A DNA stretch of 64,000 bases from Mycolicibacterium tokaiense (GTDB taxonomy: Bacteria > Actinomycetota > Actinomycetes > Mycobacteriales > Mycobacteriaceae): contig NZ_AP022600.1 in NCBI RefSeq assembly GCF_010725885.1, positions 1,550,001 to 1,614,000 on the forward strand. Direction: 5' to 3'. The translations under genes and the position numbers were made by a program. Positions 1 to 64,000 of this stretch are shown here, in pieces. The notes below the pieces were generated by a model, which was not told the DNA's origin, did not search any database, and saw only the letters and a program-made list of their open reading frames with translations. Positions within the stretch are counted from its first letter, which is position 1; the number at the start of each line of letters is the position of its first letter.

Positions 1-256
1 CGCGAACATCCTGATGATCGACGAGCCCAGTCTCGGCCTGGCGCCGGTGCTCGTCGACGAGGTGTATGCCCAGATCGCACGCATCCATCAGACCGGCATG
101 ACGATCCTGCTGGTCGAGGAGAATTTCTCACGCATCAAGGATCTCGCCGACCACCTCACCCTGATGGAGAACGGCGCCGTGCGCGCTGCGGGCACCGTGG
201 CCCACGTGCTCAGCGATCCCGCCGTCGCGGCGACCTACCTGGGGGTGGACTCGTGA
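1..256 (+). CDS. livF: Branched-chain amino-acid-type ABC transporter ATP-binding protein LivF (C-terminal part)
   Basis: Only the last ~84 codons are present; the start lies before the window. The fragment opens just upstream of Walker B (LMIDEPSLGLAP) and contains the H-loop position (LLVEENF, where LivF proteins carry the typical E-Q/E-N variant instead of His) and the C-terminal segment. The SLGLAP run after Walker B is characteristic of LivF/LivG ATPases of the hydrophobic amino-acid uptake family. It would energise the permease pair encoded next; its stop overlaps the livH GTG start by 4 bp. The substrate cannot be read from sequence: this family also carries amides, urea and aromatic acids. 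Confidence 0.9.
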   Translation, partial: ANILMIDEPSLGLAPVLVDEVYAQIARIHQTGMTILLVEENFSRIKDLADHLTLMENGAVRAAGTVAHVLSDPAVAATYLGVDS

Positions 257-1140
257 ACCTCGCTCTGCAGACCCTGGTGAGCACCATCGTCCAGGGCTCC
301 ATCCTGGCGCTCATCACCATCGGGATGAGCCTGGTGTACGGCACGTTGCGGGTGCTGAACATGGCCCAGGGTGTGATGGTCATGGTGGGTGGGATGGCCG
401 CGTATGTGTTTGTCGCAGAATGGGGATTGCCGGTCTGGGCCTCGCTGTTGTTCGCGGCTGTGGTGGCATTCGCGCTGGGTGTGCTCACCTTCTACAGCGC
501 GGTGCGGCCTCTGGTGGGCCGGCTGGGCATCGACTTCGAGATGACGGCGTTCATCTCGACGTTTGCGATCGCCACGATCGTCCAGAGCATCGTGCTCGCG
601 ATGTTCGGGCCCCGCCAGAAGCCGTTTCCCGAATTGGTCTCCGGCAGAGTCGATCTTGTCGCCGGGGTGTCCATCACCTACCACTCGATCCTGATGGCTG
701 TTGTGGCGGTGACCGTGCTGGTGGCCCTCGGCGCCTTCCTGGCCCGGTCGCGCTACGGCCTGGCCATCACCGCGGTGGCACAGAACATCGACGCTGCGCG
801 TCTGATGGGCATCCCGGCGTCCGCGGTGTACGTGCTCACGATCGGTATCGCGGCCGCCCTTGCGGGCATCGCCGGGGTACTGCTGGCGCCGGTGTACTTC
901 GTCTACCCCAACGCCGGCGACCTGCCGCTGCTGCAGGCGATGATCGTGGCGATCTTCGCCGGGCTCGGCAGCATCCGCGGCACCATCATCGCGGCGTACA
1001 TCATCGGGTTCGTTCAGGCCGCGGTGTCCATCTACTGGAGCTCGACGTTCGCCCTGCCGGTGCTGTACGCGTTCATCCTCGTCGTTCTCCTGGTGCGTCC
1101 CTGGGGAATCGACGGCAAGCCCCAGGAGGCCAGGCTGTGA
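253..1140 (+). CDS. livH: Branched-chain amino-acid-type ABC transporter permease LivH
   Basis: 295-aa integral membrane protein, about 8 hydrophobic segments, typical LivH length. Hallmarks are the N-terminal GMSLVYGTLRVLNMAQG segment (residues ~24-40) and the C-terminal IFAGLGSIRGTIIAAYIIG segment, the cytoplasmic coupling region of this permease class. Starts with GTG in a GTGA overlap with livF and ends in a GTGA overlap with livM, so the three are translationally coupled. It forms the inner-membrane channel together with LivM. The periplasmic binding protein is not in the window and probably lies upstream. Confidence 0.92.
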   Translation: MNLALQTLVSTIVQGSILALITIGMSLVYGTLRVLNMAQGVMVMVGGMAAYVFVAEWGLPVWASLLFAAVVAFALGVLTFYSAVRPLVGRLGIDFEMTAFISTFAIATIVQSIVLAMFGPRQKPFPELVSGRVDLVAGVSITYHSILMAVVAVTVLVALGAFLARSRYGLAITAVAQNIDAARLMGIPASAVYVLTIGIAAALAGIAGVLLAPVYFVYPNAGDLPLLQAMIVAIFAGLGSIRGTIIAAYIIGFVQAAVSIYWSSTFALPVLYAFILVVLLVRPWGIDGKPQEARL

Positions 1141-2204
1141 GCACACAGACAGCACCGCCGATACCCTCGCGCGCCCTGCGCAACTGGTCCGCGCGCGACA
1201 TGGGATGGCCACGCCCCCGCTGGATCGCGTGCGTAGCCGCGTTGCTGCTCGCGGTCGTCCTTCCCTTTGTGGTCCCCGACCGCAGCTGGCTCAGCGTGGC
1301 AATCCTGGGCGCGGTCTGGCTGACGCTGAACCAGAGCTGGAACCTGGTCCTCGGATTCTCCGGCGTGTGGAACTTCGGCCAGCTGGCCATCTACGCGATC
1401 GGCGCGTACGTCGCCGCGCTGCTCAGCCTGCACACCGATACGCCCGCAGTGCTGTCGATCCTGGTGGGCGGCGCTGCCGCCACCGCGGTGTCGATTCTGC
1501 TGTCCTTGCCCGCACTTCGGCTACGCGGTATCTACGTCGCCTTGATGACCTTCGGCTTCGGCGAGGTCATCCGGTTGCTGATCATCGCCGACGGCACCGG
1601 GCTGACCGGCGGAACCTACGGACTGTCCGGATTCAGCGGCTTCGGTCTCGACCACCTGGATTCACTGTCTCGCGACCGCGCGCACTACTGGATCGCCATG
1701 GCCGTCGCCATCGTCACCGGTCTGGTCATCTTCGCGATCATGCGCTCCCCACTGGGCTCCGCGCTGATCGCGTTGCGCGACAATCCTTCCCTGGCAGCCG
1801 CGCGGGGGGTCAGTCCCCGGGTCATGCAGATGGTGGCGTTCGGAGTATCCGGGTTTTTCGCCGGTGTGGCCGGCGCGTTGTACGCGTTCGCCTTCGGTGT
1901 GGTGGCGCCGACGCTGATGGGACTTGCGCCGATGACCTTGCTGGTGACGATGCTGGTGGTCGGCGGCCTCGGCAGAGTCACCGGTCCGGTGGTGGGCACG
2001 GTCATCATTGCCTTTGTGCAGGCGCGGCTGCAGAGTTGGCCGGACGCCCGCCTGATCATCCTGGGTCTCATCCTGCTGGTGATGGTGGTGGCGGTGCCTA
2101 AGGGTATCGTCCCGCTGGTCAGCAAGTATCGCCAGCGCATCGACCAGTGGGTGGAAGAGGACGAGATGGATGACGACGACATTCGGTTGCGCGCGACACG
2201 GTGA
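1137..2204 (+). CDS. livM: Branched-chain amino-acid-type ABC transporter permease LivM
   Basis: 355-aa membrane protein with ~9-10 hydrophobic segments. The family motif is seen at residues ~80-100 (NLVLGFSGVWNFGQLAIYAI) and the coupling segment ALRDNPSLAAARGVS lies past the middle. The open frame extends far upstream inside livH, but the GTG at 1137 is chosen because it forms a 4-bp GTGA overlap with the livH stop and is followed directly by a LivM-like N-terminus. The C-terminus has an acidic tail (EEDEMDDDD), unusual but compatible with a cytoplasmic end. Its stop overlaps the following amine oxidase by 4 bp. Confidence 0.92.
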   Translation: MSTQTAPPIPSRALRNWSARDMGWPRPRWIACVAALLLAVVLPFVVPDRSWLSVAILGAVWLTLNQSWNLVLGFSGVWNFGQLAIYAIGAYVAALLSLHTDTPAVLSILVGGAAATAVSILLSLPALRLRGIYVALMTFGFGEVIRLLIIADGTGLTGGTYGLSGFSGFGLDHLDSLSRDRAHYWIAMAVAIVTGLVIFAIMRSPLGSALIALRDNPSLAAARGVSPRVMQMVAFGVSGFFAGVAGALYAFAFGVVAPTLMGLAPMTLLVTMLVVGGLGRVTGPVVGTVIIAFVQARLQSWPDARLIILGLILLVMVVAVPKGIVPLVSKYRQRIDQWVEEDEMDDDDIRLRATR

Positions 2205-3427
2205 CTGACGTCGACGCGGTCGTCGTCGGCGGTGGGCTCGCCGGCCTCGTCGCCGCCCGCAACCTGCGCCGTGCAGGACGGCGCGTTGTGTTACTGGAAG
2301 CTCGAGACCGGCTCGGCGGCAGGGTGTTTGCCCGCGAACTGGCGGCAACCGGGCTGCGGGTGGATTTCGGGGGAACCTGGGTGATACCGGGAGAGCACCC
2401 GGCGCTGTTCGCCGAACTCGATCGCTACGGCATCGACACGGTGGCCACTCCCGAACCCACCTGGTTCGCCAGCGACCTCGGCGGCACGGTACGCCCGAGA
2501 GGCGACCTCGACCGCGCGGCGCTCGAGGACCTCACCCGGGTGTTCGAGGCCATCAGAGCCACTGGCCGCGAATCGGACTCACTCGGTGAACTGGTTCGAC
2601 GGCACGGTGTGTCGCCGCCGGGCTACGCCTGGCTGCAGGCCCATTTCCGGTATCTCAACGGCGCCGGACTCGATGAGGTGAGCGCACTCGCACTGGCCGA
2701 CTATCCGATGAGCGATCTGGCCCGGCCCGACCACTACACACACGAGATCGCCGGAACCACTGATGCTCTGGTGACGGCTCTGGCCCGAGACGCGGATTGT
2801 GAGCTGCGGCTGGGGACCGCGGTGCGCCGGGTCACCGACATGGGCTCATCGGTTGCGCTGGATCTCGACGACGGCGCGCGGGTGACGGCCCGCCGCACCG
2901 TGATCACTGTTCCGGCGAACACGTTGGGCGCCATCACCTTCGAGGCCGCCATCGAGGCCGTCACCGCGCTGGCGACAGCGGGCCACGCCGGGCACTCCAC
3001 CAAACTGTGGATCGTGGCCCGCGACGTCCCCGGCACCCCGCGTTTGCTCAGCGACACGGGCCCGTTCCCCTACGTGCGCCTGGTGCGGCGGCTCGAGGAC
3101 GGCACCGCGCTGCTGGTGGGTTTCAGTGACCGCGACGGTGCCGCGTCGATGGACCCTGCTGCGGTCGAACACGCGCTCAGCGGGCTGATACCCGGCATCC
3201 GGGTGTTGGGGGTCGATGCCCACGATTGGAACGCCGACCCACATTCCCGAGGTACCTGGATGGCCGCCCGCCCCGGCCAGGAGGGGACGCTCGAGGCGCT
3301 GCGTAACCACCCGGGGCCGCTCTACTTCGCCGGTGGCGATCTATCTTCCAGCCAGCCGGGCACCATCGAGGGTGCCATCGCGAGTGGCGCCAGCGCAGCC
3401 GAGCACGTGGTCGCTGACTTCAGGTGA
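2201..3427 (+). CDS. FAD-dependent amine oxidase (flavin monoamine oxidase family)
   Basis: 408-aa soluble flavoprotein, somewhat shorter than the usual ~450. The N-terminal Rossmann motif (GGGLAGLVAARNL, residues ~9-21) is followed by the second FAD motif (LEARDRLGGRV) and the C-terminal FAD-binding motif GTIEGAIASG. This order fits the monoamine/polyamine oxidase family, which oxidises an amine to imine (then aldehyde plus ammonia) with H2O2 production. The GTGA overlap with livM couples it to the upstream transporter, suggesting that the imported solute or its product is an amine. The exact substrate is inference; L-amino acid oxidases and desaturases share this fold. Confidence 0.85.
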   Translation: MTDVDAVVVGGGLAGLVAARNLRRAGRRVVLLEARDRLGGRVFARELAATGLRVDFGGTWVIPGEHPALFAELDRYGIDTVATPEPTWFASDLGGTVRPRGDLDRAALEDLTRVFEAIRATGRESDSLGELVRRHGVSPPGYAWLQAHFRYLNGAGLDEVSALALADYPMSDLARPDHYTHEIAGTTDALVTALARDADCELRLGTAVRRVTDMGSSVALDLDDGARVTARRTVITVPANTLGAITFEAAIEAVTALATAGHAGHSTKLWIVARDVPGTPRLLSDTGPFPYVRLVRRLEDGTALLVGFSDRDGAASMDPAAVEHALSGLIPGIRVLGVDAHDWNADPHSRGTWMAARPGQEGTLEALRNHPGPLYFAGGDLSSSQPGTIEGAIASGASAAEHVVADFR

Positions 3428-3456
3428 ATCAGGACGACGGCGCCGAACCATGTTGC

Positions 3457-3624
3457 CTATGCGGCGGCGTCCAGCATGCCGGCTTCTTCGCAGTGCGTGT
3501 GGCCGCATCCACTGCAGTGGACTTCGTACCACAGCGTCCCGGATTCTGCAGTGGCGAAGGCGTATTCGGCGGACCGACCACAGCGGGGGCATCGCGCCGT
3601 CCCGCGTTCGACAGTTGACCTCAC
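3457..3624 (-). CDS. Small zinc-ribbon protein (55 aa)
   Basis: Short gene inferred on the minus strand between the amine oxidase and the anti-sigma-like gene. The 55-residue product carries two zinc-knuckle pairs, CPRCG (residues ~12-16) and CSGCGHTHC (~37-45), in a zinc-ribbon arrangement with aromatic residues between them. The GTG start at 3624 is preceded by a strong Shine-Dalgarno sequence (GGGGAGG, ~7 nt upstream). It is divergent from the HATPase gene. The frame stays open further upstream, but those residues look non-coding. Function unknown; small ribbons like this are often nucleic-acid- or protein-binding accessory factors. Confidence 0.62.
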   Translation of the reverse strand: MRSTVERGTARCPRCGRSAEYAFATAESGTLWYEVHCSGCGHTHCEEAGMLDAAA

Positions 3625-3700
3625 CGCTGACCTCCCCACATCGACCCGTGCGGTGCAGGTGTACCCCGCTGTCGGCGCGCGCAATCCACAGGATTGCCCC

Positions 3701-3726
3701 GTCTCGGACTCGCGCAAGCTGGGTAT
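3701..3726 (+). promoter_or_regulatory. SigF-like promoter for the anti-sigma-like gene
   Basis: GTCT at 3701-3704 and GGGTAT at 3721-3726 are separated by 16 bp, one mismatch from the mycobacterial SigF/SigB-type consensus GTTT-N15-17-GGGTA. The -10 ends only 10 bp before the ATG at 3737, so the transcript would be leaderless or nearly so. Confidence 0.45.
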
Positions 3727-3736
3727 ACGGATCGCG

Positions 3737-4240
3737 ATGACTGATGCATGCCACCCCCGCCACGAGCTCGGCGACGCTGGCTTCACCGTCACGGTGCAGG
3801 CGACGCCCGCTGCCGTTTCGGACCTGACGAGGCAGGTCGGCCGGTGGCTCGACGCGATGCCGGTGGACACGCAGCGGCATTCAGACATCGTACTGGCGGC
3901 GTACGAGGCGCTGGCCAACTGCGCTGATCACGCCTACCGCGATTGCGACGTCACCGGAGCCATGACGCTGGAGGTGACCCTGGACGAAGAGACCGTGCGG
4001 GTGTGCATCACCGACGGAGGGCGGTGGGTCGATCCGCAGACACAACAACCCACCACGACGCGCGGCCGTGGCTTGCGTCTGATGCAGGCATTGTGCGACG
4101 ACTTCACCGTCAACGGCACCGATGACGGCACCACGGTGTGCCTGCACTTCCAGCAGTGCCTCACCGCGTCACAACCCCCACGGGAACAGGGATCGGGGCA
4201 GCGGGCGGGTTCCGACGACTCGGTGTCGACCGGCGCATGA
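3737..4240 (+). CDS. RsbW-like ATP-binding anti-sigma factor / serine kinase
   Basis: 167-aa single-domain protein of the GHKL (HATPase_c) fold. The N-box is seen in EALANCADHAY (residues ~56-66), the G1 box in DGGRWVDP (~95) and the G2 box in GRGLRLM (~115), as in RsbW, SpoIIAB and the mycobacterial UsfX/RsbW family. Such proteins bind a sigma factor and phosphorylate an anti-anti-sigma protein. Neither partner is next to it, so the target is unknown. The frame is open upstream to ~3476; the ATG at 3737 is preferred because the family domain begins a few residues later and a SigF-like promoter sits just before it. A GAF-ANTAR gene follows 303 bp downstream on the same strand. Confidence 0.82.
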   Translation: MTDACHPRHELGDAGFTVTVQATPAAVSDLTRQVGRWLDAMPVDTQRHSDIVLAAYEALANCADHAYRDCDVTGAMTLEVTLDEETVRVCITDGGRWVDPQTQQPTTTRGRGLRLMQALCDDFTVNGTDDGTTVCLHFQQCLTASQPPREQGSGQRAGSDDSVSTGA

Positions 4241-4543
4241 CCCGCCGGCCACTACTGAACACCTAGTCCAGTTACGATTGGGCATGTCGGTGGTCATGAC
4301 TACCGTCAGTGAGGTCAGGGCCCCCGATGAGCCTTCGAAGCCAAGATGCTGTCTGCTCAACATCTCCATCGGGGGCCCTGCCTGGGGTCGGCTGCCTGAT
4401 CGATGTCCGTCTCGACGGACGGTGCAGCGTGCCCGAAGAACTCTGTTCCCACTCTCAGACAAATCAATACATCTCCCCGGCGTGGCAGCCGTGCCAGCGC
4501 AGTGAGCTGCCAAAACGCCCGGGTCGGGCGCGAACGTGGGAAA
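4241..4543. other. Intergenic region with a long inverted repeat
   Basis: 303 bp between the anti-sigma-like gene and the GAF-ANTAR gene. I see no convincing coding sequence. The main structure is the 14-bp inverted repeat at 4316-4380, listed separately. The last 100 bp should hold the promoter of the GAF-ANTAR gene, but I could not assign clear -35/-10 hexamers. Confidence 0.6.
4316..4380. repeat. Perfect 14-bp inverted repeat forming a long hairpin
   Basis: The arms CAGGGCCCCCGATG (4316-4329) and CATCGGGGGCCCTG (4367-4380) are exactly complementary and separated by 37 nt. Inside the loop a second small stem can form (AGATG near 4345 with CATCT near 4361). There is no T-run after it, so it is not a classical terminator. 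It could be an RNA structure in the leader of the ANTAR gene, a protein-binding site, or a miniature/IS remnant. Confidence 0.7.
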
Positions 4544-5284
4544 ATGGCCGCCGTGATCGACAGCAACGGAAACGGTTCGCCTCTGGCCGGCACCGACTTC
4601 ACCGACACGGTGCGCGACGCGATGGCCGAAGTCACTCGCCGCTTTGCCCGCCCCACCGATGTCGATGCGACGTTGAGCGCGGTCACCACCGCCGCGGTGG
4701 CCCTGCTGGACACCGTGGACAGCGCTGACGTCCTGCTCATCGACCCGGACGACAACTACCGCTCCACTGCCGCCACCTCCCCGCTGGCCGAGGCTCTCAG
4801 CAAGGTCCAGCAGCGATACCATCAGGGGCCCTGCGTGGACGCGGCCGTCGGCGAGACCATGGTGCTGTCGCAGAACCTGCGGGAGGACGCGCGCTGGCCC
4901 GACTTCACCACCGAGGCCGTGATGGCAGGTGCGCACGGGGTGTTGTCCTTCCAGCTCTACACCCACCAAAAACGACCGAGCTGTCGCGCGGCCCTGAATC
5001 TGTTCAGCACCACCGCGTCGGCCTTCGACGGCGACACCCAGACGCTGGCGGCCACGCTGGCAACGCATGCCGCCCTCGCGCTCATCGCGCAGGACCGCGA
5101 AGCGCAGTTCCAGTCCGCACTTGCCAGCCGTGACGCCATCGGCCAGGCCAAGGGAATGCTGATGGAGCGATTCGGCGTCGATGCCGTGCGGGCGTTCGAG
5201 TTGATGCGCCACCTCTCCCAGGAATCCAACACCCCCATCGTCACCATCGCGGCCCGCATCATCACCACCGGCCCCGACCACTGA
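4544..5284 (+). CDS. GAF and ANTAR domain-containing RNA-binding regulator
   Basis: 246 aa. The N-terminal two thirds form a GAF sensor domain (DVLLIDPDDNYRSTAA around residues 60-75, then GPCVDAA and LSQNLREDARWPDF, a typical mycobacterial GAF-ANTAR pattern). The C-terminal ~50 residues are an ANTAR domain (IGQAKGMLMERFGVDA, then FELMRHLSQESN and IAARII). ANTAR domains bind paired RNA hairpins with hexanucleotide loops and act by antitermination. The start could be ATG 4544 or GTG 4553; both leave the GAF domain intact and neither has a strong Shine-Dalgarno sequence. It is a cytoplasmic regulator; no target is evident nearby. Confidence 0.85.
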   Translation: MAAVIDSNGNGSPLAGTDFTDTVRDAMAEVTRRFARPTDVDATLSAVTTAAVALLDTVDSADVLLIDPDDNYRSTAATSPLAEALSKVQQRYHQGPCVDAAVGETMVLSQNLREDARWPDFTTEAVMAGAHGVLSFQLYTHQKRPSCRAALNLFSTTASAFDGDTQTLAATLATHAALALIAQDREAQFQSALASRDAIGQAKGMLMERFGVDAVRAFELMRHLSQESNTPIVTIAARIITTGPDH

Positions 5285-5721
5285 GCGGCTTTCACAGACA
5301 TCTCCGACCGTCCGTCGCGGCAACCGCTGAAACCCGCCTCGTCGTCGATGACCTCGCGGGGCAGTACCACGCCGCGGCTGTCTGATTCATATGTTTGCGG
5401 AAGCATTTGCGATGTTTTTCACCTGGTGCGTTTACACTCGTCCTTGGTCGACCATCGATGCGAGCGAGCATGGCGTACGCAGGGCCGACTGCCTCCGATC
5501 CAGGGAAAGAAGCTGGCCTTCAACAAGCACGTCGAAGCCAGTCTTGAACCTTTTGGCGGACTCGCCCCCCGCCAATTGACGTGGATGCTAGTGTCCCGGT
5601 GTTCTGTATCACGGTGACCGGTCTCGACGCCCGAAGTGAAGGTAGCCATGGGTGTCGAAATTTGCACTGAGATACAGCCAACGTAGCTGTCCTCGGTGAA
5701 TTCGAGAGCAAGGGAGCACCA
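5285..5721. other. Intergenic region upstream of the large secreted protein
   Basis: 437 bp without a credible gene. The stretch 5385-5450 is markedly more AT-rich than its surroundings and may hold the promoter of the gene at 5722 (a weak TTGCGA at 5407 and TTTACA about 18 bp downstream). A short open frame at 5348-5617 has no recognisable start signal or protein character and is not called. The remainder would form a long 5' leader. Confidence 0.4.
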
Positions 5722-8799
<3,078 letters not shown>

Positions 8800-8812
8800 C
8801 CGGACACCGAGG

Positions 8813-9448
8813 TCACGGATCCACCGCGGCCGCGCGGAGATCCTCCAACCAGGCCTGCAAGCCCAGCCCCAGGTGAGTGGTCGACAACTCCGGGGTGGCG
8901 TCCACCTGCCTGCCCGTCCAGGTCTCCTCGGTGCTCACCAGGACTCCCCCCTCGATCTCGGTGAAGGTCCAGACATGCACACCGCGGTCGATGTCGACTC
9001 CCTCACCCCTGGCGGGTCCGCTCCAGCGGATGCAAGCAAGCTCCTCGAGTTGCTGCACCGTCGACGTGACGTACAGCGTGGTAGCCGGAGTCACCTCTGT
9101 TGCCGGAACCGGTGTTGTCCACAGGAATTGGGACTGCGGGCGCAGCGGGCCCTCCGTCAGCACCGTCGCGTCCGCGACGGCGGGCTGCCACGACGGCCAT
9201 CGCGCGACGTCGACCTGAAGATCCCAGATCGTCTGCAGTGGAGCTGGAATCACTGCCTGGGTCCGGTATCTGATGGCGGCGTTCGGGTCCACCGTCTGCC
9301 CATCGCACGCCAGGAGCGGCTCCGGCAAGGGGCTCTCGGTGCTCAGATACCGATAGGCGGCGTCGGGATCGCGTGGGCCGTCCACCACCGCCCAGGCAGC
9401 GGCGAACCCGATGACGACAATCAGCACGCCGTGCCTGCAGCGGTCCAC
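8813..9448 (-). CDS. Membrane-anchored SRPBCC (polyketide cyclase/dehydrase-like) protein
   Basis: About 211 aa. A short basic N-terminus and one transmembrane segment (GVLIVVIGFAAAWAVV) precede a START/SRPBCC fold: VIPAPLQTIWDLQVDVARWPSWQP is the classic beginning of this fold, and the C-terminal helix HLGLGLQAWLEDL closes the cavity. The family binds small hydrophobic ligands; no catalytic residues are evident. The GTG at 9448 is chosen because it falls just after the stop of the SnoaL gene; a GTG at 9502 would lengthen the product by 18 residues and overlap that gene. Last gene of the minus-strand operon and convergent with the large secreted protein gene, 13 bp away. Confidence 0.7.
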   Translation of the reverse strand: MDRCRHGVLIVVIGFAAAWAVVDGPRDPDAAYRYLSTESPLPEPLLACDGQTVDPNAAIRYRTQAVIPAPLQTIWDLQVDVARWPSWQPAVADATVLTEGPLRPQSQFLWTTPVPATEVTPATTLYVTSTVQQLEELACIRWSGPARGEGVDIDRGVHVWTFTEIEGGVLVSTEETWTGRQVDATPELSTTHLGLGLQAWLEDLRAAAVDP

Positions 9449-9465
9449 GATGGTGCCTGCTACCC

Positions 9466-9897
9466 TCAGCCGCCGGCGCTCTGGGGCTGGAAGGCCGCCC
9501 ACAGCCCGTAGGAGTCCTCGAGGAAGTTGTATGCGGCGAGCTTGCCGTCGCGGACGGTGCAGATGGTGGCGAAGTCGCTGTCGAACTCCTTGCCGGTGTC
9601 GAGGATGCGGTGGGTGAACCGACCGATCACCACCACCTGGTCATCAGCCTCGAACATCCGGGTGATGTCGAAGCTGACGGGGTGAAAGTGATTGGGGAAC
9701 AGCTCTAGCCATTCCCTCACCTCGTCTCGACCGTGCCGGGTACCGATGGTGGGGACATCCGGCGCACCCTGGACGTGCCAGACCACGTCCTCGGTGAGGC
9801 AGTCCAACGTCTTGTTGATGTCGTGGCTGAAGAACACGTCGAAGTAATTCCGGACGACGGCACCGGCCGTCGTCTCCTCAGCTGCGTTCTCGGTCAT
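9466..9897 (-). CDS. SnoaL-like / nuclear transport factor 2 family protein
   Basis: 143 aa with the cone-shaped NTF2-like fold: FDVFFSHDINKTLDCLTEDVVWHVQG near the N-terminus, GRDEVREWLELF in the middle, and a C-terminal strand IGRFTHRI followed by TICTVRDGKLAAYNFLED. This is the pattern of SnoaL-type cyclases, limonene epoxide hydrolase-like enzymes and many binding proteins of unknown activity. ATG at 9897 overlaps the stop of the upstream SDR by 4 bp, so the two are translationally coupled. A substrate-binding or isomerase role beside the dehydrogenase is likely but unproven. Confidence 0.78.
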   Translation of the reverse strand: MTENAAEETTAGAVVRNYFDVFFSHDINKTLDCLTEDVVWHVQGAPDVPTIGTRHGRDEVREWLELFPNHFHPVSFDITRMFEADDQVVVIGRFTHRILDTGKEFDSDFATICTVRDGKLAAYNFLEDSYGLWAAFQPQSAGG

Positions 9898-10643
9898 CGT
9901 TGTCCGCCGGACATGATGATGAACTCTCCTGTCATCCAAGCGCTCTCATCGGATGCCAGATACACCGCAGCCGGGGCGACATCCTCGGAACGACCGAGGC
10001 GGCCCAGCGGCGTCTCGGCGATGAGCGCGTCGCCGAATCCGCTGGTGAGAAAGCCGCCGGCCTGCACGCCCTCGGTGTCGACCACGCCCGGTTTGATTCC
10101 GTTGACCCGAATACCCTGTGGCGCCAACTCATTCGACAACGCGCGAGTCAGCCCGTCGATGGCGCCCTTGCTGGCGGTGTAGACGGACGCTTCGGTGGGT
10201 CCGAAGATGGTGACCGTGGACCCCATGTTGACGATGCTCGCTCCGGCTGACATGTAGTGCACGGCTTCTTTGATCGCCAGTAGGTAGCCGTAGACGTTGA
10301 GTTCGAAGTGGCGCCGGAACAGTTCGAGGGTCAGGTTCTGCAGTGGCTGGAAATCATACACGCCGGCGTTGTTGACCAGGATATCCAGGCTGCCGAAGGC
10401 GTTCTGGGTGTCGACGAACAATTGCCGGACCTGCTCTTCGTTGCTCATGTCCGCGTGGATGGCCACCGCCGTGCCGCCGGCGCGGGTGATGTCGTCGACC
10501 AGATCGGTGGCCGCTCCCTCACTGTGGGAGTAGTTCACCACCACCGAGGCACCCTCGGCGGCGAACTGCCGGGCGATCTCCGCCCCGAGGCCCTTTGATG
10601 CCCCGGTGACCACTGCGGTCTTGCCTTTGAGACGCTGATTCAC
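9894..10643 (-). CDS. SDR family NAD(P)-dependent oxidoreductase
   Basis: 249 aa, the classical short-chain dehydrogenase length. The cofactor motif TGASKGLGAEIA is at residues ~14-25, the NNAG motif at ~90, the catalytic YTASK at ~155 and the downstream IRVNGIKPGVVDTEG segment after it. The NYSH segment after beta-2 suggests an NADP-leaning cofactor preference, as in FabG-like 3-oxoacyl reductases. Second enzyme in the minus-strand operon 8813-12030; the other members are an AKR, a SnoaL-like protein, an EthD protein and an SRPBCC protein, so it probably acts on a xenobiotic or polyketide-like carbonyl or alcohol. Confidence 0.88.
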   Translation of the reverse strand: MNQRLKGKTAVVTGASKGLGAEIARQFAAEGASVVVNYSHSEGAATDLVDDITRAGGTAVAIHADMSNEEQVRQLFVDTQNAFGSLDILVNNAGVYDFQPLQNLTLELFRRHFELNVYGYLLAIKEAVHYMSAGASIVNMGSTVTIFGPTEASVYTASKGAIDGLTRALSNELAPQGIRVNGIKPGVVDTEGVQAGGFLTSGFGDALIAETPLGRLGRSEDVAPAAVYLASDESAWMTGEFIIMSGGQR

Positions 10644-10661
10644 GTTGCTGCCCCTTCCGTC

Positions 10662-11630
<969 letters not shown>

Positions 11631-11718
11631 GATCAATCCTTTCCGAAGGATGGCGCCGAGATCTCGAAGATTAGTGAGCGCGGGCACGCTCACAAGGGGT
11701 GCGATACACCCAGGAACA

Positions 11719-12030
11719 TCACGCAGGGGCGGCCGTGATGACCGTCCGCATGGGCGCGATGTCGGTGAAGGTGGGGATGTCGTCAGCGACGGCGGCGGAC
11801 TCGGGTGCCGCCAGCGCCCGATCCACACCTGCCCGATCGGCGAAGTGACACAGACACATCGCCACGACATCCGGCCCCGTCGCGGGATCCACGGCGTAGA
11901 ACACCTCGGTACGCTGCAGGCCGAACGGAGCCCAGGTTCGCTCGACCAGCGGGATATGGTGCGTGTCATAGGTTGTGCGGTCGAAGCGGCTGTCGGCGCC
12001 GCCAACATAGGTGACCATCAGAATGGACAT
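11719..12030 (-). CDS. EthD family protein
   Basis: 103 aa, typical length for a dimeric alpha-beta barrel EthD protein. Starts MSILMVTYVGGADSRFD and has the conserved pattern Tyr-x-x-x-His-(Ile)-Pro-Leu-Val (YDTHHIPLVERTWAPFG), then FYAVDPATG and MCLCHFAD. EthD proteins accompany monooxygenases or degrade small aromatics and ethers, but their chemistry is often unknown. The ATG at 12030 matches the family start. First gene after the MmyB-type regulator, 88 bp upstream of the AKR, so probably the promoter-proximal gene of the operon. Confidence 0.8.
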   Translation of the reverse strand: MSILMVTYVGGADSRFDRTTYDTHHIPLVERTWAPFGLQRTEVFYAVDPATGPDVVAMCLCHFADRAGVDRALAAPESAAVADDIPTFTDIAPMRTVITAAPA

Positions 12031-12076
12031 AGATGCACTCTCGCTTTCTGTTGTTGATGTTGTGACAAAGGCGATT

Positions 12077-12892
12077 TCACTCGGTGGCTGCCCACGCGCA
12101 GAGCACCGACAGGGACTCCGCACTGGGGGAACCGGGCGTTGCGTGGTAGACGACCAGCTCTTGCCCCGGGCTGGACCGTACGTCGAAGGTCTGCATCGTC
12201 AATGCCATCACACCGACCTCGGGATGGCGGAAGGTCTTGTTTTGCAGTGCTTTCCGCCGCGCATCGTGTCGCATCCACAGCGCAGCGAAAGCGGGGCTGC
12301 GCTCCAGCAGTTCATCGCGCACGGTGCGCAGGCGCACGTCGTTAGGGGCAAGTCCGAAGCCGTGCCGAAAGCTCGCCACCGCGTCCTCGGCCACCACCGA
12401 CCAGTTGCAGTAGAACGTCTGCGCCTCGGGATCGGTGAAGATCGTGTGCATCAAGTTCCGCGAGCGAGTCCACTGCATGAACATGGCATCGGCGATCCGG
12501 TTGCTGGCCAGCACGTCGAACGCCCGGTTGTACACCAGCGCGGGGTTGAACGGCCACATGTCGAGCAGATCGAGCAGTGCAGGGTCGACGCGGGTGCTGA
12601 CGCTCCCCCGTTCCTGGGGACTCAGCCCCGCCAGCCGGAACAGGTGCTCTCTGGCGTCATCCGACAGCTGCAAGACTGCTGCCAACGCGTCGATGACCTG
12701 TGGCGAGGGCCGTCGTTCCCGGCCCTGCTCCAGGCGGGTGTAGTAGTCCACGCTGACGCCGGCGAGAAGCGCCACCTCTTCTCGTCGCAGCCCGCTGACC
12801 CGGCGCAGTCCCTCGCTGGGGAGCCCCACCTCCCCCGGGGATACGTCGGCGCGGCGAGCTCGCAGATACTCGCCCAGACCGTCGGTGCCCAT
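12077..12892 (-). CDS. XRE-family regulator with MmyB-like ligand-binding domain
   Basis: 271 aa. The N-terminal helix-turn-helix is seen in GLRREEVALLAGVSVDYYTRLEQG (read as GLRREEVALLAG plus VSVDYYTRLEQG, residues ~36-59), diagnostic of this actinobacterial family. The C-terminal ~170 residues form the MmyB PAS-like pocket (WPFNPALVYNRAFDVLASN region, then RLRTVRDELLERSPAF, KTFRHPEVG and VYHATPGSPS), thought to bind a fatty-acid-like ligand. ATG 12892 is preferred over upstream in-frame starts because the domain begins there. It lies directly upstream of and codirectional with the EthD-AKR-SDR operon and is the likely controller of it. Confidence 0.88.
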   Translation of the reverse strand: MGTDGLGEYLRARRADVSPGEVGLPSEGLRRVSGLRREEVALLAGVSVDYYTRLEQGRERRPSPQVIDALAAVLQLSDDAREHLFRLAGLSPQERGSVSTRVDPALLDLLDMWPFNPALVYNRAFDVLASNRIADAMFMQWTRSRNLMHTIFTDPEAQTFYCNWSVVAEDAVASFRHGFGLAPNDVRLRTVRDELLERSPAFAALWMRHDARRKALQNKTFRHPEVGVMALTMQTFDVRSSPGQELVVYHATPGSPSAESLSVLCAWAATE

Positions 12893-13053
12893 GAACCGGA
12901 GCTTAGGTCCGCACCACGGGCCCATCCTGGTACTACCGCACCCTGGTAGGACCCCCGGCCGGATCAGGTCATCGACCCTCACACGGTCGATTCCATCGAT
13001 GAGCCCAGGGCCAACTCGCTACTATCCCCCCAGGCGAACATCGGGGGCCACGG

Positions 13054-14118
13054 GTGAACTACGTCGGCCAATGGTGGCGGCAGCCGGACCGCTATAAGTG
13101 GCTGTCCGAGTATCTGGCGACGCGTCGACTACTCGTCGCCGCACGCACCGTCATGACCGTCGTCAGTCTGATCCTGGCCGTCGCGGTGGTGTTGATCCCG
13201 TTCAGTCCCGCCGGCCAGCCCGGACCCGCGCAAGCGGTCGTCTGGGTGATCGGCGCCGGGTTCGCCGGGATGGCCCTCCTGTACGCCCGACGCTGGCCCA
13301 CCGCACGGCAATCGACGGCTCTGAGCATCGCCGGCAGCCTGGGCATCGCAGTGACCGCCCTGACCCCTGTTGACCCGCACACCGGGCTGTTGACCTGCTG
13401 GGCTTTTGTCGGACTCGCCGCCTACGTCGCGTCCTTCCACACTCCCAAGCTGCTCACCTTCACCGTCGGCGTCTCGCTCGGAACCGTCGCCGCGTGTGCC
13501 CTGCGCACCGGACTGGCCGGTGACGCACCGCTCGCTGTGGCTGTGTTTCTGCTGTCCACCGGTGGGCTGCTGACGGTGGCTTTCGGTGGGCAGATCCTGG
13601 TACGACTGGTGTGGAACGACGCGGTGTCCACCGATCCGCTGACCGGGCTGAGCAACCGTCGGGGATTCCGCCGGTCGGCACGCACCATGATCGCCGAGGC
13701 TGCCCGTCGTGGTTCGAGCAGTTTCAGTGTGGTGATGGTCGATCTCGACGGGTTCAAAAGTCTCAACGACACGCTGGGGCACGCCGTCGGCGACGAGGTG
13801 CTGGTCACGGTGGCCGCCACGCTGCGGGAGGTCTGCGGCCCCGGGGTGATCACCGCACGCGTCGGCGGCGAGGAATTCGTGGTCGCGCAGGCCTCGCCCC
13901 CCGGTGACATGGAGTTGCTCGCACGCCGACTCTGCGTCGCCATCGCCGCCAACCGTTGGGGCGTCACCGGCAGCCTCGGCGTCGCGGGCATCACCGTCCG
14001 CGACCTGGAAGCGGATCCGGGGACAGTGATCGAGCGCGTGGTCGCCTCGGCTGACATGGCGATGTACGAAGCGAAGCGCGCCGGCGGCAACCAGATCCGC
14101 CAGGCCACCGCCGCCTGA
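13054..14118 (+). CDS. Membrane-bound diguanylate cyclase (GGDEF domain)
   Basis: 354 aa. Residues ~27-190 contain about six hydrophobic helices of a sensory membrane region without a known sensor motif. The C-terminal ~165 residues are a GGDEF domain: STDPLTGLSNRRGF start, DLDGFKSLNDTLGHAVGD substrate-binding segment, and an intact active-site GGEEF (in ARVGGEEFVV). The RxxD inhibitory site expected a few residues before GGEEF is absent (REVC occupies that area), so product inhibition may be weak. It makes c-di-GMP from two GTP. GTG start; GGGGG lies upstream. The gene stands alone, divergent from the MmyB regulator. Confidence 0.88.
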   Translation: MNYVGQWWRQPDRYKWLSEYLATRRLLVAARTVMTVVSLILAVAVVLIPFSPAGQPGPAQAVVWVIGAGFAGMALLYARRWPTARQSTALSIAGSLGIAVTALTPVDPHTGLLTCWAFVGLAAYVASFHTPKLLTFTVGVSLGTVAACALRTGLAGDAPLAVAVFLLSTGGLLTVAFGGQILVRLVWNDAVSTDPLTGLSNRRGFRRSARTMIAEAARRGSSSFSVVMVDLDGFKSLNDTLGHAVGDEVLVTVAATLREVCGPGVITARVGGEEFVVAQASPPGDMELLARRLCVAIAANRWGVTGSLGVAGITVRDLEADPGTVIERVVASADMAMYEAKRAGGNQIRQATAA

Positions 14119-14259
14119 ACCGGATCCGGAGCAACCGGCTGCTATTTCGCGCGTGTTACGACTTCGGTCGCAGCGGCGCCAGGTCTTGCGCACCCGCCCC
14201 GGCAGGTCTACTTTTCGCCACTAAGCGATTTGTTAAGCACTCTTGAGCGAACAGAGAAC

Positions 14260-14904
14260 ATGCCTTCTGAATCCGCCATTGCTGTGACCGACGTGGACGT
14301 AGCGGCCCGCACCGTCCTCGGCGAACGGCTGCGGGCTGCCAGGGAACGCGCACGGATGTCCACCCGCGACGCCGCCGCCCGCGCCGGGGTCAGCGCGGGC
14401 TTCATCAGCCAGCTGGAGAACGGGAAATGCGGTGTCTCGGTTGGTGTGCTCAAACGGCTCTCCGCAGCAGTCGGGGTAACGGTGGCAGAGCTGCTGGCCG
14501 ACGAGACACCCTCTGCCAGAGCGGTTCTGCGTGCACACGAACGCCCAGTGTTCTCCAGCGACGGCGGGCTGAAGAAGTTGCTGCTGTCCCGCCCGCCGAT
14601 TCACCAACTGGAGGTCTACGAGGGCACGTTCGAGGTGGGCGGGTCCACCGGTCCCGAACCCTACGCCCACGACAACGCCCACGAACTGTTCTACGTGCTG
14701 ACCGGGCACATCGAGTTCTCGATCGGCCCTGACACCCTCACGCTCGGCCCCCGCGACAGCGTGGAATACCTGTCCTCGGTTCCACACCGGGCGGTGAACG
14801 TCGGTACCGTTGTCGCCCAAGCCATGTGGATCACGTCCCACTACACGCCACCACGTGACCCGAACCCCCTCTCGGGAGCTCCCGCACACCAGATGAAGGA
14901 CTGA
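14260..14904 (+). CDS. XRE-family regulator with C-terminal cupin domain (PuuR-like)
   Basis: 214 aa. An N-terminal XRE helix-turn-helix (RLRAARERARMSTRDAAARA region, then VSAGFISQLENGKCGVSV, residues ~25-65) joins a cupin_2 domain (~135-200) with HDNAHELFYVLTGHIEF. This architecture is that of PuuR and related sensors of polyamines or small metabolites. ATG 14260 is chosen; an in-frame TTG at 14230 is possible. Only 3 bp separate it from the amidohydrolase, so it is the first gene of the operon 14260-20694 and likely regulates it. Two TAAGC copies 12 bp apart (14222 and 14234) just upstream are possible half-sites. Confidence 0.85.
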   Translation: MPSESAIAVTDVDVAARTVLGERLRAARERARMSTRDAAARAGVSAGFISQLENGKCGVSVGVLKRLSAAVGVTVAELLADETPSARAVLRAHERPVFSSDGGLKKLLLSRPPIHQLEVYEGTFEVGGSTGPEPYAHDNAHELFYVLTGHIEFSIGPDTLTLGPRDSVEYLSSVPHRAVNVGTVVAQAMWITSHYTPPRDPNPLSGAPAHQMKD

Positions 14905-14907
14905 CCC

Positions 14908-16560
14908 ATGGCCACATCCCATCGCCTGCTGATCACCGGCGGCCACGTCTTCACCCCCGCCGGAATCGTCGAGGAGCCCGTGCTCATCACCGACGGCATC
15001 ATCACCGCGATCGGTCCGGACGCACTGGCCGAGACCGGCGCCACCGAGATCGACGCTGCCGGCGGCCTGGTCTCGCCCGGCTTTCAGGACTGCCACATCC
15101 ATCCGTACCACGCCGGCCTTGATATGAACGCCTGCGATCTCACTCCCTACTCCACCGCCGACGGCTACCTCACCCGGATCGCGGAGTACGCCGCCGACAA
15201 TCCCGAGCTCGAATGGGTCACCGGCGGTGGCTGGTCGATGGACTCCTTTCCCGGCGGGCTTCCGACGGCGGCAGCTCTGGACGCGGTGGTCGCCGACCGG
15301 CCGGCCTTCTTCCCCAACCGCGACGGCCACGGCGGCTGGGTGAACACCAAGGCCATGCAGATCGCCGGCATCGATGACTCGACACCGGACCCGTTCGACG
15401 GCCGGATCGAGCGAGACGCCGACGGACACGCCATCGGGACCTTGCAGGAAGGCGCAATGGGCCTGGTGGCCAAGCACATTCCCCTGCCCACGCAGGACGA
15501 CATGGACGATGCCCTACGGGTCGCCCAGCAGCAGCTTTTCGCCTGGGGCGTCACCGGTTGGCAGGACGCCATCGTGGGCGCCACCAACGACACCCCGGAT
15601 CCCCTTGATTCCTATCTGCGGGCGACGGCTTCCGGCGAGCTGAAAGCACACGTCGTCGGCGCCCTCTGGTGGGACCGAAACCGCGGACTCGAGCAGATCC
15701 CCGAGCTGGTGGACAAGCGCGCCCGGGCGCTGGCCGCCGGATTTGCCGCCACCACCGTCAAGATCATGCAGGACGGAGTCGCCGAGAACTTCACCGCGGG
15801 AATGCTGGAGCCCTATCTGGACGCCTGCGGGTGCCCCGGCGAGAACATGGGTAAGAGCTTCGTCGACCCCACCAGCCTCAAGGACATCTCCGTGCAGCTG
15901 GATGCTCTGGGCTTCCAGCTGCACTACCACGCCCTCGGCGACCGGGCGGTCCGCGAGTCACTGGACGCTATCGAGGCGGCCCGAAATGCCAACGGCGACA
16001 ACGACCTGCGCCACACCTTGGCCCACATCCAGGTGATCCACCCCGACGACATCCCCCGGTTCGCCGAACTCGACGTGGTGGCCAACATGCAGCCGCTGTG
16101 GGCGCGCCACGAAGACCAGATGGATCTGCTGACCATCCCGTTTTTGGGTCGGCGCCGGGCCGCCTGGCAGTACCCATTCGGCTCGCTGCACCGCGCCGGT
16201 GCGAAGTTGGCATCAGGCAGCGACTGGCCGGTGAGCACCGCCAACCCTCTGGAAATCCTGCACACCGCCGTCAACCGGGCGCCTGCCGGCGCCACCGGGC
16301 CGTCGGCGCTGCCCTTCCTGGGTGAGCAGGCCCTGTCACTGGCCGACGCTTTGATCGCGCACACCCTGGGCACGGCGTACCTCAATCACGACGAAACCCG
16401 TTCGGGCAGCATCGAGATCGGCAAGACCGGTGACATCGTGATTCTCGATCGAGATATCTTCGCCGCCCCGGTAGCCGAGATCGGTTCCGCCAGAGTGGTT
16501 TACACGATCATCGGCGGCGAGGTCGTCTACCATGCGGATTCGGCTCTGGTAACGGCATGA
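14908..16560 (+). CDS. YtcJ-type metal-dependent amidohydrolase
   Basis: 550 aa, typical of the amidohydrolase_3 (YtcJ) branch. The small beta-domain at the N-terminus is followed by the metal-binding HxH (CHIHPYHAG, residues ~70-78), the lysine region TVKIMQDGVAENF, HYHALGDRAVRESLD with the metal His, HIQVIHPDD, and SGSDWPVS with the catalytic Asp. The enzyme hydrolyses an amide, imide or N-acyl bond; the substrate is not predictable. ATGA overlap (16557) with potA and the shared operon with a polyamine-type transporter suggest an imported amide or N-acyl amine as substrate. Cytoplasmic: no signal peptide. Confidence 0.88.
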   Translation: MATSHRLLITGGHVFTPAGIVEEPVLITDGIITAIGPDALAETGATEIDAAGGLVSPGFQDCHIHPYHAGLDMNACDLTPYSTADGYLTRIAEYAADNPELEWVTGGGWSMDSFPGGLPTAAALDAVVADRPAFFPNRDGHGGWVNTKAMQIAGIDDSTPDPFDGRIERDADGHAIGTLQEGAMGLVAKHIPLPTQDDMDDALRVAQQQLFAWGVTGWQDAIVGATNDTPDPLDSYLRATASGELKAHVVGALWWDRNRGLEQIPELVDKRARALAAGFAATTVKIMQDGVAENFTAGMLEPYLDACGCPGENMGKSFVDPTSLKDISVQLDALGFQLHYHALGDRAVRESLDAIEAARNANGDNDLRHTLAHIQVIHPDDIPRFAELDVVANMQPLWARHEDQMDLLTIPFLGRRRAAWQYPFGSLHRAGAKLASGSDWPVSTANPLEILHTAVNRAPAGATGPSALPFLGEQALSLADALIAHTLGTAYLNHDETRSGSIEIGKTGDIVILDRDIFAAPVAEIGSARVVYTIIGGEVVYHADSALVTA

Positions 16561-17711
16561 GCGCCACCGACCTGACCGCGCACGATATCGCGACACCCAC
16601 GTCTACTCCCGCATCGGTCGAATTACGTTCATTGACCAAGGCATACGGGCCTGCCGTGGCAGTGGACAACCTGAGCCTGCAGGTGCAACCCGGTGAGTTC
16701 TTGAGCCTGCTGGGCCCCAGCGGATGCGGCAAGACCACCACGCTGCGCATGATCGGCGGGTTCGAATTCCCCGACGACGGATCCATCCAGATCTCCGGGC
16801 GCAACGTCGAGAATCTCCCCCCGCACAAGCGTCCGGTGAACACCGTTTTCCAGGCCTACGCCCTGTTCCCCCACCTGAAGGTGACCGACAACGTCGCCTA
16901 CGGTCTACGCAGGTCCGGGGTGGCGAAAAGCGAGATGGCCGGACGCGTGCGCCGCGCTCTGGATATGGTGCGGATGACGGCGTACGCCGACCGCAAACCG
17001 GCTCAGCTCTCCGGTGGCCAGCAACAGCGCATCGCCTTGGCGCGGGCACTGGTCAACCGTCCGGCCGTGCTGCTGCTCGACGAACCGATGAGTGCACTCG
17101 ATCGCAAACTGCGCGAGGAGATGCAGGTCGAGTTGAAGCTGCTGCAGCGCGAACTCGGCACCACCTTTGTCTTCGTCACCCATGATCAGGAAGAGGCCCT
17201 GTCGATGAGCGACCGGGTGGCCGTGATGAAGGACGGACGGATCGAACAGATCGGCACAGCCTCGGAGGTATACGACGCACCAGAATCCGCATTCGTCGCG
17301 GGTTTCATCGGTCGCCAGAACTCCTTCTCCGCCACGATCTCGTCGTTTGACAGTGCCGGGGTCAGCGTCACGACCGCGGGCCTGTCGCTGTACTCCTCGC
17401 GGCCGGTCAAAGGTGAAACGCCGGCAGCCGCCGGCGCCCAGGTGACGGCGGCCATCAGGCCCGAGTCCGTAGGTGTCAGCTCCGCGCAGTCATCGAGTGG
17501 CAGCGCCGCGTCGGACCCGCCGGTGAACTCCGTCTCCGGAACCCTGCTGGGGGTCTCCGAGCTGGGCCACAGCCTGCAGCTGGTGGTGCACACCGGCGGC
17601 GACGATCAGCTACTGGCCCGCCTGCCCCGGGCCGCCAATCCGCCCACCGAACTCGGATCGCCGGTGACCTGCTCCTGGTCCGCCGACGCCGTCCGGATCT
17701 TCACCTCCTGA
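16557..17711 (+). CDS. potA: Polyamine-type ABC transporter ATP-binding protein PotA
   Basis: 384 aa. Walker A GPSGCGKTT (residues ~53-61), Q-loop VFQAYALFPHL, signature LSGGQQQRIALARAL, Walker B LLLDEPMSALD and the H-loop FVTHDQEEAL are all intact. The C-terminal ~130 residues form a TOBE regulatory domain typical of the PotA/MalK-like class. ATG overlaps the amidohydrolase stop by 4 bp. It powers the permeases PotB and PotC encoded downstream. Members of this family carry spermidine, putrescine, or other cations and amino-acid derivatives; the exact cargo is unknown. Confidence 0.93.
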   Translation: MSATDLTAHDIATPTSTPASVELRSLTKAYGPAVAVDNLSLQVQPGEFLSLLGPSGCGKTTTLRMIGGFEFPDDGSIQISGRNVENLPPHKRPVNTVFQAYALFPHLKVTDNVAYGLRRSGVAKSEMAGRVRRALDMVRMTAYADRKPAQLSGGQQQRIALARALVNRPAVLLLDEPMSALDRKLREEMQVELKLLQRELGTTFVFVTHDQEEALSMSDRVAVMKDGRIEQIGTASEVYDAPESAFVAGFIGRQNSFSATISSFDSAGVSVTTAGLSLYSSRPVKGETPAAAGAQVTAAIRPESVGVSSAQSSSGSAASDPPVNSVSGTLLGVSELGHSLQLVVHTGGDDQLLARLPRAANPPTELGSPVTCSWSADAVRIFTS

Positions 17712-17735
17712 CCCCTGCAACGGAAAGAAACCCCC

Positions 17736-18881
17736 ATGGCACAGCAAGAGCCGGTGCGCGCGCTCGTTCCCGCCGCACTGCAGAAGTCCCTCAGCCGCCG
17801 CATGTTCCTGGGCGGCACCGCGGCACTGGGCGCGGGCGCATTCCTGGCCGCCTGCTCGTCGTCCTCCGGGGGAGGTGACTCTGCGTCGGGCACACTGAAC
17901 ATCTACACCTGGGGCGAGTACGACGATCCCGACGTGCTCAAGGAGTTCACCGCGGCCAACGGTCCCTCGATCACGCTGGACTCCTACGGCTCCAATCCGG
18001 AGATGATCGCCAAACTCAGTGCCGCCAAGGGCACCTCGGGTTACGACATCTGCGTCCCCACACACTCGGCGATCCAGCAGATGGTCAGCGGTGACCTGCT
18101 CGCCGAGCTCGACCACGCCAAGCTGCCCAACATGAAAAACCTCAATGCCAGCGTGGTCGACACCCCCTTCGATCCGGGCAACAAGTACAGCGTGTGCAAA
18201 GACTGGGGCTCAACGGGTTACGTGTACGACACCACCGTCATCAACCGCGAGCTGACGTCCTGGGCCGACTTCCTGGACGCCGCGCAGAAGGAAGCTTCCG
18301 GCAGTCTGTCGCTGCTGGAGGATCAGGGGGAGGTGGCGTTCACCTACTTCTACGCCAACGGTATCGACCCGAACACCACCGACCCCGCCAACATCGAGGC
18401 ATACCGGACGTTCATCATCGACAAGATCGCCCCCCACGTCCAGGCTTTCGAGTCCTCGACCAACACGTCGATCTCCACCTCGGCCCGGGCCCTGATCCAC
18501 TGCTGGAACGGCGACGCCCGGCTGGGCCTTCTCAACAACCCCGAACCCGAGCGCTACAAATGGGTGTGGCCCTCCGAGGGGGCGAACCTCTGGCAGGACA
18601 ACTGGGCCATCGTCAAGGGTGCGCCCAACGAGGAAGCTGCCTACCAGTTCATCAACTACGTCCTGGACCCTGCGGTGTCCCTGAAGGAACTGACCTACAT
18701 CGGCTACAACACCGGCATCGACGGGGTGGAGCAGGCGGCGACCGAGGCCGGCATCGAGCGGCCCGATCTGGTGTTCATCAGCGACGAGGTGATGTCGAAG
18801 CTCGTCTACAGCCAGATGACGTCGATGGACGGCACCATCATCGCCATCTATGACGAACTCAAGGCAGCGGCGGGCCAGTGA
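17736..18881 (+). CDS. potD: Polyamine-type ABC transporter substrate-binding lipoprotein PotD
   Basis: 381 aa. The N-terminus holds a twin-arginine-like SRRMFLGG followed by a hydrophobic stretch and the lipobox LAAC (Cys ~46), so it is probably exported and lipid-anchored. The mature part begins TLNIYTWGEYDDPDVLKEF, the hallmark of PotD/PotF family binding proteins, and has the C-terminal NYVLDPAVSLKELTYIGYNT pattern. 24 bp after potA with GGAAAGAAA as ribosome site; its stop overlaps potB by 4 bp. It captures the substrate outside the membrane. Confidence 0.92.
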   Translation: MAQQEPVRALVPAALQKSLSRRMFLGGTAALGAGAFLAACSSSSGGGDSASGTLNIYTWGEYDDPDVLKEFTAANGPSITLDSYGSNPEMIAKLSAAKGTSGYDICVPTHSAIQQMVSGDLLAELDHAKLPNMKNLNASVVDTPFDPGNKYSVCKDWGSTGYVYDTTVINRELTSWADFLDAAQKEASGSLSLLEDQGEVAFTYFYANGIDPNTTDPANIEAYRTFIIDKIAPHVQAFESSTNTSISTSARALIHCWNGDARLGLLNNPEPERYKWVWPSEGANLWQDNWAIVKGAPNEEAAYQFINYVLDPAVSLKELTYIGYNTGIDGVEQAATEAGIERPDLVFISDEVMSKLVYSQMTSMDGTIIAIYDELKAAAGQ

Positions 18882-19819
18882 CGGTGGTGGACGCCCCGGT
18901 GACCGCCGAGGCAGCACCGCGGAGCCGACCACGGCTGCCCGGCAGTCTCGGCGCCCTGCCGCTCGGCGCCTGGATCCTGTTCTTCTTCATCCTGCCGTTC
19001 GGCCTGGTCGTCTGGTACAGCTTCGGATACAAGCCGGGCATCTACTCCACCCACGCCAACGACATCCTCTCCCTGGATCGCTACAGCGAGGCCGCGTCGC
19101 CGACGTTCCTCGCGATCTTCGTCCGGACATTGAAGATCGCGGCGACCGGAACGGTGCTCTGCCTGCTGATCGCGTTCCCGATGGCGTACTGGATGGCTCA
19201 GAAGCTGACGTCGAAATGGCGCGGAGTGGTGTTGGCCCTGGTGCTCATCCCCTACTGGACGAACTTCCTGGTCCGCACCATCGGTTGGCAGATCTCCCTG
19301 AGCCCCACCGGTTTCGTCTCCGAGATATTGCAGTGGGCTCACCTCACCGACGACCAGCTGCACGTGCTGTACACCTCGGCGGCGGTACAGCTGGGCGTGG
19401 TGTACAACTACCTGCCGCTGATGATCCTGCCGCTGTACGTCGCCCTCGAGCGCCTGGATCCCCAGCTGTTGGAAGCCAGCCGTGATCTGGGTGGAACGGC
19501 GTGGAGCACGTTCTGGCACGTCACCTTTCCGCTGGCGGTGCCGGGTGTGACAGCGGGGCTGCTGCTGGTTTTCGTACCCCTGATGGGTGATTACATCACC
19601 CCCACCGTGCTCGGCGGCGCCAGCGGCAGCATGGTCGGCCAGATGGTGGCCGCGCAGTTCCAGAGCGCGCAGAACTGGGCCCTCGGGTCGGCGATGGCGG
19701 TGTTGCTGATGATGGCCATCTTCGGTACCAGTGCGGTGGTCGGTGGCGTGCTGAAAGTGTTGGGCCGCATCATGACTGCGCTGACATCGCTGTCACTGTC
19801 GACGAAGGAGACCTCATGA
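18878..19819 (+). CDS. potB: Polyamine-type ABC transporter permease PotB
   Basis: 313 aa with six predicted transmembrane helices. The N-terminal helix is in WILFFFILPFGLVVWYSFGY (residues ~28-47) and the EAA coupling loop is seen in LEASRDLGGTAWSTFWHVTFP (as EASRDLGGTAWSTF). The LVPYWTNFLVRT-like segment (LIPYWTNFLVRTIGW) is typical of PotB. GTG start in a 4-bp overlap with potD; the stop overlaps potC by 4 bp. Forms the channel with PotC. Confidence 0.92.
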   Translation: MTVVDAPVTAEAAPRSRPRLPGSLGALPLGAWILFFFILPFGLVVWYSFGYKPGIYSTHANDILSLDRYSEAASPTFLAIFVRTLKIAATGTVLCLLIAFPMAYWMAQKLTSKWRGVVLALVLIPYWTNFLVRTIGWQISLSPTGFVSEILQWAHLTDDQLHVLYTSAAVQLGVVYNYLPLMILPLYVALERLDPQLLEASRDLGGTAWSTFWHVTFPLAVPGVTAGLLLVFVPLMGDYITPTVLGGASGSMVGQMVAAQFQSAQNWALGSAMAVLLMMAIFGTSAVVGGVLKVLGRIMTALTSLSLSTKETS

Positions 19820-20694
19820 CGATCGCGGGGGCGCGGCGCCGGCGCAGGTTTGTTCTCGGCGACGCCGCCCTGACGGCATGGGGTCTGTTGGGTCTGGCTT
19901 TCCTGTTCTTCCCCATCGTGGTCATCGTGGTGTTCTCGTTCAACTCCGGCCGTACGCTGCAGGCGTTCGAGGGCTTCAGCCTCCAGCCCTACCTCGACGC
20001 GCTGGCCAATCCCGCCATCACCAACGCCATCTCGGTGTCGTTGGTCACCGCCGCCGGGACAGCAGTGGTGTCCACGGTGCTCGGCACCTTGGCCGGCATC
20101 GCACTCACCCGCCGGCCAGGATGGTGGGCGCCCGCTCTGCTCGTCCTGCTGGGTCTGGTGATGGTGACTCCCGAGATCGTCAGCGCCATCTCGCTGCTGC
20201 CCTGGTTTGTCAGCCTCGGAACCGACTGGGGTGTCGCATTTTTCAACGTCGGGCAGGTGCGTCTCATCGTGGCCAACTCGCTGTTCGCCAGCGCTGTCGT
20301 CACGTTCATCGTGCGTGCGCGCATGGCGGGGATGAACGAGGCTCTCGAGGAAGCGGCTGCCGACCTGTACGCCACGCCACTGCGGCGGTTCACCGACATC
20401 ACGCTGCCGTTGATCAGTCCCGCCGTCATCTCGGGGGCATTGTTGGCATTCACTCTCAGCCTCGACAACACCGTGGTGTCCTCATTCGTGTCGGTGGCCG
20501 GCTCCACGCCGTGGCCGGTGTACATCTTCGCCTCGCTCAAAGCGTCCCTGCGGCCGGAGATTGCCGCGATGTCGACCCTGATGCTCGCACTCACGCTGGT
20601 GGTGCTGGGCATCGTGGCGTTGATCCTGCGACGTGACCCGACCGGCGACGGCGGTGGCGCCTCGGGTCTCACCGGAGCGATGGTGGGGCGCTGA
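19816..20694 (+). CDS. potC: Polyamine-type ABC transporter permease PotC
   Basis: 292 aa, six hydrophobic segments. It has the PotC N-terminal helix ending in VFSFNSGRTLQAFEGFS and the EAA loop EEAAADLYATPLRRFTDITL (EAAADLYATPLRRF). ATGA overlap with potB. Last gene of the operon starting with the XRE-cupin regulator; the DUF1348 gene converges on it 6 bp downstream, with no clear hairpin terminator between them. Confidence 0.92.
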   Translation: MTIAGARRRRRFVLGDAALTAWGLLGLAFLFFPIVVIVVFSFNSGRTLQAFEGFSLQPYLDALANPAITNAISVSLVTAAGTAVVSTVLGTLAGIALTRRPGWWAPALLVLLGLVMVTPEIVSAISLLPWFVSLGTDWGVAFFNVGQVRLIVANSLFASAVVTFIVRARMAGMNEALEEAAADLYATPLRRFTDITLPLISPAVISGALLAFTLSLDNTVVSSFVSVAGSTPWPVYIFASLKASLRPEIAAMSTLMLALTLVVLGIVALILRRDPTGDGGGASGLTGAMVGR

Positions 20695-20700
20695 GCTAGT

Positions 20701-21183
20701 TCACAGGCCGAGGCCGGACAGACTGGGATGGTCGGCAGGGCGCGGGCCGCTGCGGTCCCAGAAGAATTTCCGGTCGCTCTCCTGGATCGGCACGTCATTG
20801 ATGCTGGCATGCCGGTGAGTCATCAGACCGGACTCGTTGAACATCCAGTTCTCGTTGCCGTACGCACGGAACCATGCGCCGGAGCCGTCGTGATACTCGT
20901 AGGCGAACCGCACCGCGATGCGGTTGTCGCTGTGCGCCCACAGTTCCTTGATCAAGCGGTACTCGTGCTCACGTTCCCACTTGCCGGCGAGGAACTCGAC
21001 AATGTTCTCCCGGCCGGTGACGAATTCCGAGCGGTTTCGCCAGCGGCTGTCCAGCGAGTAGGCCATGGACACGACCTGGGGATCGCGGGTGTTCCACGCA
21101 TCCTCGGCCAGCCGGACCTTACGGGTGGCGGACTCGTCAGTGAAGGGCGGGACCGGGAGTTTCACTTCTGTCGACGTGGTCAT
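20701..21183 (-). CDS. DUF1348 / NTF2-like protein
   Basis: 160 aa. NTF2-like fold of the DUF1348 type, recognised by [38 protein letters not shown] (seen as [14 protein letters not shown]) and [22 protein letters not shown] (seen as FRAYGNENW), followed by [13 protein letters not shown]. The biochemical role of DUF1348 proteins is unknown; several lie beside TetR regulators and stress genes. It is divergent from the TetR at 21278, and two palindromic operators lie between them, so this is the likely target of that repressor. Confidence 0.85.
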
Positions 21184-21213
21184 GTCGTCTCACTTTCGGG
21201 CGGGTCGTCGTTG

Positions 21214-21231
21214 GTAGACAGGTTTGTCTAC
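21214..21231. promoter_or_regulatory. TetR operator palindrome, distal copy
   Basis: GTAGACA and TGTCTAC arms with a 4-bp spacer (GGTT). Lies 31 bp upstream of the DUF1348 start and shares both arms with the second palindrome at 21249-21270. Confidence 0.78.
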
Positions 21232-21248
21232 ATGAGTGACGGTAGCTT

Positions 21249-21270
21249 GTGTAGACAGATCTGTCTACAC
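21249..21270. promoter_or_regulatory. TetR operator palindrome, proximal copy (perfect 22 bp)
   Basis: The half GTGTAGACAGA is followed immediately by its exact complement. Centre-to-centre distance to the other copy is 37 bp. Ends 8 bp before the TetR start, so repression of its own gene is very likely. Confidence 0.85.
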
Positions 21271-21277
21271 TAAGGCT

Positions 21278-21877
21278 GTGAGCGTGACCGACATCCTGGA
21301 TCCCCCGCTTGACCTGTCGTCCCTGTCTGCGCGTGAGCGCATTCTGAGCACTGCCTATCGGCTGTTCTACCGCGACGGAATCCGCGCGACCGGAATCGAC
21401 ACCGTGATCGCCGAGGCCCGGGTCACCAAGGTGACGTTCTACCGCCACTTCCCCAGTAAGGATGCGCTGATCATCGCCTTCCTCGAACTCCGCCACCACC
21501 GCTGGATGCAGTGGTTTCGGGAGGCGCTGGCGCGGCATGCCGCCGCGGGTAGGCAGAGGCGCGCGCCGGTCGTCGCGGCCGTCGAGGAGTGGCTCACGGC
21601 GGAGTCGTTCCGCGGATGCGCCTTCATCAACAGTGTCAACGAGCTCGGCGGCGACCTACCCGAGGTGCACGACATCGCGGCGAGGCACAAGGCCGACATG
21701 GTTGCCGCGATCAGGGACACCCTGCCGCCGGGACCGCACCGCGCCCGCACGGCCCAGGCTCTGGGCGTAGCTGTGGACGGCGCAGTGGTGCACGCCCAGT
21801 ACACCTGTGGGGCAGCTGCTGCGGTCAAGGCCTTGGCGACCATCGCCGACGCACTCATGGCGAGTGTGCCCGAGTAG
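21278..21877 (+). CDS. TetR-family transcriptional repressor
   Basis: 199 aa. N-terminal helix-turn-helix: RERILSTAYRLFYRDGIRATG, then IDTVIAEARVTKVTFYRHFPSKDAL (recognition helix VTKVTFYRHF). The C-terminal ligand domain has GCAFINSVNELG and a Thr/Ala-rich end. GTG 21278 is selected, with a second in-frame GTG at 21284; upstream codons would run through the operator. Two palindromes with GTAGACA half-sites lie between it and the divergent DUF1348 gene, which it probably represses along with itself. Confidence 0.9.
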   Translation: MSVTDILDPPLDLSSLSARERILSTAYRLFYRDGIRATGIDTVIAEARVTKVTFYRHFPSKDALIIAFLELRHHRWMQWFREALARHAAAGRQRRAPVVAAVEEWLTAESFRGCAFINSVNELGGDLPEVHDIAARHKADMVAAIRDTLPPGPHRARTAQALGVAVDGAVVHAQYTCGAAAAVKALATIADALMASVPE

Positions 21878-22036
21878 CCTCCAAGCCAACGGCTTTCGCA
21901 ATCCGGCCACTGACGTTCGCTTCGGCGCCGGACATATTTTGTTTTCCTAATCAAAATTGACGATTCCGCAGACAGCTCAACTTACTTCCGAGTAGGTTCC
22001 GTCTGTTGTTGGTCACATTCAGGTAAAGGAAAGCCC

Positions 22037-23419
22037 ATGCACGCTGCTGCCCGTTCCTCTCTCGCCGCCGGTGTCGCGCTGGTCAGCGCCGGTGCAATTG
22101 CGGTCAGCCCGGTACATCCGCCGGTGCTGCGCGGCGAGGCCGTCAGCCCGTCGGTCCAGCTCAGCGCGGCCATCGACCCGATCACCCCGTGGCTGGAAAC
22201 GTTCAACGACGCCGAGATCAACTTCGCCAACCTGGCCGCCGCCTGGCTGGAGGCACCGGCGCCGGTACTGCAGCAGATCATCGCCAACCAGATCGGCTAT
22301 CTGAGCCAGCTCCCCGACTTCCCGGCCATTGCCGAGCAGATCGCGCAGAACACCGTTGCAGCCATTCAGGCGCCGTTCGCCGAGGACCTCAGCACGCTGG
22401 ACTCGCTGCACGCCATCATCTACGACCTGCTGCTCAACGGCTTGCCGCCGATCATCGACCCGGTGGTGCCGGCGAACCTGACCCCGCTGGTGGAGTTCAG
22501 CACCACCTACCTCAGCGGTGTCCTGCTCGGTCTGGTGGGCCCGATCATCAACCCCGTGCTGGCGCTCGGCGGCAGCCTGCAGTCGGTGGTCGACAACCTG
22601 ACCAGCAGCGCCCCCGACATCGAGGCCGCGCTCAACACCGTGATCAACACCCCGGCCGCCATGGTGGACGCGTTTCTCAACGGAGGCCAGTCCATCGACA
22701 TCACCCCCCTGCTCAACGCTGTCGGCGTCGAGTCTCCCCTTCCCGGCCTGACCTTCTCCGCCGACTTGGTGTTCGGCGGCCTGCTCAGCCCGGGCGGATC
22801 GATCTTCAACGCCCTCACCATCGACCTCGGCGACGGCAGCGGCCCCATCGGCGTGGGCCCGGGTGCGCTCGGTTCACTGATCGGCATGGCCCAGCAGATC
22901 GCCAAGGCCCTCGGCTGGGATGGAACCGGCAATCCTCTTGCCCCGCCGCTGGATACGCCCGAGCCGGCCACCAGCGAGGTCGACGCCGTGACTGCGACGC
23001 CGAGCAAGAACGCGGCGTTGGTGAATGTCGACCTGCCGACGGCGGCGCCGGCGTCGGGCCCAGAGATTGCGGATCCGGCGGCCGAGGCCCCGGCTGCCGA
23101 CATCGAGGGCGAGGGCGATTCCACACCCGCGCAACCGCAGGGGTCCGACAGTGGCACCGCCACCGACGACGAGGCCGCAGAGGACGTCGAAGCTGACGAG
23201 CCCGTGACCGAGACCGAGGACGAGTCGACCGAGGAGAGCGCGGCCGCTGACGAAGACAGCTCGGCGGAGGACGAGGACAGCGCCGAGGGCAGCGAGACCG
23301 AGGAGTCGAGTCCGGAGTCGGAGCCGAGCTCTGAATCGACCGACAGCACCGAGTCGAACGACTCCAGCGGGTCCGACGACGGCGGTGACGCCTCCTCCAA
23401 CGACTCCGCCGCGGAGTAG
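22037..23419 (+). CDS. gjpA: GjpA-type mycobacterial outer-membrane porin with acidic tail
   Basis: 460 aa. N-terminal signal segment (AARSSLAAGVALVSAGAIAVSP) followed by the family body rich in PITPWLETFNDAEINFANL-like, ANLTPLVEF and VVDNLTSSAPDIEAAL elements, and the FNALTIDLGDG segment. These match proteins annotated as GjpA porins of mycolic-acid bacteria. The last ~105 residues are an extreme Glu/Asp/Ser/Thr tail. ATG 22037 follows a good AAAGGAAAG site. A weak TTGACG at 21957 may mark its promoter. Monocistronic, with a strong hairpin terminator just after the stop. Porin function is by family only. Confidence 0.78.
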   Translation: MHAAARSSLAAGVALVSAGAIAVSPVHPPVLRGEAVSPSVQLSAAIDPITPWLETFNDAEINFANLAAAWLEAPAPVLQQIIANQIGYLSQLPDFPAIAEQIAQNTVAAIQAPFAEDLSTLDSLHAIIYDLLLNGLPPIIDPVVPANLTPLVEFSTTYLSGVLLGLVGPIINPVLALGGSLQSVVDNLTSSAPDIEAALNTVINTPAAMVDAFLNGGQSIDITPLLNAVGVESPLPGLTFSADLVFGGLLSPGGSIFNALTIDLGDGSGPIGVGPGALGSLIGMAQQIAKALGWDGTGNPLAPPLDTPEPATSEVDAVTATPSKNAALVNVDLPTAAPASGPEIADPAAEAPAADIEGEGDSTPAQPQGSDSGTATDDEAAEDVEADEPVTETEDESTEESAAADEDSSAEDEDSAEGSETEESSPESEPSSESTDSTESNDSSGSDDGGDASSNDSAAE

Positions 23420-23428
23420 ACGACCAGC

Positions 23429-23461
23429 ACAGCCCCGAGCCTGTCCGCGGCTCGGGGCTGT
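23429..23461 (+). terminator. Hairpin terminator after gjpA
   Basis: Perfect 13-bp stem (ACAGCCCCGAGCC with GGCTCGGGGCTGT) and a 7-nt loop beginning 10 bp after the gjpA stop. No U-tract follows; such I-shaped terminators are usual in mycobacteria. Confidence 0.85.
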
Positions 23462-23493
23462 CTTGGCCCGGACTCTCTCACATCCTGCACACT

Positions 23494-25254
23494 GTGCGGG
23501 TGAAGCGGCCCGCCCCACCGATCACCTTGCTCACCGACCCGTTCCTGCAGCGGCCGCACCCGGATGTCACCGAAGTGGCGTGGTTCACCGAGTTCGGCGG
23601 CGGTACACACCACGTGATCGTCGGCGAACCGGTGGCAGCGATGTCGGCGGAGCAGGTACACCGGCTCATCGCAGGCGAGTCTGCCCCGGGCGTGCGGGTG
23701 GTCAGCGCCCACACCACCACGTTGTCGCGGGTCGCCGAGGACGCTGAGTCGCGGTTGCCGCCGGGCCGCAGACCGGCGCAGGGCATCGTCGCCAGAGCTG
23801 TCCATCGGCATCACGCCCTGATCGACGTACCCGCAGGCGTCCGAACCCCGTACCGCGTGGCCAGTGTGACCGGTGCGGCAATCGCCGTTTCCGACAGCTT
23901 CACCGTCCGCGGGCCGCTCCGGCCCGGCGAGCCCGCGGTGATCATGCTGACCTCCGACCACCAGCTGACCGTCAACACCGCGGCCAACCTGCACTTCGCC
24001 GCCGCCACCATCACCTCGCACCTCGGCGCCATCGATGCGGTCTTCGCCGCAGGCGACCTGGTGAACGTGCCTGACCGGGCGTCGGAGTGGTTCGACGATG
24101 ACAGCGGCTCGGGCTTCTTTCCCACGATGCAGGCGCGGGGCGCCCGCACCGGCACCGACGGAAGGGTCTACCGCGGCGGTCAGATCCTCCAGCACGCGCC
24201 CATCTATCCGGCGATCGGTAACCACGACGTGCAGGGCCGACGCGCTGGACACAGCACCTTGGCCGCGTCGTTCAGCAATCCCGTCCCCCGCGCTGTGGCC
24301 GAGGCCGAGTACCACCGCAACGCCGCAGCGATCAATCCGGGTGATGACCCGGGTGTCAAAGCCTCGTGGATCGAGGACAACTCGTTCTCCACCACCACGT
24401 TCCAGGAGATCTTCTCGTTGCCCGGCGGCAGGCCCTACTACGCCACCACCGTGGGCGACGTCCGGCTCATCGTGCTGTTCGCCACCCGGGCCTGGCGCGG
24501 TGAAGGTGCCGATCCGGATCCGGCCATGCGCACCGCCACCACGCGATACCAGGATTGCCGTACTTCTGTGGACGATCCACTGGAGCGCGGACACGGTGCG
24601 CTTCTCTTCGAGGATCTCGGTGTCGGTTCACGCCAATATGATTGGTTACGAGAGGAGTTGGAGTCCCCGGCTTTCCGCGCCGCCCGGTACACCGTGGTCA
24701 TGCTGCACGAGGGCCCGCACAGTCTGGGCGAGAACGCCACGCCGCCGTTCGCGCACCCGCTGCGTACCGAAGACCGTGACGCCCGCGGGACGGTGGTCGG
24801 ATATCGCTATGACTACCCGGCTGCCGAGGACATCCTGCTGCATGACGTAGCGCCTCTGCTCGAAGCCGCGGGAGTGGACCTCGTGCTCAACGGCCACAAC
24901 CACCTGTGGAACCGATTTGTCTCTCCCACGGGTGTCAACTACCTCGAGGGGTCGAACACCGGCAACAGCTTCGGCGCCTTCGACCCCGCATCGGGCAGGC
25001 AGCGCCGGGTACCTCCAGCGCCCTGGAACCCCGAGAACTATTGCGTGCACGGTGATCCCGGCGGCCTCCGGCCTGCACTGCCGACCACGGCACCCGTCAC
25101 CGACACCCTGGGCCGACCGCTGCCCTTCATCGCCGACGACAATCTCGTGGTGTTCCAGGCGCTGGACACCGGAACCGGCACGGTCACCAGTTGGTATGTC
25201 GACATGGCGGACCCGCACGGCTCGGCGGTCATGTTCGACGTACTCCAACTCTGA
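23494..25254 (+). CDS. Metallophosphoesterase family protein
   Basis: 586 aa. The middle and C-terminal parts contain calcineurin-like phosphoesterase signatures: LTSDHQLT (in place of the canonical D-x-H), VFAAGDLVNVPDRASEWFDD with the GD motif, AIGNHDVQGR with GNHD, the metal His in VVMLHEGPH, and LVLNGHNHLWNR with GHxH. The N-terminal ~200 residues form an Ig-like/fibronectin-type lead domain as in purple-acid-phosphatase relatives. There is no signal peptide, so it is probably cytoplasmic. GTG 23494 or GTG 23500 may be the start. Substrate unknown; it stands alone 32 bp after the gjpA terminator and just before the phosphonate operon. Confidence 0.83.
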   Translation: MRVKRPAPPITLLTDPFLQRPHPDVTEVAWFTEFGGGTHHVIVGEPVAAMSAEQVHRLIAGESAPGVRVVSAHTTTLSRVAEDAESRLPPGRRPAQGIVARAVHRHHALIDVPAGVRTPYRVASVTGAAIAVSDSFTVRGPLRPGEPAVIMLTSDHQLTVNTAANLHFAAATITSHLGAIDAVFAAGDLVNVPDRASEWFDDDSGSGFFPTMQARGARTGTDGRVYRGGQILQHAPIYPAIGNHDVQGRRAGHSTLAASFSNPVPRAVAEAEYHRNAAAINPGDDPGVKASWIEDNSFSTTTFQEIFSLPGGRPYYATTVGDVRLIVLFATRAWRGEGADPDPAMRTATTRYQDCRTSVDDPLERGHGALLFEDLGVGSRQYDWLREELESPAFRAARYTVVMLHEGPHSLGENATPPFAHPLRTEDRDARGTVVGYRYDYPAAEDILLHDVAPLLEAAGVDLVLNGHNHLWNRFVSPTGVNYLEGSNTGNSFGAFDPASGRQRRVPPAPWNPENYCVHGDPGGLRPALPTTAPVTDTLGRPLPFIADDNLVVFQALDTGTGTVTSWYVDMADPHGSAVMFDVLQL

Positions 25255-25321
25255 GATATTCGCGTCCCTCCGTTCCTCCGTCCGTCCGCGATACGTTGCG
25301 CCGTCCGACAGACCCCGTTAA

Positions 25322-25368
25322 CCGGCAGTTAGAACTACTTATCTAGACATGTAGACACCAACTGCCGG
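25322..25368. promoter_or_regulatory. Inverted repeat enclosing a candidate PhnF operator upstream of phnD
   Basis: CCGGCAGTT (25322-25330) and AACTGCCGG (25360-25368) are exact 9-bp complements. Between them lie two near-matches to the GntR/HutC core GTnTAnAC: ATCTAGAC at 25341-25348 and TGTAGACA at 25350-25357. The site lies 24-70 bp before the phnD start, where the GntR regulator encoded in the same operon would be expected to bind. Confidence 0.45.
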
Positions 25369-25391
25369 AGAGCAACAGAACGGGAAATCCA

Positions 25392-26282
25392 ATGTTCGGA
25401 CACAGATTCAGCGCAGGCGCTGTCGTAGCACTGTCCGCGGCGATGCTCGCTGTCGGCTGCAGCAGTGCGCCCACCGACGAGGAACAGGCCGGCACCGTCC
25501 GCTTTGCCGTCACGGATCTGCAGGGTCTCGAGGAACTGCAACGCGAATTCGGCGCATTCCAGGGAGCGCTGGAAGAGTACTCCGGACTCGACATCGAGTT
25601 CGTCGCAGTGAACGACCGCACCGCTGCCGCGGCCGCCCTGGGTGCCGACCGGGTGGATGTCGTGTTCACCGGGCCCGCCGAATACGTCGTCATCCACGAA
25701 CGCACCGGGGCTGAGCCCATCGTCGCCATCGACCGTGACAACTACCGCTCCTGCATCTACACCCGCGCCGACAGCGACATCACCAGTCTCGACCAACTGC
25801 GCGGCAAGAAAGTCGCCATGACCGACGTCGGTTCCACCAGCGGTCATCTCGGCCCCTCGCAGCTCCTGATGGACGCGGGCCTGCAACCGACCGCCGACGT
25901 CGAGATCCTCACCGTCGGTGACGCCGTGCACCAGGCGCTCAAGCGGGGCGATGTCGACGCTGCCGGCGTCGGATGCCATGACTATGACGAGGCCATGGCC
26001 ACCGACGACGCCACCCAGTTCCGGGTGATCGAGCGCGGCGAGAACCTGCCGCCGGATCTGCTGGTCGGCCGTCAAGGCCTCGACCCACAGACCTCGGCTG
26101 CACTCAAAACTGCCTTTCAGGAACACTTTCCGGAGCTGCTGACCGCAATGTTGGAAGGCAAGGACAACGCCAAGTTCGCCGGCGCGGAACTCGTCGAAGT
26201 AACCGACCGGGATTACGACCGTGTTCGGTCCATGTACCAAGCGGTCGGCGTCAACGACTTCTCCCAGTTCCTGGGGAACTGA
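25392..26282 (+). CDS. phnD: Phosphonate ABC transporter substrate-binding lipoprotein PhnD
   Basis: 296 aa. Signal sequence with the lipobox LAVGC (Cys ~23), then the family pattern: VRFAVTDLQGLEELQREF, DVVFTGPAEYVV, KVAMTDVGSTSGHLGP (phosphonate-binding S/T-rich loop) and HQALKRGDVDAAGVGCHDYD. Captures phosphonates (or phosphate/phosphite) at the outer face for PhnCE. First gene of the phn operon, preceded by a likely PhnF operator. The overall pattern fits the PhnD family rather than the PstS family. Confidence 0.9.
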   Translation: MFGHRFSAGAVVALSAAMLAVGCSSAPTDEEQAGTVRFAVTDLQGLEELQREFGAFQGALEEYSGLDIEFVAVNDRTAAAAALGADRVDVVFTGPAEYVVIHERTGAEPIVAIDRDNYRSCIYTRADSDITSLDQLRGKKVAMTDVGSTSGHLGPSQLLMDAGLQPTADVEILTVGDAVHQALKRGDVDAAGVGCHDYDEAMATDDATQFRVIERGENLPPDLLVGRQGLDPQTSAALKTAFQEHFPELLTAMLEGKDNAKFAGAELVEVTDRDYDRVRSMYQAVGVNDFSQFLGN

Positions 26283-26283
26283 G

Positions 26284-27087
26284 GTGGTCACGTCCTCCCG
26301 CCTGCCGGGTCTCAACCCTGCCCGCACCGCCGCCGACATGGCAATCGAGGTCCGGGATCTCCGGATGCGCTTCCGACGAGGCAACGCAGACGTCCTCGCG
26401 GGGGTCGATCTCCGGATCGGGCACGGCGAGACGGTGGCTCTGATCGGAACCAACGGTGCGGGCAAGTCCACTCTGTTGCGCTGCCTGGTTCGGTTGATCG
26501 AACCCACCAGCGGCACAGTGGCTCTGGCCGGGACGGACGTGACCGCCGCGCCGAAGCGTGCGTTGCGGGGCATCCGGCGCGACGTCGGCTTCGTCTTCCA
26601 GCGCTTCCACCTCATTCCTCGTCTCACGGTGTTCCACAACGTCGTCCACGGCGCCATGGGGCGGCACGGCACCCGCTGCGCCTGGCCGCTGACCAGCCCG
26701 GCCGACGTGCGTCGCGAGGCCATGGAGAGCCTGGAGCAAGTGGGCCTGGCCGGGATGGCCGGCCAGCGGGTCGACACCTTGTCGGGGGGCCAACAGCAGC
26801 GCGTGGCGATCGCTCGGATGCTGATGCAGCGACCGACGCTGATCCTGGCTGATGAACCGGTGGCCAGCCTGGACCCGGCCTCGGCGACCACGGTCATGGA
26901 GCTGCTGTCCTCGATCGCCGCCGAACGCAACGTCACTGTGGTGATGGCCCTACACCAGATGGATCTGGCCCTGCGCTACGCCAGCCGAGTGGTCGGGTTA
27001 CGCGGCGGCACAGTCGAGTTCGATCAACTATCCGCGGACTGCGATGCAGCGCAGTTGGCTCCGGTCTTCGCCGGCGGTGTCTCATGA
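26284..27087 (+). CDS. phnC: Phosphonate ABC transporter ATP-binding protein PhnC
   Basis: 267 aa. Walker A GTNGAGKST (residues ~57-65), Q-loop FVFQRFHLIPRLTVFHNV typical of PhnC, signature LSGGQQQRVAIARML, Walker B LILADEPVASLDP and H-loop MALHQMDLA. The GTG at 26284, 1 bp after the phnD stop, is used; an ATG at 26338 would also leave the ABC domain complete. It overlaps phnE by 4 bp. It hydrolyses ATP for phosphonate import with PhnD and PhnE. Confidence 0.92.
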   Translation: MVTSSRLPGLNPARTAADMAIEVRDLRMRFRRGNADVLAGVDLRIGHGETVALIGTNGAGKSTLLRCLVRLIEPTSGTVALAGTDVTAAPKRALRGIRRDVGFVFQRFHLIPRLTVFHNVVHGAMGRHGTRCAWPLTSPADVRREAMESLEQVGLAGMAGQRVDTLSGGQQQRVAIARMLMQRPTLILADEPVASLDPASATTVMELLSSIAAERNVTVVMALHQMDLALRYASRVVGLRGGTVEFDQLSADCDAAQLAPVFAGGVS

Positions 27088-27917
27088 GCCGCGCCACGAT
27101 GCCGCCACCGGGCGACACCACGGTGTCACCACCGCGGTTACGGCGGCCCAGCCTGTTCTCGCTGGTGATCGTGCTCGTGGTCGGCGGCCTGCTCGTTCAC
27201 GGCTGGACCCAGGGCGCCGCCTTGCATCCCGACTCACTGGCCTCCGGTGTGTTCCGCCTCGGCGACTTCCTGTCCGACGCAGTTCCCCCCGACACCCACC
27301 GGCTGGGCCCCATCCTCAAGGCGCTGCTCGTGACTGTGGAGATGGCGTTGCTCGGGACCGTCGTCGGGGTGATCCTGAGCGTACCGCTGGCTGTACTCGC
27401 CGCGCGCAACACCTCACCGCACTGGTCGCTGTATGCGCTGAGCCGGGGCATCATCACCGTCAGCAGGACCATCCCCGACCTGGTGTGGGGTCTGATCTTC
27501 GTGATCGCGGTGGGACTCGGGCCCGAGGCGGGTGTGCTGGCGATCGCGGTGGACGTGATGGGTTTCTGCGGCCGATTCTTCGCCGAGAGCATCGAGGACA
27601 TCGACCCCGGGCGCATCGAAGGCCTGCACGCGCTGGGGGCACCCCGCTTCGGAGTGCTCGCCGGCGGCGTCCTTCCCGCCTGCACACCGTCCTTCGTCAC
27701 CACATCGATGTTCGCCCTGGAATCCTCCGCACGATCCTCGGTGGTCCTCGGACTGGTCGGCGCCGGCGGCATCGGCATTGAACTGGCGACCTCGATGACG
27801 TTGCTGCGCTATGACGAAGCCGCCACCATCATCCTGGCGATCCTTGTCGTTGTGGTGGCATTCGAGAGGGCCGCTGCGGCGATACGTCGGCGCGTCCTGG
27901 GAAGTGACGGACGGTGA
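27084..27917 (+). CDS. phnE: Phosphonate ABC transporter permease PhnE
   Basis: 277 aa. About six hydrophobic segments; contains the binding-protein-dependent transport coupling pattern in GRIEGLHALGAPRFGVLAGGVLP (as EGLHALGAPRFGVL) and the PhnE-typical RTIPDLVWGLIFV and VLGLVGAGGIGIEL. ATGA overlap with phnC; GTGA overlap with the following regulator. Only one permease gene is present; PhnE works as a homodimer. Confidence 0.92.
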   Translation: MSRATMPPPGDTTVSPPRLRRPSLFSLVIVLVVGGLLVHGWTQGAALHPDSLASGVFRLGDFLSDAVPPDTHRLGPILKALLVTVEMALLGTVVGVILSVPLAVLAARNTSPHWSLYALSRGIITVSRTIPDLVWGLIFVIAVGLGPEAGVLAIAVDVMGFCGRFFAESIEDIDPGRIEGLHALGAPRFGVLAGGVLPACTPSFVTTSMFALESSARSSVVLGLVGAGGIGIELATSMTLLRYDEAATIILAILVVVVAFERAAAAIRRRVLGSDGR

Positions 27918-28651
27918 TCAGCAACCATCAGGACATGATCAACAGGTACGCGGGGCAGCCGCTCTACCGCCAACTGAGCGACGTATTGGAAACCCGCCTC
28001 ACCCGGCAGGCCAAGCCCGGCGACAAGCTGCCCAGCGAAGCCGAACTGTCCCGGGAGTTCGATGTCAACCGCCTCACGGTGCGGCGGGCACTCGACGAAC
28101 TCAATCAGCGTGGCCTCATTGAAACCGTCCGTGGTAAGGGCTCTTTCGTCGCCACGCCCAGGATGCGGTACGACATGTCGGCCGGCAGCGACGCAAGCTT
28201 CACCCGCAACATGCGCGAGCTCGGGCACCGGGTGGACATCACCGTTCTGTCCACCGGCATCGTCGAGACGTCCGAGCGTAGCGACGCGCTCCAGACCGCG
28301 CAGCCCCTGTTCGTGTGCCGGACACTGCGGCTCGTCGACGGCGAGCCGTGGTCGATGTCGATGACTTCGGTGCCCACCGAACGGTTCCCGCAGTTGGCCC
28401 AGCAGTGGGCCGGGGACACTTCACTGTTCGACCATCTGCTCGACCATTACGGAGTACGGATGCGCCGGGCACCACGCACCTTTGCGGCCAGCCTGGCCGA
28501 ACCCGAGGAAGCCGAACACCTCCGGATCAGGGTCGGGGCAGCAATTCTGGAGATGCGCGGCCTGAACATCGACCAGGACGGCAGCCCGGTGGCCGCAGTG
28601 CAACACCGCTTCCGCGGCGACCAGGTCCAATTTACGGTGGATCTCGGATGA
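27914..28651 (+). CDS. phnF: GntR/HutC-family regulator PhnF
   Basis: 245 aa. N-terminal winged helix (YRQLSDVLETRLTRQAKPGDKLPSE region with EAELSREFDVNRLTVRRALDELNQRGLIE as the recognition part) and a C-terminal UTRA effector domain (FTRNMRELGHRVD through FRGDQVQFTVDL). It is the phosphonate-pathway repressor by family and position. GTG 27914 overlaps phnE; an internal ATG at 27935 is a possible start. Placement between transport and lyase genes, with a candidate operator before phnD, implies control of the whole operon including itself. Confidence 0.88.
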   Translation: MISNHQDMINRYAGQPLYRQLSDVLETRLTRQAKPGDKLPSEAELSREFDVNRLTVRRALDELNQRGLIETVRGKGSFVATPRMRYDMSAGSDASFTRNMRELGHRVDITVLSTGIVETSERSDALQTAQPLFVCRTLRLVDGEPWSMSMTSVPTERFPQLAQQWAGDTSLFDHLLDHYGVRMRRAPRTFAASLAEPEEAEHLRIRVGAAILEMRGLNIDQDGSPVAAVQHRFRGDQVQFTVDLG

Positions 28652-29064
28652 GTCCCGAAGAACGCATGGAGGCACTGAGTTTCGCCGACCCGCAGACGCT
28701 GGAACAGCTGGCCGACGACATCCTGGCCACGGCCGTGCCGGTGGCGGTGATCACCGGGCCGGAATCGGTCACCGCCGCGGTTCGGGTGCCCATCCCGGGG
28801 ACGGACGACGCCACCACCGTGCTGGGCCACGTGGCCCTGACCCGCTGCACCGTCGAACTGGCAGGTACCCGCGGCGACGGCATTCGAACCGGCTATGACC
28901 CGGCGGTGGCCGCCGCCGCCGCGATCTGTGACGCGGAGTACGAACGCGACGGACCGCACCGCGAGCAGGTCGAACAACTGTGCCGCGATGCTGTGCACGA
29001 GCGGGCCGTGCGGGCACGCAGGCGTGCCGACCTGGTGTCGTCGACCCGATTGGAGCAGTCATGA
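28648..29064 (+). CDS. phnG: Phosphonate C-P lyase core subunit PhnG
   Basis: 138 aa, similar to the ~150 aa of other PhnG proteins. Recognised by the order in the operon and the motif LGHVALTRCTVELAGTRGDGI-like segment (RCTVELAGTRGDGIRTGYDP), followed by AAAAAICDAEYE. PhnG is part of the PhnGHIJ core complex and works with PhnI and PhnH in making alpha-D-ribose 1-methylphosphonate 5-triphosphate from the phosphonate and ATP. ATG overlaps the phnF stop by 4 bp; its own stop overlaps phnH by 4 bp. Confidence 0.9.
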   Translation: MSPEERMEALSFADPQTLEQLADDILATAVPVAVITGPESVTAAVRVPIPGTDDATTVLGHVALTRCTVELAGTRGDGIRTGYDPAVAAAAAICDAEYERDGPHREQVEQLCRDAVHERAVRARRRADLVSSTRLEQS

Positions 29065-29624
29065 CGTGGGACCCGGTGCACGACAGCAGAAGCACCTTCC
29101 TTGCCTGCATGCACGCGCTGTGCTCACCGGGGACACCGTTCGAGCTTCCTCAGACACCCGACATGACCGACCGGCCCGAACTCGACCGCGCCGCAGCGGT
29201 TCTGCTCGCCCTGCTCGACCGAGGCCTGGGACTTGCCATTCACGGCGGCGACGCGGCCGCACAGGTGGCTGCCGCAGCGCGCACCGCCACCGGGGCCGAC
29301 TCGACCGACCTGGGTGCCGCCGACTGGGTTCTGGTAGATGGCCCGCCGGCCCCCGCCATCGTGCACGCACGGCGTGGCACCCCTACCAATCCCGAGAGCA
29401 GCGCGACGCTGGTGATCGCCTCGACCGGGCCGACCCGACCAGTGCGCTTGGCCGGTCCGGGATTACGCGAGCCGGTGACGCATCGAATTCCGCTGGACGA
29501 GCTGGCACAGCAGGCGCTGGTGGTGGCGAATCAAAACCCTCCGATGGGGCTCGACATCTTCATCGTCACCCCGGACTGTCTGATCGGGCTTCCCCGCAGC
29601 GTCAGCCTCCAGGCGGTGGCGTGA
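29061..29624 (+). CDS. phnH: Phosphonate C-P lyase core subunit PhnH
   Basis: 187 aa. Family features: FLACMHALCSPGTPFELP near the N-terminus, then the pattern LGAADWVLVDG, GTPTNPESSATLVI, LAGPGLREPV and PMGLDIFIV. It belongs to the core nucleosidase complex with PhnG and PhnI. The start ATG at 29061 sits in an ATGA overlap with phnG; the end overlaps phnI by 1 bp (TGATG). Confidence 0.92.
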   Translation: MTWDPVHDSRSTFLACMHALCSPGTPFELPQTPDMTDRPELDRAAAVLLALLDRGLGLAIHGGDAAAQVAAAARTATGADSTDLGAADWVLVDGPPAPAIVHARRGTPTNPESSATLVIASTGPTRPVRLAGPGLREPVTHRIPLDELAQQALVVANQNPPMGLDIFIVTPDCLIGLPRSVSLQAVA

Positions 29625-30652
29625 TGTATGCCAGCATGCACGAGAACCCCGCGCTGGACGCCGCCCGCGCCATCGCGCGCTCCTCACGCCGTGGCAACGA
29701 GGTCAACACCGCCATGCTGGAGGAACAGATCTGCGCCGAGGCCGGGCTGTGGGAGCCGGCCGCCGCGCGGCGAGCGCTCGACCAGTCGCACGGCGACCCG
29801 TCACACGCGGTCTCCATGTTGCGGGTCTGGGCGGCCGCCCAACCACATGTCGACACCCTGACCATACAATCCACCGATACGGTGCTGACCCGCCGGCTGT
29901 CGTCGGCCTATCCGCAGATTCCAGGCGGTCAGTGGCTGGGCTTCGCACCGGAACTGACCACCCGCCAGCTGGATTGGACAACTCACAACGACACGGGTGA
30001 GGCCCCGCCGGCTCCCGCGCACCCGACACCGGGGACGCCTGATCCGGCCACCGAGGACGCCCCCCGGCGCGCCGACACCGTACGGGTACGAGACCTCATC
30101 CAGGGAGCACCCACCAAGTCGGCTCCGGCAGACGGGCCCGGTGACGACCCCGCTCGCTCCGTTTTGGTGGCGCCGCACACCAGACCCAACCGGCTGGCCA
30201 TGCTGGCCCGCGGCGAAACCGGCGCTCTGGTGTCGCTGGCCGCCATGATCCTGGGCCGCCGGCAAGAGGCGGTGCTGGTGGAACTCAGCGTGGCCACCGT
30301 GAGCCTGCGAATCCCTCACCCTCGCAGCGGTATTGCGGTAGCCGTGGGAGAAGTGCCTATCACCGAGGTCGAGGTGGTGCTGGATGCTGACGTCGACGGG
30401 CGGCCCGGTCTTGCCCTCGGGTGGGGCGCCACGCTGGGCACTGTCGAGCGTCGCGCCATCGCGCTGGCGCTGCTGGACGCGGCCATGCTGGCCGACGGCG
30501 AGCTTGCCGAACCACTGCTGCTCGACGAGCAGACCGTCATCGCCGCCACCGACGGCCCCGCCACCATCGGGTTCGTCGAGCACCTCCGCCTCCCCCACTA
30601 CGCAGGATTCACCGCCTATCTCGCCCAAGCAGCCGCCAAGGAGCCACGATGA
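29624..30652 (+). CDS. phnI: Phosphonate C-P lyase core subunit PhnI
   Basis: 342 aa, close to the 354 aa of the E. coli protein. Typical elements: AIARSSRRGNEVNTAMLEEQI near residue 20, ARSVLVAPHTRPNRLAMLARGETGALVSLA-like core (RLARGE and GAL), and a C-terminal FVEHLRLPHYAGFTAYLA segment. A Pro/Ala-rich insertion near residues 125-150 is not typical. PhnI is the nucleosidase that attaches the phosphonate to ribose of ATP. Start in TGATG with phnH; it overlaps phnJ by 4 bp. Confidence 0.92.
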   Translation: MYASMHENPALDAARAIARSSRRGNEVNTAMLEEQICAEAGLWEPAAARRALDQSHGDPSHAVSMLRVWAAAQPHVDTLTIQSTDTVLTRRLSSAYPQIPGGQWLGFAPELTTRQLDWTTHNDTGEAPPAPAHPTPGTPDPATEDAPRRADTVRVRDLIQGAPTKSAPADGPGDDPARSVLVAPHTRPNRLAMLARGETGALVSLAAMILGRRQEAVLVELSVATVSLRIPHPRSGIAVAVGEVPITEVEVVLDADVDGRPGLALGWGATLGTVERRAIALALLDAAMLADGELAEPLLLDEQTVIAATDGPATIGFVEHLRLPHYAGFTAYLAQAAAKEPR

Positions 30653-31527
30653 CGTCCCCACCTGTGACGGTGGCCTCGCTGGCCGCACAGCACGCCCGTC
30701 GGGAGGCCTACGCCTATCTCGACGAGGACACCAAACGCAATGTGCGGCGGGCGATCCTGAAGGCGTTGGCGATCCCCGGCTGGCAGGTGCCGTTTGCCTC
30801 CCGCGAGATGCCGGTGGCGCGCGGCTGGGGTAGCGGCGGTCTGCAGGTGACCCTGTCAGTGGTCGGGCCCACCGATACCGTCAAGGTGATCGATCAGGGC
30901 GATGACATGTCGGTCAACGCGGTCAGCATGCGCACTTTGATCAGTACATCCGCACAGTGCCAGGCCACCACCAGCACCGCCGCGGCGACCATCATCCAGA
31001 GTCGGCACCGCATCCCCGAGATCGAACTCAGGGCCGACCAACTCCTGGTACTCCAGGTGCCCCACCCCGAGCCGCTGCGGCGGGTGGTGTCCGACGACAT
31101 CGCGGCCCTGGCGCGCCACGCCGAAGGCGATTACACGCCGGCCTGGCTGGATCTCTACGACGCCCAAGCCCGACTCGGCGGCCCGCGCACCGGCGCCGAC
31201 CATCCCGTCCTGGTCGACGGCGCCCGCCTGATGAGCCCGAGCCCGATCCCGCGCCACGACGTCCTGCGGCTCGACCGGCGGCCACATCCCATCCTGCTCG
31301 GCGCCGGCCGGCGGGCCCGGCTGACGGCATTGCCGCCCTACACCCCGGTGGTACCACTGGCTTTCGATGACGTCGCCTTGGAGCCGGAGGCGGCCGGCGG
31401 CCCCTGTCGGCGCTGTGACAGCACGACGTCCTACCGGGTGCCCACCGACGGACCAGGAGCCACCCTGGTGTGGTGCTGCAGTGACGAGGACGCCTGCCGG
31501 AGCCGTCGTGAGGAGACCGCGCCATGA
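30649..31527 (+). CDS. phnJ: Carbon-phosphorus lyase PhnJ
   Basis: 292 aa radical-SAM enzyme that cleaves the C-P bond of alpha-D-ribose 1-methylphosphonate 5-phosphate, releasing the alkane and a cyclic phosphate. The N-terminus AYLDEDTKRNVRRAILKALAIPGWQVPFASREMP-like region (e.g. RRAILKALAIPGWQVPFASR) and QGDDMSVNAVSMR are family hallmarks. The C-terminal cysteines C253, C256, C277 and C283 form a C-x2-C-x20-C-x5-C motif, one residue shorter in the middle than E. coli (C-x2-C-x21-C-x5-C); an extra C276 is adjacent to C277. All required cysteines are present, so it should be active. ATGA overlap with phnK. Confidence 0.95.
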   Translation: MTSPPVTVASLAAQHARREAYAYLDEDTKRNVRRAILKALAIPGWQVPFASREMPVARGWGSGGLQVTLSVVGPTDTVKVIDQGDDMSVNAVSMRTLISTSAQCQATTSTAAATIIQSRHRIPEIELRADQLLVLQVPHPEPLRRVVSDDIAALARHAEGDYTPAWLDLYDAQARLGGPRTGADHPVLVDGARLMSPSPIPRHDVLRLDRRPHPILLGAGRRARLTALPPYTPVVPLAFDDVALEPEAAGGPCRRCDSTTSYRVPTDGPGATLVWCCSDEDACRSRREETAP

Positions 31528-32387
31528 CCGCAACCACCACGATGGCGGCCGCCCTGCAGCCACCGGCGGCGGTGGTCTCCGTCAGCGGCGTATCTCACCG
31601 CTTCGGAGCGGGGTGCGAGCGCTGCATCGAGCTGACCGGGGAGGAGGCCGGCACCAATCGATGCCGCAACTGCGGTGCCGTCGTGGCCGTGCACCAGGCC
31701 TCGTTCGAGATCGGCCCGCATGAGGTCCTCGGTGTGGTCGGCGAGTCGGGATCGGGCAAGACGACTCTGCTCCGGTGCCTCAACCTCGACCTCACCCCCG
31801 AGGCCGGTTCCATGGCGGTCGCCGGACACGGCGACCTGTTCGGCCGGGCCGGTCATACCGCAGCGCTGAAGCGATCGACGGTGGTGATGGTGCACCAGAA
31901 CGCGCTGGCGGCGGGCCTCTACCCGCGGTTGGGGGCCGCCTCCAATGTCGCCGAGCGGCTACTCGGTGGCGGTGCGCGCCACTTCGCCGACACCCAAGCG
32001 CAGGCCGGAGAACTGCTCGGCGAGCTGGGGTTGCGACCGGAACGGCACAACGATGCCCTGATGACCTTCTCCGGCGGCATGCAGCAACGTGTACAACTCG
32101 CGCGCGCTCTCGTGGACCCGCCGCAACTGTTGTTGCTGGACGAGCCGACCACCGGACTCGACCCATCCGTACAAGCTGACCTGCTCGAAGCCGTTGCGCG
32201 GGTGGCTGATTCACTGGGTTCGGCGACCATCGTGGTCTCCCACGATCTGGCAGCGGTGCGCATCCTCGCCTCACGTGTGCTCGTGCTGCACCACGGGCGC
32301 ATCGTCGAGCAGGGCATCACCGAGCAAGTGCTCGAAGATCCCCAGCATCCCTACACCCGACTTCTCGTGTCTTCGAGGCTGACATGA
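31524..32387 (+). CDS. phnK: C-P lyase ABC subunit PhnK with four-cysteine insertion
   Basis: 287 aa. Intact ATPase: Walker A GESGSGKTT (~73-81), Q-loop VMVHQNALAAG, signature FSGGMQQRVQLARAL, Walker B LLLLDEPTTGLDPSVQ, H-loop VVSHDLAAVR. Between the first strand and Walker A (residues 31-50) there is an insertion with CERC and CRNCG, a zinc-knuckle-like pair absent from the E. coli protein as I recall it. PhnK binds as a dimer to the PhnGHIJ core and couples ATP hydrolysis to opening of the lyase site. ATGA overlaps on both sides. Confidence 0.92.
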   Translation: MTATTTMAAALQPPAAVVSVSGVSHRFGAGCERCIELTGEEAGTNRCRNCGAVVAVHQASFEIGPHEVLGVVGESGSGKTTLLRCLNLDLTPEAGSMAVAGHGDLFGRAGHTAALKRSTVVMVHQNALAAGLYPRLGAASNVAERLLGGGARHFADTQAQAGELLGELGLRPERHNDALMTFSGGMQQRVQLARALVDPPQLLLLDEPTTGLDPSVQADLLEAVARVADSLGSATIVVSHDLAAVRILASRVLVLHHGRIVEQGITEQVLEDPQHPYTRLLVSSRLT

Positions 32388-33058
32388 CCACTACCGTCGC
32401 GACGACGACCATCACGGCGGCCGGGCTGTCCAAGCGTTTCGACAACGGCGCCGACGTCCTACGCGGCGCGGTACTGAACGCGGCAGGTGGTCAGCTCACG
32501 CTGATCCGCGGGGCCGCCGGCTCGGGCCGCACCACCCTGACCCGCTGCCTGACCGGGGTCTACCGGCCGGACGCCGGCGAGGTGACGCTCCGCCTCGGCG
32601 ACCGCGGCGAGGCGGACCTCACCGGGGCGGACCCCCGCGCGGTGGCGTGGCTGCGCGCCCACCACATCGCCACCTTCGACGGCCCTTTGGCCACCGCCCC
32701 CACCCTGCCGGCCCAGGCTGCAGTCGCCCGGGCAGCGCGCTGCAGTTCCGAGATCGCCGCGGCCGGGCTGGCCCGTCTCGATGCCGCTGAGGTGGCGCTG
32801 ACACCACTGGGTCGGTTGCGTTCGCCCCAACGCCATCTGGTGGCGCTGACAGCCGCCCTGCTCGCCGACCGAGCCTTCATGGTTCTCGACAGACCCGACG
32901 AGTACGCCCCACACCGGGCCCTTGCCACCTGGCTGCTCGAAGCAACCACCGCCGGCGCGGCGGTCATCGTGACCGCCGCGGCCGACAGCCCACTCGCGTC
33001 GATCGCCTCAGCGGTCGGCGAACTCAGACAAGGAGAAATAACATGGCAGACAGTGTGA
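32384..33058 (+). CDS. phnL: Degenerate C-P lyase ABC subunit PhnL (ATPase motifs lost)
   Basis: 224 aa; position and length match PhnL (226 aa in E. coli) and the fold is ABC-like, but none of the ATPase motifs is intact. Walker A reads GAAGSGRT (residues 43-50) with Arg49 in place of the essential Lys; the signature is RLRSPQR instead of LSGGQ; Walker B is FMVLDRPD with Arg replacing the catalytic Glu; the H-loop reads VTAAAD without His. The reading frame is intact and phnM follows with a 16-bp overlap. It may be a structural pseudo-ATPase pairing with PhnK. ATG overlaps phnK by 4 bp. Confidence 0.82.
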   Translation: MTTTVATTTITAAGLSKRFDNGADVLRGAVLNAAGGQLTLIRGAAGSGRTTLTRCLTGVYRPDAGEVTLRLGDRGEADLTGADPRAVAWLRAHHIATFDGPLATAPTLPAQAAVARAARCSSEIAAAGLARLDAAEVALTPLGRLRSPQRHLVALTAALLADRAFMVLDRPDEYAPHRALATWLLEATTAGAAVIVTAAADSPLASIASAVGELRQGEITWQTV

Positions 33059-34248
33059 TCGAGGGCGTCACCGTCGTTCCCGGCGGCGGGCGCGAAGCAA
33101 TTCCGAATGCGATCGTGACGCTCGACGCACACGGCCGCGTCGAGGACATCACGCCGGACGCGGCTGCCGGGGACGACCTCTACCTCGTGCCCGGCGCGGT
33201 AGACCTGCACCTGGACAACCTGCTGCAGCGCCGCCGCCCGCGAGCCACCGTGTCACTCGAGCACGCGGCGATCATCCCGGTGCTGGACGCAGAATGTGCA
33301 GCCGCCGGCATCAGCACCGTCTGCATCGCGGCCCGCTGCGAGGACTCTCCGCGCAAGGGCATCGCGATCGCCGATGCGGCCGTGCTGGCCGCGGTGCTGG
33401 AGGAGCTGGCGCCGATGCTGGCCTGTGACTGGCGGATTCACGCCCGGGTCGAGCTCACCGACGAGGGCGCCGTGGACGCGCTGCATGCCGTGCTCGCGGC
33501 GTCGTCGCGGGTGGCGTTGATCTCCATGATGGAGACCTCGGTGGCCCGCAGCAGGTTCTCGTCACTGGCCGAGACCCAGGCCTTCTACGCGCAGGACTGG
33601 GGAGTGTCCGAAGCCGAGGTCGCGCAGATCTTCACCGTCGACGCGCATCAGCTGAGCCGCATCGCCGAGCGTCGGCAGGCGGTGGCGGCACTCGCCGCGA
33701 GCCGCGGCATCGTGCTGGCCACGCATGACGACCGTACCGAGGAACACATCGACGAAGCGTTCGCGTTCGGGGCCCGGGTTGCCGAGTTCCCGCTGAGCAT
33801 GGCGGCGGCGCGCCGAGCGCACGAGCTCGGGATGGCAGTGGTGCTCGGTGCTCCCAACGCCCTGCGGGGCCGCTCGACGTCGACGGGCAACGTGCTTGCG
33901 GCAGAAGCCATCGAGGCCGGAGTGTGCGACGTGCTCTGCTCGGACTATCTGCCGATCGCAATGCATTCCGCACCGCACGTACTGGCCCGCGCTCACGGCG
34001 TGTCGCTGTCTCACGGGATCGATCTCGTGTCGACGAATCCGGCGAAGATACTGGGGTTGGTGTCGCCCACCATCGAGGTCGGCACCGTGCTCACCGCGTC
34101 CCTACGGCGGGTGCGACCGTTTCACACCGATTCTCCCGAGCGGCCGGCGCACGTGGGTACCGCGCTGTGGCGTGACGGGCGGCTGGTGTTCCGGCGCGCA
34201 GCGGTGGAGCCCCTTCCTGGGATGACAGCCGTGCCGGCGACAGCCTGA
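33043..34248 (+). CDS. phnM: Ribose 1-methylphosphonate 5-triphosphate diphosphatase PhnM
   Basis: 401 aa amidohydrolase-superfamily enzyme. It removes pyrophosphate from the PhnGHI product to give the PhnJ substrate. Motifs: LVPGAVDLHLDNL with the metal HxD pattern, HARVELTDEGAV, LATHDDRTEEHIDEAFAFG (read LATHDDRTEEHIDEAFAF), GAPNALRGRSTSTGN and LCSDYLPIAM with the catalytic Asp. ATG 33043 has a strong AAGGAG site and lies 16 bp inside the end of phnL. Last gene of the cluster; no phnN, phnO or phnP follows. Confidence 0.93.
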   Translation: MADSVIEGVTVVPGGGREAIPNAIVTLDAHGRVEDITPDAAAGDDLYLVPGAVDLHLDNLLQRRRPRATVSLEHAAIIPVLDAECAAAGISTVCIAARCEDSPRKGIAIADAAVLAAVLEELAPMLACDWRIHARVELTDEGAVDALHAVLAASSRVALISMMETSVARSRFSSLAETQAFYAQDWGVSEAEVAQIFTVDAHQLSRIAERRQAVAALAASRGIVLATHDDRTEEHIDEAFAFGARVAEFPLSMAAARRAHELGMAVVLGAPNALRGRSTSTGNVLAAEAIEAGVCDVLCSDYLPIAMHSAPHVLARAHGVSLSHGIDLVSTNPAKILGLVSPTIEVGTVLTASLRRVRPFHTDSPERPAHVGTALWRDGRLVFRRAAVEPLPGMTAVPATA

Positions 34249-34259
34249 CCGACCAGCAC

Positions 34260-34280
34260 GCCGGTCACCGGCTGACCGGC
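34260..34280 (+). terminator. Hairpin after phnM
   Basis: Perfect 8-bp stem GCCGGTCA / TGACCGGC with a 5-nt loop, 12 bp after the phnM stop and before the convergent TetR gene. No U-tract; may serve both strands. Confidence 0.5.
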
Positions 34281-34302
34281 CCAGGACTCCGGGCCCGGCG
34301 CT

Positions 34303-34902
34303 TCACCTCGTGCGCCGCAGGATGCCCTCAGCGGCGGTGCGGAGCGTCTGTAATTCGAAGGGGAGCCGTTCACGGTCCCCCGGGAGCGCACGCTCGAAGG
34401 ACAGCCCGTTGACCACCGTGCTCAGAAACCGCGCCTGCGCGTCGAGATCGCCCGGAGCCAGCGCGCCCTCGTCGCGCAGGAGCCCGAGCCATCGCGCGAT
34501 GCGGTGCACCGCAAGGCGTTCGAGCGCGAGGAAAGAATGGGTGGCATCCGCCGATGGCGTTGCTGCGACGTAGGTGTCGTGAAGGGAGCGCCAGTGCTCC
34601 CGGGCCCGCTCGCCGGTACCCACCTGTGACAGCAGCAACTGAAGGCAGGCCACGAGACGCTCGCCGGGATCGCCGGTGGTGTCCTGCATCGGATCGTCGG
34701 GCAGGTCCAAGTCGTAGATTCCGGCGATCACGGTGTCGACCAAGGCCCGCTGGGTCGGGAAGAAGTGGCGAAGCGAGCCGACGCTGACCCCGGCGCGCGC
34801 AGCGACTGCGCGCACACTCAGCCGAGAGGTCGGATCCTCACCGAGCATCGTCGCAGCGGCGATCAGGATCTTGTCGCGAGTGCTCTGCCTCGTCACGCCC
34901 AT
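34303..34902 (-). CDS. TetR-family repressor (BetI-like), divergent from CPBP protease
   Basis: 199 aa. N-terminal DNA-binding domain TRDKILIAAATMLGED..., recognition helix VSVGSLRHFFPTQRAL (residues ~39-54). The C-terminal half is the helical BetI-type domain (HWRSLHDTYVAA, then FLSTVVNGLSFERAL). Between it and the divergent CPBP gene lie two palindromic sites with CTAGCAC/GTGCTAG-type arms, one close to its own start. The recognition helix is nearly identical to that of the TetR at 62534, and the operators match. Confidence 0.88.
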   Translation of the reverse strand: MGVTRQSTRDKILIAAATMLGEDPTSRLSVRAVAARAGVSVGSLRHFFPTQRALVDTVIAGIYDLDLPDDPMQDTTGDPGERLVACLQLLLSQVGTGERAREHWRSLHDTYVAATPSADATHSFLALERLAVHRIARWLGLLRDEGALAPGDLDAQARFLSTVVNGLSFERALPGDRERLPFELQTLRTAAEGILRRTR

Positions 34903-34926
34903 CGGGACGGCACCTCCTCCTCCGCT

Positions 34927-34943
34927 CTAGCACACTGTGCTAG
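34927..34943. promoter_or_regulatory. TetR operator, proximal copy
   Basis: Arms CTAGCAC and GTGCTAG with a 3-bp spacer, 25 bp upstream of the TetR ATG. Same arms as the operator at 63124-63145. Confidence 0.8.
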
Positions 34944-34959
34944 TTTCAACCCCGATCCA

Positions 34960-34976
34960 CTAGTACAGCGTGCTAA
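34960..34976. promoter_or_regulatory. TetR operator, distal imperfect copy
   Basis: Reads CTAGTAC-AGC-GTGCTAA, two mismatches from the proximal copy; centre distance 33 bp. Lies on the CPBP side of the intergenic region. Confidence 0.55.
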
Positions 34977-35048
34977 TCCAGGCGGATCCGCATCTGCGTC
35001 AGCGCTGGGCGCCGGCGGCCACCCGTCGAGATTATCGAGGAGCAGACG

Positions 35049-36005
35049 ATGAACACCCTGACCCGGCCCTGGATTCTGCAGGGCGATGATCCCCACCCGA
35101 CACCGCGGATCCCCGGCGGCGTCGAATACCACCGGGTGTACGCAGGACAACGACGCGTCGTCCTGCGTGGCATCGTGGCCCTCGCGCTGCTGATGGTCGG
35201 ATTTGTCGGCTTTGCGGTTCTCCTGACCGAGATCTCGGTGATCATCGACCGGGAATTCTTCGGCCGTTCGGGTCCGTCGACACCATTGAGGCAGGCAGCC
35301 GGTGCGCTGTCGTTGGCAGCGCTGATCCCGTACTGCATGCTGCTGCAGCGGGTGCTCTACGGGGTGCCGCCCGGGACGCTGCACTCTGTGGCGGGCCGAT
35401 TCCGCTACGGGGTGTTCGGTCGAGCACTGCTCGCGTTCGGGCCCCTGGTTCTGGCCGCGGTTGCGGTCGCCTCTCTGGACCAGCACAGCTCGGCAGCATG
35501 GACGACGCCGGATCTGGTGGCCTTCTTCGTCATCGGCATGGCCCTCACACCACTGGCTGCAGCGGGTGAAGAGTACGGCTTTCGCGGTGTGATGTTCCGG
35601 GTGCTCGGCAGCTGGGCGCCGGGCGCGCGTTCCGGGGCAATCCTCGGCATCGTCGTGACGACCGTGCTGTTTTCGCTCATACACGGCACGGTGGACCCGT
35701 TCCTGCTGACGTCATACCTGGTGCTGTTCTCGTCGACGGCCATAGTCACTTGGCGCACCGGTGGCCTCGAAGTGGCCGTCGTCCTCCACGGCGTCTACAA
35801 CGTCATGTTCCTCGTGCTCGCGACCACCCTGCACCAAGACATCGGCGCCCAGCTTGCGAACCGGGGCGAAGCGGTCGGCTCGATGACCAACCTGGTGCCC
35901 AGCGCCGCGCTGATCGTCATCACCGCCGCGGTGTGGTGGATGACCCGCGCGAGTGGCCCTGCGCGTACTGCGATAGTCGAGCCGGTGACGGGACAGCAGC
36001 AGTGA
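35049..36005 (+). CDS. CPBP-family intramembrane metalloprotease
   Basis: 318 aa, about 8 hydrophobic segments. The Abi/CPBP active-site motif is present: AAGEEYGFRGVMF (E-E-x3-R, residues ~175-188), then FSLIHGTVDPF with the second-motif His and VVLHGVYNVMF with the third. CPBP proteases are Rce1-like, membrane-embedded and often tied to bacteriocin immunity or regulatory proteolysis; the substrate is unknown. ATG 35049 has a strong GAGGAG site. Divergent from the TetR with the two operators between; its stop overlaps the next GTG by 4 bp. Confidence 0.88.
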   Translation: MNTLTRPWILQGDDPHPTPRIPGGVEYHRVYAGQRRVVLRGIVALALLMVGFVGFAVLLTEISVIIDREFFGRSGPSTPLRQAAGALSLAALIPYCMLLQRVLYGVPPGTLHSVAGRFRYGVFGRALLAFGPLVLAAVAVASLDQHSSAAWTTPDLVAFFVIGMALTPLAAAGEEYGFRGVMFRVLGSWAPGARSGAILGIVVTTVLFSLIHGTVDPFLLTSYLVLFSSTAIVTWRTGGLEVAVVLHGVYNVMFLVLATTLHQDIGAQLANRGEAVGSMTNLVPSAALIVITAAVWWMTRASGPARTAIVEPVTGQQQ

Positions 36006-36653
36006 GCGCGAGCTGGAACGAACGTCGGCTTGTCAAGCGTGTGAAGCCAGGTGACGGACGGCTGCTCAAACCGTTTCGCTGGTGGCAGATGACGCGTCGG
36101 TCGGTCCTGTCCATCGCACTGCCGGTGGACGGCCGACAGGTCATACACGGTTGACGTGAAACACGGCGGAGACGCCGAAAGCGGCGTCGTCCGGGCAGGC
36201 CTGTATCTCGATGGGCACCTGCGGGCGCGGTCACGCGTGCCCGCTCGCTTCCCCGTCGCACACGGACACATCGAGGTCCGCACCAGCCAGCTGGGGCTGC
36301 GACGGTGCCACCTCGTCGCGCACGACGGCTCGCAGCGGCCACTCGAGCCCCATCCGAAGTCTGCCGAGGGCCGGCGGATGCGTTTCGGTCGCGAGCATCC
36401 CGCCCTGAGCGGACTCCTCGGTGTGGTCTCTGTGCTCTTACTGCTCACCGCAGTGGTGCTCAACGTGCTACAGGCTGCGGAGCCGATCTCTGAGATCCCC
36501 TATATCGCAGGCATGATCGGCTCGTTCGAGTCACCCCTGCACCTTCCGGGGTGGCTCAACCTGGCGTTGGGTTTCGGTGCGGCGGCCGCCGCCGCCGAAC
36601 GTGCGATGCACATGCGCTATCACTGGCTGCTCGACAGCGGCGCTGGCACCTGA
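36002..36653 (+). pseudogene. Conserved membrane protein gene interrupted by a frameshift
   Basis: The GTG at 36002, in a GTGA overlap with the CPBP stop, opens a 50-codon frame (WNERRLVKRVKPGDGRLLK, then FRWWQMTRRSVLSIALPVDG) that stops at 36154. From about 36144 the +1-related frame continues as YTVDVKHGGDAESGVVRAGL and runs to 36653 through FPVAHGHIEVRTSQLGLRRCH, two hydrophobic helices and the end MRYHWLLDSGAG. The two parts fit one ~216-aa actinobacterial membrane protein, so a single extra base near 36140-36143 is inferred. A GTG at 36156 could express the second part alone. It may be a true pseudogene or a sequencing error. Confidence 0.6.
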
Positions 36654-36671
36654 CACCTCAGGACGTTCGAA

Positions 36672-38042
36672 CTAGCTGTCTCGCAACACTTCCGGGACAG
36701 GATGTTCGTACTCACCGCCCTGGCCCAGGCGCTCGGCACGTCGACCAGCGGTGAGCAGGACGACGATGCCGAGGCAGATGATGACGGCGATGGTCAACAG
36801 GGCGTAGGTGTAACTCCCGGTGGCGGTCTCGATGGCGCCGGTTACGTAGGGACCGATGAAACCGCTGAGGTTGCTCATCGAGTTGATCAGCCCGATCCCC
36901 GCCGCAGCGGCAGCACCGGACATGGTCAACGCCGGCAATCGCCAGAACTGCGGCATGGCAGTGTAGATACCGGAAACGGAAACACATACGGCGATGATGA
37001 ACAGCACGCCGTTGTGGGTGAAGGTTGCCGCCACCAACCCTACGGCGCCGAACGCCATGGGCACCGTGGTGGAGAAGATGATCGACTTCCTGGCGGCATA
37101 CCGCGCCCACAGCAGCATCACGATGATCGCCGCCACCGAGGGAATCGCGGCCAGCAGCACGCTCGACACGTTGCCGGCCGAATCGATGGTGTCGGTCAGG
37201 TTCGAGATCATGGTCGGCAGGAAGAATGCGATCGGGTAGAGGCCGAAGACGATTGCGAAGAACGCAAAGCCGAGCGCCCATACGCGCCTGTCGAGCAGCG
37301 CTTGCCGGACCCCGGTCAGGCCGCCGCGACCGGCGCTGCGCGCGTTCTCCCGCGCAATCACGCTCTCGATGTGCGCCTGCTCATTGACGTTGAGCCACCC
37401 TGCTTTCGCCGGACGGTCCGGCAGGAACAGCAGGATCACGATGCCGACGACGACGGTGACAGCGCCCTCCACCACGAACAGCGCCCGCCAGCCTGCAATG
37501 CCGAGCAGTCCCTGACCCCAGGTCAGCAGCGCGGCGGCGATTGGGGCACCGATGATCGCCGACAGTGGAATCATCAGAAAGAACGTCGACATCGCCCACG
37601 TGCGTTGCTTCTTGGGGAACCAGAAAGTCAAATAGAGCAGAATTCCTGCGGCCAGCCCCGCCTCTGCGAATCCGAGCATGATCCGCGCGAAGTAGAGCTG
37701 ACCGGTGGTGTGCACCGCCCCTGTCAGTGCGGTGACGATTCCCCAGGTGACGATGATGCGGCTGATCCACAGTCGCGCCCCGACGCGGTGCAGCATCATG
37801 TTGCTCGGCACTTCGATGAGGATGTAGCCGATGAAGAAGAGGCTGGCAGCCAGACCTATCTGCGCGGTGGTCATGCTCAGGTCCTCGCCCAGGGGTTCGG
37901 CAACGTAGCCGAGATTGGCGCGGTCGATGTAACTGACGATGTAGGCGACACCGACCAGGGGAAGTATGCGAAAGCCGACCTTGCGCCACATTCGGCGTTC
38001 GGCCTCCTCGTCGAGGGTTGCGGCAACACCGTCATCAGTCAT
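36672..38042 (-). CDS. MFS transporter of the anion/cation symporter (ACS) type
   Basis: 456 aa, 12 predicted helices. The N-terminus has the ACS pattern IVSYIDRANLGYVAEPLGED with Arg-Ala-Asn (the RAN motif) in the first loop; later come LIEVPSNMMLHRVGARLWISR and ARIMLGFAEAGLAAG, as in phthalate, hydantoin or allantoate permeases. ATG 38042 (after GAAAGG, 8 nt) is favoured over the upstream in-frame ATG at 38099. It presumably imports the substrate of the aminotransferase/HyuAB enzymes. A two-block element shared with the aminotransferase promoter lies 73 bp upstream, and the GntR gene is divergent. Confidence 0.9.
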   Translation of the reverse strand: MTDDGVAATLDEEAERRMWRKVGFRILPLVGVAYIVSYIDRANLGYVAEPLGEDLSMTTAQIGLAASLFFIGYILIEVPSNMMLHRVGARLWISRIIVTWGIVTALTGAVHTTGQLYFARIMLGFAEAGLAAGILLYLTFWFPKKQRTWAMSTFFLMIPLSAIIGAPIAAALLTWGQGLLGIAGWRALFVVEGAVTVVVGIVILLFLPDRPAKAGWLNVNEQAHIESVIARENARSAGRGGLTGVRQALLDRRVWALGFAFFAIVFGLYPIAFFLPTMISNLTDTIDSAGNVSSVLLAAIPSVAAIIVMLLWARYAARKSIIFSTTVPMAFGAVGLVAATFTHNGVLFIIAVCVSVSGIYTAMPQFWRLPALTMSGAAAAAGIGLINSMSNLSGFIGPYVTGAIETATGSYTYALLTIAVIICLGIVVLLTAGRRAERLGQGGEYEHPVPEVLRDS

Positions 38043-38114
38043 GACCCGGCCTTTCGTGGAGAGCGGCTGGCAGCGGAAACCGGCTGAGGTCTGTGCCACA
38101 GAGTAGAACCGACA

Positions 38115-38146
38115 TAAGATATTTTCAAGGGCAACTTAGGATACTA
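38115..38146. promoter_or_regulatory. Two-block element in the MFS/GntR divergent promoter
   Basis: Read on the minus strand, TAGTATCC and AATATCTTA stand at the two ends of a 32-bp site; the same blocks at the same spacing occur at 40124-40155. Each block contains A(G/A)TATC(C/T), a direct repeat about two helical turns apart. Likely GntR operator. Confidence 0.6.
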
Positions 38147-38208
38147 GGGGCTTGATTCAGCCTTCGATATGCTTGCTGTCTACTATCTGCACCGAGCGGA
38201 GGATCCGA

Positions 38209-38961
38209 GTGAAGTTCGAGCCAGCCCTGATCAGGTCCGCTCCCGACGGTGCCAACCTGATGGAACAGGCCTATCAGCGTCTCAAACGCGACATCATCGA
38301 ACTCAAGCGCAAACCCGGAGAACATTTCACCGAGCATCAGGTGGCTGCCGCGTGGGGCCTGAGCAAGACACCGGTACGAGAAGCATTGGCGCGCTTGCAC
38401 CGTGACGGTCTGGTGGTCCCCATCCGACGGGCCGGGTACGTGGCATCGGCCATCACCCTCAACGACGCCGCCGACCTGTGCGACATGCGGACTCTCCTCC
38501 AGGGTGAGGCAGCAGCGCGCACCGCGGCAAAGGGCCTGTCTGACACCGATCAGGTCCGCCTGACCGAATTGGCCGTGGACGACGGTTATGGGCAGCTCGC
38601 CGGGCCCTATCTCGACGAAAGGCTGCGCCAGAACTACGAATTCGAGAGCATCATTGCCAACGGGTGCGGCAACGAGAGGCTGGCGGCCAGTATCGTCGCG
38701 GTGTTTGATGACCTGGAACGGGTCGTGCGGCTGGCGAACATGCTCGAACCGAGCATGTCGCCGTTTCGGACCGAAGAACGCAAGGCCATCGTCGACGCGA
38801 TCCTCGCCCGGGACCCGGATGCCGCTCGCGCAGCCATGACGGCACGCACCCAATCCGCGCGCCGTGAGGTCCTCGCAGCACTGATCACCAGCCCCTCGGT
38901 GACCTCGGTGGAGATCGGGGTCCCCAAGCTGTCCACCTCTCCTGCGCCGACGAGTCCTTAG
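38209..38961 (+). CDS. GntR-family regulator with FCD effector domain
   Basis: 250 aa. Winged helix: YQRLKRDIIELKRKPGEHFTE, then QVAAAWGLSKTPVREALARLH with the recognition helix, followed by a C-terminal FCD domain (DLCDMRTLLQGEAAARTAAKG). GTG 38209, preceded by GGAGG at 8 nt, is used rather than the ATG at 38152. It is divergent from the MFS permease and convergent with the aminotransferase (4-bp stop overlap at 38958-38961). It probably represses both promoters carrying the shared 32-bp element. Confidence 0.88.
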   Translation: MKFEPALIRSAPDGANLMEQAYQRLKRDIIELKRKPGEHFTEHQVAAAWGLSKTPVREALARLHRDGLVVPIRRAGYVASAITLNDAADLCDMRTLLQGEAAARTAAKGLSDTDQVRLTELAVDDGYGQLAGPYLDERLRQNYEFESIIANGCGNERLAASIVAVFDDLERVVRLANMLEPSMSPFRTEERKAIVDAILARDPDAARAAMTARTQSARREVLAALITSPSVTSVEIGVPKLSTSPAPTSP

Positions 38962-40076
38962 CCGACGAGCGCCCGCAGCTGCCGGCCCAGGTGGGCCAGG
39001 CTTGCCTCGGTCCCGCCGTACAACAGGCGGGCATGCGTACCGGGGCCGACGAATCGCTGCCCGTTGAGGGCGGTGATCCCCGCCTCGAACAGCCGGTCTT
39101 CGAGCGCGACGCCGCCTATTCCGACCCGGGACATGTTGACGAAAGCGAAGATTCCCGCCTCCGGCGTGATCACCGAGAGACCCGCCTCGGCCACCGCCGC
39201 GCAGAGGATGTCACGACGTGTGCGAAATGTGCGGAACTCGCGTTCGAGCCACTCCTGGGGTCCGGAAATCGCCGCAGCGGCAGCCAGTTGCGGGATGTCA
39301 GCGACATTGATGGCATCCCATTCCAGCGCGGCGTGGATGGTGTCGATGAGATCCGGCCGGGCGTGGATGTAGCCCACCCGCCAGCTGGTGAACGCGTAGT
39401 TCTTGCTGAGGCTGGTCACGGTGACCAATCGGTCGTGGTGATCGACAAGCGACATCTGTGGGACATAGCCCGGACCGTCATGGACGTAGCGTTCGTAGGA
39501 CTCGTCGGCCACGACGTAGAGCCCGTATCTGCCGGCCAGGTCCAGCACCGCCGACAGCTCCGCCGCGATGGGAACGTTGCCGGTGGGGTTGTTCGGGTTG
39601 CACAGCAGGATCGCGCGGGTGCGGGGGGTGACTGCGGCGGCCAACCGTTCCAGCGGCAGTCGCCAGCCGTCGGACTCCGCCGAGGGAACATAAGACGGCA
39701 GCGCCCCGGCCAGCCGAACCGTGCCGTCGAAAAGATAAGTCGGCGCGGGTATCAGCACCTCGTCACCGGGTTCGAGGAGCGCGCGGAGCACGACGCTGAG
39801 CCCGTGTTGCGCGCCGAAGCTGATCAACAGCTCCCGTTCCGGGTCGACCTGTAGATCAAAAGCGAATCGAAGATGGTCGGCGATCGAGGTTTTCAGGATC
39901 ACCGAGCCTCGGCTGTCACGCGGGAAGACGTCCGGCGCAGCGCGGGCCACCGCATCCACGACGTGCGGCGGCATCGGCAGCATGGGGACCCCCCGCATCG
40001 CCACCATCTCGTGTCCACTGCGCTCGGCGGCCATCGCACGCTCGGCCAGAACCAGAGCCGGCATACGGTCGAGCAT
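38958..40076 (-). CDS. Pyridoxal-phosphate aminotransferase, class I/II
   Basis: 372 aa. PLP-enzyme signatures: FGAQHGLSVVLRAL, AILLCNPNNPTGNVP (Asn), VVADESYERYV (Asp for the pyridine N), SLSKNYAFTSWRVGY with the Schiff-base Lys, and the C-terminal Arg region. Its start is set at ATG 40076, 6 nt after AAGGAG; a longer frame exists upstream but would place the operator inside the gene. It likely transaminates an amino acid released by the HyuA/HyuB hydrolysis products. Divergent from hyuA, and stop-to-stop with the GntR gene. Confidence 0.88.
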   Translation of the reverse strand: MLDRMPALVLAERAMAAERSGHEMVAMRGVPMLPMPPHVVDAVARAAPDVFPRDSRGSVILKTSIADHLRFAFDLQVDPERELLISFGAQHGLSVVLRALLEPGDEVLIPAPTYLFDGTVRLAGALPSYVPSAESDGWRLPLERLAAAVTPRTRAILLCNPNNPTGNVPIAAELSAVLDLAGRYGLYVVADESYERYVHDGPGYVPQMSLVDHHDRLVTVTSLSKNYAFTSWRVGYIHARPDLIDTIHAALEWDAINVADIPQLAAAAAISGPQEWLEREFRTFRTRRDILCAAVAEAGLSVITPEAGIFAFVNMSRVGIGGVALEDRLFEAGITALNGQRFVGPGTHARLLYGGTEASLAHLGRQLRALVG

Positions 40077-40123
40077 CGCAACTCCTTGTTCGGCGAACCG
40101 TTGTGATGAGGCTAACGCCGCAT

Positions 40124-40155
40124 TAGTATCCATACAACAGCATTTGAATATCTTA
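40124..40155. promoter_or_regulatory. Two-block element in the aminotransferase/hyuA divergent promoter
   Basis: TAGTATCC at 40124-40131 and AATATCTTA at 40147-40155 match the element at 38115-38146 in both sequence and spacing. It lies 48 bp before the aminotransferase start and 83 bp before hyuA. Confidence 0.6.
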
Positions 40156-40238
40156 ACAGCCCGGCATCGAATGCGGTCGGGCGTTTCTGACCTCGCCACA
40201 GCCCGTACAACCGCCGCCCCCACCTGAGCAGGAGAGAC

Positions 40239-42305
40239 ATGACCGCTACCCACCCCTCGGACGCGCGATGGCTGATTGCGGCTGACATCGGCGGTACGTT
40301 CACCGATGTCCTGGCCCTCGGCCCCGACACCCGGATCGTGCCCATGAAAGTGCTCTCCACCCCACCGGACTTCGGCACCGGCGTCATCACGGGCGCCACG
40401 GCCGCGCTCGATCAGTCGGAGGCGCAGCCTGGGCAGGTCGCCGCGGTGCTGCACGCCACCACCGTCGCCACCAATGCCATCTTGGAAATGCGGGGCGCAC
40501 GAACCGCGTTGGTGACGACCCGGGGATTCCGCGATGTACTCGAGATCGGCCGGCTGCGACGACCGACGCTCTACGACCTCTCATGGACCAAGCCAACGCC
40601 CCTGGCGAGGCGGCGCCACCGCTACGAAATCGATCATCGGATCCTGGCCGACGGCACGATCGCCCGCCCGGTGGCCGCGGCCGAGGTGGCGGCGCTGGCT
40701 GAGCGACTTCGTGCCGACGATATCGGCGCGGTTGCGATCTGCCTGCTCAACTCCTACGCGGCTCCGCAGGTCGAACGCGAGGTCGCCGGCCAACTCCGGA
40801 CGCTGCTGCCCGACGTGTATGTGACTGCATCGGTGGATATCTCGCCAGAGATGCACGAGTACGAGCGCAGTAGTACCGCGGTGGTCAACTCCTACGTGGG
40901 CCCGGTGGTGCACCGCTACGTCACCGAGCTGGGGCACAGTCTGCGCTCGCAGGGCATTGCCGCGCCGTTCTCCATCATGCAGTCCTCCGGCGGGCTCCTG
41001 GACGCCGAAACAGTGGTGGAGCGCCCTGTACAGATCGTCGAATCCGGACCGGCAGCCGGAGTGATCGCCGTGCAGAAACTGGCGCAGCTAATGGGGCTGG
41101 ACAACGTCGTGGCCTTCGACATGGGAGGCACCACCGCCAAGGCCTCACTGATCGAGAACCGGCAACCGTTCGTCGCCAACGACTACGAGGTGGGCGGCGG
41201 CATGAACATCAGCCGCGGCATGGGCAAAGGCGCCGGATACGCGGTCCGAGTGCCTTCGATCGACATTGCGGAGGTGGGGGCCGGCGGCGGCAGCATCGTG
41301 TGGGTCGACGAGGCGGGGGCGCTGCACGTCGGACCGGAGAGCGCAGGGTCACGGCCCGGGCCCGCCTGTTACGGCCTGGGCGGAGACCGGCCCACGCTCA
41401 CCGACGCCAATGTCGCCCTCGGTTACCTCAATCCCGACGCCCTGGCCGGCGGCCGCGTCGGCATCCAGCCCGACCTCGCGGATAAGGTGTTGGAACACGT
41501 TGCGCAGCAGATGAACCGCGACATCCGTGATGCGGCACGCGGCGCCTTCGAGGTGGCCACCTCGAGCATGACCAAGGCCGTCAAGGCGGTGACCAGCGAA
41601 CGTGGCCGTGACCCCCGGGAGTCGATCATGGTCGCATTCGGCGGCGCCGGTCCCCTGTACGGCGCAGCGCTGGCCCGAGAACTGGGTATCCGCACCGTGA
41701 TCGTTCCGGTCCACACCGGCCTGTTCAGCAGTCTCGGCCTGTTGGTCGCCGACACCGAATACCAGCTGGTGGCCCCGTTTCGTTCCGGACAGCTCGCCGA
41801 GGCGTTCGACGAGTTGTCTGCGGCGGTCACGGCCAAGCTCGACTGCACCACCGTCGAGATCGAGCGCATCCTCGACATGCGCTATCGCGGGCAACGTTTC
41901 GATCTGCGTATCCCGTTACCGGACGGCCCCGTCGACGACGATCTTCTCGGTGAGGCGTTCCAGGCGTTTCATGCCGAACACCGCAGGACCTACGGCCGCT
42001 CCGGCACCGACGACATGATCGAGATCGTCAACCTGCGTGTCCGCGGCTTCGTCCCCAACCCCGTCACCATCGACCGGGCGCTCACCGCAGACAGCATTCC
42101 CGGCTTCGACGAGACGACACGCGTCTGCCGGTTCACCGAAGACATTGCCACCCCCGTCATCTCGCGATTCCATCTGTCGGACCGACCGCGCACCGGTCCG
42201 TTGGTCATCGAAGACATGGATTCGACGACGCTGGTGCCACCGGGCGCCTCCGCACACCTGGACATGTTCAACAACATCCTCATCACCTGGGAGGCAGCCG
42301 AATGA
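40239..42305 (+). CDS. hyuA: Hydantoinase/oxoprolinase family subunit A (HyuA)
   Basis: 688 aa. The N-terminal ATP-binding motif ADIGGTFTDVLAL (residues ~11-23) and a second ASKHA-type motif FDMGGTTAKASLIE (~291-304) define the hydantoinase A/oxoprolinase A family. It uses ATP to open cyclic amides such as N-methylhydantoin, 5-oxoproline or related lactams. HyuB follows with a 4-bp ATGA overlap, the usual A/B pair. It shares an operator-bearing divergent promoter with the aminotransferase. The true substrate cannot be assigned from sequence. Confidence 0.92.
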   Translation: MTATHPSDARWLIAADIGGTFTDVLALGPDTRIVPMKVLSTPPDFGTGVITGATAALDQSEAQPGQVAAVLHATTVATNAILEMRGARTALVTTRGFRDVLEIGRLRRPTLYDLSWTKPTPLARRRHRYEIDHRILADGTIARPVAAAEVAALAERLRADDIGAVAICLLNSYAAPQVEREVAGQLRTLLPDVYVTASVDISPEMHEYERSSTAVVNSYVGPVVHRYVTELGHSLRSQGIAAPFSIMQSSGGLLDAETVVERPVQIVESGPAAGVIAVQKLAQLMGLDNVVAFDMGGTTAKASLIENRQPFVANDYEVGGGMNISRGMGKGAGYAVRVPSIDIAEVGAGGGSIVWVDEAGALHVGPESAGSRPGPACYGLGGDRPTLTDANVALGYLNPDALAGGRVGIQPDLADKVLEHVAQQMNRDIRDAARGAFEVATSSMTKAVKAVTSERGRDPRESIMVAFGGAGPLYGAALARELGIRTVIVPVHTGLFSSLGLLVADTEYQLVAPFRSGQLAEAFDELSAAVTAKLDCTTVEIERILDMRYRGQRFDLRIPLPDGPVDDDLLGEAFQAFHAEHRRTYGRSGTDDMIEIVNLRVRGFVPNPVTIDRALTADSIPGFDETTRVCRFTEDIATPVISRFHLSDRPRTGPLVIEDMDSTTLVPPGASAHLDMFNNILITWEAAE

Positions 42306-44038
42306 ACACAACCATCCGAAACGCCGCCACCTTCGAGGTGTTCCGTAACGCCGTATCGGGGCTGGCCGACGAACTGGCCATCACGATCCTGCGCACCGCG
42401 CACTCGCAGATTGTCGCCTCGAGCATGGATTTCTCGGCCGCACTGTGTGATGCACAGGGCCGGATCATCGCTCAGGCCAACACCTGTCCGGTGCACCTCG
42501 GCTCGATTCCGGACGCCATCAAGGCGGTGTTCGAGGAGTTCGGGGAGGCGTTCGGTGACGGCGACGTCTATCTGCTCAACGATCCCGACCGCGGTGGTAT
42601 GCATCTTCCCGACATCTTCGCGATCGCGCCGGTCTTCACCGGCCCCGGCGGCCGGCTGATCGGATTCGTGGTGACTGTTGTCAACCACGCCGACGTCGGC
42701 GGGTGGGCGGCCGGTTCCATGGCCGTGCAATCGACCAACATCTTCGCCGAGGGCGTTCAGATCCCACCGTCGCGGATGATCGAGGCCTCGGTGGTCAACC
42801 AGACCTTCTACGATGTGATCCTGCGGAACGTGCGCGAGCCGGAACTGCTACGCGGCGATCTGGACTCCCAGCTGGCGGCCTGTCACGCCGGTAGCAACGG
42901 TATCCGCGCGCTGGTGCAGCGATACGGCATCGAGGAGTACGACCGTCTGGTCGACGAATTACTGAACTATTCAGAACTATTGGTGCGCAATGCGATCGCA
43001 AAGGCTCCCGACGGCGAATACCGGTTCCGGGACGCCATCGACGACGACGGCCTGGGATCCGGTCCCATCCCATTCGAGGTCACCGTGACCATCCGCGGCA
43101 GCGACATCGCCTTTGACTTCACCGGGTCCTCCCCCCAGGTCGCGTCCGCACTCAACGCCACCGCATCATTCACCCGATCCGCGTGCTACGCCTCCCTGCA
43201 GGGAGCGCTGGGATCCGACATCCCGGCCAATTCGGGGTTCTACCGACCCTTCACCTTCACCATCCCGGAGGCGTCGATTCTCAACGCCCGTCGTCCTGCC
43301 GCCAGGGGCGCCCGTGGGTTGGTCGCCTATCGCATCATCGACACCGTGCTGGGCGCACTCGCTCCGGCCTTCCCCGAACGCGTTCCCGCCGCCGGCGACG
43401 GCGGTCCGAACTGGGTGGCACTCGGCGTCACCGAACCCGATGGCACCTCGGTGGTCCGCTGGGACATTCTCTGTGGTTCCTGGGGAGCGACCCCCGCCGG
43501 TGACGGCAACGACGCCATCAGCCCTCTCGGCGCGAATCTGGCCAACACCCCTATCGAGGAGCTCGAACAAACCGGGCATCTGCGCATCGACGGCTATGGC
43601 TACCTCGCCGATACCGGTGGGGCAGGCCTATTTCGAGGTGGGCTGTCCACCTTCCGTGACATGACGGTTCTGTACGACCAGTCCACCATCCATGTTCGGT
43701 CCGACCGACGCACGTCAGCGCCCTACGGACTGGCCGGCGGTCACAGCGGTGCGTCCTCCCTCAATGTTCTCAACGTGGGCGCCGATCACGAGGAGCTTCT
43801 ACCCTCGAAGTTCCACCGCAGCGTCGTCGCCGGGGACCGCCACCGGCAGGTCACCGCCGGGGGCGGCGGGTACGGCGACCCCCTGTCCCGTGACCCCCAA
43901 CGGGTGCTCGACGATGTGCTCGACGGCAAGGTCAGCCGTGAAGGAGCCCAGCGCGACTACGGTGTGATACTCCGCGGCTCGCCGGCAGCGGTGGCTGCCG
44001 ATGCAACCAGGGCAGAACGGGCACGGAGGACGCAGTGA
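42302..44038 (+). CDS. hyuB: Hydantoinase B/oxoprolinase family subunit (HyuB)
   Basis: 578 aa, typical HyuB length. Motifs: FRNAVSGLADELAITILRTAHS at the N-terminus, DGDVYLLNDPDRGGMHLPD, and the C-terminal glycine-rich TAGGGGYGDPLSRDPQRVLDDV. HyuB completes the ATP-dependent cyclic-amide hydrolase with HyuA. ATG overlaps hyuA by 4 bp. The UxuA-like gene converges on it 59 bp away; no clear hairpin between them. Confidence 0.92.
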   Translation: MNTTIRNAATFEVFRNAVSGLADELAITILRTAHSQIVASSMDFSAALCDAQGRIIAQANTCPVHLGSIPDAIKAVFEEFGEAFGDGDVYLLNDPDRGGMHLPDIFAIAPVFTGPGGRLIGFVVTVVNHADVGGWAAGSMAVQSTNIFAEGVQIPPSRMIEASVVNQTFYDVILRNVREPELLRGDLDSQLAACHAGSNGIRALVQRYGIEEYDRLVDELLNYSELLVRNAIAKAPDGEYRFRDAIDDDGLGSGPIPFEVTVTIRGSDIAFDFTGSSPQVASALNATASFTRSACYASLQGALGSDIPANSGFYRPFTFTIPEASILNARRPAARGARGLVAYRIIDTVLGALAPAFPERVPAAGDGGPNWVALGVTEPDGTSVVRWDILCGSWGATPAGDGNDAISPLGANLANTPIEELEQTGHLRIDGYGYLADTGGAGLFRGGLSTFRDMTVLYDQSTIHVRSDRRTSAPYGLAGGHSGASSLNVLNVGADHEELLPSKFHRSVVAGDRHRQVTAGGGGYGDPLSRDPQRVLDDVLDGKVSREGAQRDYGVILRGSPAAVAADATRAERARRTQ

Positions 44039-44097
44039 CCGTCGCGGATCTGGCCCCGGGTTCGCGACGCCTCAGACGTCAACCTGGATCTCAGCAG

Positions 44098-45084
44098 TCA
44101 GGTGGCCTCCGCGGTCGCGGCCTCGATGAGCCCGCGCATGTAGCCGACTGCGAACAGACGTCCCAGGACGCCGTAGCCCACCTCGGCCGGGTCCTCGCCG
44201 TAGAGCGTGGGCACGTGATCCGAGCGCATCAGGCCGTCGAAGCCGACGTCGCGGTAGGCCCGCACGCACGCGTACATGTCCGTCGGACCCGCATCATGCC
44301 ACGTCTCGGTGAAGCGCTCCGCCACACCGTCGACATCACGGAAGTGCACGAAGAAGATCTTCCCTGCACCGCCGAATTCGCGGATCGCCGCCGGGATGTC
44401 GTCGGTCATCAGCCGGAAGTTACCCTGGCAGAACGTGATTCCGTTCATCTCACTCGGCGCGAGCTGGATCAATCTCCGGTACGCGCCGAGACTGGACATG
44501 ATGCGTCCCACCCCGCGCAGCGGCGACAGCGGCGGATCGTCGGGGTGCATCGCAAGGCGCACGCCGGCGTCCTCCGCGGCGGGGATCACCCGGCGCAGGA
44601 AGTACTCGAGGTTGTCCCACAGCTCGTCGTCCGAGATCGGCCCCTGCGGGGTGGTCTCGGGTGACACCTCGCCGAGGTCGAAGCGTGTGACGACCGACCC
44701 GCCGCGCGAGGCCGATGTTCCCGTTCTCGCCCAGTTGAAGTCGGTCATCCACTCGTAGCACCAGACGGGGATCCCGGCCCGTCCCATGCTCGTGAGCATG
44801 GTGATGACCTGGGCGATCTCCTCGTCACGACCGGGTAGCCCGCGCTTGGTGAGGTTGAGCGGGGGCCGCCACTCGAGCACCCCGACATCGAGGTCCTGCT
44901 CGGCGTAACGGTCCCGCAGTGCGCACACGCTGGAGTACTCCCACGCCGGCGCCGCCCCGTCGCGGGCGCGGCCATCCACCGTGCGCCCGAACGACGCGAC
45001 GGCGTCGGTGATTCCCGCTTGCCGCATGAGCGGCCACAAGTGCGTCTCCGCCCGGTCGAGCGGGAGGATCTCGGCGATCCTCAC
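44098..45084 (-). CDS. Mannonate dehydratase-like (UxuA family) enzyme
   Basis: 328 aa, shorter than the E. coli UxuA (394). It has UxuA-type elements: LTSMGRAGIPVWCYEWM, DDELWDNLEYFLRRVIPAAE, VRLAMHPDDPPL, the metal-site region NGITFCQGNF, KIFFVHFRDVDG and LMRSDHVPTLYGED. The family dehydrates D-mannonate or related aldonic acids to 2-keto-3-deoxy acids with a divalent metal. GTG 45084 is assigned 4 bp after the upstream stop; an overlapping ATG is out of frame. Last gene of the long minus-strand operon 44098-56476. Substrate may differ from D-mannonate. Confidence 0.83.
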   Translation of the reverse strand: MRIAEILPLDRAETHLWPLMRQAGITDAVASFGRTVDGRARDGAAPAWEYSSVCALRDRYAEQDLDVGVLEWRPPLNLTKRGLPGRDEEIAQVITMLTSMGRAGIPVWCYEWMTDFNWARTGTSASRGGSVVTRFDLGEVSPETTPQGPISDDELWDNLEYFLRRVIPAAEDAGVRLAMHPDDPPLSPLRGVGRIMSSLGAYRRLIQLAPSEMNGITFCQGNFRLMTDDIPAAIREFGGAGKIFFVHFRDVDGVAERFTETWHDAGPTDMYACVRAYRDVGFDGLMRSDHVPTLYGEDPAEVGYGVLGRLFAVGYMRGLIEAATAEAT

Positions 45085-45088
45085 ACCG

Positions 45089-46375
45089 TCATCCCCACGG
45101 GCGGTCGTAGCTCCACTCGCGGTCCCAGGCGCTGCTCTCCGGAAAGAACTGCGGATCGTCGGGATCGAGGTAGCGCATGAACATCTCCTCGTTGATGTCG
45201 CCGAAACCGAGACCCGGCGCATCGGGCACCGGGATGTAACCGTCGACGATGATCTGATCGGAGAGCCCTGTGACCAGCGAGCTCCAGTCCGGCACGTCCG
45301 CGGCGTGGAACTCCAGTGCCAGGAAGTTCTCGGTCGCCGCCCCGATCGCGACGCAGGCCATTGTCGCGATCGGCGTCGCTGCGAGGTGCAACGCCATCGG
45401 AATCCCGTATCCCTGGGCCAGGTCGCCGATCTTCTTGGTCTCCAGGACGCCGCCCGCCGACGCCGGGTCCGGGTGGGCGACGCGGATCGCCTGGGCGTCG
45501 AGCAGCGGCTTGAAGCCCTCGGCGAGGTAGATGTCCTCACCGGTGCACGTCGGCGTCGCGACCGACTCGGTGAGCTGGCGCCACTGCTGGGTGAACTGCC
45601 ACGGGATCATGTCCTCCAACCATTCCAGTGCGTACGGTTCGAGGGCGCGTCCGAGCCGGATGCACGAGTCGACATCCATATAGCCGAAGTGGTCGGCGGC
45701 GATCGGCAGCTCGTAGCCCACGATGTCGCGGACGCGTCGTACGTAGTCGGCGATGTAGTCGACGCCGATCGGGGTGATGTGCGTGCCCGTGAAAGGGTGC
45801 ATGGTGAACGGCAGATCCTTCGGATGCCGCTTGCGCTCACGCGGATTCGCGATGACGGCACCCGGAACGTCCCAGATCAGTGACAGCCCGATGTCCATCT
45901 TGAGCATCTTGAAGCCCCGCGCCTGACGCTCCAGCAGCGTGCGTGCCATCGCCTCGGGGTCGGGATCAGACACCGTGTCGGCGTAGACCAGGATTTCGTC
46001 GCGGTACTTACCGCCCGCGAGCATGTAGGCGGGAATGTCATACGCCTTGCCTGCCAGGTCGAGCAGGGCCATCTCGATGCCGGACACGCCGCCGCCCTGG
46101 CGACCGGGCCCGCCGAACTGCCGGATGCGGCGGAAGACCCGCTCCACGTTGCACGGGTTCTCACCCACGAGGCGGCTCTTGAGCATCAGGACAAAGCTCG
46201 CGCTGGACTGGTCGCGCGCCTCACCCCATCCGACCAGGCCCTGGTTGGTGTCGATGCGGATGATCGTGTGCCGCATCGGGACACCGGCGAGCTTGGCGAT
46301 CCGGACATCGGTGATCCGTAGGGCACTCGAGCGCGCCCCGGTGTTGACGAAGTTCTCCAGCTCGGCGTCGATCAT
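45089..46375 (-). CDS. Enolase-superfamily sugar-acid dehydratase (mandelate racemase type)
   Basis: 428 aa. N-terminal capping domain, then a modified TIM barrel with the acid/base Lys region GFKMLKMDIG, metal ligands in AADHFGYMD (Asp), LEWLEDM (Glu) and CTGEDIY (Glu), and the catalytic His in ALHLAATP. The KxD/H arrangement is typical of the mandelate racemase and sugar-acid dehydratase subgroup, turning an acid sugar into a 2-keto-3-deoxy acid. ATG 46375 follows GGAAAGGGAA. Between an RraA-like gene and the UxuA-like gene; having two dehydratases in one operon suggests two stereoisomeric acids. Confidence 0.88.
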   Translation of the reverse strand: MIDAELENFVNTGARSSALRITDVRIAKLAGVPMRHTIIRIDTNQGLVGWGEARDQSSASFVLMLKSRLVGENPCNVERVFRRIRQFGGPGRQGGGVSGIEMALLDLAGKAYDIPAYMLAGGKYRDEILVYADTVSDPDPEAMARTLLERQARGFKMLKMDIGLSLIWDVPGAVIANPRERKRHPKDLPFTMHPFTGTHITPIGVDYIADYVRRVRDIVGYELPIAADHFGYMDVDSCIRLGRALEPYALEWLEDMIPWQFTQQWRQLTESVATPTCTGEDIYLAEGFKPLLDAQAIRVAHPDPASAGGVLETKKIGDLAQGYGIPMALHLAATPIATMACVAIGAATENFLALEFHAADVPDWSSLVTGLSDQIIVDGYIPVPDAPGLGFGDINEEMFMRYLDPDDPQFFPESSAWDREWSYDRPWG

Positions 46376-46405
46376 GTCAGTTCCCTTTCCTCAGTGTGGT
46401 TTTCG

Positions 46406-47239
46406 TCAACGGATCGCATGCTGTTCGGACGCTTTCCACGCCTCAAAGTCGGCCTGCACAGCGGGTCCCCAGCGCGGGATGTCGATCTCGGCGCTCGTGT
46501 AGGTACGGTCGGCGAGCCGGGATTTGCCGAAGATGTCACGCAGCCGCGTGTCCTCGCTGTGCGCGGCGACCGTCTCGGCGAGGTGCGGCGGGATGAACAT
46601 GACCCCGTGACCCGTCGCAAGCACCACATCTCCCGGCAACACCGTGACGCCGCCGATGCGGATGGGGATGTTGAGACCCGCGATCGTGAGATCGGCGATG
46701 CCTGTGGGGTGGGATCCGCGGTGCAGAACGTTGATGTCGAGTTCGGAGATGCCGGCTGCGTCGCGGATCCCGCCCTGGATCACCGCGCCCGTCCCGGTCC
46801 GCGTTGCGACCGCCGTCGCCAGGTTGTCGCCGACGAACGTGCCACCCTCGATCTTGTCGAAGAGGTCAACGACCATCACGTCTGCGTGTTGCAGCTCTTC
46901 GACCACCCACCAGTTCTGTTTGACGACCTCGCCGCCCGAGCGTCCCTCCCCCCGGCCGGTGTCGAGCACCACCTGATCGAAGTCCGGACGGAACGGCAGG
47001 AACTGGGCCGTCACGGCGCGGCCGACGAACGACCGGCCGGGGTTGGTCTCGGTGAAGCCGCCGACGAACTGGAGCTCGTAGCCTGCGTGCCGCAGTGGTT
47101 TCCACGCCTGCTCGACGCTGATGCCGCGGAGGCGTTCGAGCACCTCGTCGCTGACGCGGGGGCGCCCGTTGGCGAAGCGCTCTCCCTCCCACAGCGGTGT
47201 CAATGCCCGGGCCTCGGCCTCAGACGGTTCGATGCGCAT
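46406..47239 (-). CDS. RraA-like / 4-hydroxy-4-methyl-2-oxoglutarate aldolase-type lyase
   Basis: 277 aa, longer at the N-terminus than classical RraA (~160). The RraA core is seen in VMVVDLFDKIEGGTFVGDNLA, the active-site signature GAVIQGGIRDAAGI (Arg-Asp) and LPGDVVLATGHGVMFIPP. Family members are metal-dependent aldolases or decarboxylases of 4-hydroxy-2-oxo acids, so it may split a keto acid from the preceding dehydratases. ATG 47239 has a GGAAAAAG site and lies 20 bp within the end of the downstream-named ABC ATPase gene. Confidence 0.82.
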   Translation of the reverse strand: MRIEPSEAEARALTPLWEGERFANGRPRVSDEVLERLRGISVEQAWKPLRHAGYELQFVGGFTETNPGRSFVGRAVTAQFLPFRPDFDQVVLDTGRGEGRSGGEVVKQNWWVVEELQHADVMVVDLFDKIEGGTFVGDNLATAVATRTGTGAVIQGGIRDAAGISELDINVLHRGSHPTGIADLTIAGLNIPIRIGGVTVLPGDVVLATGHGVMFIPPHLAETVAAHSEDTRLRDIFGKSRLADRTYTSAEIDIPRWGPAVQADFEAWKASEQHAIR

Positions 47240-48287
47240 GTTCTTTTTCCTTTTCCGTGATGGGCCGCGGGGTGGCGACAGGTGTACCGGCGCGGGAGTG
47301 ACCCGCCTCCGGGTCGTACAGATGGCAAGCGACCGTGACGCCGTCGCGTTCGACGGCGATCGGGCGCCTCTCCGAGCACACGGCCTCCGCGAACGGGCAG
47401 CGCGCGGAGAACGGACACGCGTCGACCGCCACGTCGGGGTTGTCGGTGCCCTGCGTCGGGGTGGCATGCAGCCGCGACTCGCGCTTCTGCCGCTGCAGCG
47501 CCGGATTGGGTATCGGCGCAGCGTCCAGCAGAGCGCGCGTGTAGGGATGCAGCGGCGTGCGGCTCACGCGGTCGGCGGGCCCCTGTTCCATGACGCGGCC
47601 GCGATAGAGCACGACGATGCGGTCGGAGATGTTCTGGACGACGGCGATGTCATGCGAGATGAACAGGTACGCGACACCGAGTTCGCGCTGTAGTCGTTTG
47701 AGCAGATTGATGATCTGCGCCTGCGTCGACACATCGAGCGCGCTGACGGACTCGTCGCAGACGATGAGCTTCGCGCCGGTTGACAGTGCACGGGCGATGG
47801 CGATCCGCTGCCGCTGTCCCCCGGAGAACGAACTGGGGTAGCGCCCCGCCGCATCCCGCGGCAGCGAGACCCGGGAGAGCAGGTCCTGCACCAGCTCCGA
47901 GGCCTCTTTCTCGGACATCCGCTTCGTCACCTGCAGCGGCTCCTGCAGGATCCGCCCGATCGGCATGGCGGGGTTCAGCGAGCTGTAGGGATCCTGGAAC
48001 ACCACCTGGAGGTCTTCGGCGAGCCGCGCGCGGTTCTTGCGGGACAGGTGCGCGATGTCGCGCCCTTCCAAGACGATCGACCCGGTCTCGACGTGCGCGA
48101 GCCCCAGCACCGCCCGCCCGATCGTCGACTTGCCCGATCCGGATTCCCCGACGAGCCCGACGGTTTCGCCTTGCCCGACCGCGAGGTCGACACCGTCGAT
48201 CACGCGTTTCCACCGGCGGCCGCGGCCGCGGTAGGCGACCCGCAGATCGTCGATCTCCAGCAGATCGGCACGGGACTGTTCGCTCAT
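47220..48287 (-). CDS. Peptide-type ABC transporter ATP-binding protein (OppF/DppF)
   Basis: 355 aa. Complete motifs: Walker A GESGSGKST (residues ~45-53), Q-loop VVFQDPYSSLNPAM, signature FSGGQRQRIAIARAL, Walker B LIVCDESVSALDVSTQ and H-loop FISHDIAVVQ. The C-terminal oligopeptide-transporter domain has a four-Cys cluster (ACPFSARCPFAEAVC and later ACHLY). ATG overlaps the stop of the fused DppC-DppD gene by 1 bp. It energises import by the permeases encoded beside it. Confidence 0.92.
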   Translation of the reverse strand: MSEQSRADLLEIDDLRVAYRGRGRRWKRVIDGVDLAVGQGETVGLVGESGSGKSTIGRAVLGLAHVETGSIVLEGRDIAHLSRKNRARLAEDLQVVFQDPYSSLNPAMPIGRILQEPLQVTKRMSEKEASELVQDLLSRVSLPRDAAGRYPSSFSGGQRQRIAIARALSTGAKLIVCDESVSALDVSTQAQIINLLKRLQRELGVAYLFISHDIAVVQNISDRIVVLYRGRVMEQGPADRVSRTPLHPYTRALLDAAPIPNPALQRQKRESRLHATPTQGTDNPDVAVDACPFSARCPFAEAVCSERRPIAVERDGVTVACHLYDPEAGHSRAGTPVATPRPITEKEKEHAHRTV

Positions 48288-50266
48288 CAACCCACTTCCT
48301 TCGACGCACCGACAGCGGCACCCGCGCCGGCCAGCACAGGCGGACGCAACTCCAGCTCGTCGCTGCGGATGCACCGCACAGCGTGCGTGGCGGCGGTGGT
48401 ATGCAGCGGGATCGGCGCCGCTCGGCATGCATCGGTCGCGAATTCACAGCGCGCCGCGAACCGGCAGTGCTCCGGCCAGTCGACGGGTAGCGGCACACGG
48501 CCGGGTATGCCCTGGAGCTCACTCACGGCGTCGAGCACCGGCGTCGATGCCATCAACGCGGCCGTGTAGGGATGTCGGGGCGCCTCGAACAGCGGATCGA
48601 CGTCGGCCTCCTCGACGATCTCACCTGCGTACATCACAATCGTTTTGGTGCAGATGTCCGCCACGACGCCGAGATCGTGGGTGATCAGCAGCAGGCCCAT
48701 CCCGATCCGCTCCTGCAGGCTCCGCAACAGATCGAGGATCTCCGCCTGCACGGTCACGTCCAGCGCCGTCGTGGGCTCGTCGGCGATGAGCAGGTCGGGA
48801 TCACCGCTGAGGGCGATGGCGATCGCGACACGCTGGGCCATGCCACCCGACAGCTGGAAGGGAAAGGAGCGCAACACTTCCGGGATGCGCGGAATCCCCA
48901 CCAGGGCGAGCAGTTCGGCCGAGCGCTTACGCGCCGCGGCACGTCCGAACCCGTGGCTGCGCAGCGCCTCGCGCAGCAGGCTGCCCACCGTGAAGCTGGG
49001 ATCGAGCGCGACCATGGGCTCCTGCGAGATCAGCGCGACGGTCTTTCCCCGAAGTCGGTTGAAGGCTTTGGGGTCTGCGGTGACGTCCTGGCCGTCGATG
49101 GCGAGCTGCCCGGAGACCACACCGGGTTCGGGCACCAGCCCGATGAGTGCCAGTCCCGTCATCGTCTTGCCGCAGCCCGACTCGCCGACCAGTGCGACGA
49201 CATCCCCACGCGAGATCGAGAACGACACACCGCTCACGACCGGCACCATCTCGCCGTCGCGCGGGAAGGAGACCGTGAGGTCGCGCGCTACCGCAAGAAC
49301 CCCATCTTCGTGCGGAATGGCGGTGGTGGGACCGGTGGGCGCAGCGGCCTGACGTCGCCGGCGTGCCGGCCGGGAGTCCGGGGCGCTCGACCGTGATGCG
49401 TACAACTCGTCGCGGAGGTAGTCCCCGAGCATGTTGAACGCCAGGACCGTCAGGATGATCATGACACCCGACGGGAAGAGCAGCCACGGCTGCATGCTCA
49501 TGACACGAGCCGCCTCGGAGATCATCCCGCCCCAGTTCGGTGCGGGCGGCGGGGCGCCCAGACCCAGGAAGCCCAGACCCGCCTGCACGACGAGAGCGGT
49601 TCCCAGTGCGGCCGATCCCTGAATGACTACGGGTGCAATGACGTTGGGCAGCACATGGCGCCAGAGGATCCGAGTCGACGACAGACCGGCGACCTTCGCG
49701 GCGTCGACGTACAACTCCTCGCGCACGGCCTGGGTGGAGGCACGAACCAGACGGATGAAGGCGGCAGACATGAGAACACCGAGGACGATCATCGCCGCCC
49801 AGATGTTGTTGCCCATGACCGTCGCGACCGCGAGCAGCACGAGGATTGTGGGAAGCGTGATGAGGATGTCCTGGATCCAGTTGATGACCGCGTCGACGAC
49901 GCCGCCTACGTACCCGGCGAGGAGGCCGAACATCGTGCCGAGCACGATCGCGATCACCACGGCCAGGGTCGCGCCGAGAATGGTCTCCCACCCTCCGTAG
50001 AGAAGCCGCGCCAGCACGTCCCGCCCGAGTCCATCGGTTCCCAGCAGGTGCTCGAAGCTCGGCGACTGCAGTGCGTTCGACAGGTCCTGCTCGAGCGGCT
50101 GCCCGATGTCGAAGGCCCGGAACAGGATGCTCCCGACGAGCACGAGGACGGTCCAGGCCAGACACAGCACGGCACCGGGCTGGCGCAGTAGGCGTCGGGT
50201 GACTCCCGGCCCGCGACGGTCGATCGGATCTGCCACGGGTGCGGTGACATCGGGCTCGGTGCTCAT
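48287..50266 (-). CDS. Fused peptide-type ABC permease-ATPase (DppC-DppD)
   Basis: 659 aa in one frame. Residues ~1-300 are a DppC permease (GTDGLGRDVLARLLYGG, five to six helices, EELYVDAAKVAGLSSTRILW coupling loop). After a proline/alanine linker (~300-330), residues ~330-659 are a DppD ATPase: Walker A GESGCGKTM, Q-loop LISQEPMVALDPSF, signature LSGGMAQRVAIAIAL, Walker B LLIADEPTTALD, H-loop LITHDLGVVAD, and the Cys-rich C-terminus. The fusion is unusual but recurs in actinobacterial Dpp-type systems. ATG 50266 overlaps the DppB stop by 4 bp. Confidence 0.9.
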   Translation of the reverse strand: MSTEPDVTAPVADPIDRRGPGVTRRLLRQPGAVLCLAWTVLVLVGSILFRAFDIGQPLEQDLSNALQSPSFEHLLGTDGLGRDVLARLLYGGWETILGATLAVVIAIVLGTMFGLLAGYVGGVVDAVINWIQDILITLPTILVLLAVATVMGNNIWAAMIVLGVLMSAAFIRLVRASTQAVREELYVDAAKVAGLSSTRILWRHVLPNVIAPVVIQGSAALGTALVVQAGLGFLGLGAPPPAPNWGGMISEAARVMSMQPWLLFPSGVMIILTVLAFNMLGDYLRDELYASRSSAPDSRPARRRRQAAAPTGPTTAIPHEDGVLAVARDLTVSFPRDGEMVPVVSGVSFSISRGDVVALVGESGCGKTMTGLALIGLVPEPGVVSGQLAIDGQDVTADPKAFNRLRGKTVALISQEPMVALDPSFTVGSLLREALRSHGFGRAAARKRSAELLALVGIPRIPEVLRSFPFQLSGGMAQRVAIAIALSGDPDLLIADEPTTALDVTVQAEILDLLRSLQERIGMGLLLITHDLGVVADICTKTIVMYAGEIVEEADVDPLFEAPRHPYTAALMASTPVLDAVSELQGIPGRVPLPVDWPEHCRFAARCEFATDACRAAPIPLHTTAATHAVRCIRSDELELRPPVLAGAGAAVGASKEVG

Positions 50267-51201
50267 ACCCTGACCTTTGGATTGACGGCGGAGTTCAGCA
50301 GGTCCACTACGAGGTTGATGATGACGACGGCGACGGCGGTCACGACGAGGACGCCGAGCACGACGGGAACGTCGTTGCGGGCCAACGCGGTCATGGTGAG
50401 CTGCCCGAGACCCGGCACCGCAAACACCTGCTCCACGATGATCGAGCCCCCCGAGAGGTTGACGAACTGGATGCCGAGCGTCGTCAGGATCGGCACGCCG
50501 GAGTTCTTCAGCGCGTGTTTGTAGATCACCGACCGCTCGGGGATGCCCGCCGCCCGCAACGTCCGGACGTAGTCGCGTCCCAGGTTCTCGATCATCGCCG
50601 AGCGCGTCTGCCGGGCGATCGAGGAGATCGCAACGGTCGCAACGGCGATGACGGGCAACCAGAGGTGCTGGAGCCACAGACTGGGATCGGCGTCGAGGGG
50701 GACGTAACCGGTGGCGGGCAGCAGCGAAATCGTGAGGGCGAAGGCGAGCACGAGCATGAGTGCGAGCCAGAAGTTCGGGATCGCGAGCGCGACGACCGTG
50801 CTACTGACCAGCACGCGATCCAACCGCCCACCGCGCACGGCGGCGATGACGCCAATGGGCACGCCTACCAGCAGCGAGAGCAGCAGGGAGAGAACAACAA
50901 TGGACAGCGTGACCGGCGCCGAGGCGAGGATGCCCGACAGCACGGTTTGGCCGTTGTGCCAAGAGGTTCCGAGGTCGCCCTGCAGGAGCGCACCCAACCA
51001 GTCGAGGTAGCGCTCGACAAGCGGGCGGTCGAGCCCCAGGCTTTCGCGGATTGCGGCAATGGTCTCGGGGGTGGCGTCCTCCCCGGCTTTCATCTGCGCG
51101 ATGTCCGCCGGAAGTGAGTTGAGGAGCAGGAAAGCCAGTGACGAGACACCGAACAGCATGGGCACCGAGTACGCGAGGCGCTTCACGGCGTAGAGGAGCA
51201 T
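50263..51201 (-). CDS. Peptide-type ABC transporter permease (DppB)
   Basis: 312 aa, six helices. Typical DppB start (YAVKRLAYSVPMLFGVSSLAF), DLGTSWHNGQTV and the coupling region RDYVRTLRAAGIPERSVIYKHAL (read as VRTLRAAGIPERSVIYKHAL). It pairs with the DppC part of the fused protein to form the channel. ATG 51201 is chosen. Its frame is open far upstream but that is non-coding. 83 bp follow the substrate-binding gene. Confidence 0.9.
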   Translation of the reverse strand: MLLYAVKRLAYSVPMLFGVSSLAFLLLNSLPADIAQMKAGEDATPETIAAIRESLGLDRPLVERYLDWLGALLQGDLGTSWHNGQTVLSGILASAPVTLSIVVLSLLLSLLVGVPIGVIAAVRGGRLDRVLVSSTVVALAIPNFWLALMLVLAFALTISLLPATGYVPLDADPSLWLQHLWLPVIAVATVAISSIARQTRSAMIENLGRDYVRTLRAAGIPERSVIYKHALKNSGVPILTTLGIQFVNLSGGSIIVEQVFAVPGLGQLTMTALARNDVPVVLGVLVVTAVAVVIINLVVDLLNSAVNPKVRV

Positions 51202-51284
51202 CGGTGATCCGTTCTCTCCGGATGGTCGGGAGGAATTCGCTCGGCTGTCCGACTGTGTGACAGCGCGGACAGCCGAGCGACGGC

Positions 51285-52856
51285 TCAAGGCTTGGTGAGG
51301 CCTTCGAGGATGTACGGGCCCCCGTGGCCGGGGAGCACCGTGATGTCGGCGACCCGGTCGGGGTGGTAGTACGTCAGCGAGTTGACGTAACCGACCCGCA
51401 GGCCGTAGGCGTCCTCGACGGAGATGCGCGCGATCTCGTTCATGAGGTCGACCTGCTCCTGCCCACCGGAGTTCACCATCCGGTCGTAGAGAGCGCGGAT
51501 CTCGGGGACCTCGTAGCCGCGTTGGTTCGTCGCACTCGCGGGTCCCAGCCACAGGTTGGCGGGCGTGGCGAAGGAGTCCGCGAGGCCCAACGCCGTTGCG
51601 CCGGCGTCGTACTTACCGATGTCGGTGTTTGCCGTCTCACCGGGCGGGCGGACGATGAGGTTCATCGTGACGCCGACCTCGGAGAGGTTGCCCGCGACAG
51701 CTTCTGCCAGGGGCTGGTCCTTTCCCAGAGTGACTGCATCGAAGGTGAACCCGTCCGGGTAACCCGCTTCTGCCAGCAGTTGGCGAGCCCGCTCAGGGTC
51801 GTAGTCGTAGTAGTCCAGCAGCGACTCGTCGTACCCCGGCCCGCTGCCGGGCGTGAACGCGAGCGCACTCGGGGTGCCCTGACCCTGGAAGACGGTATCG
51901 ATGATGCTCTGCCGGTCGACGGCGTAGTTGAGCGCCCGGCGCACGTTGACGTCGGCAAAGGCGGGGACGTTCACACCTTCGATGTCCCACAACGAGATTC
52001 CGTTGGAATTCTGTGGGCGCGAGAGGATCTCGAGATCACCATTCGACTCCGCTGCCTCGAAGTTGCTGCCGTTGCCGTAACCGACGTCGACCTGCCCTGA
52101 CACCACCGCGTTGAACATCGCGTTCGCGTCGGTGTAGATCTTCAGCTCGAGGGTGTCGAATTCGATCCGGTCGGCGTTCCAGTAGTCCGGGTTCTTCACG
52201 TAGGTGTAGGTGTTGTCGATCACGGTGCGTCCCGGATCCAGCGTGTAGGGGCCCGCTCCGACCGGATTGATGCCGAGGTCGCCCGCTTCGATCGACTTCG
52301 GGCTGGGAACGGCGCCCATGTGCCCGACGAAGAACTTGGTCAGACGCGGATCGGGACGGCTGAGTTCGAGCGTCACGGTGAGCGGATCCTCCACGACGAC
52401 GTTCTCGACGGCGCTGAGGTTGCTGTAGGGCGCGTCCTCGGCGCTGCGTGCGTAGTCGAGCCACGTCTTGACCGCCGCCGCGTCGTAGGGCTCACCGTCG
52501 GTGAACGTCATGTCGGGGCGGATCTTGAAGGTGAGCGTGGTCGGGTTCACCCATTCCCACGATTCGGCCATGCCCGGGCGCTCGTTCCCGTCGGCGTCAC
52601 GTTCGATGAGTGCGCCGTACAGGGCGTGGATGTGCGCGCTGGCCTGCGCACCCGCGATCGCGTACAGCGGATCGTAGGTCTCGGTCGCGAAGGCGTAACC
52701 GATCGAGACGGTCGAGTCGTCGCCGCTGCCACCGGCGCCGCCGGTGGTGTCGGTGCCGCCGCACGCGGTGAGCCCGACGGCGAGCGTCGCCGCAGCGAGC
52801 AGCGCGCCGATCCTCCTCATCCCTCGGAGAGTTACGGGGGGTGATGAACTCTTCAT
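51285..52856 (-). CDS. Peptide-type ABC transporter substrate-binding lipoprotein (SBP_bac_5, DppA-like)
   Basis: 523 aa. Signal with lipobox LTAC (LLAAATLAVGLTACGG), then the SBP_bac_5 pattern: GYAFATETYDPLY, MAESWEWVNPTTLTFKIRPDMTF, GPYTLDP and ALNYAVDRQSII. ATG 52856 is placed 8 nt after AAAGGA; the ATG at 52865 would be too close to it, and a later one (52820) would still keep the signal peptide. Such proteins bind peptides but many carry sugar acids or glycosides; the surrounding enzymes suggest an acid-sugar cargo here. Confidence 0.9.
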   Translation of the reverse strand: MKSSSPPVTLRGMRRIGALLAAATLAVGLTACGGTDTTGGAGGSGDDSTVSIGYAFATETYDPLYAIAGAQASAHIHALYGALIERDADGNERPGMAESWEWVNPTTLTFKIRPDMTFTDGEPYDAAAVKTWLDYARSAEDAPYSNLSAVENVVVEDPLTVTLELSRPDPRLTKFFVGHMGAVPSPKSIEAGDLGINPVGAGPYTLDPGRTVIDNTYTYVKNPDYWNADRIEFDTLELKIYTDANAMFNAVVSGQVDVGYGNGSNFEAAESNGDLEILSRPQNSNGISLWDIEGVNVPAFADVNVRRALNYAVDRQSIIDTVFQGQGTPSALAFTPGSGPGYDESLLDYYDYDPERARQLLAEAGYPDGFTFDAVTLGKDQPLAEAVAGNLSEVGVTMNLIVRPPGETANTDIGKYDAGATALGLADSFATPANLWLGPASATNQRGYEVPEIRALYDRMVNSGGQEQVDLMNEIARISVEDAYGLRVGYVNSLTYYHPDRVADITVLPGHGGPYILEGLTKP

Positions 52857-52903
52857 TGACTTCATTCCTTTGCCTGGTGGGGGTTGTTGCAGGTCAAGCT
52901 TTT

Positions 52904-53815
52904 TCAGTAACCCTTGGCGGGATCGACGACCCCGACGAGCGGCCGGCCCTCGGCGAACCGGATCAGGTTGTCGGTGACGCGATGAACGAGTTGGGGCATC
53001 AGCATGTCCAGCGGGTTCGCCGAGTGCGGCGTGATGAGGCAGTTGTCCAGTGTCCACAGCGGATGGCCGTCGGGCAGCGGCTCCGGGTCGGTGACATCAA
53101 GCGCGGCCCCGCCGATGCGGCCCTCCTGCAGTGCCTCGACGAGGGCGGCTGTATCGACGATCGCTCCCCTGCCCACGTTGACCAGAATCGCCGTCGGCGC
53201 CATCAGGTCCAACCACTCCCGCGAGATGAGGCCGCGGGTGCTCGGGGTGAGGGGGGCGGCGACCATCACGATGTCCGCTTGCTCGATCGCAGCCTCGCGG
53301 ACCATCGGTTTGCCGGTCGACATGTCCGTCACGCCGCCGCGGCCAGCGGCGAGGATGCGGGCTTTGAACGGCTCGACGAGCCGGATGAACTCCCGCCCGA
53401 TCCCACCGCGGGCGCCGAGGAGCAGCACCGTTGATCCGTACAGATTCCGGCCTTGGGCACCGGTCCACGTCGTCGCTCGCGCGTAGCGGGCCAGCCCGCG
53501 GGTGAGGGCGAAGGTCAACGCGAGCGCGTGCTCCGCCACCGCTTCCGAGTAGGCGCCCTTGGCGCTGGTCCACATACGGCCGTCGTCGAACATGCCGGTG
53601 GGTGCCCACGCGTCGGTGCCAGCGGCCCCCAACTGAACCCATCGCACCTGGGGCCCCTGTTCGAGCACCTGGCCGAGCCGCCGATGATCGGATCCCCGCC
53701 AGACCACGACGTCGGCGCCGGCCGGATCGTCGCTGACGGTTGCGCCTGCGGCCTCGACTGCTGCGACCAGCGGAGGTAGCGGCGTCGGCCCGACGTGAAC
53801 GGCCACCGCGTTCAT
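52904..53815 (-). CDS. D-2-hydroxyacid dehydrogenase (NAD-dependent)
   Basis: 303 aa. Two-domain 2-hydroxyacid dehydrogenase: NAD-binding LLLGARGGIGREF, catalytic Arg in VNVGRGAIVD, acidic partner region in LDVTDPEPLP, and the His in CLITPHSANP. It interconverts 2-hydroxy and 2-oxo acids with NAD(P)H; hydroxypyruvate or glyoxylate are plausible. ATG 53815 overlaps the DhaK-DhaL stop by 4 bp, so it is translationally coupled. Substrate not assignable from sequence. Confidence 0.88.
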   Translation of the reverse strand: MNAVAVHVGPTPLPPLVAAVEAAGATVSDDPAGADVVVWRGSDHRRLGQVLEQGPQVRWVQLGAAGTDAWAPTGMFDDGRMWTSAKGAYSEAVAEHALALTFALTRGLARYARATTWTGAQGRNLYGSTVLLLGARGGIGREFIRLVEPFKARILAAGRGGVTDMSTGKPMVREAAIEQADIVMVAAPLTPSTRGLISREWLDLMAPTAILVNVGRGAIVDTAALVEALQEGRIGGAALDVTDPEPLPDGHPLWTLDNCLITPHSANPLDMLMPQLVHRVTDNLIRFAEGRPLVGVVDPAKGY

Positions 53816-55557
53816 GAGGGATCTCCTGTCGTCGGCCGGCCCGCTGCCCGCCCCGCCGCGGCGGCGGCAATCGCGAACGAGACGGCACCGGGGTCGGGCG
53901 TGCCGATCGAGGCATCGCCGTGGGTGCGGGAGCGCCCCCGCCGTGCGGTGAACGTCGCGGTGTGTTGCGCGCCGGCGTGTGCGACGTCGGCGGCCGCAAT
54001 CCAAGCGGTGTCGAGGGGGTCGGCCGCGGTCGTGCGCTCCCGGAGCGTCTCGGCGAACGGGATGAGCGCGTCGACCATCGTCTTGTCGCCGACCTGCGCG
54101 CCGCCGCGTTCGACGATCGCCGAGACGAACGCATGAACTGCCGCTACCGCGAGCGCGGTGGACGACGGCTGATCGTCGCTGGCGACGGTGGCCGCCGCCT
54201 GCAGTCCCGCACCCCACAGGGCTCCGGAGGTTCCCCCGCCGACGTCGGACCATGCCTCTGCGGCGGCCGCCAGCACGCTGCCCGCGCCGGCCCCCGCGGC
54301 CACAGCCGTCTGCGCCGCGGTCAGTGCGGCCGACGACCCGCGCTGCATGCACGCCCCGTGATCGCCGTCGCCCGCAACGGCGTCGAGCTCTCCGAGTTGT
54401 GCGGCGTGTGCGGTCAGACTCTCGGCGATGTCGCCGAGCCGGTCGCAGATCAGGGCTGCGAGCTGCTTCGATTCCACACTCGCGGGCCGGGTGGGTGTCT
54501 GCGGCTCGCGCTCGGGTGGCGCACCGTGCGAGATCCCGGACGCGGCCACGGGGCCGGTTTCTGCAGGTATTTCTCCCCGGGTGAAGGCCGCGGTCCGTGC
54601 CGGGGCCTGCCACAACTCGGCGAGCTCGTCGTCGAGGTAGGTCAACGACAGCGACAGACCCGCCATGTCGAGGCTCGTCACCAGCTCGTCCACAACGGGC
54701 GCTACCAGCGTCATGCCTGCGTCGCGGAGGCGGTGCGCCACGCGGCCGAAGACGACGTACAGCTCATCGGGTGTGGTTGCGCCGAGTCCGTTCACGAGCA
54801 CGGCGACACGCCCGCCGACCTCGGGCGCACGTTCGCCGAAAAGCGCATCGACAAGGAGATCCGCTGTCGCGTCTGCGGTTTCGAGAGGGCGGGACTCGAG
54901 ACCGGGCTCGCCGTGGATCCCCAGCCCTACCGTCATGACACCCTCGGCGATCTGCACTCCCGGTGCGGTCGCCCCCGGGAGGGTGCATCCCGTGAACGCC
55001 ACGCCCAGCGTTCGGGTCGCCCCGACGGCCTTTCGGGCGATCCGCTCGACACCGTCCAGGTCGTCGCCCCGCTGGGCAGCGGCACCGACGATCTTGAGCA
55101 CGATGAAGCTGCCGGCGATACCCCGGCGGCCGCCCTCGACGTCGACGGGCGTGGCGATGTCGTCGGTGACCGCCACCGTGCGGACGTCATAACCCTGCGC
55201 TTGCAGCCGACGCGCAGCTTCGCCGAAGTGCAACATGTCGCCCGAGTAATTGATCGGCACGAACAGAACGTCGGTTCCGCCCGCGGCGGCGACCGTCACG
55301 TCGACGATCTGGGAGGCCGACGGTGACGAGAAGACGTTGCCCGCGACCGCGCCGCTGCCGATTCCGGGGCCCACCCACCCGGCGAAGGCCGGATGGTGGC
55401 CCGAGCCGCCGCCCATCACAACCGCGACGCCCGCGTGACCGGCGGACCGCACGACGCCTGCGCCGGGGACCAGTCGCACGAGCTCGGGGTGCGCTGCGGC
55501 GAAACCCGCGAGGGCTTCGCCGGCGAACCGCGCAGCGTCGTTGACAAGGTGGGTCAC
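53812..55557 (-). CDS. DhaK-DhaL fusion kinase (dihydroxyacetone/erythrulose-type)
   Basis: 581 aa. The N-terminal DhaK domain (~1-330) carries GGGSGHHPAFAGWVG, the covalent substrate His in GIHGEPG and NGLGATTPDELYV; the C-terminal DhaL domain (~375-575) holds GDGDHGACM, SDVGGGTSGALWG and VGDKTMVDAL. This is the ATP-dependent form, as in DAK or the erythrulose kinases DerK and LerK found in M. smegmatis threitol/erythritol pathways. It phosphorylates a short ketose or related hydroxyketone. Start: ATG or GTG at 55557, first codon of MTHLVNDAARF. Between an AKR and the hydroxyacid dehydrogenase gene. Confidence 0.9.
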   Translation of the reverse strand: MTHLVNDAARFAGEALAGFAAAHPELVRLVPGAGVVRSAGHAGVAVVMGGGSGHHPAFAGWVGPGIGSGAVAGNVFSSPSASQIVDVTVAAAGGTDVLFVPINYSGDMLHFGEAARRLQAQGYDVRTVAVTDDIATPVDVEGGRRGIAGSFIVLKIVGAAAQRGDDLDGVERIARKAVGATRTLGVAFTGCTLPGATAPGVQIAEGVMTVGLGIHGEPGLESRPLETADATADLLVDALFGERAPEVGGRVAVLVNGLGATTPDELYVVFGRVAHRLRDAGMTLVAPVVDELVTSLDMAGLSLSLTYLDDELAELWQAPARTAAFTRGEIPAETGPVAASGISHGAPPEREPQTPTRPASVESKQLAALICDRLGDIAESLTAHAAQLGELDAVAGDGDHGACMQRGSSAALTAAQTAVAAGAGAGSVLAAAAEAWSDVGGGTSGALWGAGLQAAATVASDDQPSSTALAVAAVHAFVSAIVERGGAQVGDKTMVDALIPFAETLRERTTAADPLDTAWIAAADVAHAGAQHTATFTARRGRSRTHGDASIGTPDPGAVSFAIAAAAAGRAAGRPTTGDPS

Positions 55558-55609
55558 GCAGCACTCCTTTGTGCATCGGATGGGTTCACACGGCGGGGCC
55601 GGGGAGGCG

Positions 55610-56476
55610 TCAATCGTCGTAGGGCAGCGGGTTTTTGGGCGGTGAGTCGGGATGCGAGCCGATCCGGCGATCGGCGTTGAGCGTCCCGATCGCCGCCATG
55701 TCGTCCTCGGTCAGGGCGAAGCCGAAAACGTCGCGGTTGTCAGCGATCCGTCCCGGGTTGGATGATTTGGGGATGGCGACGTTGCCGAGCTGGATGTGCC
55801 AGCGCAACACGATCTGCGCGACCGAGCGGCCGTGCCGATGAGCGATCTCCACCAGCGTCGGGTCGCTGAGCACCTGGCCCTGGCCGAGCGGGCTCCACGC
55901 CTGGGTCACGATGCCCTTGCTGCGGTGGTATTCGCGCAGTTCGTGCTGCTGCATGTGCGGGTGCAACTCGATCTGATTGACCACCGGGGTTTCATCGGAC
56001 TCGGACGCGAGCAGTTCCAGATGCTTGACGAGGAAGTTCGACACCCCGATCGACCTGACACGTCCCTGGGCCTTCAGCTCGACCAGGGCCCGCCACGTCT
56101 CCGGGATCTTGCCGAGATGCGCCATGGGCCAATGGATGAGGTAGAGATCCACGTGGTCGAGACCCAGCCGCGCGAGGCTCTTGTCGAAGGCGGCGAGGGT
56201 CCGGTCATATCCGTGGTCGGTGTTCCAGACCTTGGTCGTGAGGAACACCTCCTCGCGGGGCACTTCGGAGTTGCGGATGCCGCGTCCGACGCCGTCTTCG
56301 TTGCCGTAGGTCGCCGCCGTGTCGATCGAGCGGTAGCCGGCCGTCAGTGCGGTGCGTACCGACTGCTCCGCGTCATCGGAAGGCACCCGCAGGACGCCCA
56401 ACCCGATCGTCGGGATGCTGTTGCCGTCGGCGAGCGCCGTGCGCTCCTCGCTCGTCGTGGTCCGCTCTTCCCGCAT
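55610..56476 (-). CDS. Aldo/keto reductase (2,5-diketogluconate reductase-like branch)
   Basis: 288 aa. Family signatures: PTIGLGVLRVPSDD, the catalytic Asp/Tyr region IDTAATYGNEDGVGRGIR, Lys in FLTTKVWNTDHG, LYLIHWPMAHLG with the His, IGVSNFLVKHL, and the C-terminal AIPKSSNPGRI. It reduces a sugar-derived carbonyl with NADPH. First (promoter-proximal) gene of the minus-strand operon, 150 bp upstream of which the divergent IclR gene starts; the operator at 56513-56540 lies between. Confidence 0.92.
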   Translation of the reverse strand: MREERTTTSEERTALADGNSIPTIGLGVLRVPSDDAEQSVRTALTAGYRSIDTAATYGNEDGVGRGIRNSEVPREEVFLTTKVWNTDHGYDRTLAAFDKSLARLGLDHVDLYLIHWPMAHLGKIPETWRALVELKAQGRVRSIGVSNFLVKHLELLASESDETPVVNQIELHPHMQQHELREYHRSKGIVTQAWSPLGQGQVLSDPTLVEIAHRHGRSVAQIVLRWHIQLGNVAIPKSSNPGRIADNRDVFGFALTEDDMAAIGTLNADRRIGSHPDSPPKNPLPYDD

Positions 56477-56512
56477 GCGGCGGCACTCCTTCGGATTGCA
56501 GATGAGTAGGTG

Positions 56513-56540
56513 ACATCACATGACGTTTGTATCGTGATGT
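56513..56540. promoter_or_regulatory. IclR operator candidate
   Basis: ACATCAC (56513-56519) and GTGATGT (56534-56540) are exact 7-bp complements with a 14-bp spacer, midway between the AKR and the IclR genes. Size and place fit an IclR-family operator. Confidence 0.55.
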
Positions 56541-56626
56541 GGAACACTGTTGCATGTCGTGAGACGACGGTAATCTCACCGCCGGAAGGCTGTCAACACC
56601 CCATTTTCAGAAAGGTCGGCGATGCG

Positions 56627-57433
56627 ATGACAAAGGTGGAGGAGCGGCAACCAGTGGCCGCGGGCACCTCGAACATGCTCCTGCGCGGGCTCACTGTCCT
56701 GGAAGCGGTCGCACGATCGTCCAGTCGACGGGGCATCGGCGTCACCGAGATCGCAATCGAGACGGCTCTCGACAAATCGACCGCATCACGCATCCTGGCC
56801 TTTCTGCGGGATGCCGGCTACATCCGCCAGGACGGCTACCGCCGGTACCGGCTGACCAACAAACTCAGTCAACTCTCGGCCGGATACTCCGACATCGAGG
56901 ACCTCATCTTGGTCGCGCGACCTCATCTCGAAGAGCTGCACGCCGAGTTCGACGAAGAGATCTACCTGGCTGTGCTCGACGGCGGCCACATGCACTTCGT
57001 CGACTACATCGCCTCCACTCGGGTGGTCCGCTCGAATCTCTCGAAATCCGAACGTCTTGTCCATGAGACCGCGGCAGGACGCGCGGCGATCGCCCTCCTG
57101 GGGTCAGACGAGCGACAGCGCGCACTCACACTGTCGGCGGCTGCGGCGAACATCGAGTTCTCCGCTGCCGATCTCGCGGCGATCGAGCGCGAACTCGACG
57201 AAGCCCGCGATCGGGGCTGGGCGGGCCACGACGCAGGAGATGAGGTCACCCGATTCGCCGCGCCGATCGTCGACAGCGGCGGCGTACCGCTGGCCGCGAT
57301 GTGCATCTCCGGGCCGAGCTTCCGCGTGGACCCGCGGTCGGCGGAGTTCTCCGCAGCTGTTGTGCGCGCCGCCCGGCAGACGAGCGAGGAGTTCGGGTGC
57401 TCTCCCGCACCTTCTGCCGCGAACAACACCTGA
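56627..57433 (+). CDS. IclR-family transcriptional regulator
   Basis: 268 aa. N-terminal winged helix (LLRGLTVLEAVARSSSRRGIGVTE, then ETALDKSTASRILAFLRDAGYI with the recognition helix) and a C-terminal effector domain (YLAVLDGGHMHFVDYIAS, LVHETAAGRAAIALL and APIVDSGGVPLAAMCISGPSF). It is divergent from the 12-kb minus-strand sugar-acid operon, the natural target. ATG 56627 is used; AAAGG lies ~12 nt before it. The kdgK gene converges on it 19 bp downstream. Confidence 0.9.
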   Translation: MTKVEERQPVAAGTSNMLLRGLTVLEAVARSSSRRGIGVTEIAIETALDKSTASRILAFLRDAGYIRQDGYRRYRLTNKLSQLSAGYSDIEDLILVARPHLEELHAEFDEEIYLAVLDGGHMHFVDYIASTRVVRSNLSKSERLVHETAAGRAAIALLGSDERQRALTLSAAAANIEFSAADLAAIERELDEARDRGWAGHDAGDEVTRFAAPIVDSGGVPLAAMCISGPSFRVDPRSAEFSAAVVRAARQTSEEFGCSPAPSAANNT

Positions 57434-57452
57434 GCTCCATATCCACACAGCG

Positions 57453-58421
57453 TCAACGACGGATGTCGTCGGAGCTGTCGATCACCTCGAGGTCGCTGCG
57501 ATAGGGCAGGCCCTCACAATCTCCGGGGACGGTGACCGCGAGCGCCCCGACGTGAATGGCGGTGCCGAGCCGGACATCGGGGGTGCAGTGGCGCAGGTGT
57601 TCACTCAGGTAACCCGCGACGAACGCATCACCTGCACCCACGGTGTCGATCGCGTTCACCGGCAGCGCGTCACGCTGGTACCGGTCACCACCGACGACGG
57701 CCACAGCTCCTGCGGCACCGTTCTTCAGGATCGACTCTGTGGGGCCCAATCTCGACAGCGCCAGGGCGAGTTCGACGTCGGAGGTCGGCGCGTCGGGTCC
57801 GAGGACCAGGCGGGCTTCCTCAGGGCCGGCGAAGACGATGTCTGCTCCCGCGACAAGCCGGTGAAGGACAGGTGCGGCAGCTTCGGGACTCCAGAGCTTG
57901 GCTCGGTAATTGACGTCGACAGACACGACAGTGCCCGCCGCGCGGGCCAGTTCGATTGCGGTGAACACGGTGTCGGCGGCTGACGCGCTCAGTGCCGGTG
58001 TGATACCGGTGACGTGCAGGATCTCAGCGTTCTGGATAACCGCTGTGGGCAGATCCTCAGGGGTGAATGCTGTTGCAGCGCTGCCGGCTCGGTGATAGTC
58101 GAGATGCGCGGCATCGGCGAAGCGGTGATGCTTGACCATGAGTCCGGTGGGGCGCTGATCATCGACGATGGCCCGGACCTCGACGTTTTCCGCCCGCAGG
58201 CGACGGGCGATCATCGTGCCGGTGGCATCTGCGCCCAGACGCCCGAACCAGGTGGCCGATCCACCCAGACGTGCGACGCCGATGGCGACGTTCGACTCTG
58301 CACCGCCGATGCCGTATCGGAATCCGCGAGCCGTTTCCAGCGGACCGATGTCGAGCGCGCTGATCAACCCCATCGACTCTCCGAAAGTGACCAGCCCGCC
58401 GCCGGACTCGGCGTCTGTCAT
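57453..58421 (-). CDS. kdgK: PfkB-family sugar kinase, probably 2-keto-3-deoxygluconate kinase
   Basis: 322 aa. PfkB signatures: GGAESNVAIGVARLGG (N-terminal) and NAIDTVGAGDAFVAGYLSE (C-terminal, catalytic Asp in GAGD). The combination with a KDPG-aldolase gene immediately upstream (4-bp overlap) indicates 2-keto-3-deoxygluconate kinase, producing KDPG from KDG. The pair links the dehydratases of the neighbouring operon to pyruvate and glyceraldehyde 3-phosphate. Galactonate-type kinases of the same family are alternatives. Confidence 0.85.
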   Translation of the reverse strand: MTDAESGGGLVTFGESMGLISALDIGPLETARGFRYGIGGAESNVAIGVARLGGSATWFGRLGADATGTMIARRLRAENVEVRAIVDDQRPTGLMVKHHRFADAAHLDYHRAGSAATAFTPEDLPTAVIQNAEILHVTGITPALSASAADTVFTAIELARAAGTVVSVDVNYRAKLWSPEAAAPVLHRLVAGADIVFAGPEEARLVLGPDAPTSDVELALALSRLGPTESILKNGAAGAVAVVGGDRYQRDALPVNAIDTVGAGDAFVAGYLSEHLRHCTPDVRLGTAIHVGALAVTVPGDCEGLPYRSDLEVIDSSDDIRR

Positions 58422-59074
58422 GACGCCTGCCCGAGGCTGGTCACGAAGTGTGCTGCGCGAGCTTCGATTTCATCCCACTGACCTTCGGCCACCAGCGCCG
58501 GCGACACGACGCTGGTGCCGGCGGTGACTGCGGCGGCGCCGTGGCTCAGGTAAGTGTGCGCGTTGCTCGCGTCGATACCGCCGGAGGGCACCAACGCGAT
58601 ATCGGGGAACGGACCGTGCAGATCCTTGAGGTATTTGGGTCCGACGGCGCCTGCCGGAAAAATCTTCACCGCGGCCGCCCCGTGGCGGTGGGCTGCGTGG
58701 ACCTCACTGGGGGTCATGGCGCCGTCCAGCAATGGAATCCCGTGATCGTTCGCCAGTGCGGCGACGTCGGGTTGATGGCACGGGGTCACGAAGAACCGCA
58801 CCCCCAGATCGATGGCACGCTGCGCCTGATCGGCGGTCAACACGGTTCCGGCACCGATCACCGTGTCGGTGCCGGCTGCCGCCGCGACAGCCGATTCCAG
58901 GCATGTCTCGATGTTCGAGATGGTGAAGGTGAACTCGACGGTCCGAATCCCACCGCGGCGCAGCGCCTCACACAATCCGGCCGGATCGGGCACTGAAGCT
59001 GCCCGGACAACGGCCACCACACGGTCTGCCCATAGCTGCGATAGTCGTTCATCAAGGGTCCTGTTGGAGGCCAC
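58418..59074 (-). CDS. eda: KDPG/KHG aldolase
   Basis: 218 aa, typical Eda length. Class I aldolase with VVAVVRAASVPD at the N-terminus, the Glu region RTVEFTFT, GAGTVLTADQAQRAIDLG, FFVTPCHQPDV, and the Schiff-base Lys in AAVKIFPAGAVGPKYLKDL. Splits 2-keto-3-deoxy-6-phosphogluconate into pyruvate and glyceraldehyde 3-phosphate. GTG 59074 (after AGGA) gives the family length; longer in-frame starts upstream run into the promoter region. Overlaps kdgK by 4 bp. Confidence 0.88.
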   Translation of the reverse strand: MASNRTLDERLSQLWADRVVAVVRAASVPDPAGLCEALRRGGIRTVEFTFTISNIETCLESAVAAAAGTDTVIGAGTVLTADQAQRAIDLGVRFFVTPCHQPDVAALANDHGIPLLDGAMTPSEVHAAHRHGAAAVKIFPAGAVGPKYLKDLHGPFPDIALVPSGGIDASNAHTYLSHGAAAVTAGTSVVSPALVAEGQWDEIEARAAHFVTSLGQAS

Positions 59075-59183
59075 GATAGCCAATCCTATTCTCTGAGTGT
59101 CGGTTTGAGGAACTGGGCATGGCGTGTCGACGCTCGGCGGCGCCCACGGCGTCCGCCCAACTCCCTCCCTACCCAGTACATAC

Positions 59184-59212
59184 TTGACAGGCACAACTTG
59201 TTAGACAATTAT
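59184..59212 (+). promoter_or_regulatory. SigA-like promoter for the GntR gene
   Basis: TTGACA at 59184-59189 and AATTAT at 59207-59212 with a 17-bp spacer. Lies in the divergent region between eda and the GntR gene and overlaps the palindrome at 59198-59208. Confidence 0.5.
59198..59208. promoter_or_regulatory. GntR operator candidate TTGT-TAG-ACAA
   Basis: Perfect 11-bp palindrome of TTGT and ACAA arms, the common pattern of FadR-type GntR operators, placed over the spacer of the promoter so that binding would block transcription. Can also act on the divergent eda-kdgK operon. Confidence 0.6.
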
Positions 59213-59308
59213 CCATATTGGTCCGGCCGGGTCGGCGCGAGCTCCATCGAAGCGACGTGCTGACTTAGACTGGCCCACGACGTCAGCCAGAAGAACCCGA
59301 GGTGTGCC

Positions 59309-59971
59309 GTGTCGCCGGTGCTTGCAGCCACATCACTGACCGAGTCACTCAGTGACGCGTTGCGCGCGCAGATCCTCAAGGGCGAGGTACCCCCAGGTCT
59401 ACGGCTCACCGAAGCCTGGGTGGCCGAACGGTTCGACGTGGCCCGTCCGACGGCCAAGGCCGGGCTCGACCGGCTCTGCGCCGAAGGGCTGCTCCGCCGT
59501 GGCCCCCGCCGGAGTTCCGTGGTGCCGCAACTGTCGGCCGACGACATCACCGACATCTACTTCAGCCGCCAGCCGGTCGAGACGCTGGCCGTGCGGACAC
59601 TGGCGGCCTCCCGTACCGCACCGACCGACGCCCAGCGGGCGCTGAACCTGATGCGCCTGGCGGCCGAGCAGTCGGCGCACGCCGACCACACCGAGGCTGA
59701 CGTGGCCTTTCATCGTGCACTGGTGGCTGCCACGGCAAGCCAGCGGCTGCAGCGGATGCACGCCTCGGTGATGGGCGAGGCGCAGCTGTGCATTGCTCAG
59801 GTACGGCGCAACGCGTCGACCGACCTGACCGAGCTGACTGCTCGGCACGCCGCGATTCTCGACGCCATCGCCAAGGGGGAACCCGACGCCGCCGAAGCCG
59901 CACTGCGGGTCGATCTCGACGGTTGCCGGGACATGCTCCTGGCTGATGTAGCGGCAGTACGCGGCACCTGA
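59309..59971 (+). CDS. GntR-family regulator (FCD type)
   Basis: 220 aa. Winged helix (LSDALRAQILKGEVPPGLRLTE, then AERFDVARPTAKAGLDRLCAEGLL) followed by a C-terminal FCD domain (ADDITDIYFSRQPVETLAVRTLA, HRALVAATASQRL). GTG 59309 after CGAGG (7 nt) is used. It sits between the eda-kdgK pair and hyi-garR; it probably regulates one or both through the TTGT-N3-ACAA site. Confidence 0.87.
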   Translation: MSPVLAATSLTESLSDALRAQILKGEVPPGLRLTEAWVAERFDVARPTAKAGLDRLCAEGLLRRGPRRSSVVPQLSADDITDIYFSRQPVETLAVRTLAASRTAPTDAQRALNLMRLAAEQSAHADHTEADVAFHRALVAATASQRLQRMHASVMGEAQLCIAQVRRNASTDLTELTARHAAILDAIAKGEPDAAEAALRVDLDGCRDMLLADVAAVRGT

Positions 59972-59999
59972 TCTCCTGCACGGCAACAGCTCTCGCCAT

Positions 60000-60866
60000 C
60001 TAGCTGACGATCGGGCGCAAGGCAGCCAGCCGCGGGATTCCTTCGATCCAGCCGAGTGAATCCGTGGTCGGTACGGTCGGTTTGTACTCGCAGGCGACCG
60101 AGCCACGATAACCCGACGCCCACAGCTCATCGAGCACATGCGTGAAGTCGATGTTGCCTGTGCCGGGCTCGCCACGCCCGGGCGCGTCAGCGATCTGCAC
60201 GTGGGCGATGAGCGACGCAAAGTCCTTGACATCGCCGATCAGGTCGTCACCACTGGTCGCCAGGTGAAACGTGTCGTACAGCAGCCCGATGTTGGCCAGT
60301 CCGGTGTCCGAACGCACCTGGCGCACAACAGCTATCGCGTCGGCCGCGGACTCCAGTGGATAAGCACCGTTGAGACCCCGCCCCAGAGCTTCGACCAGCA
60401 CCGTACCGCCGACCTCGCTGAGCCGGGACGTGGCGACGCCGAGCCGCTCGCGGGCGACCGCATCCTGCGTCGCGGGGTCGCTTCCATCGCGGCGCTGGCC
60501 ATAGAGGGCGTTGAATCCGGCGCAACCGGTGCGTCGTGCGATGTCGACGACGAGGTCGAGGTTCACGGCGAATTCACCGCTGCGCTCGGGCCACGAGATG
60601 ATCCCCCGCTCGCCACCGGGCATGTCGCCGGCGAAGAGGTTGAGCCCGGTCAGCGCCACCCCTGCGGAACCGATGGCGGTGAGAAAGGCGTCCACCTCTG
60701 CATCGCCGGGCACCGCCGCGGGCCACGGCCACCACGTTTCGACCGCGGTGAAACCTGCTGCGGCGGCGCGCTCGAAGCGTTCCAGGTAGGGCGCCTCGGT
60801 GAACAGCAGCGAGACGTTCGCAACCAGGGCCAGCGTTTCCGTCGTCGTTGCGTTCTCGGCGCTCAC
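60000..60866 (-). CDS. hyi: Hydroxypyruvate isomerase-like TIM-barrel protein
   Basis: 288 aa xylose-isomerase-like barrel. ANVSLLFTEAPYLERFERAAAAGFTAVE is the Hyi-type N-terminus; LTGLNLFAGDMPGGERGI, GCAGFNALYGQR, the catalytic Glu in LVEALGRGLN, LYDTFHLATSG and the second Glu in ACEYKP follow. Hyi interconverts hydroxypyruvate and tartronate semialdehyde; OtnI-like homologues act on 2-oxotetronates. Overlaps garR by 4 bp, so the two are one operon and convert glyoxylate-derived or C4 intermediates toward glycerate. Confidence 0.83.
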   Translation of the reverse strand: MSAENATTTETLALVANVSLLFTEAPYLERFERAAAAGFTAVETWWPWPAAVPGDAEVDAFLTAIGSAGVALTGLNLFAGDMPGGERGIISWPERSGEFAVNLDLVVDIARRTGCAGFNALYGQRRDGSDPATQDAVARERLGVATSRLSEVGGTVLVEALGRGLNGAYPLESAADAIAVVRQVRSDTGLANIGLLYDTFHLATSGDDLIGDVKDFASLIAHVQIADAPGRGEPGTGNIDFTHVLDELWASGYRGSVACEYKPTVPTTDSLGWIEGIPRLAALRPIVS

Positions 60867-61753
60867 GACTCGGTCCAGGTTGTCGACCCGGACAGGCGCG
60901 CGACCTGGGTGAGCAGCGCGGAATGGTCGAGGCTGCCTCCTCCGCTGGCGCGCAACGACGCCATCAACTCGGCGACGAGGGCACCGGCGGGCGAGAAGAC
61001 ACCCTGCTGGCGCGCGGCCTCGCGGTAGATGCCGAGGTCCTTGTGATGCAGGTCTACCCGGAAGCCCGGGGCGAACTGTCCGGAGACCATCGACGCTGCT
61101 TTGCGATTGAGCACAGTGCTGCCGGCGAGGCCACCCGCCAAGACTTCGACGGCAGGGGTGAGGTCAACGTCGTGTGCATCGAGGAAAACGAGCGCTTCGG
61201 CGACGAGTTCGATTGTGCCGGCGACGAGCAACTGGTTGGCGGCCTTGACGGTCTGGCCGCTGCCGGGGCCGCCCACGAGGACGATCGTCTTGCCCATCGC
61301 CTCGAGCAGAGACTGGGCCCGCTGGAAGGCGTCGGCGCTGCCGCCGCACATGATGGAAAGGGCGCCTTCCTGCGCGCCTGCCTGGCCTCCACTCACCGGG
61401 GCATCCAGCATCACCATCGAGGCCGCCGCGGCCCGCTCGTGCAGATCACGGGCGACATCGGGTCGAATGGTGCTCATGTCCAGCAGCAGGGTGTCGGCTG
61501 CGGCGGACTCCAGCACGCCACCGGGGCCGGTGTACACCTCGACCACATCCGGCGAGTCCGGCAGCACCGTGACCACAGCCTCGGCGCCGGCGACCGCTGA
61601 CGCGAGTGAATCCGCCAGGGTCCCACCACCTTCGGCCAACGGACGGCCACGTTCCGGCGTGCGGGTGTATCCCACGACGTCGAAGCCGGCAGCGACGAGA
61701 TTGAGCGACATCGGAAGTCCCATAACCCCCAGGCCGATGACGGCAACGCGCAC
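60863..61753 (-). CDS. garR: NAD(P)-dependent 2-hydroxy-3-oxopropionate reductase family protein
   Basis: 296 aa. 3-hydroxyisobutyrate dehydrogenase fold: VIGLGVMGLPMSLNL cofactor motif, LDAPVSGGQAGAQEG substrate-binding signature, and the catalytic Lys in GQTVKAANQLLV. In this group the enzyme reduces tartronate semialdehyde to glycerate or acts on hydroxyisobutyrate; the coupled hyi gene favours the former. GTG start at 61753. It is preceded by a 226-bp intergenic region with a possible operator. Confidence 0.87.
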   Translation of the reverse strand: MRVAVIGLGVMGLPMSLNLVAAGFDVVGYTRTPERGRPLAEGGGTLADSLASAVAGAEAVVTVLPDSPDVVEVYTGPGGVLESAAADTLLLDMSTIRPDVARDLHERAAAASMVMLDAPVSGGQAGAQEGALSIMCGGSADAFQRAQSLLEAMGKTIVLVGGPGSGQTVKAANQLLVAGTIELVAEALVFLDAHDVDLTPAVEVLAGGLAGSTVLNRKAASMVSGQFAPGFRVDLHHKDLGIYREAARQQGVFSPAGALVAELMASLRASGGGSLDHSALLTQVARLSGSTTWTES

Positions 61754-61861
61754 GGGTCCCCCTTCAGAGAACAGGTCGGTCCGCCAGGGTGCGGAGCACT
61801 CGATGCGGTCTGATCCTGTCCGAACTTCGATAGAGAGTCAAGTAGCTTTGTCATAGTGATT

Positions 61862-61872
61862 TCGTCAGACAA
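61862..61872. promoter_or_regulatory. Imperfect GntR-type site upstream of garR
   Basis: On the minus strand it reads TTGTCTGACGA, sharing TTGTCT-AC with the palindrome at 59198-59208 (TTGTCTAACAA on the same strand). Lies 109 bp upstream of garR. One arm has mismatches. Confidence 0.3.
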
Positions 61873-61979
61873 AACAACCGGAATAGCAATAGGCTGATGT
61901 AGCGGCTGTCGCGATGGTGCGCCTCGTCCCGATGTCGCGCACCGCGGCTGCACACCCAATCGTGTTGCTGTGCAGCGAC

Positions 61980-62537
61980 TCACCCATCCCGGGTGGGGTC
62001 ACCGCGTCCGGCGAAGGCAGGCCCGGCCAGGAACCAGACCACGGTGATGGTCGGCAGAAGCAGCAGTGTGGCCCAATAGGGATGGTCGGCAGCCTCATCG
62101 ACACTGGCGGGAACGTGCCACCCTTCGAGAGCGATCATGACGAGCAGGCAGGCCGCGCCGATGGCTGCGGCGACGACGACGCGGAACCATTCACGCCAGA
62201 TCGCGCGCACTTCCGCAGTCGAGCCCTTAGGGGGCTTGTGGGGTTCGGGTCCGCCCGCGAAGCGGTAGCGGAACCACGCGTCGGTGCGCGCAATGATGTG
62301 GTGGCCGAAGGCCACCGTGACGCCCAGATACAAAGCCGCGAACGCGTGCGGTCGGGTTGGTGGGGCACCGCTGCCCACGTCGACCGCGACAAGAACCAGC
62401 AGAGCGAGATCGACCAGCGGTACGGCGGCGAGCGCCACGGCGCTCAGCCGCCGTGCACGGACGAGGTAGCGCAGTGCGAGCCCACTGAGCAGCAGCACCC
62501 AGAACGCGACCTCGGCGGTGACGATCGCCGCGATCAT
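61980..62537 (-). CDS. Predicted membrane protein of unknown function
   Basis: 185 aa, four to five hydrophobic helices (VAFWVLLLSGLALRYLV, AAVPLVDLALLVLVAVDVG, VVAAAIGAACLLVMIALEG and WATLLLLPTITVVWFLAG) with a loop KPPKGSTAEVRAIWREWF in the middle. No domain that I recognise. Its ATG overlaps the stop of the TetR gene upstream by 4 bp, so the two form an operon and the repressor probably controls it. Likely cell-membrane located. Confidence 0.75.
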   Translation of the reverse strand: MIAAIVTAEVAFWVLLLSGLALRYLVRARRLSAVALAAVPLVDLALLVLVAVDVGSGAPPTRPHAFAALYLGVTVAFGHHIIARTDAWFRYRFAGGPEPHKPPKGSTAEVRAIWREWFRVVVAAAIGAACLLVMIALEGWHVPASVDEAADHPYWATLLLLPTITVVWFLAGPAFAGRGDPTRDG

Positions 62538-63115
62538 GCCGGCAGCAGTGCTTGTCGCAGCGCGGCGGTGGCCTGATCGCGGCTGATCAGGCCCGGCGCG
62601 GTCAGCAGCTCGAAGGTGAGGCCGTCGATGACTGCGTTGAGGTGGATCACCTCGAACGCGATATCGGTTGTGGGTGGCCGGAGGCCCGCGGTCGTCAGAT
62701 CGTTGATGACGGTGGTCAGGAATTCCCGGATCGCAGTGGCCTGCTCGGCGACGATCCGGCCCAGACCCGGGTCATGACGGGCCTTGGCCACGAACGCCAA
62801 CCAGATGCCCAATTCCCGCTCGGTGTCATCACGTAAGGGCATCAGCTCACTGACCATCGCCACCGCCCGCTGCCCCAGGTCGGGCTCCGCCGCGGCCAGC
62901 TGGATGCGTTCCTGGACGCGCTCGGCCAGGCTGGCCATGGCGAACTGGTGCAAGCCGGCCTGGGTGGAGAAGAAGAAGCGAATCGACCCCGACGACAGCC
63001 CGGTCTCGGCGATGACGCCCCGCACCGACGCCGCTTCGACGCCGCCCTTCTGCAGTAGCCGCCACACCGCCTCGGCGATCTCCCGCCGCCGCTCGTGATG
63101 ATTCACGGGTGACAT
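62534..63115 (-). CDS. TetR-family repressor (BetI-like), coupled to a membrane protein
   Basis: 193 aa. DNA-binding domain HHERRREIAEAVWRLLQKGG, then VRGVIAETGLSSGSIRFFFSTQAGL with recognition helix LSSGSIRFFF; C-terminal BetI-like helical domain (ELGIWLAFVAKARHDP). The palindrome at 63124-63145 lies just 8 bp upstream of its start. Recognition helix and operator arms match those of the TetR at 34303, 28 kb away. ATG at 63115; no strong ribosome site. Confidence 0.9.
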   Translation of the reverse strand: MSPVNHHERRREIAEAVWRLLQKGGVEAASVRGVIAETGLSSGSIRFFFSTQAGLHQFAMASLAERVQERIQLAAAEPDLGQRAVAMVSELMPLRDDTERELGIWLAFVAKARHDPGLGRIVAEQATAIREFLTTVINDLTTAGLRPPTTDIAFEVIHLNAVIDGLTFELLTAPGLISRDQATAALRQALLPA

Positions 63116-63123
63116 GACGCCGA

Positions 63124-63145
63124 CACTAGCACAGCCGTGCTAGTG
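63124..63145. promoter_or_regulatory. TetR operator with CACTAGCAC / GTGCTAGTG arms
   Basis: Two perfect 9-bp arms with a 4-bp spacer (AGCC), 8 bp before the TetR start and 72 bp before the divergent yaeQ gene. Confidence 0.85.
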
Positions 63146-63216
63146 CCCAAGCCATCCCGACCGCCCCCCGACACCACCGCCTGGCTGAGCAGGATCGTCG
63201 GGGTGGACACTAGGTC

Positions 63217-63768
63217 GTGGCTCTTTCTGCAACTGTGTTCAAGGTGGAACTCGGCGTCTCCGATGTCGATCACGGCTACTACGCCGATCACTCATTGACC
63301 GTGGCCCGCCATCCCAGCGAGACCGATGAGCGGATGGTGTTGCGGTTGTTGGCGTTTGGGCTGCGGGCCCACCGGCTCAGCGACATCGACGGCGAGTTGA
63401 CGTTCGGCGCGGGCTTGTCCACCCCCGGCGTGCCGGACTTGCGGCTCGCCGACTACACCGGACGGATCCTGGAGTGGATCAACGTCGGCCAGCCCGATGA
63501 ACGCGCCTTGAGCAAGGCGGCCGGGCAGGCCGAGCAGGTCAAGCTGTTCCCGTTCGCCGCCGGTGTGCCCACCTGGTGGCGCACCGTCGGCCCGAAGGTG
63601 GCGGGACTGTCGAACCTGACCGTGGTGCAGATACCGCACGATCCGGTGCAGCGACTGGCCGAGACTGTCAACCGGCGCGTCGCGGCGCAGGTGATGGTGC
63701 TGGAAGGTCAGGTGACGATGACGGTGGGCGGAGTCGATGTCACCTTCACACCCGAGCAACTGATCTGA
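63217..63768 (+). CDS. yaeQ: YaeQ family protein
   Basis: 183 aa, the YaeQ length. Starts MALSATVFKVELGVSD and has the family pattern SLTVARHPSETDERMVLRLLAFGL, VGQPDERALSKAAGQAEQV and WWRTVGPKVAGLSNLTV. YaeQ has a nuclease-like (PD-(D/E)XK-related) fold of unclear function; in enteric bacteria it was linked to antitermination. GTG start at 63217. Divergent from the TetR, so the operator at 63124 could also affect it. Confidence 0.88.
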   Translation: MALSATVFKVELGVSDVDHGYYADHSLTVARHPSETDERMVLRLLAFGLRAHRLSDIDGELTFGAGLSTPGVPDLRLADYTGRILEWINVGQPDERALSKAAGQAEQVKLFPFAAGVPTWWRTVGPKVAGLSNLTVVQIPHDPVQRLAETVNRRVAAQVMVLEGQVTMTVGGVDVTFTPEQLI

Positions 63769-63850
63769 CGGTGACGCTGATGCCGGAGAGTTCTTTGGAC
63801 GCATCGTCCTGACGCCGTAGGTCAGATCTGCGCGCGTCGTCTCCAGCCCC

Positions 63851-64000
63851 TCAACGCGGCCCCCTGCGCGGTACCGCGAGATACTTGTACTCGAGGAACT
63901 CGTCGATGCCGACCTTGCCACCCTCGCGGCCCAGGCCGGACTGTTTGACTCCACCGAAGGGTGCGGCGGGGTTGGACACCACACCGGTGTTGACACCCAC
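63851..64000 (-). CDS. gabD: Succinate-semialdehyde dehydrogenase (C-terminal part)
   Basis: The last 49 residues of a minus-strand gene that runs past the window edge. It reads [20 protein letters not shown] and ends with [14 protein letters not shown], the well-conserved C-terminus of NAD(P)-dependent aldehyde dehydrogenases, with best resemblance to GabD. Other members of the superfamily with the same C-terminus cannot be ruled out. Convergent with yaeQ. Confidence 0.85.

What the first reader, a model, noticed from the sequence alone, without database searches (positions are those of the whole stretch)
32384..33058. PhnL with all ATPase motifs lost in an otherwise complete C-P lyase operon
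Seen directly: Walker A has Arg49 instead of Lys (GAAGSGRT), the signature LSGGQ is replaced by RLRSPQR, Walker B ends in Asp-Arg instead of Asp-Glu, and the H-loop His is gone. The reading frame is intact and translationally coupled to phnK and phnM. Known: in E. coli both PhnK and PhnL are ABC ATPases stacked on the PhnGHIJ core. Inference: here PhnL may have become a non-hydrolysing structural partner, so the core would run on one ATPase, PhnK.
Basis: partly seen in the sequence, partly recalled or inferred. Interest (0 to 1): 0.75.

Follow-up and report, generated by a model that had tools for sequence, protein, structure and literature searches.

The report
C-P lyase subunit without ATPase motifs
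In one branch of phosphonate-degrading enzymes, the second of two motor subunits has lost the parts needed to burn ATP but is still kept, which suggests that the machine can run on one motor plus a non-burning partner.

Summary
The gene at the phnL position (32384-33058) is intact and overlaps phnK and phnM. Its product lacks the Walker A Lys, Q-loop Gln, ABC signature, catalytic Glu and H-loop His; P-loop glycines and the Walker B Asp remain.

This is not strain decay. The window belongs to one clade of C-P lyase operons ('type c'): 15 of 26 PhnJ-bearing genomes among 396 of the genus, plus an Arthrobacter plasmid. One of these 15 has a truncated phnL. In the 15 readable type-c PhnLs (14 genus, 1 plasmid) Gln, signature Ser (Arg in all) and His are gone in 15; Walker A Lys survives in 9, catalytic Glu in 8. 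The 36 other PhnLs read keep Lys, Gln, SGG and Asp-Glu in 36.

In type c, PhnK keeps its ATPase motifs, and PhnJ and PhnI keep their catalytic residues in the rows aligned. phnL is relaxed but still constrained.

E. coli PhnL E175Q cannot grow on phosphonate (PMC9947105). Type c therefore looks like a natural C-P lyase with one ATPase (PhnK) and a pseudo-ATPase PhnL; that role is inferred, not measured.

The parts
32384..33058 (+). phnL-position gene: ABC-fold protein without Walker A Lys, Q-loop Gln, signature, catalytic Glu or H-loop His (type-c PhnL)
   Evidence: fold predicted at mean pLDDT 86.7
32510..32533 (+). degenerate Walker A (GAAGSGRT, Arg49)
32810..32833 (+). GRLRSPQR in place of the ABC signature; signature Ser is Arg in 15 of 15 type-c proteins
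31524..32387 (+). phnK: all ATPase motifs intact; its stop codon overlaps the phnL start codon (ATGA)
31614..31673 (+). CxxC-N12-CxxC insert in PhnK (Cys31, 34, 47, 50), zinc-ribbon-like, invariant in 15 of 15 genus type-c PhnKs
33043..34248 (+). phnM; its start codon and ribosome-binding-site-like sequence lie inside the phnL 3' end
30421..31527 (+). phnJ (true start inside this ORF); [4Fe-4S] cysteines and Gly32 kept
28895..30652 (+). phnI (true start inside this ORF); His328 and His333 (E. coli numbering) kept
28980..29624 (+). phnH (true start inside this ORF)
28315..29064 (+). phnG (true start inside this ORF)
27914..28651 (+). phnF, GntR-family regulator
25392..27917 (+). phnDCE-type transporter genes (named from their translations and from the order in the annotated Arthrobacter operon; no family search was made for them)

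Best explanation
The window carries a lineage of C-P lyase ('type c') in which PhnL has become a pseudo-ATPase. PhnK alone binds and hydrolyses ATP as a homodimer docked on PhnJ. PhnL is still encoded in step with PhnK and PhnM, folds as an ABC domain, and most likely sits on PhnK as a non-hydrolysing clamp that orders the PhnK C-terminal region and D-loop; this is a role that Amstrup et al. 2023 proposed for PhnL beside its own ATPase. In type c the PhnL half-cycle would be missing, so opening and closing of the core would be timed by PhnK alone. Shown here: motif loss, its clade-wide spread, an intact PhnK and core, purifying selection, a predicted ABC fold. Inferred: no ATP hydrolysis, docking on PhnK, the clamp role, an active operon.
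Against: No activity or complex was measured. The PhnL beta-hairpin that touches PhnK in E. coli is shorter by 2 to 8 residues in 14 of 14 genus copies and its His14 is gone in 15 of 15. PhnK Trp29, partner of Arg82, is Gly in 15 of 15 genus type-c rows. Arg82 is also not universal: 31 of 36 other PhnLs have it. Of the PhnK-PhnJ contact residues, PhnK Arg78 and PhnJ Asp226 are not kept in type c. Some kept C-terminal residues of PhnL are explained by the start site of phnM. In one of 15 type-c genomes phnL is cut after about 30 codons and phnM is missing behind it. The window protein fails the PhnL family cut-off widely. PhnL E175Q abolishes growth on phosphonate in E. coli, so an ATPase-free PhnL would be a real departure.
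Confidence: 0.7

Rival explanations
1. The phnL frame is kept mainly as a translational bridge: ribosomes must pass through it to reach phnM, whose ribosome-binding site and start codon lie inside phnL. The protein itself does little.
For: phnK/phnL and phnL/phnM overlap in the 15 type-c junctions printed; the C-terminal Trp of PhnL (and probably a Gly) follows from the phnM start site. phnL is relaxed relative to phnM.
Against: 37 of the 39 invariant columns of 14 type-c PhnLs, one of them the start Met, lie before Gly217, away from that overlap. A shared new residue stands at the signature Ser (15 of 15). dN/dS stays below 1 among genus copies, and a full ABC fold is predicted with good confidence.
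Confidence: 0.1
2. PhnL keeps a non-ATPase job on the PhnG/PhnH/PhnI side, in the first step that joins the phosphonate to the ribose of ATP, rather than as a clamp on PhnK.
For: [quoted passage not shown] That requirement need not rest on ATP hydrolysis by PhnL (inference).
Against: In the solved E. coli complex PhnL touches PhnK, and the PhnL Arg of that contact is kept in 15 of 15.
Confidence: 0.12
3. PhnL still works as an ATP-binding but slow or non-hydrolysing partner, for instance in an asymmetric pairing with PhnK as in ABC exporters with one degenerate site.
For: P-loop Gly41 and Gly46 and Walker B Asp are kept in 15 of 15, Walker A Lys in 9 and catalytic Glu in 8. Degenerate sites in heterodimeric ABC proteins are well known (recalled).
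Against: The signature needed in trans and the Q- and H-loop residues are missing in 15 of 15, and the window's own protein lacks Lys and Glu too. E. coli PhnK binds the core as a homodimer (PMC9947105).
Confidence: 0.08

Closest known systems
E. coli PhnL in the Phn(GHIJKL)2 complex (PDB 7z15, 7z16; PMC9947105)
   Same: Gene position between phnK and phnM, predicted ABC fold, Arg82 and Arg88, best profile match among solved chains (3e-22), profile-profile match of the two PhnL sets over 217 columns.
   Different: E. coli PhnL is an ATPase whose catalytic Glu is needed for growth on phosphonate. Here signature, Q-loop and H-loop are gone, the beta-hairpin is shorter, and the score is far below the PhnL equivalog cut-off (40 against 256 bits).
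PhnJ-PhnK-fusion C-P lyase operons of the same genus, family and order (L112-L121, L137-L139)
   Same: Gene order, and an insert at the same place in the PhnK part in 11 of 12 readable rows.
   Different: PhnJ and PhnK read as one ORF (apparently frameshifted in L121), PhnL keeps Lys, Gln, SGG, Asp-Glu and His in 13 of 13, and the PhnK insert has no Cys.
ABC proteins with degenerate nucleotide sites (heterodimeric exporters; recalled, not tested)
   Same: An ABC subunit that lost catalytic residues next to an intact partner.
   Different: There one heterodimer holds one good and one bad site; here a whole second dimer that stacks on the first in E. coli seems to have lost its sites.

Membership tests
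PhnL (TIGR02324 equivalog) | score over the curated cut-off (256.3 bits) | tested here: not met
   window 40.1 bits, below CcmA at 50.1; over 14 members two other ABC models have a better best E-value. The intact fusion-type PhnL of G264 also misses the cut-off at 219 bits.
PhnL (TIGR02324 equivalog) | ABC ATPase motifs (Walker A Lys, Q, signature, Glu, H) | tested here: not met
PhnL lineage (by descent) | gene between phnK and phnM in a C-P lyase operon | tested here: met
   14 of 15 genus type-c operons and the Arthrobacter plasmid; the 15th (G355) has a truncated start of phnL there and no phnM
PhnL lineage (by descent) | groups with other PhnLs against other ABC domains | tested here: inconclusive
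   51 PhnL rows on one side of a branch, SH-aLRT 82, not starred
PhnL lineage (by descent) | profile closest to PhnL among solved structures | tested here: met
   7z15_K first at 3e-22, next EttA 5.5e-19
ABC nucleotide-binding domain fold | predicted fold | tested here: met
C-P lyase core (PhnGHIJ) | PhnJ Gly32 and cysteines, PhnI His pair | tested here: met
   14 of 14 aligned PhnJ rows (L130 row truncated) and 15 of 15 PhnI rows; the PhnJ Cys and PhnI His motifs are also seen in the Arthrobacter copy
working C-P lyase | growth on a phosphonate | not testable with these tools
   no experiment

The most novel reading that the evidence does not exclude
A separate C-P lyase lineage, spread on genomes of one actinobacterial genus and on a plasmid typed as conjugative in Arthrobacter, runs on the PhnK ATPase alone. 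PhnL has turned into a fixed non-hydrolysing clamp with a new conserved Arg in place of the signature Ser, and its docking has been rebuilt together with a zinc-ribbon-like insert in PhnK. This would separate the ATPase role of PhnL from its structural role in nature.
Probability: 0.35. Interest if true: 0.75.

Novelty: new variant of a known kind. Interest (0 to 1): 0.62.

Why it matters
Why C-P lyase needs two kinds of ABC module is open: Amstrup et al. [quoted passage not shown] coli the catalytic Glu of both PhnK and PhnL is needed for growth on phosphonate. A clade with intact PhnK and core but an ATPase-dead, still-constrained PhnL is a ready comparison. If it works, PhnL's essential role is not ATP hydrolysis as such, and the two-engine cycle proposed for E. 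coli is not universal.

Tried and rejected
Strain-specific decay: rejected, the loss of Q, signature and H is in 15 of 15 readable type-c PhnLs. Simple pseudogene: rejected for the 14 intact genus copies (frame intact; dN/dS below 1) and unlikely for the plasmid copy (frame intact; no dN/dS made), but G355 does look broken. A second, intact PhnL elsewhere in the genome: no match over the cut-off in 15 of 15 type-c genomes, best 133 bits. Type-c PhnL in other genera of the family: no match in the 30 other genera of a 241-genome draw; 2 of 241 genomes matched, both of the genus, and only 12 candidates per genome were scored. Plasmids: at E 1e-20 nothing; at 1e-6 only the Arthrobacter record and a weak partial Azospirillum match. 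Genome contigs: best match E 2e-11 at 28% identity, so remote ABC proteins; near records may be left out there. Rfam: nothing over gathering scores in 25000-35000.

Claim that this is not in print: full-text searches of the held library for PhnL with PhnK/ABC, with Mycobacterium, with pseudoenzyme, with degenerate and Walker, and with nucleosidase, and for C-P lyase with Mycolicibacterium and PhnK with zinc, listed no title or abstract start on an ATPase-dead PhnL (three of the seven returned no paper). One search (phnJ, phnK, fused) listed three papers, not opened. PMC9947105: abstract, 12 of 29 passages, sections 7 and 10 read. PMC7866108: 12 of 23 passages. Subscription journals are not held.

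Not done: a model of PhnK with its insert and a Foldseek search of the PhnL model, any complex model (no tool), mapping of conserved residues on the model (coordinates not given). Zinc binding by the insert was not tested.

Rows dropped: L130 PhnJ fell out of the tree and (truncated row). In one search the L124 PhnL row was mis-cut, so its states come. The columns for the Q- and H-loop are shifted by about one residue against E. coli; one search is the better one, and one search shows no Gln in that stretch. L125 has a His a few residues away from the H-loop position. In one search, 8 of 25 other-ABC loci were skipped for stops or length and L019 was left out; one search dropped four more long rows. 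The tree carries a long-branch warning and a midpoint root. dN/dS pairs were kept only at dS 0.03-1.0 and are not independent; phnG, phnH and phnI figures may include out-of-frame ORF extensions and were not used. L140 and L123 have no readable PhnL.

Full report
1. What is there. ORF 32384-33058 (+) encodes 224 aa with no stop. Its start codon overlaps the stop codon of phnK (ATGA) and its end overlaps the start of phnM by 16 bases. Around it lie phnF, G, H, I, J, K and M, named by Pfam/NCBIfam, with phnDCE-type transporter genes upstream (named from their translations and by comparison with the annotated Arthrobacter operon). The protein has Arg49 in Walker A, no Gln in the Q-loop stretch, GRLRSPQR in place of the signature, Asp-Arg for Asp-Glu, and no H-loop His. 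The genome is 6.33 Mb in one contig and holds three PPE matches over the Pfam cut-off.

2. How widespread. PhnJ (PF06007) is found in 26 of 396 genomes of the genus, 9 of 397 of the order draw, 11 of 394 of the class draw and 14 of 356 of the phylum draw; the draws overlap. I read 26 operons of the genus (the window and 25 fetched), 5 more from the order draw, 8 more from the class draw and 12 more from the phylum draw, plus E. coli K-12 and an Arthrobacter plasmid: 53 in all. Three operon types appear within the genus: 15 like the window (type c), 10 with PhnJ and PhnK fused (type b), 1 of the canonical kind. PhnL is readable in 51 of 53: 14 type c of the genus, the Arthrobacter copy and 36 others. 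L140 has a phnK broken by insertion-sequence-like genes and no phnL, and L123, itself type c, has a truncated phnL.

3. The motif table. In the 36 PhnLs outside type c, Walker A Lys, Q-loop Gln, SGG and Asp-Glu are kept in 36 of 36 and the H-loop His in 35 of 36, one row being cut off. In the 15 type-c PhnLs: Gln 0, signature Ser 0 (Arg in 15), H-loop His 0, Walker A Lys 9 and Arg 6, Walker B Asp 15, catalytic Glu 8. The window, L125, L126 and L130 lack both Lys and Glu. So Q-loop, signature and H-loop residues are gone in every readable member, while Walker A Lys (at least 3 changes) and the Glu (at least 4 changes) shift within the clade (on a PhnK tree with several unresolved forks).

4. 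What stays intact. PhnK in 15 of 15 genus type-c operons keeps GESGSGKT, the Q-loop Gln, SGGMQQR, DEPTTGLD and SHDL, and so does the Arthrobacter PhnK. PhnJ keeps Gly32, Cys241, 244, 266, 272, Tyr158 and an acid at 149 in 14 of 14 aligned rows; Asp226 is not kept, nor is it in the canonical and fusion-type rows there. PhnI keeps His328 and His333 in 15 of 15. On the PhnK side of the PhnJ contact, Arg116 is kept in 15 of 15 and Arg82 in 14 of 15, Arg78 is lost and Tyr118 is mostly Phe. The roles of these residues are taken from PMC9947105 and, for some numbers, from recall. PhnN and PhnP have no match over their cut-offs in 15 of 15 type-c genomes; weaker matches exist and are probably other enzymes.

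5. Descent. In a PhnJ tree of 51 rows, type c (14 rows) is one side of a branch with SH-aLRT 100 and a stem of about 1 change per column (quick tree with a long-branch warning), so the whole operon looks like an old, divergent lineage. For PhnL itself, type c is one group (100) and the other PhnLs one group (96); the two together have support 82, which is not decisive. A profile-profile comparison aligns 217 columns at 99.9% probability, and E. coli PhnL is the best solved chain for the type-c profile. By curated model the window protein fails the PhnL cut-off widely and scores higher with CcmA, and two other ABC models have a better best E-value over the 14 members. I call it a PhnL descendant by position and weight of evidence, not a TIGR02324 member.

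6. Selection. Ten pairs give dN/dS of 0.21-0.50 for phnL against 0.09-0.18 for phnK. Over pairs with dS 0.03-1.0, phnL has a median of 0.43 in type c (46 pairs) and 0.135 in type b (30 pairs); relative to phnM on the same pairs, dN is 1.83-fold (range 1.41-2.36, 26 pairs) in type c and 0.77-fold (0.57-1.30, 23 pairs) in type b. Pairs are not independent. phnL is thus relaxed after losing its motifs but not free. A caution: Trp221, and probably Gly217, of PhnL lie over the phnM start codon and ribosome-binding-site-like sequence, so that part of the conservation belongs to phnM.

7. Docking. In E. coli, PhnL sits on PhnK mostly through the PhnK C-terminal domain and the PhnL beta-hairpin, with PhnL Arg82 stacking on PhnK Trp29 (PMC9947105 section 7). 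In type c, Arg82 and Arg88 are kept in 15 of 15, Arg82 being present in 31 of 36 other PhnLs, and the PhnK C-terminal stretch is well kept. The hairpin is 2 to 8 residues shorter in 14 of 14 genus copies, six in most, and its His14 is gone in 15 of 15. Trp29 is Gly in 15 of 15 genus rows, but it is also Ala in 12 of 12 readable type-b rows and Leu or Gln in L148 and L147, whose PhnLs are intact, so Trp29 is no good marker. PhnK of type c carries a CxxC-N12-CxxC insert shortly before that position; 11 of 12 readable type-b rows have an insert there without Cys, and the canonical rows have none. Whether it binds zinc or PhnL is untested.

9. Mechanism and verdict. Without signature, Q-loop and H-loop residues a PhnL dimer cannot form a normal ATP sandwich, so hydrolysis is very unlikely (established knowledge of ABC proteins). 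In E. coli, PhnL E175Q abolished growth on phosphonate and reduced ATPase activity. If type-c operons work, the ATPase of PhnL is not a universal need. The simplest reading is a one-engine C-P lyase: PhnK hydrolyses and PhnL holds PhnK as a clamp. PMC9947105 proposes that PhnL may stabilise the PhnK D-loop and hold back phosphate release, a task that does not itself require PhnL hydrolysis. That the operon is kept with intact core residues across the genus, and rides on a plasmid typed as conjugative in Arthrobacter with the same PhnL state, argues that it works; growth has not been tested here.

Noticed in passing
window 31614-31673; L122-L135; L162: PhnK of type c carries an invariant CxxC-N12-CxxC insert (zinc-ribbon-like); 11 of 12 readable fusion-type rows have an insert at the same place without Cys.
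   Followed up: partly
L112-L120, L137-L139: PhnJ and PhnK are read as one fused ORF in these operons; in L121 the fusion looks frameshifted.
   Followed up: partly
L123:4832-6239 (G355): A type-c operon in which phnL stops matching after about 30 codons and phnM is missing behind it; unrelated genes follow. Deletion or misassembly in a 590-contig draft.
   Followed up: partly
L140 (G717): phnK broken by insertion-sequence-like genes, no phnL or phnM in the stretch read.
   Followed up: no
L162 (NZ_CP093327.1): A type-c phn operon on a plasmid typed as conjugative in Arthrobacter, with an inositol monophosphatase-family gene after phnM.
   Followed up: partly
type-c genomes incl. G000: No PhnN or PhnP over the family cut-off; how the last steps are done is open. 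The large phosphatase-like ORF at window 23494-25254 upstream of phnD (named by eye) is an untested candidate.
   Followed up: no
window 33030-33058: A ribosome-binding-site-like sequence and the start codon of phnM lie inside phnL and fix a Trp (probably also a Gly) near the PhnL C-terminus.
   Followed up: yes
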